DNA of 34,535 bases from Bacillota bacterium (lineage in GTDB: Bacteria > Bacillota > UBA4882 > UBA10575): contig JAKOVI010000047.1 in the NCBI GenBank assembly GCA_029782135.1, positions 1 through 34,535 on the forward strand, read 5' to 3'. Below are positions 1 through 34,535 of the stretch, piece by piece. Each line of letters begins with the position of its first letter. Position 1 is the first letter of the stretch. The position numbers and the translations under genes were made by a program. Under the pieces are notes generated by a model. The model saw only the letters and a list, made by a program, of their open reading frames with translations, was not told the DNA's origin and searched no databases.

Positions 1-376
1 GCAACGCGGAGATGATGCTTCCCGTCTCTGCTAAAACCTGCTCCAAATCACTGGCGGTTTTCTCCAGCCGTTGCTGCTGATTGGAGCTTCCTTTCGTCAA
101 GATGAGCAGTTCCTGCAGGTGTTTGGTATTGCGGTCCAAAACACGCCCCAAAAAAGAAAAAAGCATGCGTGCCATGACTAGCAGGAGCAAAGAATAGATG
201 AGCAACGGAAGTAAAGGGGTTTTCAGATATAAGATCAGTCCGCCCGAGAGTAAAACAATGATTAAGGTCAAAAGATCAGCAATTATCTTAAGCTGTTCCT
301 TCAACGGCTTCTCGGTGTCCATCCGCAAGAACGAAAAAGAAGTTTTCCGGGACGACTTTTGCTGGAATGAAGGCAT
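1..376 (-). CDS. unidentified membrane protein, partial (cut by left edge)
   Basis: An open frame runs from an ATG at 376 off the left edge, giving 125 visible residues. The start is supported by an AAGGGG ribosome binding site 8 nt upstream. The visible part has a basic, Ser-rich N-terminus, two hydrophobic segments at about residues 31-50 and 55-78 that look like a membrane hairpin, then a polar Gln/Glu/Leu-rich helix resembling a coiled coil. The gene follows sigE by about 80 nt on the same strand. In Bacillus subtilis sigG occupies this place, so the position is unusual. I do not recognise the family. The protein could be a sporulation or envelope factor, but that rests on location only. 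The C-terminus is outside the window. Confidence 0.6.
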   Translation of the reverse strand, partial: MPSFQQKSSRKTSFSFLRMDTEKPLKEQLKIIADLLTLIIVLLSGGLILYLKTPLLPLLIYSLLLLVMARMLFSFLGRVLDRNTKHLQELLILTKGSSNQQQRLEKTASDLEQVLAETGSIISAL

Positions 377-458
377 TGGACATTTCCCCTTATAGAACTA
401 TCTTAATCATTTAACTTACATTCTGCTTTTGCTGAGAAAATCCTTCTTCCGCTTGCAA

Positions 459-1187
459 TTAACCCATTTTTCTGATCTCTTTTTGCAGTTTGCGGATGAT
501 TCTTTTTTCCAGGCGCGAAATATAGGATTGCGAAATCCCAAGAAAATCAGCCACTTCTTTCTGTGTTTTTTCCACGCCGTCTTTCAATCCGAACCGCAGT
601 TCCACAATAGAGCGCTCACGCCCTGACAACAGACCTAGCGCCGCGGCAAGGAGGTTGCGATCAACCTCCTCTTCCAAATGTTTATAAGCTAGATCGTAAT
701 CTGTCCCCAAGACATCGGAGAGGAGCAACTCGTTTCCATCCCAGTCAATATTGAGAGGCTCGTCAAAAGAGACCTCGGACCGGGTCTTGCTGTTTCTCCT
801 TAAGAACATCAAAATCTCATTTTCAATACACCGGGAAGCATAAGTCGCCAGTTTGATTTTTTTCTCCGGATCAAAGGTATTGACCGCTTTGATCAAACCA
901 ATCGTCCCGATGGAGACGAGATCTTCAATCCCAACCCCGGTATTCTCAAATTTTCGCGCGATATAAACCACCAGGCGCAGGTTGTGTTCGATCAGTAACC
1001 CGCGGACCGCCGGATCCCCCGTTTTCAGTTTCTCAAGGAGAAAACCCTCTTCTTCACTGCTCAACGGTGGAGGTAAGGCTTCACTTCCGCCAATATAGAA
1101 AAGACCCTTTGGATAAAGAGTTAACTTTTGCAGGATCCGGACAATATAGATCTTAATCAATAAGCGGATTCGCCACCATTTGATCAC
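459..1187 (-). CDS. sigE: RNA polymerase sporulation sigma factor SigE (pro-sigma-E)
   Basis: This is the mother-cell-specific early sporulation sigma factor. It is made as an inactive membrane-associated precursor and activated when SpoIIGA removes the N-terminal pro-sequence. The 242-residue product starts with a basic and hydrophobic leader of about 30 residues, followed by the hallmark processing region [13 protein letters not shown]. Region 2 ([20 protein letters not shown], then [17 protein letters not shown]) and the region 4 helix-turn-helix near the C-terminus ([20 protein letters not shown]) are intact. The length matches B. subtilis SigE (about 239). Translation starts at a GTG with an AAAGGAGG site 8 nt upstream. 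It lies 68 nt after its protease gene spoIIGA, the usual spoIIG arrangement, and should be co-transcribed with it. Confidence 0.97.
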
Positions 1188-1255
1188 TTTAAATTCCTCC
1201 TTTAATTCCAGTTAACCCTCTTCCCAACATAAAACGGCAATCCGTCCGGAACTGA

Positions 1256-2155
1256 TCAATAAACTTCCGCCAAGACTGAAGCCGGTAAGAGCGCCTGGTA
1301 GTCTTCCCCGTTCCCGGCGATGAGATGGTAAAGCCCAATCACCACCGGCGGTAATCTTTTCGGCTTTTTCGCCAGCAGCACCACCTCATCCGGGCGGAAA
1401 CCCAGTAAAAAACCTCTCTGCTTGCCGATACTGGTATAATTGATAAAACGAAGCCGGGCCGCCCACTCTGGGCTAAACTCTAAAGCCGCATTATCCGGGA
1501 GTTCACCACGGGCTAGAATCCTGCTTAGCGCCAAAACCTCCGGCGGTAGAATCTCCGTCAAGCTCTCGGTTGCCACGACGATGACCGGGTGTTTGGTCAT
1601 CGGATCAACCAGCAGATTTCCCGTATCCAGTAAGGCTGATAATTCTTTACTCACACCGTTGACGGTGAGCCGTAAAGTATATAAACATCCTTTTTCAAAG
1701 AGTAACCGGTGGACCAATCCCCAACCCAATTCGGTGATGACCAACAGCGCGACCAAGTTAACCACAATAACCTCCCAGGCGCCGTAGACCACTTTCCCTT
1801 CGGTGAACGGCGGGTTAAAGACAAAATACGTAATCCCTGAGGTCAGGATGAGCAGGAGGCTAAAGAGGGAAACTAAACGGAGGAAGGCCTTAACTGATTT
1901 AACCGGAAAGGCCGCCAGCAACATCACCATTCCCATGGCGGCAAAGAGAAGGAGCTCCAGTTTACTGCGTAATCCCAACTCCAGGCGGTAACAGAGGAAA
2001 AAATAATAAATCCCCCCTAAGAAAGCAGCCAGAAAGATCCGTCGTCCGGAGATCTTCAGTTTCAAAACCCGCCCGGTGGCGCCGAGCAGTAAAGCATTCA
2101 TCACGATACTGACAGCACTCCCAAAGAGCCAATCATCAATAAATACCTCCCGCAT
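1256..2155 (-). CDS. spoIIGA: sporulation sigma-E factor processing peptidase SpoIIGA
   Basis: This is the membrane-embedded aspartic protease that cleaves pro-sigma-E in the mother cell after a signal from the forespore (SpoIIR). The 299-residue protein has an N-terminal half with about five hydrophobic segments (residues 1-145) and a C-terminal soluble protease domain. The catalytic signature LLDTGNLLVDP is present, with the Asp at about residue 177. A longer frame opens upstream at 2212, but the ATG at 2155 has a good AAGGGTGGTG site just upstream and matches the family's habit of beginning almost directly with membrane segments. It sits between the ftsZ terminator and sigE. A Spo0A-box-like sequence lies about 75 nt upstream, which would fit Spo0A control as known for spoIIG. 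Confidence 0.93.
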   Translation of the reverse strand: MREVFIDDWLFGSAVSIVMNALLLGATGRVLKLKISGRRIFLAAFLGGIYYFFLCYRLELGLRSKLELLLFAAMGMVMLLAAFPVKSVKAFLRLVSLFSLLLILTSGITYFVFNPPFTEGKVVYGAWEVIVVNLVALLVITELGWGLVHRLLFEKGCLYTLRLTVNGVSKELSALLDTGNLLVDPMTKHPVIVVATESLTEILPPEVLALSRILARGELPDNAALEFSPEWAARLRFINYTSIGKQRGFLLGFRPDEVVLLAKKPKRLPPVVIGLYHLIAGNGEDYQALLPASVLAEVY

Positions 2156-2177
2156 CGTCACCACCCTTTCTTTCCTA

Positions 2178-2236
2178 ATTCTACCGGATGGAAGGGGCAA
2201 ATCCTTTTTCACAATAGATCTATTTTTTCTGACGAA
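2178..2236 (-). promoter_or_regulatory. candidate spoIIG control region: Spo0A-box-like site and weak -10
   Basis: TGACGAA at 2230-2236 (plus strand) fits the classical 0A box TGNCGAA and departs from TGTCGAA at one base. A TAGAAT hexamer on the minus strand (2183-2178) could be a -10 element. No good -35 is visible at normal spacing, as is also true of the Spo0A-activated spoIIG promoter of B. subtilis. The site lies between the ftsZ terminator and spoIIGA, where such a promoter is expected. A 7-mer match alone is weak evidence. Confidence 0.3.
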
Positions 2237-2289
2237 TGCTCCCGGTTAATTCCTGAACCTGCCGTAAAACCTCTTTTTTTCACGAAACG

Positions 2290-2324
2290 CCCATAAACAA
2301 CAAAATGGCCTTGACAGGCCATTT
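2290..2324 (-). terminator. Rho-independent terminator after ftsZ
   Basis: On the minus strand a perfect 9-bp stem AAATGGCCT / AGGCCATTT with a 4-nt loop is followed by the U-rich tract TTGTTGTTT. It begins 33 nt past the ftsZ stop codon. It separates ftsZ from the spoIIGA-sigE unit. Confidence 0.8.
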
Positions 2325-2356
2325 GTGGTAAGCATTTTTCGCAACTTGCTAAGTGA

Positions 2357-3409
2357 TCATTTCTTATCTTTCTTCCGGAGAAACGAAGGTATCTCGAGTT
2401 CTTCGCCGTTCACCAGGGACTGGATCTCCAGTGTTTCCAGACCCATCTTTGGTTTTTTCTTATTAAACCCGGTGGCAATCACCGTAATCCGGATCTCGTC
2501 ACCTTGTTTGTCATCAATGACCGCCCCGAAAATAATATTGGCATCCGGATCGGCTGCTTCGGTAATGATCGCCGCCGCTTCGTTAATCTCAAAGAGACCC
2601 AAGTCGGAGCTGCCGGTAATGTTCAGGACGATCCCCTTTGCCCCTTCAATCGAGGTCTCGAGCAACGGTGAAGAAACCGCGGTTTTCGCTGCTTCCACCG
2701 CCCGGTTTTCACCCCTGGCCACCCCGATTCCCATTAAGGCTGAACCGGCTTGGTCCATAATCGTTTTGACATCCGCAAAGTCGACGTTGATTAAACCGGT
2801 AATCGTGATCAGATCGGAGATCCCTTGCACTCCTTGGCGTAAAACATCGTCGGCGAACCTGAAAGCTTCAATGACCGAAGTCCGCTTATCAACAATCTGA
2901 AAGAGGCGTTCATTCGGGATGGTAATTAAGGTGTCAACTCTTTCTTTTAGTTCTTTGATGCCTTCCTCGGCTTGCGCCATCCGTACTTTACCCTCAAAGT
3001 TAAACGGTTTCGTGACCACTCCGACGGTGAGGGCGCCCGCCTCTTTGGCAATCTCAGCGATCACGGGGGCTGCGCCGGTACCGGTTCCTCCCCCCATCCC
3101 CGCGGTAATAAACACCATATCCGGTTTATCCAAAACCTTGATGATCTCTTCCCGGCTCTCTTCGGCCGCCCGGCGCCCGATCTCCGGATTGGCCCCGGCA
3201 CCCAGACCCTTGGTTAATTGGTCGCCAATCCGTAAACGCACGTCAGCTTTCGAACGCAGGAGGGCTTGTCCGTCCGTATTAATCGCAATAAATTCTATCC
3301 CTTGTAGGCCGGCTTCGATCATCCGGTTGACCGCATTGGTTCCTCCGCCGCCGACGCCGACTACTTTAATCGTGGCGAATTGTTGATTTGTTACTTCAAA
3401 CTGGAGCAT
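2357..3409 (-). CDS. ftsZ: cell division protein FtsZ
   Basis: Tubulin-like GTPase that polymerises into the Z ring at mid-cell, and at the polar septum during sporulation. The 350-residue protein has the N-terminal nucleotide-binding loop [14 protein letters not shown], the tubulin signature [10 protein letters not shown] near residue 105, and the catalytic T7 loop NVDFADV near residue 210. The extreme C-terminus [13 protein letters not shown] matches the conserved peptide that binds FtsA, SepF and other partners. The ATG start has an AGGGGG site 6 nt upstream. No ftsA, divIB or sepF is adjacent, so it sits alone between the end of the flagellar operon and the spoIIG unit. It ends at a clear terminator. 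Confidence 0.98.
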
Positions 3410-3451
3410 CGTGGTCCCCCTATCCCTTTAAAACCCCATAAGCGTCCACAA

Positions 3452-3595
3452 TTATGTACCTAAATTATATTTAGTTCCACAAGCAATGATTAGTTCCCTG
3501 CTTCCTAAACTAATTTTATTTTTAAAATTATGGCTTTCCGCGGTTAACCAAAAGGAAGTCCCAAAGAACATGGGAAAATAAAACGAAGGGACCAT
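3452..3595 (-). CDS. possible 47-residue small ORF upstream of ftsZ
   Basis: An ATG at 3595 preceded closely by GGAGGAG opens a 47-codon frame ending 42 nt before ftsZ. The first half is aromatic and hydrophobic (MVPSFYFPMFFGTSFWLTA) and the second half is polar. I do not recognise it. The ribosome binding site is strong, though its spacer is short. The reading frame runs across the candidate ftsZ promoter and its 3' half is AT-rich like non-coding DNA. It may be a leader peptide, a real small membrane protein, or chance. Confidence 0.2.
   Translation of the reverse strand: MVPSFYFPMFFGTSFWLTAESHNFKNKISLGSRELIIACGTKYNLGT
3464..3469 (-). promoter_or_regulatory. candidate -10 element for ftsZ
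   Basis: A perfect TATAAT on the minus strand lies 55 nt upstream of the ftsZ start codon in an AT-rich stretch. No convincing TTGACA-like -35 is found 16-18 nt upstream. It would give a leader of about 48 nt containing the AGGGGG ribosome binding site. It is a plausible sigma-A promoter but is supported only by the -10. Confidence 0.35.
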
Positions 3596-3645
3596 CGTCT
3601 CCTCCGTTTAATTGACAAGCCAAAACCCAAAACAATTGTAAGTCC

Positions 3646-4407
3646 CTACTGCAAATAAAGATCGATAATCAATTGAACCTCTCCTTGCCCCATCCCGGTC
3701 GAGCGGGCAATCTCCTTCACCGAAAGCCCTTGTTGCAATAGTTCAAAGATCTTCCTGCTCCGTTCAGGAAGCTTCGTGGGGTCGATCTTTTCCAACCGCG
3801 CTCGATTGATTTCTTTTCCCCGGGATGAACTGGTCGCTTGTTGAGAGGGTTTAACGTTTTCAACCAGGCCAACCTCGTTCTTTTCCCCGGCGGCCGTTCC
3901 TGTTTGCCCCGGCCGCTTTTCGACCGCTTTCTCTCTAGCCTGATCACCAGGTTTCTCTTGAGGCTTTTGTTTAGGCTGTTCACTTAGGTTTTTCCCGGTT
4001 TTCCCCTTCGTCTCCGGTTCCGGTCTTTTCTGGTGCGGCGCTTTCTTTTCCCCAATCAATAATTCACGAATCTCGTCTTCCACACCCGGTTCCGGTCTTT
4101 CCTCCCGCGCCGGTTTCCTTTCACCGGCAGGGGGGCTAACTTCAACTTCGGTATGCGGCAAGAGTTGCGGCGAAAGTACGTTGCTTTCGTCTTCAGGCAA
4201 GGCCTCCTCCGCTTCCGCTGGTAAAGGTTCAAAAATCCGTTCCTTCTCTTCAAGCACCGCGCAGATCTCGAGCAAAAGTTCTTCCACCTGCGCGACCCGT
4301 GAAGAAAGTTCCCCCAAGCTCGCCTGTAACCCTTTCCGTCCCCGCCGGTTAAGAATGAAGATGAAGGAGAGGATGATCACCAACAATAAACCAGACCAGC
4401 CAATCAT
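3646..4407 (-). CDS. SwrB-like membrane-anchored protein at end of fla/che operon
   Basis: The 253-residue protein has an N-terminal transmembrane anchor (residues 3-19, GWSGLLLVIILSFIFIL), a basic stop-transfer, a short coiled coil (about 28-60) and a long Glu/Lys/Pro-rich disordered linker (about 60-205). The compact C-terminal motif RKIFELLQQGLSVKEIARST resembles a helix-turn-helix and precedes a short helix. B. subtilis SwrB, the last gene of its fla/che operon just after sigD, has the same plan: one membrane anchor and a cytoplasmic region that activates the basal body for type III export. The gene is last in the operon here too, which supports the comparison. I infer orthology from layout and position, not alignment. 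The linker is longer than in the 167-residue B. subtilis protein. Confidence 0.65.
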   Translation of the reverse strand: MIGWSGLLLVIILSFIFILNRRGRKGLQASLGELSSRVAQVEELLLEICAVLEEKERIFEPLPAEAEEALPEDESNVLSPQLLPHTEVEVSPPAGERKPAREERPEPGVEDEIRELLIGEKKAPHQKRPEPETKGKTGKNLSEQPKQKPQEKPGDQAREKAVEKRPGQTGTAAGEKNEVGLVENVKPSQQATSSSRGKEINRARLEKIDPTKLPERSRKIFELLQQGLSVKEIARSTGMGQGEVQLIIDLYLQ

Positions 4408-4512
4408 TCGCCGGAAATCCCTTCTTTCACTTCACATCGGTAAATCTTTAATCAGCTCCCGACCTGATCCGGCAAAGTGCAGTTCCCGGGACAAAACATT
4501 AGGTTTCGCGTT

Positions 4513-4830
4513 TTATACCTCGAGATCGATAAAGCGCCCTTTCCCTTCGAGCTGCTTGGCGGATGACCTGTTTTCTTCCTTTTTCCCGGCCGACTCCCGT
4601 TTCTGGTTTTGCCGGGTTGAGGCTTGCTGTTCTCGTCCGCCGTCCTGGATCCGGCCGTGCACAGCTTCACCTTTACGGCGGACTTGTTGTTCCGCCTTCC
4701 GTACCTCGTTCTCCCGGCGGTTCTTCTGCACTTCGCTCTCATCTTCTTGCTGTTGGAGGATGTTCCCTTGTAACTTTTGTACTTCTAGGGTGCGGTTCAC
4801 TAAAACCTGGACGTCCAACGGTCCAAGCAT
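4513..4830 (-). CDS. small charged protein of unknown function in flagellar operon
   Basis: The 105-residue protein is hydrophilic and rich in Gln, Glu, Arg and Lys, with no membrane segment. Residues 1-20 (MLGPLDVQVLVNRTLEVQKL) look like a structured helix. The middle is a highly charged helix or disordered region, and the C-terminus ends in a hydrophobic patch, GRFIDLEV. The ATG is preceded by AAAGGGGGGG at a normal distance. It begins 15 nt after the fapA stop, so it is very likely co-translated with the flagellar genes. I do not recognise a named domain. Its make-up suggests an assembly or export adaptor, but no function is assigned. Confidence 0.65.
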   Translation of the reverse strand: MLGPLDVQVLVNRTLEVQKLQGNILQQQEDESEVQKNRRENEVRKAEQQVRRKGEAVHGRIQDGGREQQASTRQNQKRESAGKKEENRSSAKQLEGKGRFIDLEV

Positions 4831-4845
4831 CGATGACCCCCCCTT

Positions 4846-6255
4846 TTAACGATAAGGTTGGACCGAGATTTCCCCCTCATCGTAGGTGAGCATGGCAAAA
4901 TGATATTCATCTTTAAAGATTCTGACCGCTTTCCCAATCACTACTTTTACCCCAGGGTAAATCGTCTGCCGGACTTTCACAAAGCCGCGCTCAATCTGGC
5001 GATCATTCATGATTTGGAATATTTCATCCCGCCGTTGCTCCAATCTTCTTTTTTCTGCTTTGTACATGAAAGCAGTCCGTGTTGATTTCGCTCTCTGCTC
5101 TTCCCGTTCCGGCGTCAGCTTATATTCGGGGTTATTCAAATAAGACAGAATCTTCTCGAGGGCATCCAACTTTTTATCCAACTCAGCCAAGTTTTTCTCA
5201 ATCTCGTTCAGTTCCATGCGGATACTTGGATTGGTCCCAACTTCGATCTCCGTTTGCGTCCCCATTTTTGAGCCTAAAATTTGCGCTTCAAGGGACTCGC
5301 CCGCGCGTACCACGCCGCCAAGGACTAATCCTTTTTTCGTTCCAAGCGTAATAGAGCGTCCGCAATTGATGTCACTATGCAGAATCGCATCCCGCACATT
5401 GATCTCACCTTCGACCTCGACCGTGGCGTGGTCGATATAACGGGCATAGAGATTACCTTTCGCTTTGATCACCGATTTATCTTGGCCGATGATCCCGCCG
5501 TTAATCGTAATATCGCCATCGGCGTAAATAAAACCGCCTTCGACGTTCCCGGAGATCACGACATCGCCGGCCGCCTTCACGGTAAACCCGTATTCCACAT
5601 CGCCCCGGATATGCACTGATCCGACAAAATCGATATTACCGGTTTCATAACAGACATTCCCTTTGATCTCATGGACGACCTGAACACTGATCTTGCGGTT
5701 ATTATGCAAAGTCGGTTCCCCGTCACAGGTGGCAATAACCCGGTTGAGATCCCAGGCGACATTCTTCCCCAGCACTAAACTCTTATCCTTACCGGGAGTA
5801 GCCTTAATCTCTTCTCCCAGCACATTCCGTCCGTTGATCCCGGGGGTCGCCGGTTTCTTCTCCACAAGGATTTGTCCTTTTTGCACATTTTGGAGCATCG
5901 ATAATTCCCGGTGATCAACCCGGCCATCCTCAAGTTCTTTCGGGATTAAGCGGATCCGGTCCGTTTCAAAAAAGAACTTTAGCTCAGCATCTTCCCCTTT
6001 GATCGGGTACACTCCCTCGGCAACCAAGGTTGGTCTACCGGACTTTTCTTCGAGCAGACGGTGGATTACTTGCTCTTTGATCCCAAAGATCACGCCGGCG
6101 TTCCGCAAAAAGTCGATAATCTCTTCATAAGTAGGCCAGGCCGCTCTTTCGGGTGGGGGATTAAGCTTCAAGTAAGCTTGCATCTTGTCGGGAGATATAT
6201 CAAGAACAAACGGCTCATTTCCAGCCTTTGCTTGGTTGCTTTTTTCGCTAACCAA
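4846..6255 (-). CDS. fapA: FapA/DUF342 family protein
   Basis: Member of the DUF342 (FapA) family often found beside sigD in clostridial flagellar operons. In Vibrio a relative influences flagellar assembly and polar localisation, but the biochemical role is unsettled. The protein has an N-terminal alpha/beta domain (to about residue 160) and a central Gly/Val/Ile-rich repetitive stretch (VHIRGDVEYGFTVKAAGDVV and onward) expected to form a right-handed beta-helix. A coiled coil (about 350-420) precedes a short C-terminal beta domain. I place the start at a TTG (6255 or the adjacent TTG at 6258), because CGGAGG lies 6-9 nt upstream and the frame's earlier ATG overlaps the end of sigD and lacks a ribosome binding site. 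That gives 469 residues. Confidence 0.88.
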   Translation of the reverse strand: MVSEKSNQAKAGNEPFVLDISPDKMQAYLKLNPPPERAAWPTYEEIIDFLRNAGVIFGIKEQVIHRLLEEKSGRPTLVAEGVYPIKGEDAELKFFFETDRIRLIPKELEDGRVDHRELSMLQNVQKGQILVEKKPATPGINGRNVLGEEIKATPGKDKSLVLGKNVAWDLNRVIATCDGEPTLHNNRKISVQVVHEIKGNVCYETGNIDFVGSVHIRGDVEYGFTVKAAGDVVISGNVEGGFIYADGDITINGGIIGQDKSVIKAKGNLYARYIDHATVEVEGEINVRDAILHSDINCGRSITLGTKKGLVLGGVVRAGESLEAQILGSKMGTQTEIEVGTNPSIRMELNEIEKNLAELDKKLDALEKILSYLNNPEYKLTPEREEQRAKSTRTAFMYKAEKRRLEQRRDEIFQIMNDRQIERGFVKVRQTIYPGVKVVIGKAVRIFKDEYHFAMLTYDEGEISVQPYR

Positions 6256-6271
6256 CAAAAAACACCTCCGG

Positions 6272-7057
6272 TTATAGCACTCCAATTACACTACGCCATC
6301 TTGCCAGTCTTCCTTGCAAACGGAAAATTGCTTTCGTATGGATCTGCGATACTCTGGATTCGGATATGTTCAACACTTCGCCTATTTCCTTGAGAGTCAA
6401 TCCTTCATAGTAATAAAGGGTGATCACCAGTTTCTCCCGTTCGGAAAGCGCATCAATCGCCTTGCTCAATGCCTCTTTCAGCTCAGCGATTTCAACCTGT
6501 TTAACCGGGTCATCGCTGTCTTCATTCTCAATCAGATCCAAGACACGGACGTTTTCATCCTCCGGATTTCTGGTTAGCCAGATTTCATCTAAGGAAGTCA
6601 AGGTGGTGCAGCTAACCTCATTAAGCATCTGGTAGAAGTCGTCGACCGGGATCTGCAGGGCCTCACTGATCTCTTGATCGGTTGGATATCTCCCCAACTG
6701 GTTTTCCAGTTCACTACAGACTTTCTCCAGGTTTTTCGCTTTTTGCCGCACCGAACGCGGCACCCAATCGTTATCCCGCAACCCGTCCATGATTGCCCCG
6801 CGAATCCGGGCGATCGCATAGGTTTCGAATTTAATCCCCCGTTCGGGATCGAATTTATCGATGGCATCCATTAAACCAAAAATGCCGAAACTAACCAAGT
6901 CATCGAATTCAACATTGGGTGGAAGTCCGATTGACACCCGGCCGGCGACATATTTGACAAGGGGCGAATACCCCACGATCAATTCTTCCCGGGCGGCTTG
7001 CGAACCTCCCTGGCGGTATTCCTTCCACAGCTGCTCTTCCCGCCCCTTATTGAACAT
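6272..7057 (-). CDS. sigD: flagellar sigma factor SigD (FliA/WhiG family, sigma-28)
   Basis: Alternative sigma factor for late flagellar, chemotaxis and autolysin genes, held inactive by FlgM until the hook is complete. The 261-residue protein has region 2 (VEFDDLVSFGIFGLMDAIDK, then FETYAIARIRGAIMDGLRDN), region 3 and region 4 (LTLKEIGEVLNISESRVSQI), all typical of the FliA/WhiG family. The ATG at 7057 is chosen over one 18 nt upstream because GGGGGAAGGG precedes it by 6 nt. A 94-nt gap separates it from cheD, wide for this operon, and carries a perfect Spo0A-box core. A SigD-type promoter heads the whole operon, so SigD probably stimulates its own synthesis. Confidence 0.96.
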   Translation of the reverse strand: MFNKGREEQLWKEYRQGGSQAAREELIVGYSPLVKYVAGRVSIGLPPNVEFDDLVSFGIFGLMDAIDKFDPERGIKFETYAIARIRGAIMDGLRDNDWVPRSVRQKAKNLEKVCSELENQLGRYPTDQEISEALQIPVDDFYQMLNEVSCTTLTSLDEIWLTRNPEDENVRVLDLIENEDSDDPVKQVEIAELKEALSKAIDALSEREKLVITLYYYEGLTLKEIGEVLNISESRVSQIHTKAIFRLQGRLARWRSVIGVL

Positions 7058-7125
7058 TATATACCCTTCCCCCATTCTCTTAAGGTATATATTTCTTCCG
7101 AAACCAGATTTTCTTCCTTGGTTTG

Positions 7126-7132
7126 TTCGACA
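7126..7132 (-). promoter_or_regulatory. candidate Spo0A box upstream of sigD
   Basis: TGTCGAA on the minus strand is a perfect match to the Spo0A box core. It lies in the cheD-sigD gap, 69 nt upstream of the chosen sigD start. The flanks do not extend the full consensus (TT before the core and TT at the end are missing). A given 7-mer is expected about four times by chance in a window of this size counting both strands, so location rather than rarity makes it interesting. Confidence 0.35.
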
Positions 7133-7151
7133 TTATTGGTAAAAAATCCTT

Positions 7152-7637
7152 TTATAAAATTATTTCGGGGGAATTCAACGTTTTAACTCTTATTACGCCG
7201 GTCGCTAAATCCATATAAATTGAACGGCCTGAGTGGCCGCCAATACTTTTTCCACTAACTTTTAAGCCTAAAGCCTCCAAGGCTTTCTCCGCTGCGACAG
7301 CATTCCGGTAACCGATATGCGTTTGGGAGTTCGTCCCCGGATAAGCAAACATCTGCGCGCCCCCGGCCTTCTTCACCAGCATCCGCTGCTTGATTGCCCC
7401 TTTTTTCTGCATCAACTCCACCAAGTCAGGAATCGCTGTATCCGCAAACTTACCCCGATTGGTTACTTCTTTCGCCGCCGTACTGTCTGGCAGCATAATA
7501 TGGGCCATCCCTCCGACCTTAATTACCGGATCATAGACACAAACCCCGATACAAGAACCAAGTCCAATCGTAACCAGGATATCAGGTGCCTCAGCGACTA
7601 CTATTTCTGACATTCCGACCCGGATTGACTTTGGCAT
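7152..7637 (-). CDS. cheD: chemoreceptor glutamine deamidase CheD
   Basis: Deamidates specific glutamines of chemoreceptors and, in the B. subtilis-type system, binds and stimulates the CheY-P phosphatase CheC, linking receptor adaptation to phosphate flow. The 161-residue protein carries the catalytic Cys at position 29 (TIGLGSCIGVCVYD) and His at 46 (GGMAHIMLP), with Thr23 in the usual place of the third active-site residue. The C-terminal GKSIGGHSGRSIYMDLATG motif is intact. The start at 7637 has TAGGAGTG upstream. It overlaps the end of cheC by 37 nt, consistent with coupled synthesis of the two binding partners. Confidence 0.96.
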   Translation of the reverse strand: MPKSIRVGMSEIVVAEAPDILVTIGLGSCIGVCVYDPVIKVGGMAHIMLPDSTAAKEVTNRGKFADTAIPDLVELMQKKGAIKQRMLVKKAGGAQMFAYPGTNSQTHIGYRNAVAAEKALEALGLKVSGKSIGGHSGRSIYMDLATGVIRVKTLNSPEIIL

Positions 7638-8251
7638 TCATTTTTCACTCCTAACGCCTCTAAGATAGTTGTCAACGATCCGGGATCAGGAATTAAAAAG
7701 AAATGCCCGTCAATACTTAGGTCACAGGCGATCAACCGGGTATCGATCAGCACTGCATAATCGCCCATTTCTCCTAAATCAGCCAAAATCGTGTTGAGAA
7801 TCGCTCCGACCATATCAAAGGCGAAAGCCGGCACGGAAGGAATCATGTGAAGTTTGGTAAAGTCAGAAAACGCATAGACATAAGCACCGGTTAAAATGTT
7901 CCCAATCTCTTTGAGCGCGGAGACTTCCAATTCGCCTAAAATATTACGGCATTTTTCCGGATCATCGATTAGCAACCCAGCAACAAACAATGCTTTGTCT
8001 TCAGGAAAAAGATAAAGGATTTTACTGGGCGCATCACCAAACACCCGCAGGAAAATTCCGACCATTGGCTGTTCCAGCCCGCCGACAACATTACATGCTT
8101 CGTTCAACGGCAAAATATTAACCTGCGGAACAGTCATCGACACCCTTTGCTTTAACAACTGCGAAAGAACAGTAGCCGCATGTCCGGCACCAATGTTCCC
8201 CACTTCACGGATCGCATCCAGTTGCATGGGGGTTAAATTTTTAATCATCAT
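7601..8251 (-). CDS. cheC: CheY-P phosphatase CheC
   Basis: Dephosphorylates CheY-P and interacts with CheD. The 216-residue protein has the two pseudo-symmetric active-site helices of the family, each with the Glu-x2-Asn pair intact: LDAIREVGNIGAGHA near residue 12 and SALKEIGNILTGAY near residue 112. Both centres therefore look catalytically competent. The start at 8251 follows the cheW stop by 3 nt. Its ribosome binding site GGGGTGAGCA overlaps that stop, and a second ATG one codon in is equally possible. It overlaps cheD by 37 nt. Confidence 0.96.
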   Translation of the reverse strand: MMIKNLTPMQLDAIREVGNIGAGHAATVLSQLLKQRVSMTVPQVNILPLNEACNVVGGLEQPMVGIFLRVFGDAPSKILYLFPEDKALFVAGLLIDDPEKCRNILGELEVSALKEIGNILTGAYVYAFSDFTKLHMIPSVPAFAFDMVGAILNTILADLGEMGDYAVLIDTRLIACDLSIDGHFFLIPDPGSLTTILEALGVKNECQSQSGSECQK

Positions 8252-8254
8252 TGC

Positions 8255-8749
8255 TCACCCCAATTCCGCTTCATTCAATTCTTTCGCCTCTTCGGAACTG
8301 AGTGTTCTTTCCAGGTTAAGCAAGACAATTAACCGGGTATCAAGTTTGGCCACGCCGGCCAGGAAATAAGCATCCACACCTTTGGTGATCGCGGGCGCCG
8401 GTTCAATCGCCGAGACCGGAACGCGCAAGACTTCCACAACGGCATCAACCAGCATGCCGACGAGGGCATCCCCGACCTCAACAATGATCACCCGTGAATT
8501 ATAACCAAGCTCCGGGAGCGTAAGCCCAAAGCGACGGCGGAGGTCAACGATTGGAATAATCTCGCCCCGGAGATTGATAATTCCTTCCACAAAATGGGGC
8601 GCTTTTGGTACCCGGGTAATTCCCTGGTCTAATTTTTCAATTTCTCTCACTTGAAGGATGTTGACACCGAATTCTTCCTCGCCAAGCTTAAAGATGACGA
8701 TTTGGACGGTTTCTTCCTGCTGCTGATTAAGGCCTTTTGTCTCCTTCAC
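8255..8749 (-). CDS. cheW: chemotaxis coupling protein CheW
   Basis: Scaffold that couples chemoreceptors to the CheA kinase at the membrane-proximal array. About 164 residues form a single CheW fold. Typical motifs are VQIVIFKLGEEEFGVNILQV, the receptor-contact segment FVEGIINLRGEIIPIVDLRR, and the C-terminal LDTRLIVLLNLERTL. The GTG at 8749 is preferred because GGGGGG lies 6 nt upstream, whereas an ATG two codons earlier abuts the ribosome binding site. It lies between cheA and cheC. Confidence 0.95.
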   Translation of the reverse strand: MKETKGLNQQQEETVQIVIFKLGEEEFGVNILQVREIEKLDQGITRVPKAPHFVEGIINLRGEIIPIVDLRRRFGLTLPELGYNSRVIIVEVGDALVGMLVDAVVEVLRVPVSAIEPAPAITKGVDAYFLAGVAKLDTRLIVLLNLERTLSSEEAKELNEAELG

Positions 8750-8780
8750 GGCCATCCCCCCTTAAATGATTTTGCACTGC

Positions 8781-10775
8781 TCAGGCTACCGCACGCATAT
8801 CTAAAATGAGAGCGATTTTCCCATTACCCAGGATCGTGGCGCCCGCAATCCCGGCAATATTACCCAAATAACTGCCTAACGATTTAATCACCACATCCTG
8901 TTGGCGGACCAGCGAATCAACGACACAGCCCAATTTCCGCTCGCCATTCCGCACCACCACCACATCCAGCTCATCGAACTCCTCATTCTTTGCCTTGGGG
9001 ACACCCAAGAAATCTTGGAGCCGGATTAAAGGAATTACTTCGCCGCGTAGAATCGCCACTTCCTGGTTGCGCAGTTTTTTAATCTCATTCCGGGCAACGC
9101 TAATCGTTTGTTCGATATAGCCGGTCGGGATTGCAAAGACATCCTCGCCCAACTGGACAATCAACGTTTGGATAATCGCCAGGGTTAAGGGGAGACGGAT
9201 CGTGATCGTCGTCCCTTCTCCCTTCACGCTCGAAACCTGGACTACCCCTCCCAAAGCGGAGATCTTCGTTTTGACAACATCCATCCCCACGCCCCGCCCG
9301 GAGACATCGGTCACCTTGTCGGAAGTGGAGAACCCGGGAAGGAAAATGAGGTTTAAAATCTCTTCTTCCTCAAGGCCCTCGATTTCCTCAGGAGTCAGAA
9401 AACCTCGCTCAAGCGCCCGTGTTTTGATTTTTTCCGGATCGATCCCCCGGCCGTCATCGGTAACACTGATCACAACCTGGTTTCCGGCTTGGTAGGCATG
9501 GAGCTCGATCACACCTTGCTCTTGTTTCCCAAGTTGGGCACGGAGAGCCGGTTCCTCAATCCCGTGGTCAACACTGTTCCTGAGAATATGGACCAATGGG
9601 TCGACAATCTCGTCAATCACCGTCCGGTCCAATTCGGTCTCGGCGCCGCTAATCCGTAATTCAACCTCTTTACCGGTCTCTTTGGCCAGATCCCGCACCA
9701 ACCGGGGGAAACGGGAAAAGACCTGATCCACCGGGACCATCCGCGTTTTTAAAACCTGATCCCGCAGATCCAAGGTTAATCGGGAAAGCTGCTCAACCGT
9801 CTCGCCCAACAGCGGATCTCCTTTTTCCATGCTAATCTGTTCTAGACGCGATCTGGTAATCACCAGCTCCCCGACGAGGTTCATGAGGTCGTCCAATTTT
9901 TTGATGTCCACCCGCACGGTCGGTGAGATGCTGGAAGAGGCTTTAACTTGACTCGTTTTTTGCGGTTCGGCACTCGGAGCGGCTGTACTCAGCTGGCTTG
10001 GCCCGGCGCCGCGCCGTTCGACCAGCAATTTGTCATCCTCAACAACCTCGCCCTTCACTGTCTTGACGTCCAGCATTTTCTCGACGAACTGCACCAGGAC
10101 CTCGACAGGTTTTTTGGTCAGCAACCCGATGACAAAATCATCATCAAACTTCTCATCCTCGAGCTCTTTCGCGGTCGGAATGGTCCGCACGATTTCGCCT
10201 TGGGTTTCTAGTTCCCGGAGAATCATAAAGGCGCGGGCGCCTTTCAACAGACAATCCTTCTCCAGGGTCAAATGGAGATGGACCAGTGACAGGCCTCCTT
10301 CGACGGCCGTTTTAATCTTATCGATCTCGTCAGGAGAATAACGTAATTGCAAATTTTTCCGGCGTTCTTCCTTCTCCTGGCGCTCACTGGTTAATTCGGC
10401 TACCAAATACTTTTTCAAGCTCTGTAAAACACCGGCCACTTCGATATTCTCTTCCTGGCCCTCGACAATCCCCTTGGCCAGAGTCTCCAAGAGGTCCAAG
10501 GCGTCGAATAAAACATTGATAATTTCCGGTGTAACTTCCAATTCTTTTTGCCGCAGCAAACTTAGGACATCTTCCATGGCATGCGTCACGCTGGCCATTT
10601 TGTTAAAGCCCATCGTCGCCGAGGCTCCCTTTAAGGTATGGGCGGCGCGAAAGATTGAATTCAGAAGTTCAGCATTATCCGGTTCCTTCTCCAGCGTTAA
10701 GAGGGATTGGTTTAAAACTTGAAGGTGTTCATAACACTCATCCATAAACACATTCAGGTATTGAGATACTTCCAT
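8781..10775 (-). CDS. cheA: chemotaxis histidine kinase CheA
   Basis: Receptor-coupled kinase that phosphorylates CheY. The 664-residue protein has the full five-domain plan. P1 carries the phospho-acceptor His46 in FRAAHTLKGAS. The P2 CheY-docking domain spans about 145-245, followed by a Ser/Pro-rich linker. P3 is the dimerisation helix pair (about 288-350). P4 is the ATPase, with N box HILRNSVDHGIE near 400, G1 box DDGRGID near 442 and G2 box GRGVGMDV near 495. P5 is CheW-like (about 530-664). The ATG at 10775 is chosen because AGGAGG lies 8 nt upstream; a GTG three codons earlier overlaps that site. It follows flhG by 34 nt. No cheB or cheR accompanies it. Confidence 0.97.
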   Translation of the reverse strand: MEVSQYLNVFMDECYEHLQVLNQSLLTLEKEPDNAELLNSIFRAAHTLKGASATMGFNKMASVTHAMEDVLSLLRQKELEVTPEIINVLFDALDLLETLAKGIVEGQEENIEVAGVLQSLKKYLVAELTSERQEKEERRKNLQLRYSPDEIDKIKTAVEGGLSLVHLHLTLEKDCLLKGARAFMILRELETQGEIVRTIPTAKELEDEKFDDDFVIGLLTKKPVEVLVQFVEKMLDVKTVKGEVVEDDKLLVERRGAGPSQLSTAAPSAEPQKTSQVKASSSISPTVRVDIKKLDDLMNLVGELVITRSRLEQISMEKGDPLLGETVEQLSRLTLDLRDQVLKTRMVPVDQVFSRFPRLVRDLAKETGKEVELRISGAETELDRTVIDEIVDPLVHILRNSVDHGIEEPALRAQLGKQEQGVIELHAYQAGNQVVISVTDDGRGIDPEKIKTRALERGFLTPEEIEGLEEEEILNLIFLPGFSTSDKVTDVSGRGVGMDVVKTKISALGGVVQVSSVKGEGTTITIRLPLTLAIIQTLIVQLGEDVFAIPTGYIEQTISVARNEIKKLRNQEVAILRGEVIPLIRLQDFLGVPKAKNEEFDELDVVVVRNGERKLGCVVDSLVRQQDVVIKSLGSYLGNIAGIAGATILGNGKIALILDMRAVA

Positions 10776-10809
10776 CCCCTTCACCTCCTGAACCTGATGA
10801 TAAAGATCG

Positions 10810-11679
10810 TTAACCGCTCAGTTGTCGTGAGAACAATCTGCGCAAGAATAAAGTTAGCCCTCCAGGAGATTGTTCCGGTAAAGCGAGCATTTTCTGGGCA
10901 ATCTTTAGAATGCTGAGCGACGCTTTTGATTCCGGATACGTCAAGGCAAAAGGCTGCTGCCGTTTGACCGCTTTGGAGACCGTTGCATCGTTGAAAATAA
11001 AGCCCAACGGTTCAAGCGGAAAGTGGAGGAATTTCTCCGCCACCAGCATCAACCGCTCGTAGACCTGCTCGCCTTCCTCCTGGTTTTCAACCATATTTAC
11101 CGCCACATAAACTTTGGCGGATGAGTTTTCTCGGGAAATAATCTTGATCACACCATAAGCATCGGCAATGGCGGTCGGTTCAGGAATGGTAACTACAATA
11201 ATCTCCTCCGCCGCCAGTAAAAACCGGATCACTTTATTGGAAATGCCGGCACCGGTATCAAGGATGATGAAATCATTATCCTCTTCCAAGACCGCAAGGT
11301 TTGTAATGCAATGATCAACTTGCCACGGGCTCAAATCGGCCAGTTCCTGAAAACCGGAACCGCCGGCAATCACCCTTACCCCGGCCGGGCCTTCGATTAC
11401 AATGTCACTTAAGGATTGTTCGCCGGACAAGAAATGTCCTAAATGATATTTAGGGGTCAGCCCCATAATCAGGTCAATATTCGCCAATCCCAGATCGGTA
11501 TCGATCAAGGTCACTCTTTGTCCCAACTTCGAGAGGTGAATGGCAAGATTTACGGAGAGGTTAGTCTTCCCCACTCCCCCTTTGCCACTGGTAATCGCAA
11601 TGGTTCTGGCCCTGCGCACCGGGGGTTTATTATTCTGACTATTCACGATCTCTCTTAATCGCTCAGCTTGATCACGCAT
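10810..11679 (-). CDS. flhG: flagellar number regulator FlhG (MinD-like ATPase)
   Basis: MinD/ParA-type ATPase that controls flagellar number and placement by stimulating the FlhF GTPase and, in Bacillus, by promoting C-ring assembly with FliM/FliY. The 289-residue protein begins with the FlhF-activating motif MRDQAERLREIV, then the deviant Walker A SGKGGVGKT (31-39). TLIDTDLGLANIDLIMGL and the aspartate motif FIILDTGAG follow. The start at 11679 fits the conserved DQAxxLR N-terminus and has AAGGAGTG upstream. It overlaps the end of flhF by 8 nt. A longer frame upstream would overlap flhF much more and adds an unrelated basic tail. Confidence 0.95.
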   Translation of the reverse strand: MRDQAERLREIVNSQNNKPPVRRARTIAITSGKGGVGKTNLSVNLAIHLSKLGQRVTLIDTDLGLANIDLIMGLTPKYHLGHFLSGEQSLSDIVIEGPAGVRVIAGGSGFQELADLSPWQVDHCITNLAVLEEDNDFIILDTGAGISNKVIRFLLAAEEIIVVTIPEPTAIADAYGVIKIISRENSSAKVYVAVNMVENQEEGEQVYERLMLVAEKFLHFPLEPLGFIFNDATVSKAVKRQQPFALTYPESKASLSILKIAQKMLALPEQSPGGLTLFLRRLFSRQLSG

Positions 11680-12697
11680 TGAAGCACTCCTTACCGGCAT
11701 ACCTTTTAATGACTTCAAAAGTTGCAACCTCGATGTCCTCCGGGACATTCTGTCCGGTTGTCACATATGACATCGGGATCTTCAGCCGATCAGCCACCTC
11801 CAACACATTACCCAGATTGTTGGTTTCGTCAAGTTTGGTAAAGATCAACCGGTTATATTCAATCTCCTGAAATGATTCAGCTGTTTCCAAGAGATCCTCC
11901 AGTTTCGTATTGGCACTTAACACGAGATGGGTTTCGTCAAGCCGCCGGCCGTTAAAGAAGTGTCTTAACTCTCTAATCTGTTGCTTGTTTTTTTGGCTGC
12001 GGCCGGCCGTATCAATCAGGATCAACTCTTTCTCCTCGAGGTTGACCAGCGCCCGCTTGAACTCCGCTGCGGTATACACTACTTCAATCGGCAAATTTAT
12101 AATTTCTGAATAGGTTTTTAATTGTTCGACCGCCGCAATCCGGTATGTGTCAATCGTGATCAGCCCGACCGATTTCCCCTCAAAAAGGGCGAAATTGGCC
12201 GCGAGTTTGGCAATCGTGGTTGTCTTGCCGACGCCGGTCGGTCCAACCAAGGCCACCACCGTGGGGCGTGACTTCAATTTGATCGGCAGGGTTTGGATCA
12301 TGGATTCATGAATCTCAATCTTCTTCGGCTGGGAAGAAGGTGGGGCAAAGTTCGGGGCCATCCGGACTTGCGCGGAAACACCCTCAATCGCTTCTTTAAT
12401 CTCTGTTAATTCCTTTTTCACCTTTTCCAGTTCAGGCAGGATCATTTCCTGCTCGATCTTGAACAAAGGTTGTTTTGCTTGTGGTTCGGTTTCATCCTTC
12501 GGGGAAGAGGGGACATTCATCTTTTCCATATTGTCGACCGCCGCCAAAACCTCATATCTCTTTTTGGCAAACAGCCCCAAGAACCCCCCTTCTTTAAACG
12601 GACGGGAATGAAGAATCAGGGCGTCTTTCCCCAAATCCTTTTTGACTTGGGCAATTGCTTGTTGTGCATTATCCGCCACAAATCTCTTTACCCTCAT
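11672..12697 (-). CDS. flhF: flagellar biosynthesis SRP-like GTPase FlhF
   Basis: SRP-type GTPase that determines the position of flagellar assembly. The 341-residue protein has an N-terminal basic B domain (MRVKRFVADNAQQAIAQVKK), a low-complexity linker (about 60-130), an N domain, and a G domain with P-loop GPTGVGKTTTIAKLAA near residue 152. The activation motif DTYRIAAVEQLKTYSEI, then DTAGRS, and the TKLDE base-specificity motif follow. It overlaps flhA upstream by the ATGA junction and flhG downstream by 8 nt. Confidence 0.96.
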   Translation of the reverse strand: MRVKRFVADNAQQAIAQVKKDLGKDALILHSRPFKEGGFLGLFAKKRYEVLAAVDNMEKMNVPSSPKDETEPQAKQPLFKIEQEMILPELEKVKKELTEIKEAIEGVSAQVRMAPNFAPPSSQPKKIEIHESMIQTLPIKLKSRPTVVALVGPTGVGKTTTIAKLAANFALFEGKSVGLITIDTYRIAAVEQLKTYSEIINLPIEVVYTAAEFKRALVNLEEKELILIDTAGRSQKNKQQIRELRHFFNGRRLDETHLVLSANTKLEDLLETAESFQEIEYNRLIFTKLDETNNLGNVLEVADRLKIPMSYVTTGQNVPEDIEVATFEVIKRYAGKECFNA

Positions 12698-14760
12698 TCA
12701 CCAGCACCTACCATTCCTATCGAGTGAACTTCCATCTCCGGAGAGATTTCTTGAAACGAAACCACCATAATTTTTGACGAGACCCGCTCGGTAATGCTCC
12801 GGACATACCGCCGGATTGCCGGAGAAACCAGTAACACCGGATCCCGTCCTTCTTGGATTAACGGGCGAATCTGTTTCTTTAATGATTCATAAAACTTATT
12901 TAACCACACCGGTTCGAGCGGTTCTCCCCCCTCCTCCTGCGCAGACACGATCCGCTCCTCGGCCTGGGGAGCCAAGGTAAGGACCTTAATAATGCCATCT
13001 TCCCCTGCCAGCATCTTGGAGATCTGCCGCGCCAAGGAGGCGCGCACATATTCCGCCAGCAGATTCACGTCCTTGGTCAACGGCGCATAGTCGGCAAGGG
13101 TCTCCAGGATCGTCACTAAATTCCGGATCGGGATCCCTTCTTTCAACAGTTGGGCCAGGACTTTCTGCACTTCGCCGGTGGTCATCAAGTTGGGAAAGAG
13201 TTCCTCAAAGACCACCGGGTAATCGGTCTTGATATAATCAAGCATGGCTTGGACTTCTTGCCGCCCCAAGAGTTCATGCGCATGATTCCGGATTACCTCG
13301 GTCAGATGGGTGGCCAGCACCGACGGGGAATCGACCACCGTATAACCGGCCAGTTCCGCTTTCTCCCGCTGGTCTTCGCTGATCCAGAGCGCCGGCAGGC
13401 CAAACGCCGGCTCCGTCGTCGGAATCCCCGGTACCTTTTCGGTTACGGTTCCCGCATCCATCGCCAGGAAATAGTTGGTCATCAGTTCCCCTCTGGCCAC
13501 TTCAACCCCTTTAATCTTAATCACATATTGGTTCGGTGTCAGTTGCATGTTGTCACGGATCCGGATCGCCGGTAAGATAATCCCCAGTTCCAAGGCAACC
13601 TGGCGCCGGATTAAACTGACCCTTTCAAAGAGATCCCCGCCCTGTGCCTTGTCGACCAGCGGAATTAAACTGTAGCCAATCTCCACCTCCATCGGATCGA
13701 CCGCCAGCAAGGAAAGGACATTTTCCGGCTTATAAGTCTCCGGCTCCGGAGCGGCCGCTTGCTCCACCGCCGTTTGGGTAAGGGCTTTTTCCTCCTGCCG
13801 GAGGATATAAGTTAACCCCCAGAGCAAGAGGGCAATTAAGAGAAAAGAAATAGTCGGCATGCCGGGCACAAGGCCAAAGAGCCCGACCACCCCGGCCGTT
13901 ACCCCTAAAATCTGGGGATAAGTGAGGAGTTGGCGGGTTAAGTCCGTCCCCAGACTATCTTCCGAAGCGGACCTGGTCACCAAGATACCGGTCGCCGTAG
14001 AGATTAAAAGCGCCGGGACCTGAGAGACCAAACCGTCGCCAATCGTCAGGAGGGCATAAAGACGGATCGCACTCATAAAATCAAGGCCTTGTTGCCACAT
14101 CCCGATGATCCCGCCGCCGAGGAGGTTTATCAGGGTGATGAGTACGCCGGCGATCGCATCGCCTTTTACGAATTTGCTGGCGCCGTCCATCGAGCCGTAG
14201 AAATCCGCTTCTCTTTCGATCTCTTGCCGCCGGACCCGTGCCTCTTGCTCATTGATTAACCCGGCGTTCAGATCAGCATCGATGCTCATCTGTTTTCCTG
14301 GCATCGCATCAAGGGTAAATCTGGCGGCCACTTCCGCGACCCGCTCGGCGCCCTTCGTAATCACCAGAAAGTTAATGAGGGTAAGGATAATAAAGATCAC
14401 AAAACCAACAACAGGGTTATTACCGGCAACGAACCCGCCAAAGGCCTGGACGACTTGGCCAGCATAACCATTCAACAGGATTAAACGGGTTGATGAAACG
14501 TTCAATGCCAAACGGAAGAGCGTGGTTACTAACAAAAGCGAAGGGAATACAGAAAACTCCAACGCTCTCCGGACATTCATCGTCAGGAGCAGGATTAAAA
14601 ACGCCAACGAAATATTCAGAGTAAAAAAGAGATCAAGAATAAAAGGGGGCAACGGGATAAAAAACATCACCAAAACCAATACAATCAGAATCACCACGGA
14701 CATTTCTCCGCTCATGGCGATTCGGGATAATGGTACCTTTACTCCGGCTTGCTCAGGCAT
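12694..14760 (-). CDS. flhA: flagellar type III export component FlhA
   Basis: Large integral protein of the export gate that forms the cytoplasmic nonameric ring receiving substrates and chaperones. The 688-residue protein matches the family length. The N-terminal half (about 20-320) contains the expected eight transmembrane segments and the FHIPEP-family signature region LDAMPGKQMSIDADLNAG. The C-terminal cytoplasmic domain (about 345-688) has the characteristic PAIRIRDNMQLTPNQYVIKI segment. The ATG has an AAGGAG site about 6 nt upstream. It follows flhB by 43 nt and overlaps flhF by 4 nt. Confidence 0.97.
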   Translation of the reverse strand: MPEQAGVKVPLSRIAMSGEMSVVILIVLVLVMFFIPLPPFILDLFFTLNISLAFLILLLTMNVRRALEFSVFPSLLLVTTLFRLALNVSSTRLILLNGYAGQVVQAFGGFVAGNNPVVGFVIFIILTLINFLVITKGAERVAEVAARFTLDAMPGKQMSIDADLNAGLINEQEARVRRQEIEREADFYGSMDGASKFVKGDAIAGVLITLINLLGGGIIGMWQQGLDFMSAIRLYALLTIGDGLVSQVPALLISTATGILVTRSASEDSLGTDLTRQLLTYPQILGVTAGVVGLFGLVPGMPTISFLLIALLLWGLTYILRQEEKALTQTAVEQAAAPEPETYKPENVLSLLAVDPMEVEIGYSLIPLVDKAQGGDLFERVSLIRRQVALELGIILPAIRIRDNMQLTPNQYVIKIKGVEVARGELMTNYFLAMDAGTVTEKVPGIPTTEPAFGLPALWISEDQREKAELAGYTVVDSPSVLATHLTEVIRNHAHELLGRQEVQAMLDYIKTDYPVVFEELFPNLMTTGEVQKVLAQLLKEGIPIRNLVTILETLADYAPLTKDVNLLAEYVRASLARQISKMLAGEDGIIKVLTLAPQAEERIVSAQEEGGEPLEPVWLNKFYESLKKQIRPLIQEGRDPVLLVSPAIRRYVRSITERVSSKIMVVSFQEISPEMEVHSIGMVGAGE

Positions 14761-14803
14761 GATGCTCTCCTTTTACCTTACCCTTCCGTGGATGTCGTTT
14801 TTT

Positions 14804-15916
14804 CTAACTCCTATTCTTTTGCCGCAGTTGATAGACAAAGGCCAAGACCTCCGCGACCGCTTGGTAAAGATGAGGAGGGATGAACTCCCCAATCTCCACT
14901 GTTTGGTAGAGCGTGCGGGCCAACGGTTTATTCTCAACCAGCGGAACATGATGTTCCGTGGCAATCTCCTTAATTTTGGCGGCGATATATCCTTCCCCTT
15001 TGGCCAGGACCTGGGGAGCTTGCATCTTGGGCGCCTCGTACTTAAGCGCCACTGCCAAATGCGTCGGGTTGGTAATGACGACGTCCGCTTTCGGAACTTC
15101 CTGCATCATCCGGCGCATCGCAATTTGCCGTTGCCGTTGGCGAATCCGGCTTTTGACCTTCGGATCACCTTCCGTCTGTTTAAACTCGTCCTTTACTTCT
15201 TGTTTGGTCATCCGCAGGCTCTTGCGGTACTCATACCGCTGGTAGTAAAAGTCAAAGATCGCCAACGCCAGCAGGAGCAGGATAATCCGCAGCGCGATTT
15301 GGTACATTAGCCGCCAGAAGTTGCCGGCCAATTGGAAAGGGGGGATTAAGGCTGACGTCTCCGCCAATGGAAAAACCTGGTTGCGGAAAGCAGACCAGAC
15401 GATAACCGCCACCCCAATTAGTTTGAATAACGCCTTAAACAGGTCGACGAGTTTCTGGAGGGAGAAAAGACGCTTAAAACCAAGGAGCGGATTGATCCGG
15501 TCAAACTTGATCTTCAATCCTTCCATGGTAAAAATCCAGCCGGTCTGCAGGTAACTGACGATGACCCCGGCTGCTAAAATCGCCAAACCGGTTGGTAAAA
15601 AGATCATGGCGATGATCACCACGGTTTGCCTGATCAGCTCGGCCAAGGCAACCGGGTCGATCTGTTTGTTCAACATTTCACTGGAAAAGCTGTACTGCAA
15701 ATAGGTATAAAGTCTTTCCAGGGAAGAACGGCTGAAGGCGTTTAAGGCCGTAAACCCGGCCAACAACGTAACAACGGCATTCAGTTCGTTACTGCGGGGG
15801 ACGTGGCCTTTCCGTCTCGCTTCTTGGCGTTTGCGGGGGGTTGCCTCTTCTGTCTTTTCCTCGGCAAAAAATTGCAGATCCCAGAGGAAAGGAGAATGAA
15901 CAACCTGTTCCTCCAC
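14804..15916 (-). CDS. flhB: flagellar export switch protein FlhB
   Basis: Membrane component of the export gate that switches export from rod/hook to filament substrates after self-cleavage. The sequence contains the family N-terminus LQFFAEEKTEEATPRKRQEA, four hydrophobic segments, and a C-terminal cytoplasmic domain with the autocleavage motif NPTH in VVITNPTHLAVALKYE. The start is uncertain. A GTG at 15967 overlaps fliR by 47 nt and a GTG at 15916 begins 4 nt after the fliR stop; neither has a clear ribosome binding site, though GGAGGA lies just inside the frame. I chose 15916 (370 residues), which places the conserved N-terminal motif closer to the start, as is usual, and suggests coupling to fliR. 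Confidence 0.93.
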   Translation of the reverse strand: MEEQVVHSPFLWDLQFFAEEKTEEATPRKRQEARRKGHVPRSNELNAVVTLLAGFTALNAFSRSSLERLYTYLQYSFSSEMLNKQIDPVALAELIRQTVVIIAMIFLPTGLAILAAGVIVSYLQTGWIFTMEGLKIKFDRINPLLGFKRLFSLQKLVDLFKALFKLIGVAVIVWSAFRNQVFPLAETSALIPPFQLAGNFWRLMYQIALRIILLLLALAIFDFYYQRYEYRKSLRMTKQEVKDEFKQTEGDPKVKSRIRQRQRQIAMRRMMQEVPKADVVITNPTHLAVALKYEAPKMQAPQVLAKGEGYIAAKIKEIATEHHVPLVENKPLARTLYQTVEIGEFIPPHLYQAVAEVLAFVYQLRQKNRS

Positions 15917-15920
15917 GCGA

Positions 15921-16703
15921 TCAAAGCGCTTGTAGAAAGCGTAACAGTTCAGTCCAGACCCTCCCACTTGCCGAAAAGAGTCCCGCCACCCAGCGGGTGA
16001 AAGCCGGTAACGACAGAATCAAAAGAACAATCCCTAAAAAGACTTTCAACGGGAAACTGAGAAAGAACACATTTATCTGTGGAATCAGCTTCGCCAGGAC
16101 CCCCAAACCAACTGTTGTTAAGAAAAGGACCCCGATAATGGGGATGGCAATCTGCACTGCCAGGACAAAGAGGTTGGCAAAAGTCTTCAGCACCAGGGGT
16201 ATCCCCTGCAGCAAAGCTAACGGTTGGCCGACCGGGAGAAGTTTGAAGCTTTGCATCAGTGTTCTCACCAGGAGATGATCCCCGCGCACCAGTAAAAAAA
16301 GCCAAACGGCGACGATTTGATAAAGCTGGCCAATGATCGGCATTTGCCCCCCGGTCTGCGGATCCAGGACGTTTATCATCCCAATGCCCATCGGCACTTC
16401 AATGATCTGACCGGCAAGCTGCATCCCGGCAAAAGTTAAATTCAGAATATAACCGATCATAATCCCGAGGAGCAATTCCTGTCCCATCAGGAAGGCAACC
16501 TGCCAAAAAGTTAACGGCTCGATGCTTACAGCCGCCAGCACCGGAAGAAGGAGCAGCGCAAGAAAGAGCGCCAAACTGACCCGGAACGTGCCGGGGATAT
16601 TTCTGCTTTGAAAAAAAGGCGCACTGATCAGGAGGCCAAGGTTACGCATAAAGACCAGGAGAAAGAAGATTAACTGTCTTTCAGTCCAGGCGGAAAGATC
16701 CAC
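15921..16703 (-). CDS. fliR: flagellar export component FliR
   Basis: Part of the FliPQR export gate in the basal body membrane. The 260-residue protein is strongly hydrophobic with about six membrane segments, starting MDLSAWTERQLIFFLLVFMR. The conserved family segment QIIEVPMGIGMINVLDPQTG is in the middle. The GTG start follows the fliQ stop by 9 nt, with GAGGG upstream. Order, length and neighbours (fliP, fliQ, fliR, flhB) are canonical. Confidence 0.95.
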   Translation of the reverse strand: MDLSAWTERQLIFFLLVFMRNLGLLISAPFFQSRNIPGTFRVSLALFLALLLLPVLAAVSIEPLTFWQVAFLMGQELLLGIMIGYILNLTFAGMQLAGQIIEVPMGIGMINVLDPQTGGQMPIIGQLYQIVAVWLFLLVRGDHLLVRTLMQSFKLLPVGQPLALLQGIPLVLKTFANLFVLAVQIAIPIIGVLFLTTVGLGVLAKLIPQINVFFLSFPLKVFLGIVLLILSLPAFTRWVAGLFSASGRVWTELLRFLQAL

Positions 16704-16712
16704 TTAAAGCCC

Positions 16713-16985
16713 TCACCATCTAGTAACTTCCGTTAAATAGGAAAAAAGTTCGGTCGTAAAATCCACCAAGACCCGTACCATCCACGGGCTGCCGATGATC
16801 AGGGTCAGAAAGATCGCTAGAATTTTCGGGATAAATGATAGGGTCTGTTCTTGAATCTGGGTGGTCGCTTGGAAAATACTGATGATTAAACCGACGATCA
16901 TGCCCACCGCCAACATCGGCCCGGAAACGGTCAGGACGGTAGTTAAGCCCTGCCGCATTACATTTGCCACAAAAACATCATCCAT
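16713..16985 (-). CDS. fliQ: flagellar export component FliQ
   Basis: Small membrane subunit of the FliPQR export gate. The 90-residue protein has two transmembrane helices (about 16-38 and 50-72) and the family motif ISIFQATTQIQEQTLSFIPK between them. Length is as expected (about 89). It lies between fliP and fliR with short gaps and starts at an ATG preceded by GGTGGTGAG. Confidence 0.96.
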   Translation of the reverse strand: MDDVFVANVMRQGLTTVLTVSGPMLAVGMIVGLIISIFQATTQIQEQTLSFIPKILAIFLTLIIGSPWMVRVLVDFTTELFSYLTEVTRW

Positions 16986-17004
16986 CTTATCTCACCACCG
17001 CAAT

Positions 17005-17760
17005 CTAAAAGCCGTTCAGGAGGCTTTTTACTACCAAATTCCAGCCGTCAACCAGAACAAAAAGGAGAATCTTAAAGGGCATCGAGATCATAACCGGTGG
17101 CAACATCAACATCCCCATTGACATCAGTGTACTGGCGACGATCATATCGATCACCAGGAAAGGCACATATAAGATAAAGCCCATCATAAAGGCTGTTTTT
17201 AGCTCGCTCACCATAAAAGCCGGCGCCAGAACGCGAAAGGGAATCTCCCGGAAATCAGCCGGCCGGGAGGTGATCCCCGCCGCGCCAAAAAACAAGCGTA
17301 AATCTTCGTTCCTGGTATAGCGGGCCATAAATTCTTTAATTGGTCCTTCGGTTTCCGATAAAGCTTCCTCGAAAGTAAGTCTCCCTTCCATAAAGGGCGT
17401 TAACGCCTTCTGTTGCACTTCACTCCACGTTGGCGCCATTACATAAAAAGTAAGAAATAAGGCCAGACCGATAATTACCTGGTTGGGTGGGGATTGTTGC
17501 AGCCCGACCGCACTCCTGGTAAAAGAAAGCACCACGACGATCCGGATAAAAGACGTGGTCATAATTAAAATGGCCGGTGCCAGAGAGAGAATGGTTATTA
17601 ATGCTAAAATCCGGAGACTGGCCGCAACCTGTTCCGGACTATCCGTATTATTCCAGCCAATCTCAATCTGAGGAAGAACCGGTTGCCCCAGACTGATTTG
17701 ACAATAAAACAGGACCAAAGACAAAGCCAATATAATAATGTAGAAGTGACGTCTATTCAT
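17005..17760 (-). CDS. fliP: flagellar export component FliP
   Basis: Core subunit of the export gate ring. The 251-residue protein begins with a cleavable-looking signal sequence (residues 1-26, MNRRHFYIIILALSLVLFYC). The conserved segments FIRIVVVLSFTRSAVGLQQS, VLAPAFMVSELKTAFMMGF and LMLPPVMISMPFKILLFVLV follow in order. It overlaps fliO by 8 nt and is followed by fliQ after 19 nt. Confidence 0.97.
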   Translation of the reverse strand: MNRRHFYIIILALSLVLFYCQISLGQPVLPQIEIGWNNTDSPEQVAASLRILALITILSLAPAILIMTTSFIRIVVVLSFTRSAVGLQQSPPNQVIIGLALFLTFYVMAPTWSEVQQKALTPFMEGRLTFEEALSETEGPIKEFMARYTRNEDLRLFFGAAGITSRPADFREIPFRVLAPAFMVSELKTAFMMGFILYVPFLVIDMIVASTLMSMGMLMLPPVMISMPFKILLFVLVDGWNLVVKSLLNGF

Positions 17761-18343
17761 CTTCGCTCGGCCCTCGATGGGTTCTAAGCTTCATCAGTCT
17801 CTCCTCAATTCGCTCTGCCGGAGATTCCGCCCCTGGTTGTCTCAGGGAGTTCCCTTCTCCGTCGGAAAAGCCCCCCAACAATCTTTGTAAATAATCCGCG
17901 AAGCTTTTCCCCTTAAAAATTCTTTCTGCTCCGTCCTCAGCCGGAGCATTTTCCTTTAAAATAAGGGCAACTACCTCAGGGTCGTCGATCTCCTTCAAGA
18001 GGTTGATCTTACGCTCAGCGGTACCGATTAAATACAAACGACGGCACACTAAAATCAGGGATAGAAAGCAGTTTGGTCCAAGGTAAAGTGTATCTACCAC
18101 TTGGATGTATCGCCCTTGGCGTCTGCCAACCCTGCCTCCCAACCAGCGGGTCGCTTTCGCCGCTAAGACAAGGACGGCCACAAAACAGAGAAGATATAAG
18201 ATAATCCGCAGGTAAGAACCAGGGCCTCCCATCATTCCGGAAGCCGGAATCTCTGCCGGGATCTCCGGTTCGAGCATGCCTTCCCCGCCCGGATCCAAGG
18301 TGAGCAATAATCCGTATAACACACGCTGCAAATATGTACTCAT
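17753..18343 (-). CDS. fliO: flagellar biosynthesis protein FliO
   Basis: FliO assists assembly and stability of the FliP ring. The 196-residue protein has a short N-terminal region, one transmembrane segment (about residues 45-65, YLRIILYLLCFVAVLVLAAK) and a basic stop-transfer. The small beta-rich cytoplasmic domain typical of FliO follows (YIQVVDTLYLGPNCFLSLIL, then RRLYLIGTAERKINLL). The C-terminal third is charged and probably flexible. It starts with an ATGA overlap on cheY and overlaps fliP by 8 nt. The family is weakly conserved, so order (cheY, fliO, fliP) is the main support. Confidence 0.9.
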   Translation of the reverse strand: MSTYLQRVLYGLLLTLDPGGEGMLEPEIPAEIPASGMMGGPGSYLRIILYLLCFVAVLVLAAKATRWLGGRVGRRQGRYIQVVDTLYLGPNCFLSLILVCRRLYLIGTAERKINLLKEIDDPEVVALILKENAPAEDGAERIFKGKSFADYLQRLLGGFSDGEGNSLRQPGAESPAERIEERLMKLRTHRGPSEDE

Positions 18344-18702
18344 TGTAATGCCTTACGTACAGCCTCTAAAACCCGGTCCGGTTGGAATGGTTTCACCACA
18401 AAGTCCTTTGCTCCCGCCTGAATCGCATCGATCACCATTGCCTGTTGTCCCGTCGCACTGCACATGATGATTAAGGCGTTCGCATCGATCTTCTTAATCT
18501 CCCGGACCGCCGTAATCCCGTCCATCTCCGGCATGGTGATATCCATGGTTACCAGATCGGGTTTCAACTCTTTATATTTTTCGATTGCTTTAAGGCCATC
18601 CTCTGCTTCACCGACAACCTCATAGCCACCTTTTTTGAGAATGTCCTTAATCATCATTCTCATAAATGCTGCGTCATCCACTACTAAAACACGGTTTCTC
18701 AC
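18340..18702 (-). CDS. cheY: chemotaxis response regulator CheY
   Basis: Single-domain receiver that, when phosphorylated by CheA, binds the flagellar switch (FliM/FliY). The 120-residue protein has the acidic pair Asp9-Asp10, phospho-acceptor Asp54 (LVTMDITMPEMDG), Ser82 in CSATGQ and Lys104 in FVVKPF, so the active site is complete. The start is a GTG with GGGGGGAG upstream. Placement between fliY and fliO is the same as in B. subtilis, and its likely phosphatases FliY and CheC are encoded in this operon. Confidence 0.97.
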   Translation of the reverse strand: MRNRVLVVDDAAFMRMMIKDILKKGGYEVVGEAEDGLKAIEKYKELKPDLVTMDITMPEMDGITAVREIKKIDANALIIMCSATGQQAMVIDAIQAGAKDFVVKPFQPDRVLEAVRKALQ

Positions 18703-18715
18703 AAAGGCTCCCCCC

Positions 18716-19771
18716 CTACTGTAAATTGTTTACTCTTTCCATCGGGCTAATAATGTCAGTAATTTTTACCCCAAAATTCTCATCAATCACCACGACTTCA
18801 CCCTTGGCGATTAATTTCCCGTTCACCAGAATGTCGACAAATTCGCCGGCCAACCGGTCCAGTTCAATCACGGAACCGATTCCCAGGTCGAGAATATCTT
18901 TAATCCGCATCTGCGTACTGCCAAGTTGCACACTGATCTCCAACGAAACATCAAGCAGGAGATTGAGATTTTTCGGATCTTGAGACGCCGCAACGGGATT
19001 CAAGACCTCAAACTGAACCGGACGTACATTCGGGCTGGGTGTATCCATCTTCTCTCCTCCGGTTTGCCTTTTTTCCGTCTTCATCGCGGGTTGTTCCCTC
19101 ACACGCTCAGTTGGCTTGGGTTGTGTATTTTTCTGAATCAAAGTCTGGGCCATTTCCCGGGCAAATTCATAGGGGATGATCAACATGATTTTACTGTCAA
19201 CCAGCTCCTCGATCCGCAGGCGGAAATAAATCACGACCACCGGTTGCATCTCGCTATACTGGGCGCTAATTTCGTCGATGTTCTCCAGTGAGGTGACGGT
19301 TGTCCGGGGAGGCGCGATTTCAACCCGGCGCTCAAAAAGAGACGACATCGAGGTGGAGGCTTTCCCAATCATTTGGTTTAACGCTTCCCCCACCGCGCTG
19401 ACATCCATCTCATTTAATTCCTTCTTCGGTTGCGTTCCGTCTCCACCCATCATCAGATCGGCAATCACCACAGCGTCATGCATTTTGATCATCAAGAGGT
19501 TGGTTCCTTTTAACCCTTTGATATAATCAACTTCCGACGCTAAAAACGGGATGGGATATTCTTCAATCAACTTCTTCATCTGTGCCATTTCCACCGTGGG
19601 GGTGTCAAGTTCAACCCGCCGGCTTAGAAGAAGGGAAAGAGCGGTGGCGCCAGAACCAAAAGCGATATTTCCGATCTCACCAAGGGCATCGCGTTCCAGC
19701 GGAGGTAGTTCAAATATTTCATTGTTCAAGAGCGCATTAATTTCTTCCTGGGAGAGCATATCATTTCCCAT
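18716..19771 (-). CDS. fliY: flagellar switch protein and CheY-P phosphatase FliY
   Basis: Two-domain switch protein of Gram-positive bacteria. The N-terminus has an EEINALL segment like the CheY-binding peptide of FliM. A CheC-type phosphatase domain follows with two intact Glu-x2-Asn centres, GEIGNIAFGSGA (Glu32, Asn35) and VGEALNQMIGKA (Glu129, Asn132). After a hydrophilic linker (about 215-262), the C-terminal SpoA/FliN domain (about 270-351) builds the C ring. The ATG at 19771 is preferred because AAAGGTGG lies about 8 nt upstream; an upstream GTG overlaps that site. It overlaps the end of fliM by 11 nt. Confidence 0.95.
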   Translation of the reverse strand: MGNDMLSQEEINALLNNEIFELPPLERDALGEIGNIAFGSGATALSLLLSRRVELDTPTVEMAQMKKLIEEYPIPFLASEVDYIKGLKGTNLLMIKMHDAVVIADLMMGGDGTQPKKELNEMDVSAVGEALNQMIGKASTSMSSLFERRVEIAPPRTTVTSLENIDEISAQYSEMQPVVVIYFRLRIEELVDSKIMLIIPYEFAREMAQTLIQKNTQPKPTERVREQPAMKTEKRQTGGEKMDTPSPNVRPVQFEVLNPVAASQDPKNLNLLLDVSLEISVQLGSTQMRIKDILDLGIGSVIELDRLAGEFVDILVNGKLIAKGEVVVIDENFGVKITDIISPMERVNNLQ

Positions 19772-20759
19772 TTTTTTCACCACCTTTTAACTTCGTCCCG
19801 TAGAGTTGAATTGCCAGCTTGTTATTGGAGATACCTGCAAAACCATAGTACTTTTTTTCGTTACCAACTTTAACCACTAAAGGATCTTTGATTGATTGGT
19901 CCAGTTTAATCACATCATTAACAGCCAAGGATAACATTTCCCCAACCGAAATCGTCGTTCTCCCCAACTCAACTTCGATAGGAACCATCGCTTCGCTTAA
20001 ACGGGTTTTGATGGATTGAATATTTTCGGGGGAAATCTTCTTCTTCGTACTGGAAAACCAGATATGTGAACTCAGTCGGTCCAGGACCGGTTCCAGTAAA
20101 GCAAAAGGATAACAAAGGTTCATCAAACCGCTGGCTTCACCGACTTTGAGATTAAGCGTGACCAAAATAACCATTTCGGTGGGTGGAATAACCTGCGTAA
20201 ACAGCGGATTGGTCTCTATTCCCTGATAAACCGGTTCCACCGCCACGACATTACTCCATGCTTCCTTAATACTGTTGGCAATCCGCATCGCCACCCGTTT
20301 GGTCACCATCTGTTCAATTTCGGTAAGCTCACGGATATACCCGTTATAGACGCCGGACCCCCCCAACAAGCGGTCGATGATCGAAAAAGCTAAATTTGGC
20401 GCAAATTCCAGCACCATACTGCCTTCCAGTGGTTCTAAACCCAAGATATTAATCACTGTTGGGTTTTGCAAGGATTTCGTAAATTCTTCATAAGTCAATT
20501 GATCCACCGAGGCCACCTCGGATTGGATCATCGAACGCAAATATGCCGCCAGGGAAGAGGAGATTAATCGGGAAAAGTTTTCATGGATCATCACGATCGT
20601 CCGGATTTGTTCTTTCGCAAATTTACTGGGTCGCCGGAAATCATATGGGCGAATTTTTTTTGATTTCTCTTCTGTCTTTACCGATTCGGCATCGATGGCC
20701 CCGCTCTGTAGCGCCTCTAATAGCGCGTCTATTTCACTTTGGGTTAAAATCTCGGCCAT
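19761..20759 (-). CDS. fliM: flagellar motor switch protein FliM
   Basis: C-ring protein that binds CheY-P and transmits the direction signal to FliG. The 332-residue protein has the N-terminal CheY-P peptide LTQSEIDALLEAL, a central CheC-like fold without the catalytic pairs (about 40-235), and a C-terminal SpoA domain (about 250-320, IEVELGRTTISVGEMLSLAV). The ATG at 20759 is chosen because GGGGGTGG precedes it, and the resulting N-terminus MAEILTQSEID is the family standard. It lies between fliL and fliY. Confidence 0.97.
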   Translation of the reverse strand: MAEILTQSEIDALLEALQSGAIDAESVKTEEKSKKIRPYDFRRPSKFAKEQIRTIVMIHENFSRLISSSLAAYLRSMIQSEVASVDQLTYEEFTKSLQNPTVINILGLEPLEGSMVLEFAPNLAFSIIDRLLGGSGVYNGYIRELTEIEQMVTKRVAMRIANSIKEAWSNVVAVEPVYQGIETNPLFTQVIPPTEMVILVTLNLKVGEASGLMNLCYPFALLEPVLDRLSSHIWFSSTKKKISPENIQSIKTRLSEAMVPIEVELGRTTISVGEMLSLAVNDVIKLDQSIKDPLVVKVGNEKKYYGFAGISNNKLAIQLYGTKLKGGEKNGK

Positions 20760-20772
20760 ACTGCCACCCCCG

Positions 20773-21234
20773 TCACGTGATGATAAAGTCGGTAAAGAAA
20801 AGATCAATCACTTTGCCAAAAGGCAAAATTGCGTTTATAGCAGTAATTATTTCGTTACGGAGTAGCTCATTTCCTTCTTTTTCCCTTAATTCTTCAGAAT
20901 TTTTCGCCCGGCAGATCCGGATAATAATATCCCGGACCTGGGCTTTTCGCTTAATTAGCTCCTCTTGTGTTTTTTCCGAGTCAAGCACAAAAGTGAGATT
21001 AAGCTTTATGTACTTTGACTTACCATTGTCAGCCAGGTTGACCAGGACCTCTTCGCCCAACGGCATCAGGAATTTGATCTCATTACCGGCGGTCACTTTG
21101 ACGTATTCCTGCTTGACGGGCATAATTTTATAGAGGAAAAACATGGTGGCTCCAAAGACCGCCGCAAAAAAGACCAACAGGCAAACCGTGATCGTAATAA
21201 AAATTTGATTGAGATTATTTGTTCTTTCCGCCAT
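20773..21234 (-). CDS. fliL: flagellar basal body-associated protein FliL
   Basis: Single-pass membrane protein that surrounds and stabilises the stator units. The 153-residue protein has a short N-terminal cytoplasmic tail, one transmembrane segment (about residues 13-38) and an extracytoplasmic domain. That domain has the typical lines LVNLADNGKSKYIKLNLTFV and the C-terminal KVIDLFFTDFIIT. The ATG at 21234 is preferred, with AGGTGGGA upstream. It immediately follows motB. Confidence 0.93.
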   Translation of the reverse strand: MAERTNNLNQIFITITVCLLVFFAAVFGATMFFLYKIMPVKQEYVKVTAGNEIKFLMPLGEEVLVNLADNGKSKYIKLNLTFVLDSEKTQEELIKRKAQVRDIIIRICRAKNSEELREKEGNELLRNEIITAINAILPFGKVIDLFFTDFIIT

Positions 21235-21246
21235 TTTTAATCCCAC

Positions 21247-21954
21247 CTATAACTTATTACTGGAAAGAAGAAGGATATCAACCCTCCGGTTCCGCGCCCG
21301 GTTTTCCTCCGAGGTATTAGGAGCTATCGGCCGGAACTCGGCATAGCCTGCCGCGCCCAACCGTTCCGGCACAATTCCGACGTCATCAATGAGAAAACGG
21401 GTGACATTCGTCGCACGGGCAGTTGACAGTTCCCAGTTGGTCGGGAAAGCTGCGGTACGAATTGGTAGATCGCAGGTATGTCCTTCAACCCGGATCTCAT
21501 GATCGTCGGCCGCCAGAACCTCTCCAACTTTTCGCAGGATATTCCGGGCTTCCGGAAGGAGCTCCGCCGAACCGATTTTAAAGAAAATCTTCTCTTTAAA
21601 ACTGATAATCAATCCCCGCTCTTCCGCGTAAATCTCCACCGCGGCGCCTACCCCTTCTTCCTCCAGCTTTTCTAAGATTTCTTCGTATACATCATAGAAC
21701 TCGCCGCTGACGTGGGTGGTAGGATCAAAGGGTAACTCTTCCCCGAAAATATGATCCCCGCCAAGCAACACACTGGGCGAACCACGCAACGCTAACTTTA
21801 AAGAGGTAGCAATCTGTTGGTATTTCGTTTCGCTAATCGTCGACAACGCAAACATCATCACAAAGAAGCATAATAATTGGGTTACAAGATCCGAGTAGGT
21901 GGTCATCCAAGCCGGGGCGCCAGTTGGTCGCTCTTTCGGCTTTTTCTTATACAT
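21247..21954 (-). CDS. motB: flagellar stator protein MotB
   Basis: Stator subunit that anchors the ion channel to peptidoglycan. The 235-residue protein has a basic N-terminus and one transmembrane helix carrying the ion-binding Asp22 (MTTYSDLVTQLLCFFVMMFA). The C-terminal OmpA-like peptidoglycan-binding domain contains VEGHTCDLPI and NWELSTARATNVTRFL. The ATG at 21954 has AGGGAGTG upstream and overlaps the motA stop by 8 nt; a longer frame would overlap motA further. I cannot decide between proton and sodium use from the sequence. Confidence 0.96.
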   Translation of the reverse strand: MYKKKPKERPTGAPAWMTTYSDLVTQLLCFFVMMFALSTISETKYQQIATSLKLALRGSPSVLLGGDHIFGEELPFDPTTHVSGEFYDVYEEILEKLEEEGVGAAVEIYAEERGLIISFKEKIFFKIGSAELLPEARNILRKVGEVLAADDHEIRVEGHTCDLPIRTAAFPTNWELSTARATNVTRFLIDDVGIVPERLGAAGYAEFRPIAPNTSEENRARNRRVDILLLSSNKL

Positions 21955-22747
21955 TAACCGACACTCCCTCTGGCCGTTCTCTCCGGACATGAACCCGTTT
22001 CGCCGGCGGGAGGAAAGATTTTAGTTTTTCTTCAACGATTCTTGGGTTCTCACCGGCTTGGACGGAGAGGATTCCTTCGATCATGACCTGCCGGATCATA
22101 ACCTCCTCCGCGGTTCTAATCCCCAATTTGGCTCCAATCGGGTTAAAAACCATATAGCCCATTACGGCGCCGTACAGGGTAGTCAGAAGAGCGACCGCCA
22201 TCGCCGGTCCAATAGAACTGGGATCATCTAATCTTCCCAGCATTTTAATTAACCCGATCACTGTTCCGATCAGACCGAAAGACGGTGCGAGTCCACCCCA
22301 AGCCTCCCAGAAAGCTTTGTTCTCATTATGGCGCTCTTCCATGAAACCAATTTCGATCTCTAAGATGTTCTTCACCAACTCCGGATCGGTCCCGTCCACC
22401 ACCAACTGGATTCCTTTCTTTAAGAATCCGTCCGAAGAGGACTCAATCTCCTCTTCCAAAGCCAAAAGCCCTTCCCGTCTCGCTTTCTCTGAATAACGCA
22501 CCAGTGTGTTAATGATCTCCTCCGGCGCATAGGTATGGGCAAATAAAGCCCAGCGTACGCTCTTCAAGCCTCGCATAAACCGATCGAGCGGGAAATTGAT
22601 CAGCATCGCCGCCAATGATCCCCCGAACGTGATAAAGATCGAACTAATATCGAAAAAACCCAATAACGCACTGAGGCTTCCCCCGGAAGAACCGATCAGC
22701 AGCAAAAGAGTGCCACCGGCCAGCCCGATTATTGTTGCTAGATCCAT
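21947..22747 (-). CDS. motA: flagellar stator protein MotA
   Basis: Ion-channel stator subunit that applies torque to FliG. The 266-residue protein has four membrane segments, with the first pair at about 4-24 and 34-52. A cytoplasmic loop follows, and then the family signature APSFGLIGTVIGLIKMLGRL in the third segment and VALLTTLYGAVMGYMVFNPI in the fourth. Its start codon overlaps the flbD stop (TAATG), and its end overlaps motB by 8 nt. Downstream motB, fliL and fliM are in the usual clostridial order. Confidence 0.97.
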   Translation of the reverse strand: MDLATIIGLAGGTLLLLIGSSGGSLSALLGFFDISSIFITFGGSLAAMLINFPLDRFMRGLKSVRWALFAHTYAPEEIINTLVRYSEKARREGLLALEEEIESSSDGFLKKGIQLVVDGTDPELVKNILEIEIGFMEERHNENKAFWEAWGGLAPSFGLIGTVIGLIKMLGRLDDPSSIGPAMAVALLTTLYGAVMGYMVFNPIGAKLGIRTAEEVMIRQVMIEGILSVQAGENPRIVEEKLKSFLPPAKRVHVRRERPEGVSVNV

Positions 22748-22971
22748 TACTGCTCACCTCGTCCCTCTGTTGAAACCCATTCCTGACCACCCTCACCCAA
22801 CCGGCGACGGTAAGTGATAATCTCCGTTACTACCTCTTCGACCGGTTCCTTAATGACCACTTTCTTACCATTAACCAAGGAAACCACGGTATCCGGGGTC
22901 TCCTCCATAAACTCAATTAAGTGAGGATTAAGCCAAAATTCCTTACCATTGAGTCGTGTCACTTTAATCAT
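22747..22971 (-). CDS. flbD: FlbD/SwrD family flagellar protein
   Basis: Small protein (74 residues) of the FlbD/SwrD family, encoded between flgE and the stator or fliL genes in many Firmicutes. In B. subtilis SwrD raises flagellar power by supporting stator levels. The family start MIKVTRLNGKEFWLNPHLIE and the segment TVVSLVNGKKVVIKEPVEEV are plain. Its direct one-base overlap with motA fits a role tied to the stator. The last 15 residues are polar and probably variable. Confidence 0.93.
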   Translation of the reverse strand: MIKVTRLNGKEFWLNPHLIEFMEETPDTVVSLVNGKKVVIKEPVEEVVTEIITYRRRLGEGGQEWVSTEGRGEQ

Positions 22972-22998
22972 GCTCTTCCACCCTTCATTCGGAAGGAA

Positions 22999-23031
22999 GG
23001 GGTGTCAAGAGTCAACTACTCTTCACACCCC
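22999..23031 (-). other. hairpin between flgE and flbD without a U-tract
   Basis: GGGGTGT-C-AAGAGT and ACTCTT-C-ACACCCC form a 13-bp stem with a single C-C mismatch (G-G on the transcribed strand) and a 5-nt loop. It begins 8 nt after the flgE stop codon. The transcribed strand continues TTCCTTCC, so it lacks the run of U residues of an intrinsic terminator. It may protect the flgE mRNA end or mark a processing point. Confidence 0.6.
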
Positions 23032-23039
23032 GCTTCTGA

Positions 23040-24557
23040 TTATCGTTTAAGGTTAACCAGTTCTTGCAGCATCTCGTCGGAAGTCGTAATAATCCTGGAG
23101 TTCGCCTGGAATCCGCGCTGGGTAATGATCATATCGGTAAATTCCTGGGAGAGATCGACATTGGACATCTCCAGCGCCCCAGGTGTCACGCGGCCGCTGC
23201 CGCCCACTCCCGAAGTATGGAAGGCCGGTTCCCCGGAGTTATTGGACTTCACAAACATCGTTTCGCCGACTTTCTCCAGACCGGCAGGGTTGTTAAAGGT
23301 GGCAATCGCGATCTGCGCGATATCCTTCGTTAAACCATTCGTAAAGACCCCGATAATCTTCCCGGCGCTGTCGATCTTAAAGCTGTCCAGGTAGCCCATC
23401 TCGTATCCGTTTTGCGCCCAGACAATCGAGGTTTCCCCGTCGTAATGGGTAATGCTGGAGAAGACCGGGGTAATGCTCATACTATCGGCTCCGGGTGGAG
23501 TAAAGGTGATCGGACCGCCGCTTGAATTGACCAAGTTCCCATGCACATCGAATGATAAAGTGCCGCTGTTATTGGAAAGCACAAGGCCGCTATCGCTAGT
23601 CGTTATCCAGTGCCAGGTATGATCATCAATCTTGGTAAAGGTCGTCGTCAGGATATGCGCGGTCCCCCGCGAATCGAAGACTTCGGTACTGGAGGTAAAC
23701 GCAGTGAATTTGCCGGCCAGCGTATAAGTCTCCGTGGCGCTCGAGCAGATAAAGTTTGGCTTATCCCCTACGTTTGGTATATCAAAGTCTATATCCGTAC
23801 CGTCAGACAAGGTTACTGTAAATGTCCCACCTGGGTTAGTAATGGCATCGACTTTTCCCGTATGATCCAAGGTAATGGTACCGGTATATACAACTGCGCC
23901 AGTATCTGTTTCTATCTCAATATTCCATTGGTTAGTGGCAGTACCGGGCGTTAGAGTAACCGACAATTCCACCGAATTACCAGGCGTGCCAACGATGATC
24001 GGCTCATAGATCAAACTTCTCGTCAGTCCGGCGTCAAAATTGGCGGTATATCTGATCTCCGTGGTCGCCTTCGGGGCGATTGTGGTATTGATCGGCAAGG
24101 TAATCCCTTTAAGTTGCCCGCTCAGGGAGCCGTCGCTAAGAACTTCCCAGCCCTGGATCTGCAGGCCGTTACTCGCCACCAAGCGTCCGGAAGTATCCAT
24201 CGTCAGGTTTCCGGCCCGCGAGAAATACTGTTGGTTTCCATCCGCGAAGACAAAGAAGCCGTTCCCCTGAATCGCCAGATCCGTACTGACCCCGGTCGTC
24301 TGCAAGTTACCCGGGGTATGGATCACATCGATGCTGGAGAGGGTGACCCCTAAGCCGACCTGTTGCGGATTCATCCCGCCCCGGTTCCCCTGGGGCGCGG
24401 TCGCTCCCCTTAAAGTCTGGTAGAGGGCATCCTGAAAGGTAACCCGGCTGGTTTTATAACCGACCGTATTCACATTCGCGATGTTATTACCGATCACATC
24501 CATCCGTGTCTGATGGTTACGGAGTCCGGAGACTCCAGCAAACATTGAACGCATCAT
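23040..24557 (-). CDS. flgE: flagellar hook protein FlgE
   Basis: Structural subunit of the hook, exported through the flagellar type III apparatus. The 505-residue protein has the conserved N-terminal D0 region MMRSMFAGVSGLRNHQTRMD with GNNIANVNTVGYK, and the matching C-terminal D0 helix ANSRIITTSDEMLQELVNLK. The long centre (about 160-360) is Thr/Ser/Gly-rich beta structure, the surface-exposed D2-type insertion, and contains the protein's only Cys, in PNFICSSATE. At 505 residues it is much longer than B. subtilis FlgE (264). The ATG at 24557 has AAGGAGGT 9 nt upstream. DNA of the central insert reads unlike its flanks, with more AT-rich codons. Confidence 0.95.
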   Translation of the reverse strand: MMRSMFAGVSGLRNHQTRMDVIGNNIANVNTVGYKTSRVTFQDALYQTLRGATAPQGNRGGMNPQQVGLGVTLSSIDVIHTPGNLQTTGVSTDLAIQGNGFFVFADGNQQYFSRAGNLTMDTSGRLVASNGLQIQGWEVLSDGSLSGQLKGITLPINTTIAPKATTEIRYTANFDAGLTRSLIYEPIIVGTPGNSVELSVTLTPGTATNQWNIEIETDTGAVVYTGTITLDHTGKVDAITNPGGTFTVTLSDGTDIDFDIPNVGDKPNFICSSATETYTLAGKFTAFTSSTEVFDSRGTAHILTTTFTKIDDHTWHWITTSDSGLVLSNNSGTLSFDVHGNLVNSSGGPITFTPPGADSMSITPVFSSITHYDGETSIVWAQNGYEMGYLDSFKIDSAGKIIGVFTNGLTKDIAQIAIATFNNPAGLEKVGETMFVKSNNSGEPAFHTSGVGGSGRVTPGALEMSNVDLSQEFTDMIITQRGFQANSRIITTSDEMLQELVNLKR

Positions 24558-24581
24558 TTTTATGCAACCTCCTTTTTTATG

Positions 24582-24597
24582 GTCGACCATGGTCGAC
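24582..24597. repeat. 16-bp perfect palindrome upstream of flgE
   Basis: GTCGACCATGGTCGAC is its own reverse complement. It is preceded by another ATG-type half so that ATGGTCGACC and ATGGTCGAC also form a direct repeat. It lies about 10 nt upstream of the flgE ribosome binding site. It could be a protein-binding site or an RNA hairpin close to the start. Confidence 0.6.
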
Positions 24598-24620
24598 TCT
24601 TCTCGCTGCGGTTTTGTCCT

Positions 24621-24646
24621 GGCCTTCCGCAATCGGTTGGAAGGCC
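24621..24646 (-). other. stem-loop in gap before flgE
   Basis: GGCCTTCC (24621-24628) and GGAAGGCC (24639-24646) form a perfect 8-bp GC-rich stem with a 10-nt loop. No U-tract follows in the direction of transcription, so it is not a standard terminator. It lies in the 114-nt gap between the TIGR02530-type gene and flgE. Confidence 0.5.
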
Positions 24647-24671
24647 GACAGCTTCCTCAAGGAGGTCCGGC

Positions 24672-25076
24672 TTAAACATTCCGGACAAAAACCGCGCTAT
24701 CGATATTGGTAAAGACATTATCCTTTAACCTCGCGGCATCCACCGCCGTAATCACTGTTTTGTTTTCCACGCTTACCACCAGCGCCACCCGGTCTAAAAC
24801 CACCAGCGAATCCCGGCATCCTTTGGTTTGCGCTTTCGCCACCGCTTCCTTGATCCCCTCGATTTCCTTTGGCGACAGGTTAATACCCCGTTCGGCCATC
24901 CTCTTTTGCGCATGGGCGGAAATTTTCAGTTCTTCCGCCAGCTTTTCGTTGAGAATCTCTTGGAAATTGGCCGTTGCTTTCGTCTGGGGTACCGCCGCCC
25001 GCTGCTTGGTAACCGGTGGGTGAACTTTCTCAACCGGCGAAACCGGCGGAATTGGTGGAAAGATCCGTTCCGTCAT
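24672..25076 (-). CDS. flagellar operon protein, TIGR02530 family
   Basis: Small protein (134 residues) found between flgD and flgE in many Firmicutes flagellar operons. The N-terminal third is Pro-rich and probably disordered. The conserved core begins at about residue 50 with LKISAHAQKRMAERGINLSP, continues through KGCRDSLVVLDRVALVVSVE, and ends with AVFVRNV. Its biochemical role is not established; a link to hook assembly is inferred from its constant position. The ATG at 25076 comes 2 nt after the flgD stop, with GGGGGG upstream. Confidence 0.88.
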   Translation of the reverse strand: MTERIFPPIPPVSPVEKVHPPVTKQRAAVPQTKATANFQEILNEKLAEELKISAHAQKRMAERGINLSPKEIEGIKEAVAKAQTKGCRDSLVVLDRVALVVSVENKTVITAVDAARLKDNVFTNIDSAVFVRNV

Positions 25077-25078
25077 GC

Positions 25079-25681
25079 TTAACCCCCCCAAGCAATTCCC
25101 CATACTTCTGTCAGGGGGATCGCTTTTTCCTCTGTTCCATCCTTAAAGAGCAGATAAGGTTTACCGTCTTGTATCCGGTATCCAGTGACGAAAATCTCGT
25201 GGAGATCAATCACCTCGCCAATTTCATTATAGACCCGGACATAAGCACGTCTACCCTCTATGGACTTGAGATACTGCTCGAGGCCTTGCTCATCCATCAC
25301 GGAAACAACCGTCTGGGCATCGATCTCCCGGCCGCTATCCAGCATCAAAAGGTTGCGCCCGTTGAATGTTCTGATCCCGGTCACCCGTCCGTAGACCATC
25401 TCCATCATGCCGTTCGAGTGCACTTCCGCAATCACCGGCCGGCTCAGCATGCTCGTCACTTGCTGTAATTCCCCGACCTTGCTCAGCTTTTGGATCTGCT
25501 CCAACGTGGAGAACTGGGCCATTTGCGCGATGAAATCCCGGTCCTTCAGGGGATCAAGCGGATCCTGGTATTTTAACTCGGTCACCAAGAGGTGCAAAAA
25601 GGCATCCTGGCCTAAAGTGTTTCCCGTCTTCGTGACCGTCTGGGTACCGGACGTCGTGCTCCCCCCAATCGCATTAATCAT
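25079..25681 (-). CDS. flgD: flagellar hook assembly (capping) protein FlgD
   Basis: Scaffold cap required for polymerisation of FlgE into the hook. The 200-residue protein has the conserved FlgD N-terminal domain FLHLLVTELKYQDPLDPLKD followed by FIAQMAQFSTLEQI, then a beta-rich C-terminal region (about 85-200). The ATG at 25681 is supported by AAAGGAGGTG upstream; an earlier GTG overlaps that site. It lies 14 nt after fliK, whose product controls the length of the same hook. Confidence 0.95.
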   Translation of the reverse strand: MINAIGGSTTSGTQTVTKTGNTLGQDAFLHLLVTELKYQDPLDPLKDRDFIAQMAQFSTLEQIQKLSKVGELQQVTSMLSRPVIAEVHSNGMMEMVYGRVTGIRTFNGRNLLMLDSGREIDAQTVVSVMDEQGLEQYLKSIEGRRAYVRVYNEIGEVIDLHEIFVTGYRIQDGKPYLLFKDGTEEKAIPLTEVWGIAWGG

Positions 25682-25695
25682 CCTTCTCACCTCCT

Positions 25696-27243
25696 TTACA
25701 CCCGTAGATTAACCAGTCCATGCCAGGAATCTTCCACAAAGTACGATTCCTCGGCAGCCAACCACTCATCTGTTCCGTTTTGGGCCGGAGTCCTTGGTCT
25801 CGAGTGTTGGTCCGCTGTGAAAGAGTGTTCCTGCAACTGCGGTTCATTGCCGGTCTGTACATCGACTTGCAGCAGATCAACCGTTAATCCCGCTTCTTGC
25901 AAAGCGGAACGCAGTTGGAATAGATTGGCCTCGATTAACGACTGGACACCCTGTGTCTCTGCGACAAAGCGCGCGGTGACTAAATCGCGCTCCACAACCA
26001 GAGACAGTTCTAACTTTCCGAGTTCGGCCGGGTGCAACTGCAATTCGATCTTGGCGACCTGGTCTTTAACCATCAGCTTCGCCCCGTTGAGGATCTGACC
26101 AATCACTTCTTCCTTCGGCAGCGCGGACGGCACTTTTTCATCCAGTGCAGCCAGGCGTCCGTCTGTCTCCGCCGTCACCCCCGTCTCGCGGATCGCCGCT
26201 TCAAACACATGGTTTAGAAAAGCATCCTCATTCGCCCGCCGCTTGACAGTTGCCGGCGGGGTATCACCAGCCATCAATAAATCGACACTCTCCTGTTCCG
26301 GGGGCGAACCGGCCGTTTCTTCCTTCAGCCCGGATTGGGCCAGATCAATCTCCAGGACTGCAGAATTCTTGACCGGGCGGGTAGATGTTTCCTGCTGAGG
26401 GATCGCCTCGCTCATCTCTTTCTGCATGAGCGACGGTTGTTCGCTAATTCCTTCATCGGCAACGTTAAGGTCAAAAACCCCGGTTGGTGTCGCTTCCCCT
26501 TCAATGGCTGAACCGGCAGTCCACTCTGTAAACAACCCGATCTTCTCCTCAGGAAGCTCTTTAAGCGGGAATTCCTCAATGCTGTTGCTCGTGATTGCTG
26601 TAAACAACCCGATCTTCTCCTCAGGAAGCTCTTTGCTCGCGGTCCTCTCTTCCGGTGGCCAAGTACCTGTTTCCCCCGTGGTGAAAACATCTTCCGGTGG
26701 CCAAGTACCTGTTTCCCCCGTGGTGAAAACATCTTCCGCCTGAGCTGTTATGCCGGGAAAGCCGGCCGTCTGGATAGCGCCATTTACGTTAGGTACAACA
26801 TTCGCCTCCGGGGCTGTTTTCAAAGTATCATTCCCGGTACTCGCCAAGAAGACAGCGCTTGTTTCTTCGAACCCTTCCGCGGATAAATTCGCTGCATTGT
26901 CCAGTTGGAGGAATGCACCAGGCGTGGCGGCAAGCACTGGTTGACCACTTTCAACCGTGAGGGTATCGGCACCGGCCCCGTCCCCTTCTTCAACGCTCAT
27001 AACTGCTTCTTCCGGGAGGGAAGGAAAGGCCATCAGGACTCCGGCGAGCATGGATTCTTCCTGCTCACGGGGGGATTTCTCTTTGGCGCTTGCTTTTTCC
27101 CTCAACTCCCGCAGCAACCGGGAGAAATCTTCGCGTGATTTTAGTTCTGAACGTTCGAAGGCGCTTTTTTTAGCCTCAGACGACACTTTTCGCGGTATCT
27201 CCGGTTGTGCCTGCAGATTTAGCAGGTTAAACTCAACTGCCAC
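25696..27243 (-). CDS. fliK: flagellar hook-length control protein FliK
   Basis: Secreted ruler that measures the hook and triggers the FlhB export switch. The 515-residue protein has a low-complexity, Glu/Thr/Pro-rich N-terminal two thirds. The compact C-terminal Flg_hook domain lies at about 385-470, with the signature IELQLHPAELGKLELSLVV. The GTG at 27243 has AAAGGAGG 7 nt upstream. Within the ruler part are two perfect tandem copies of a 42-bp unit (26649-26732, encoding DVFTTGETGTWPPE twice) and a 37-bp perfect direct repeat (26526-26562 and 26598-26634, each encoding KELPEEKIGLFT). Both keep the reading frame. Identification rests on the C-terminal domain and the place before flgD. Confidence 0.93.
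   Translation of the reverse strand: MAVEFNLLNLQAQPEIPRKVSSEAKKSAFERSELKSREDFSRLLRELREKASAKEKSPREQEESMLAGVLMAFPSLPEEAVMSVEEGDGAGADTLTVESGQPVLAATPGAFLQLDNAANLSAEGFEETSAVFLASTGNDTLKTAPEANVVPNVNGAIQTAGFPGITAQAEDVFTTGETGTWPPEDVFTTGETGTWPPEERTASKELPEEKIGLFTAITSNSIEEFPLKELPEEKIGLFTEWTAGSAIEGEATPTGVFDLNVADEGISEQPSLMQKEMSEAIPQQETSTRPVKNSAVLEIDLAQSGLKEETAGSPPEQESVDLLMAGDTPPATVKRRANEDAFLNHVFEAAIRETGVTAETDGRLAALDEKVPSALPKEEVIGQILNGAKLMVKDQVAKIELQLHPAELGKLELSLVVERDLVTARFVAETQGVQSLIEANLFQLRSALQEAGLTVDLLQVDVQTGNEPQLQEHSFTADQHSRPRTPAQNGTDEWLAAEESYFVEDSWHGLVNLRV
26526..26634. repeat. 37-bp direct repeat pair inside fliK
   Basis: Identical 37-bp segments lie at 26526-26562 and 26598-26634, 72 bp apart in phase, each encoding KELPEEKIGLFT in FliK. 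Together with the adjacent 42-bp tandem repeat they make this a repeat-expanded segment. Confidence 0.9.
26649..26732. repeat. 42-bp perfect tandem duplication inside fliK
   Basis: Two identical 42-bp units sit head to tail, followed by the first 6 bases of a third. Each unit encodes 14 residues in the ruler region of FliK. Perfect identity at DNA level suggests a recent duplication. Confidence 0.95.
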
Positions 27244-27279
27244 TTTTTCACCTCCTTTCATAAGTGTTTTGCTTTATGT

Positions 27280-27855
27280 TTATTTTTTGGTCATTGCTTC
27301 AAGATAGCGCGAGCTCTCCTCCGGCGGCAAGCTCTCTAAAATCTTCGCCGCCCGGCGCGGTTCAATCAGCGATAAGACCGAAACTCCCATATCAAAGGGC
27401 ATGGTCAACAGGTTCTCGCCGGCACGGATGGCATTCATCGATTCCAACAGGCGGGCTGCCGCGGCATGTTTGTCCGTTGGATTTATGGTACTGGCGGATT
27501 GGGTTTGATTCCTTTCCAACCGGGCGAGTTCGGTTAAGATCCTTTCCCGCTCCCTTTCCAGCAAGTATTCTTGTTCCTGGAGCGCAAGCTCCTGCTCGGC
27601 AAGGGCCTGTTTACGGGCTTCCAACTCCTTTTCCCTTGCAGTGAGGACCTGTTCCTGGTCGATCAGCAATTCGCGTTTTTCCGAGCCCAACTCGTAGCAT
27701 TCATAGACTTCTTCCCAGCCGGGAATGGTGGAAAGGGCGAACAAGACCGAAGGTTTCAAATCAACGTAATTGTACTGGTCAAGGATATATAAAAAGCCGC
27801 AAACCGAACCGATAAACAGGAAAGCGGTTAAGAGTCCGGCAATATATCGAAACAT
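27280..27855 (-). CDS. MotE-like protein (MgtE N-terminal-type domain)
   Basis: The 191-residue protein has an N-terminal signal-anchor (residues 1-24), a long Glu/Gln/Leu coiled coil (about 60-120) and a C-terminal domain. The last ~50 residues (AAARLLESMNAIRAGENLLT, then LIEPRRAAKILESLPPEESS) resemble the MgtE N-terminal helical repeat fold. This matches the MotE/YlxF group encoded between fliJ and fliK in Gram-positive bacteria. MotE in other bacteria is a chaperone for the stator protein MotC. Its role here, perhaps in stator or hook assembly, is inferred. The ATG at 27855 follows the fliJ stop by 5 nt. Confidence 0.82.
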   Translation of the reverse strand: MFRYIAGLLTAFLFIGSVCGFLYILDQYNYVDLKPSVLFALSTIPGWEEVYECYELGSEKRELLIDQEQVLTAREKELEARKQALAEQELALQEQEYLLERERERILTELARLERNQTQSASTINPTDKHAAAARLLESMNAIRAGENLLTMPFDMGVSVLSLIEPRRAAKILESLPPEESSRYLEAMTKK

Positions 27856-27860
27856 CAATT

Positions 27861-28298
27861 TCACCTCTCATCATGTGAGAAAAGGTTGACGGCGACTTCA
27901 TCAAGCCTTTTCTGCTCGGCAAGCATCATTTTCTGTTTTTCGTTGGCCACAAACCGTTCTTTCAATTTTTCCAATGTCTTTCGTGCTTTTCTGGCTTCAA
28001 TCACATCTGCTCTCGCCAGGGCAACCTGCTCGCTTTGAGCGGTTTTTCTTTCTTCTGTCTCTTCTTTCTTCTGCCGGAGGTAGCTGATCTTTTCACTGCC
28101 AAGCGCCAGGAGCCGGGGATCGATCCGCCCCACCGAGAGCGCAGCCACTGTTTGTTGCTGTGCTTCTTTGGCTTGCTCCCAGGCTGTTAATTCTTTTTCA
28201 ATCTTCATGAGCTTTGTCTCTTCCTGGAACAAGCGGGTCCGGCAGTAGTCTTCATGGTGTTTTCTGAGATTCAAGATGGCTTGAAATCTAAACCGCAC
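27861..28298 (-). CDS. fliJ: flagellar export protein FliJ
   Basis: Coiled-coil stalk of the export ATPase complex that links FliI to FlhA. The 145-residue protein is almost entirely an antiparallel coiled coil. It starts with the family-typical MRFRFQAILNLRKHHEDYCR and is rich in Glu, Lys and Gln. The GTG start overlaps fliI by 11 nt, with GGAGAAG upstream. Position between fliI and the MotE-like gene is canonical. Confidence 0.93.
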   Translation of the reverse strand: MRFRFQAILNLRKHHEDYCRTRLFQEETKLMKIEKELTAWEQAKEAQQQTVAALSVGRIDPRLLALGSEKISYLRQKKEETEERKTAQSEQVALARADVIEARKARKTLEKLKERFVANEKQKMMLAEQKRLDEVAVNLFSHDER

Positions 28299-29643
28299 TT
28301 TCTTCTCCCTCCGCCTTTAATCTCAGCAGTTCCTCCACTGTTTGCTCGAAGGAAACGCTCTCATAAATCTCCTGGCGTAAAAACTTTGTCAGGGCCGGAT
28401 ACATTTTGATTGCGAGGTCAACCCGCGGGTTACTCCCCGTAACATAAGCGCCGATATTAATCAGATCTTCATTTGCCCTGTAAACAGCAAGGTTTTCGCG
28501 GAGGAAAGCAGCCGCGGCCAAATGTTCGGGTGAAGCTAACTCAGTCATTAACCGGCTCACACTGGCTAAAATATCAATCGCCGGGTAATGGTTCTCATGG
28601 GCCAAACTCCGGGAGAGGACGATATGCCCGTCGAGCGTTCCCCGGACCGTATCGGCCACCGGTTCATTCATATCGTCACCTTCAACCAAGACTGTATATA
28701 AAGCGGTGATGCTACCCCGTTCGCCCGTCCCGGATCGCTCAAGTAATTTAGGGATAAGTGTAAAAACCGACGGGGTATATCCCCGTGTCGCCGGCGGTTC
28801 ACCTGCCGCCAAGCCCACTTCACGCTGGGCTAAGGCAAACCTGGTTACGGAGTCCATCATCAACATGACATCGGCGCCGGTATCCCGGAAGTACTCGGCA
28901 ATCGCCGTCGCCGTGTATGCCCCTTTAATTCTTACCAGTGCCGGCTGGTCGGAAGTGGCGACCACCACCACTGAACGTGCTAAACCCTCCGGTCCCAAAT
29001 CCTTCTCCAGAAAATCTTTTACTTCCCGCCCCCGCTCGCCGATTAACCCAATCACATTCACATCGGCGGAGGAATTACGGGCAATCATCCCGAGGAGGGT
29101 GCTTTTTCCGACGCCGCTCCCGGCAAAAATTCCGAGGCGCTGCCCTTTCCCGCAGGTTAAAAAGGCATCGATTGCTTTAACCCCTAAAGCTAAAGGCGTG
29201 TTAATCCTAGTTCTAGCCATCGGCGGGGGCGCCGAGGCCATCAACGGATAGGTTTTTTCTTTGATTAAAGGTCCAGCCCCGTCGATTGGCCGGCCTAAAC
29301 CGTCGAGGACCCTCCCCAATAAGCCCGGTCCCACCGGGACCTTCAGTGTTTCCCCCAAGGCAATGACCTTGGAACCGGGGCCAATCCCCTCCATGTCCCC
29401 CAGGGGAAATAACAGAACCTTTCCTTCCCGGAAACCAACGACTTCTCCCAATACTTTTTCGCCGGAGAGTGTCTCGAGCAGGCAAGTCTCCCCCACAAAG
29501 GTGGGTGGTCCGACGGCTTCGAGCGTAAGGCCAACTACCTTCTCAACCTGGCCTAACCGTTGAAGCGGGTCGAAGCGTTTTAATGTCTGCTGATACCGCT
29601 CGGCACGAAAGGGGACCGGCTCTTTTGCCAACGGTTCACTCAT
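28288..29643 (-). CDS. fliI: flagellum-specific export ATPase FliI
   Basis: ATPase that energises the flagellar type III export apparatus at its cytoplasmic face, related to the F1 beta subunit. The 451-residue protein has an N-terminal beta-barrel domain and Walker A GSGVGKST at about residue 175. GLIGERGREVKDFLEKDLG and Walker B DVMLMMDSVTRFALAQREVG follow, then the C-terminal helical domain that binds FliJ and FliH. It overlaps fliH by 4 nt and fliJ by 11 nt. Confidence 0.97.
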   Translation of the reverse strand: MSEPLAKEPVPFRAERYQQTLKRFDPLQRLGQVEKVVGLTLEAVGPPTFVGETCLLETLSGEKVLGEVVGFREGKVLLFPLGDMEGIGPGSKVIALGETLKVPVGPGLLGRVLDGLGRPIDGAGPLIKEKTYPLMASAPPPMARTRINTPLALGVKAIDAFLTCGKGQRLGIFAGSGVGKSTLLGMIARNSSADVNVIGLIGERGREVKDFLEKDLGPEGLARSVVVVATSDQPALVRIKGAYTATAIAEYFRDTGADVMLMMDSVTRFALAQREVGLAAGEPPATRGYTPSVFTLIPKLLERSGTGERGSITALYTVLVEGDDMNEPVADTVRGTLDGHIVLSRSLAHENHYPAIDILASVSRLMTELASPEHLAAAAFLRENLAVYRANEDLINIGAYVTGSNPRVDLAIKMYPALTKFLRQEIYESVSFEQTVEELLRLKAEGEESAV

Positions 29644-30575
29644 CCGTTCCTACCTTCTTCTTTCAATGCTTGGAAGATCCGGGCAATCTGCCCGCTGATC
29701 CGGGCATCAACCTGCCCCAAATTACTCTGGATCAGTAAGTCTCCCGGTTTTAAATTGGAATCGGAGACCAGCCTGATCGGTGGGGACTCAGAGAGCTGGC
29801 TCCGGATCTCTTTGAGGTGTTCGATCATAAAAGCTTCATCTTCCTGGGCGACACGGATGGTCAACTCCGTCGCGCCGGCTACTCTCTTCACCGCTTCATT
29901 GATCATCGGCAACCACTGAGCCGGGTTTTGTTTTAACTCGGTCGCAATAATTCTTTCGGCAATTTCACAGGCTAACTTGAGGATTTCCTGTTCCGAACTA
30001 AGGATTCGTGCCCGGCGTTCCTCTTCTGCCTGCTTTAACAGGGCGGTCCTTTCCTGTTGCGCCTTGTTTAAGGTCTCTTCCGCGGTCGCCAGTCGCTCTT
30101 CCCATTCCTTTTGCGCCGCTTCTTGCCCGGCGACCAGCCCTTCCTGATACCCGGCTTCATAGCCCGCGCGCTGCTGGGCGGCAAACTCTGCTTCCGCCCC
30201 GGTTTTCAGTTTTTCGCACTCTTGCTGCACCGCCGCCATTAACTGTTCCGCTTCCTGCCGTGCCGCCGCAATGATCTGCTCCGCTTCCTCCCTGGCCTGC
30301 GCCAGCAGCCCGGCGGCCACTTCCTGTGGGTCAGGCAAGGCTTCCGCTGATTCCGCTTCCAAATCCGGCGCGCTCACCTCACCGGGCACATCCTCTTCCG
30401 CTTCTGCTTCCGTTTCCACCGGCAATTCAGAAGAAAGTTGCCGCTCGTCGGTCTCTTCATCTCCGCCGGCAGCGGCAACTTGCGCTAAAGCAAATAATGA
30501 TTCCGTATCCGGAACGGCCAAAATACAAGCTTCGTTTTTGACCTGTGGGGATTTGATAATTCTCGTTTCAGACAA
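29640..30575 (-). CDS. fliH: flagellar export regulator FliH
   Basis: Stator-like partner of FliI that anchors and regulates the export ATPase. The protein (about 311 residues) begins with the family-like ETRIIKSPQVKNEA. An acidic region (about 40-80) precedes a long Ala/Glu/Gln coiled coil (about 85-200), and the conserved C-terminal FliH domain contains ILKLACEIAERIIATELKQN and DLLIQSNLGQVDARISGQIA. The start is uncertain. I prefer the TTG at 30575, 9 nt after GGAGAGG; an ATG at 30584 directly abuts that site. Either way it overlaps the end of fliG. Confidence 0.92.
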   Translation of the reverse strand: MSETRIIKSPQVKNEACILAVPDTESLFALAQVAAAGGDEETDERQLSSELPVETEAEAEEDVPGEVSAPDLEAESAEALPDPQEVAAGLLAQAREEAEQIIAAARQEAEQLMAAVQQECEKLKTGAEAEFAAQQRAGYEAGYQEGLVAGQEAAQKEWEERLATAEETLNKAQQERTALLKQAEEERRARILSSEQEILKLACEIAERIIATELKQNPAQWLPMINEAVKRVAGATELTIRVAQEDEAFMIEHLKEIRSQLSESPPIRLVSDSNLKPGDLLIQSNLGQVDARISGQIARIFQALKEEGRNG

Positions 30576-30948
30576 TGATCTCATCCTCTCCGCCGCGGGC
30601 AATTACAATCTCGCCACTCTCTTCAAGCTGCCTGATGTTGTTGACAATCTTCTGTTGCGCATCTTCGACATCCCGGAGACGGACCGGCCCCATCAGGCTC
30701 ATATCTTCCTTGATCATCTCCCGTGCCCGGCTGGAAATATTCTTGAAGATCCGGTTGGTCACTTCTTCGCTGGCTGTCTTGAGGGCCAACGCCAGATCAC
30801 GCATATCGACTTCCTTCAACACGCGTTGGATTGAACGGTCATCCAGCGTAACAATATCCTCGAAGACAAACATCCGTTTTTTTGATCTCTTCCGCCAGTT
30901 CCGGATTGTCTTCTTCAAGGGCTTCCATAATCGTTTTCTCCGTACCAC
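30568..30948 (-). CDS. fliG: FliG C-terminal torque domain (downstream fragment)
   Basis: This frame is genuine FliG from about 30876 onward (RMFVFEDIVTLDDRSIQRVL to GGEDEIIV, 102 residues). Residues encoded upstream of that (Arg/Lys-rich) are a wrong-frame reading of the upstream fragment. The charged residues known to face MotA lie in the VFEDIVTLDDRSIQRVLKEVD helix. An ATG at the junction (30873) could in principle start a separate C-terminal peptide, but it has only a weak GGAAGAG 13 nt upstream. Confidence 0.7.
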   Translation of the reverse strand: MVRRKRLWKPLKKTIRNWRKRSKKRMFVFEDIVTLDDRSIQRVLKEVDMRDLALALKTASEEVTNRIFKNISSRAREMIKEDMSLMGPVRLRDVEDAQQKIVNNIRQLEESGEIVIARGGEDEIIV

Positions 30949-31576
30949 GGTCCACCCGGTTTAAGATCGCCACTGCCGTATCAATTCCGCCGGCAGCCGT
31001 GTAATCTTGCATCACAAATGAAGATAATCTTTTTTCCAAGACATTCTCTACTTCCCGCAAAACTTCCGGTGTTGCCCGGTCCATGGTGGCAATGCGCCTT
31101 GCCACTTCCACTTGTTGAACCGGGGGCAACGCCGATAAGACCATCCCCGCCTGGTCGGGATTGAGAAATGATAAGACCAAGGCGATCGTCTGCGGGTGTT
31201 CGTTTTGGATAAAATTGAGAAGCTGGCTCGGGTCGGTTTTCCGGGCAAAGTCGAACGGCCTTACTTGTAAGGAAGAGGTGAGTTTGGTCAAGATATCCTG
31301 TGCTTTGGTTGGCCCCAGAGCTTTTTCCAGCATTTCTTTGGCATAATCGATTCCACCCATGGCGATGTAGTTCTGGGCCAGACAAAGCTCGTAAAACTCG
31401 TTCAGTACTTCCTCTTTAACCTTCGGGTCAATCCGGCGGATATTCGCAATCTCCAGGGTGAGATCTTCAATCTCATCTTCCCGGAAGTTTTTCAGGATCT
31501 TCGCCGACAGTTCGGAACCAAGGGAGATTAAAATAATCGCTGCTTTTTGCTTGCCCGTTAATTCAGTGCTTGTCAA
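30839..31576 (-). CDS. fliG: FliG N-terminal and middle domains (upstream fragment)
   Basis: As given, this frame yields about 245 residues: the FliF-binding N domain (LTGKQKAAIILISLGSELSA) and the middle domain with the EHPQT motif (FIQNEHPQTIALVLSFLNPD). The first part of the C domain follows, ending in 12 residues without FliG character. The torque-generating C-terminal helices are missing. It would bind FliF and probably FliM but could not drive rotation alone. Confidence 0.75.
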   Translation of the reverse strand: MTSTELTGKQKAAIILISLGSELSAKILKNFREDEIEDLTLEIANIRRIDPKVKEEVLNEFYELCLAQNYIAMGGIDYAKEMLEKALGPTKAQDILTKLTSSLQVRPFDFARKTDPSQLLNFIQNEHPQTIALVLSFLNPDQAGMVLSALPPVQQVEVARRIATMDRATPEVLREVENVLEKRLSSFVMQDYTAAGGIDTAVAILNRVDRGTEKTIMEALEEDNPELAEEIKKTDVCLRGYCYAG

Positions 31577-31592
31577 AAAACCCACCCCTAAC

Positions 31593-33077
31593 CTAATCCT
31601 CTGTCATCCATGTCCTTAATAAGGCGACCATATTCTGCGGATCTTCTTTGGCCATTTTTTCGATGAATTCTTGACGTTCACGCCGTCTTTGTTCTTCGGG
31701 GCTCATCTCCTCACCGGCCGCCGTTTCTTGGATGGTATCATCTACCAAGACATCCACCTGTGCCGCTTGTTGTGCCCTTCTCCTTCTGACGAATAATAGC
31801 ACCATTACGAGCGAAAGTAAGACAAAAAGTCCAGGTAGAAGCAGCGTATGCCAAGCCACAGCCACCTCTTCAACCGCCGGCCCTGGCTCAGGCGCGAATT
31901 CACGGCTCAGAATCGCGATCCGGTCGCCCCGCTCCGCCACCGTCCCGACGGTAGCCGCAACACTATCCTCAATCTGCCGGATCTCACTGGGCGACAGGCT
32001 TTGGCCAATCACGACACTGACCGTAATGCGCTCAATCGTCGGGCTCTGCTTTAAATGATGCTCCTCCACCCGGTCAATTTCCGTATTCACAACCCGCTCC
32101 GAACGCTCATAGTTTCCCCCTTGGCCAAACTCGGCAATCCGGTACTGGGTAATATTGGAATCGGTCCCCGGAATCCCATACGGAACGCCGGTCCCGGTAT
32201 AAGTCTCAAAAATCTCTTGTTCGCTCCGGGGCACCCCGCGGTCACCGTAGAGCTCTTTCCGGATCTCCTGATAATCAAAGTTAAGGTTAACGTTAACGGT
32301 CGCGATCACATTATGGAGACCAAAAACCCGGCCGAGCATCGCTTCGATATTCCGCTTATACCCCTGCTCAAGATTCTTTTTGAACAACAATTGCTGTTCA
32401 ACCATGGAACCGGTTAAACCCTGAGTTTTCTGGGTCTCGATCGTCAACTCATTGGCGTAATTGTCGATAATTGTGACGTTCTCCGGCCGCATCCCGATCA
32501 CGCACCCGGCCACAAAATTAACGATCGCATTCACCTGGCTCTTCGTCAGGATATTCGGCCGGGTCAAATGGAGGGTAATCGAGGCGGTCGGGCTTTGCTT
32601 CTCATCCGCAAAGACCGGTTCCTGGTCTGGGATGGTAATGATCACCGACGCATCAACCACCCCTTCAATCTGGCGGAGAGTGCGCCGGATCTCATCCTGG
32701 AGCGCGCGTTGGTAATTGACGGTGTTTTGAAAATTCGTCACGCCCAAACTGGTCCGGTCGAAGATCTCCCACCCAATGATCCCGCCTTTCGGGATCCCGG
32801 CTTTCATCAGCTCCGCCCGCACTTCGGACGCATTCGGAACATAAAGCGCGGAGTATTCTTTCCGGTAGGGAACATTCATCTCCTTGAGGGTGCCGATGAT
32901 CTCATCCTGCTCGGTTTGTTGCAGGTTGCCGTATAACAATTCGTACTTTGGCTTGCTGAGTTGGATAATCACAATAAAGAAGATTAACAAGCATAGCATC
33001 CCGGCTCCAAAGAGCAGGCGCTTCTTGTTATCCATCTTTTCCCAGATTTGGCGTACTTGTTGAATCAATTCACCCAT
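31593..33077 (-). CDS. fliF: flagellar MS-ring protein FliF
   Basis: Forms the membrane MS ring on which the rotor and export gate are built. The 494-residue protein has a cytoplasmic N-terminus and a first transmembrane helix (about 20-40, LLFGAGMLCLLIFFIVIIQL). The periplasmic ring-building motifs follow (KYELLYGNLQQTEQDEIIGT, then NYQRALQDEIRRTLRQIEGV). A second transmembrane helix lies at about 405-425, and the C-terminal FliG-binding tail ends DPQNMVALLRTWMTED. It is shorter than B. subtilis FliF (536) but complete. It lies 16 nt before the chosen fliG start. Confidence 0.97.
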   Translation of the reverse strand: MGELIQQVRQIWEKMDNKKRLLFGAGMLCLLIFFIVIIQLSKPKYELLYGNLQQTEQDEIIGTLKEMNVPYRKEYSALYVPNASEVRAELMKAGIPKGGIIGWEIFDRTSLGVTNFQNTVNYQRALQDEIRRTLRQIEGVVDASVIITIPDQEPVFADEKQSPTASITLHLTRPNILTKSQVNAIVNFVAGCVIGMRPENVTIIDNYANELTIETQKTQGLTGSMVEQQLLFKKNLEQGYKRNIEAMLGRVFGLHNVIATVNVNLNFDYQEIRKELYGDRGVPRSEQEIFETYTGTGVPYGIPGTDSNITQYRIAEFGQGGNYERSERVVNTEIDRVEEHHLKQSPTIERITVSVVIGQSLSPSEIRQIEDSVAATVGTVAERGDRIAILSREFAPEPGPAVEEVAVAWHTLLLPGLFVLLSLVMVLLFVRRRRAQQAAQVDVLVDDTIQETAAGEEMSPEEQRRRERQEFIEKMAKEDPQNMVALLRTWMTED

Positions 33078-33101
33078 TATTGCTCTCTAGTCTCCCTATC
33101 G

Positions 33102-33395
33102 TTAAATCGGCATCCGCATGATTTCTTGATACGCCTCGATCACCTTGTTCCTGATTTGGACAGTCAGTTCAATCGCGAGGGCAGCTTTCTCCGCCGCCAC
33201 CGTCGCCTCGTGGATGTTTTCCAGCGTACCGGCAGCTAACTGTTGATCAAGCTGTTCGGAGTGGATCTGTAATTTGTTAACCTCATCCAGGTATCCTTGG
33301 AGCACTTCGGCAAACTTGGCGGCTGTTTCCTTTCCCGCCTGCCCTTGCTGGTTAACCAGGGTTGGCCTTACCGGCATCGTTAGATCAATTCGCAA
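33102..33395 (-). CDS. fliE: flagellar hook-basal body protein FliE
   Basis: Adapter between the MS ring/export gate and the proximal rod. The 97-residue protein ends with the family signature ALAIELTVQIRNKVIEAYQEIMRMPI. The start is a TTG at 33395, with AGGGGGGTG about 6 nt upstream; an ATG six codons later lacks such a site. It follows flgC after an unusual 180-nt gap, and fliF follows after 24 nt. Confidence 0.94.
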   Translation of the reverse strand: MRIDLTMPVRPTLVNQQGQAGKETAAKFAEVLQGYLDEVNKLQIHSEQLDQQLAAGTLENIHEATVAAEKAALAIELTVQIRNKVIEAYQEIMRMPI

Positions 33396-33463
33396 TCAGC
33401 ACACCCCCCTGCCCGCATATTCTTCGAAAAAACAAATACCCACCGGATCAGAAAACAGGCATG

Positions 33464-33486
33464 AAAAAGGCCAATCCTTTGGCTTT
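33464..33486 (-). terminator. weak terminator-like hairpin between flgC and fliE
   Basis: On the transcribed strand AAAGCCAA, loop AGGA, TTGGC then C and TTTTT form a short hairpin (5 GC-containing pairs, extendable through an A/T stem with one bulged C) followed by five U. It lies in the 180-nt flgC-fliE gap. It is too weak to be a full stop and would suit partial attenuation. Confidence 0.3.
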
Positions 33487-33575
33487 CTCATACACCTGGT
33501 TATTCCCTCCGTGGGTTCGGTCTTTGTCGCAAGTCAGTTGCTACCATTACTTAAACCTTTCTCTGTAACAGGCAA

Positions 33576-33989
33576 TTACTTACCAATCATCAAGGCTGCT
33601 TTATACATTTCTTTTGCCGCGTTAAAAGCCGTGACATTGGCTTCATATGCCCTCCCGGCTTCCATCAGATTAACCATCTCATTAACGATGTTGACGTTGG
33701 GGTAATAAACATACCCTTCGGCGTTCGCGTCAGGATGCGACGGATCGTAAACCGGACGGAAAGGTGACTGGTCCTCGGTAATCGCCAGGACCCGCACCCC
33801 GTTCAGCCTTAATCCTCCGCTCGCCCGCTCCAAATCTTCAGCGAAAACGGGCACTTTCCGCCGGTAAGGACCACCTTCCGGAGTCCGGGTTGTATTCGCA
33901 TTGGCGATATTCGAAGCAATAATATCTAAACGTAAACGTTGGGCGCCGAGAGCCGAAGCATTAACATCCATCGCTTGAAAAAGCTTCAT
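33576..33989 (-). CDS. flgC: flagellar basal-body rod protein FlgC
   Basis: Proximal rod subunit exported by the flagellar type III system. The 137-residue protein has the rod signature ALGAQRLRLDIIASNIANAN near the N-terminus, the family segment GYVYYPNVNIVNEMVNLMEA, and the C-terminal AYEANVTAFNAAKEMYKAAL helix. It begins 2 nt after flgB. Length is close to the normal ~150. Confidence 0.96.
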   Translation of the reverse strand: MKLFQAMDVNASALGAQRLRLDIIASNIANANTTRTPEGGPYRRKVPVFAEDLERASGGLRLNGVRVLAITEDQSPFRPVYDPSHPDANAEGYVYYPNVNIVNEMVNLMEAGRAYEANVTAFNAAKEMYKAALMIGK

Positions 33990-33991
33990 AA

Positions 33992-34372
33992 TCAGGACCT
34001 CCCTTGAATTACCGTTCGCAACCGTTTGAACTGGCCGTTCAGTTGTTGGCTCAGCCCCTGATAATATAAGACATTCTGGGTCGATTTGACCATTTCAACC
34101 TCTTTATCCACATTATTGCGATCGACCCGCACCATCCCCCATTCCGGCTGGGTGATGCCGCCCTGCCTTTCCTGTCCGGTTAGATGACGGGGGTGCGTCC
34201 TGGTTAACGGTAACCTCTTCATGCTTTCCTTTAACTCTTGCGGGAAGGCCAAATCCCTTCTTTTGTAATTAGGAGTATCGGCATTGGCGAGGTTATGGGC
34301 TAAAATCTTCTGCCGTTCGGCCGCCCAATTCAAAGATTTGGTCAGATCAGCGATGGTTTTGGTGTCAAACAA
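33992..34372 (-). CDS. flgB: flagellar basal-body rod protein FlgB
   Basis: Proximal rod subunit and first gene of the operon. The protein (about 126 residues) has the rod signature RQKILAHNLANADTPNYKRR and the C-terminal region KEVEMVKSTQNVLYYQGLSQ. The frame is open to 34459, but the family N-terminus corresponds to LFDTKTIADLTKSLNWAAER. I therefore choose the TTG at 34372, 7 nt after CGGGGGAG. A GTG at 34381 abuts that site and is less likely. The SigD-type promoter lies 67 nt upstream. Confidence 0.93.
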   Translation of the reverse strand: MFDTKTIADLTKSLNWAAERQKILAHNLANADTPNYKRRDLAFPQELKESMKRLPLTRTHPRHLTGQERQGGITQPEWGMVRVDRNNVDKEVEMVKSTQNVLYYQGLSQQLNGQFKRLRTVIQGRS

Positions 34373-34438
34373 ATTAATCACTCCCCCGGGGGAAACCCGC
34401 TTTACCGAAATCCCCGCAAGCTTACTCTCTATTAGAAG

Positions 34439-34465
34439 ATATCGGCCGTTTTTTCTCAAAGTTTA
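34439..34465 (-). promoter_or_regulatory. SigD (sigma-28) promoter for the fla/che operon
   Basis: On the minus strand TAAA (34465-34462), a 15-nt spacer and GCCGATAT (34446-34439) match the SigD consensus TAAA-N15-GCCGATAW. It lies 67 nt upstream of the flgB start and faces it. Because sigD is the third-last flagellar gene of the same operon, this gives positive feedback. Confidence 0.85.
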
Positions 34466-34500
34466 GAGGGATTTCCCATTTTTCGGGGGAACATCTTGTA

Positions 34501-34519
34501 CTTTCCCTGGACGGGAAAG
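34501..34519. other. short stem-loop at right edge
   Basis: CTTTCCC and GGGAAAG form a 7-bp stem with a 5-nt loop just upstream of the SigD promoter. No U-tract follows on either strand inside the window. It may be the end of an upstream transcript or a chance structure. Confidence 0.3.
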
Positions 34520-34535
34520 GAAGAAGGTATTTTAA

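Follow-up and report, generated by a model that had tools for sequence, protein, structure and literature searches.

Two perfect direct repeats in the ruler region of a Bacillota fliK gene

The fliK gene and its repeats

The window, i.e. the whole stretch of DNA that was analysed (34.5 kb), is a single contig (C133) of a 2.38-Mb Bacillota genome in 163 contigs, and carries on its minus strand flagellar genes in the order fliI, fliJ, a MotE-like gene, fliK, flgD and flgE. This order is drawn from Pfam matches and from gene order conserved in the family, the fliI of the operon being named by eye from the sequence. An ORF of 521 codons at 25696-27261 (-), with a MotE/MgtE_N-like gene on one side and flgD on the other, is assigned by sequence as fliK, with predicted roles in setting hook length and in switching export. 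Its product matches Pfam Flg_hook (PF02120) over residues 394-474 (E 6.6e-18; 64.8 bits vs a curated cut-off of 29.8) and the FliK C-terminal chain PDB 2rrl (E 9e-4). The match to the NCBIfam FliK equivalog NF007514 is weak and falls below cut-off (26.6 bits vs 396); since that model appears to be built on enterobacterial FliK, such a score is no argument against a FliK in the wide sense. The sequence-only reading of this DNA had called the gene FliK, a name that the domain, structure and weak NCBIfam matches and the operon position all bear out. A scan of a database of genome contigs with the whole 521-aa protein gave no match; a scan with a C-terminal alignment gave 26 loci, mostly labelled uncultured Bacillota MAGs, with one Hydrogenispora sp.

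The features of the gene that are considered below are the following, given in the coordinates of the window:

25696-27261, minus strand: fliK, flagellar hook-length control protein (predicted), 521 aa; from the ORF, Pfam Flg_hook, PDB 2rrl and neighbours
26119-26994, minus strand: middle part of the ruler region, residues 90-381, modelled at low confidence and as coil; from predicted structure
26690-26731, minus strand: 42-nt (14-aa) tandem unit, copy 1, residues about 177-190
26648-26689, minus strand: 42-nt tandem unit, copy 2, identical to copy 1, residues about 191-204
26641-26647, minus strand: 7-nt remnant of a third 42-nt copy, CGGAAGA on the coding strand; from the 49-nt match at 42-nt spacing
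26598-26634, minus strand: 37-nt repeat, copy 1, KELPEEKIGLFT, residues about 210-221
26563-26597, minus strand: spacer between the 37-nt copies, 35 nt, unrepeated
26526-26562, minus strand: 37-nt repeat, copy 2, residues about 234-245
25840-26082, minus strand: C-terminal switch domain (Flg_hook); PF02120 match and folded core in the model

At the protein level the 42-nt unit gives EDVFTTGETGTWPP twice, a 14-aa unit rich in Gly, Thr and Pro, and the 37-nt unit gives KELPEEKIGLFT twice, the copies being offset by 24 residues. The identity of the tandem continues for a further 7 nt, so that 49 identical nt stand in register. Both repeats are perfect, as had been noticed in the first reading of the sequence, with zero differences between copies, silent sites included. 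The same reading held both to be multiples that keep the frame, which is correct for the 42-nt unit and incorrect for the 37-nt unit; 37 is not a multiple of 3, and the frame is kept there by the 72-nt spacing (24 codons) rather than by the size of the unit. The two are the only direct repeats of at least 28 nt at spacings up to 1 kb in the 34.5-kb window. Chance is rejected as their origin, the number of perfect repeats of at least 37 nt expected in a 1566-nt gene being about 1e-15. A dispersed element is rejected as well, because the 501-nt stretch around the repeats matches its own genome once. An antisense ORF of 105 aa at 26426-26743 (+) spans both repeats and is probably mechanical.

An AlphaFold2 model of the protein, built with 12 sequences of the family, is a weak one with a mean pLDDT of 40.6, and shows two N-terminal helices and a folded C-terminal core at pLDDT 60-75. 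Between these, residues 89-381 lie mostly below 50, with helix only at 347-357 and then from 383. Both repeats fall within this unstructured-predicted stretch, N-terminal to the switch domain; their placement in the ruler region, between the start of the protein and that domain, thus agrees with what had been claimed. The middle stretch is predicted to be a disordered tether of the ruler, low pLDDT from few sequences being no proof of disorder.

Age and probable route of the duplications

The age of the copies can be judged against the flanks of one relative, G001, the only same-genus genome compared, in whose assembly a fliK match is absent. Two of its contigs (C115 and C47) end within flgD and the MotE-like gene, i.e. 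on both sides of the missing fliK. Identity of these flanks to the window is 86.6% across 1411 nt and 83.8% across 6910 nt (about 16% divergence). At 17% divergence the probability of finding zero differences is about 1e-3 for 37 nt and 1e-4 for 49 nt. With zero differences against about 16% flanking divergence, either the copies are younger than the split from G001 or conversion or slippage has kept them alike; judged by the flanks of this one relative, their origin or homogenisation seems to postdate that split. Gene conversion could have held old copies identical, and the change is recent either way, whether the copies are young or kept alike. The sequence-only view that the change is very recent is upheld in so far as the copies appear to postdate the separation from the nearest genome.

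Identity at silent sites, as conversion would give, also bears on an account in which the units are functional motifs, e.g. contacts with the hook subunit or cap that slow export, duplicated and then kept identical by selection or conversion. A pausing of FliK export at the hook tip has been reported (PMC13344023), which would suit motifs of this kind. However, protein-level selection alone would leave silent sites free to differ, the motifs are not visible in a ten-member family alignment, and the repeat units are wholly different from lineage to lineage, so that this is the least probable of the accounts considered here.

The copies would most likely have come from misalignment of short direct repeats during replication. 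Such misalignment is described as the main route where repeats are shorter than about 200 bp, and it rises with the length, identity and closeness of the repeats (PMC8047081). The tandem copy would have arisen from two short direct repeats at a distance of 42 nt, of which the 7-nt remnant CGGAAGA is presumably the microhomology; the chance of at least 7 nt of extra match beyond the 42-nt unit is about 4e-4. For the tandem copy, the slipped-strand change first proposed for this region is matched by the mark that slippage between such short repeats leaves. For the 37-nt copies, which do not stand in tandem, simple slippage is a less direct explanation.

The locus would then hold two separate and recent in-frame duplications, of 14 codons and about 24 codons, in the ruler stretch of FliK. 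It is proposed that they have been retained chiefly because in-frame insertions are tolerated in this part of the protein, tolerance rather than selection being the favoured cause, and that copy number would be mutable at a low rate. Taken whole, the reading that these are recent replication-slippage duplications, tolerated in a disordered tether and lengthening the hook, is considered a good deal more probable than the alternatives together.

Repeats and copy number in other FliK proteins

Perfect direct repeats of at least 30 nt at spacings up to 400 nt were surveyed in 95 FliKs, one per genome: the window, 13 of its 15 relatives in the family (the remaining two give no match to FliK and stand outside the survey), one same-order genome and 80 hand-picked genomes. 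The last were taken from the score-sorted PF02120 matches listed, mostly one per family, with the final 15 mostly extra picks. The counts include truncated FliKs (L040, L133, L183) and a FliK interrupted by Ns (L043), and the spacing limit misses a 468-nt repeat of L133. Repeats were found in 8 of the 95 FliK N-regions (107.0 kb) vs 2 of 924 neighbouring ORFs (686.2 kb; p=1.7e-7), and in none of the 95 FliK C-terminal parts (38.9 kb), where even perfect repeats of at least 20 nt are absent from every one. All repeat pairs in the N-regions (34/34) have a spacing divisible by 3. The excess persists upon exclusion of the window (7/94, p=1.4e-6), of the whole family (5/81, p=5.6e-5) and of the family together with G039, whose repeat had been seen before sampling (4/80, p=5e-4). 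The other FliKs of the phylum with perfect in-frame repeats N-terminal to Flg_hook are those of G039, G301, G403, G052, G337, G006 and G011. One of the two control ORFs with a repeat of at least 30 nt (L157, 4895-5695, minus strand) is coiled-coil-like, with SEAEKKAK, and FliH-like by eye.

The excess is modest when FliK is set against composition-matched low-order segments of the neighbouring ORFs, defined by a FliK-like low share of order-promoting residues: 8 in 107.0 kb vs 1 in 106.8 kb (p=0.039; p=0.038 with the window excluded). This control replaced a looser version that had covered 496.7 of the 686.2 kb. Since the excess shrinks against such segments, much of it may come from a tolerance shown by low-order sequence in general. 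Self-similarity of the proteins as judged by shuffling (p<=0.01) gave no clear separation between FliK (23/94, one N-region of less than 60 aa being dropped) and controls (30/200).

Copy number of such arrays differs between species of one genus. In the FliK of G039 an array of 5-aa units matches NDAVV seven times, the congener G120 has about two degenerate units in the same place, and a further congener, G148, has no units of the 5-aa array at that site. Within the family of the window, a 14-aa unit stands in tandem in G007, its copies differing at 3 of 42 nt, and G011 has a 36-nt repeat at 69-nt spacing. G301, whose assembly is one contig of 3.56 Mb, has at L149 (C1:1299200-1309200) a FliK of 1056 aa in which the core of a 48-aa unit is matched 13 times, 12 of these at exact 48-aa spacing. 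A neighbouring gene encodes an FlgE-like hook protein of 791 aa and holds a perfect repeat of 47 nt, its copies spaced by 300 nt. A congener of G301, G413, has a 506-aa FliK without the array, at a divergence too great for counting copies, and a search for congeners of G052 for the same comparison found none. In E. coli, fliK has the same 1128-nt span in 59 of 60 genomes among the matches listed, spread down the ranking (the sixtieth matches 112 nt), and is covered to at least 80% in 5121 of 5136 matching genomes. The K-12 gene has no direct repeat of at least 18 nt, and its constant length accordingly shows constraint and not the stability of repeats.

These comparisons bear on whether fliK is here a tunable locus, i.e. 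one with frequent gain and loss of copies, a hook length that varies between cells or strains, and a mutability that is itself selected. The 49 nt of perfect tandem homology are a substrate for misalignment (PMC8047081), repeat number in the needle ruler YscP differs between Yersinia enterocolitica strains (PMC3469391), and array size is unequal among the three congeners above. Yet there are just two copies of each unit, the units are long and no sign of a dedicated mechanism is seen; the E. coli gene has one length in nearly all matches listed; and in Salmonella motility drops when FliK has no more than 363 aa or at least 520 aa, so that length is constrained (PMC6126814). A selected, frequently varying locus, a stronger form of the change between cells or strains that the sequence-only reading had raised, is on balance unlikely; no result here speaks for variation between cells, and duplications that are tolerated and mutable at a low rate are preferred.

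Assembly presents a separate question, that is whether an assembler made the duplicate copies or altered their true number. The FliKs of two surveyed genomes are damaged at repeats: in G006, of the same family (L043, C131:19000-29000), 78-nt perfect copies flank a run of about 75 N and the repeat is left unresolved by the assembly, and in G101 (L133, C50, a 3315-nt contig) the contig start falls inside FliK, where a 156-aa unit is present twice with 17 differences in 252 nt. Together with the 163 contigs of the source assembly, this damage would favour an artefact. Against it, the repeat region of the window is 213 nt overall and the individual pairs span 91 or 109 nt, lengths of pair that fit inside an ordinary short read, and neither the contig nor the reading frame is interrupted. 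Assemblers at repeats usually collapse or break and seldom invent in-frame copies. Contig ends that fall in motE, fliK or flgD in 4 of 15 family genomes (G001, G007, G013, G014) are without clear excess over the about 2.2 expected (P 0.16), and contig breaks near fliK were accordingly dropped as a sign of repeats. An artefact is thus very unlikely, and the copies are taken as genuine duplications. The survey nonetheless carries a warning that fliK may be lost, or given a wrong size, when genomes are assembled from short reads.

Hook length and relation to known rulers

In Salmonella, hook length stays controlled, from 42 nm up to 135 nm, with FliKs of 363-785 aa, each residue adding 0.2 nm (PMC6126814). 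On this slope the duplications would lengthen the hook by 2.8 nm for the 14-aa step and 4.8 nm for the 24-aa step, 7.6 nm in all, although the slope comes from another phylum and from helical inserts and may differ for the 14-aa unit with its Gly, Thr and Pro. The tether that passes through the growing hook would be lengthened and the C-terminal switch domain left unaffected. Since the physical length of FliK acts as the ruler, natural changes in that length are ready-made experiments on the setting of hook length; the mechanism here is ordinary, and a recent pair of in-frame duplications is useful as such an experiment.

A broader and rather doubtful extension of this reading, raised by analogy, is that the ruler stretch of FliK may serve across the Bacillota as a natural length dial, in which short-lived in-frame gains and losses of repeats would keep hook length variable. 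If this were so, hook length would vary among close lineages and inside them, in the way that repeats vary the YscP needle ruler, and the present case would be one caught fresh. A report of natural repeat variation in FliK was not found in the open-licence literature searched, and two Treponema papers naming FliK make no mention of repeats in that protein.

The nearest known counterpart is YscP, the needle ruler of Y. enterocolitica, whose strains differ in the number of 14-, 25- and 46-aa repeats, giving proteins of 452 vs 538 aa (PMC3469391), and which is reported to be similar to FliK in its C-terminal sequence (PMC1084347). Like YscP, the protein of the window is a predicted secreted ruler with in-frame repeats in its ruler stretch, a likeness in the pattern of repeats. 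The two differ in that the structure is a flagellum here and an injectisome there, and in that copy-number variation between strains is documented for YscP, whereas one genome of the species is read here. The change resembles that in the Salmonella FliK variants in being a change of length in the middle of the protein; unlike those variants, which were laboratory-made with YscP segments, it consists of natural duplications in an uncultured Bacillota genome. FliK arrays elsewhere in the phylum (G039, G301 and others) are the same kind of in-frame repeats N-terminal to Flg_hook, with differing unit and copy number. Perfect in-frame repeats in roughly one in twelve of the FliKs sampled, and their absence from the switch domain, thus extend the pattern of the YscP ruler to the flagellum of another phylum.
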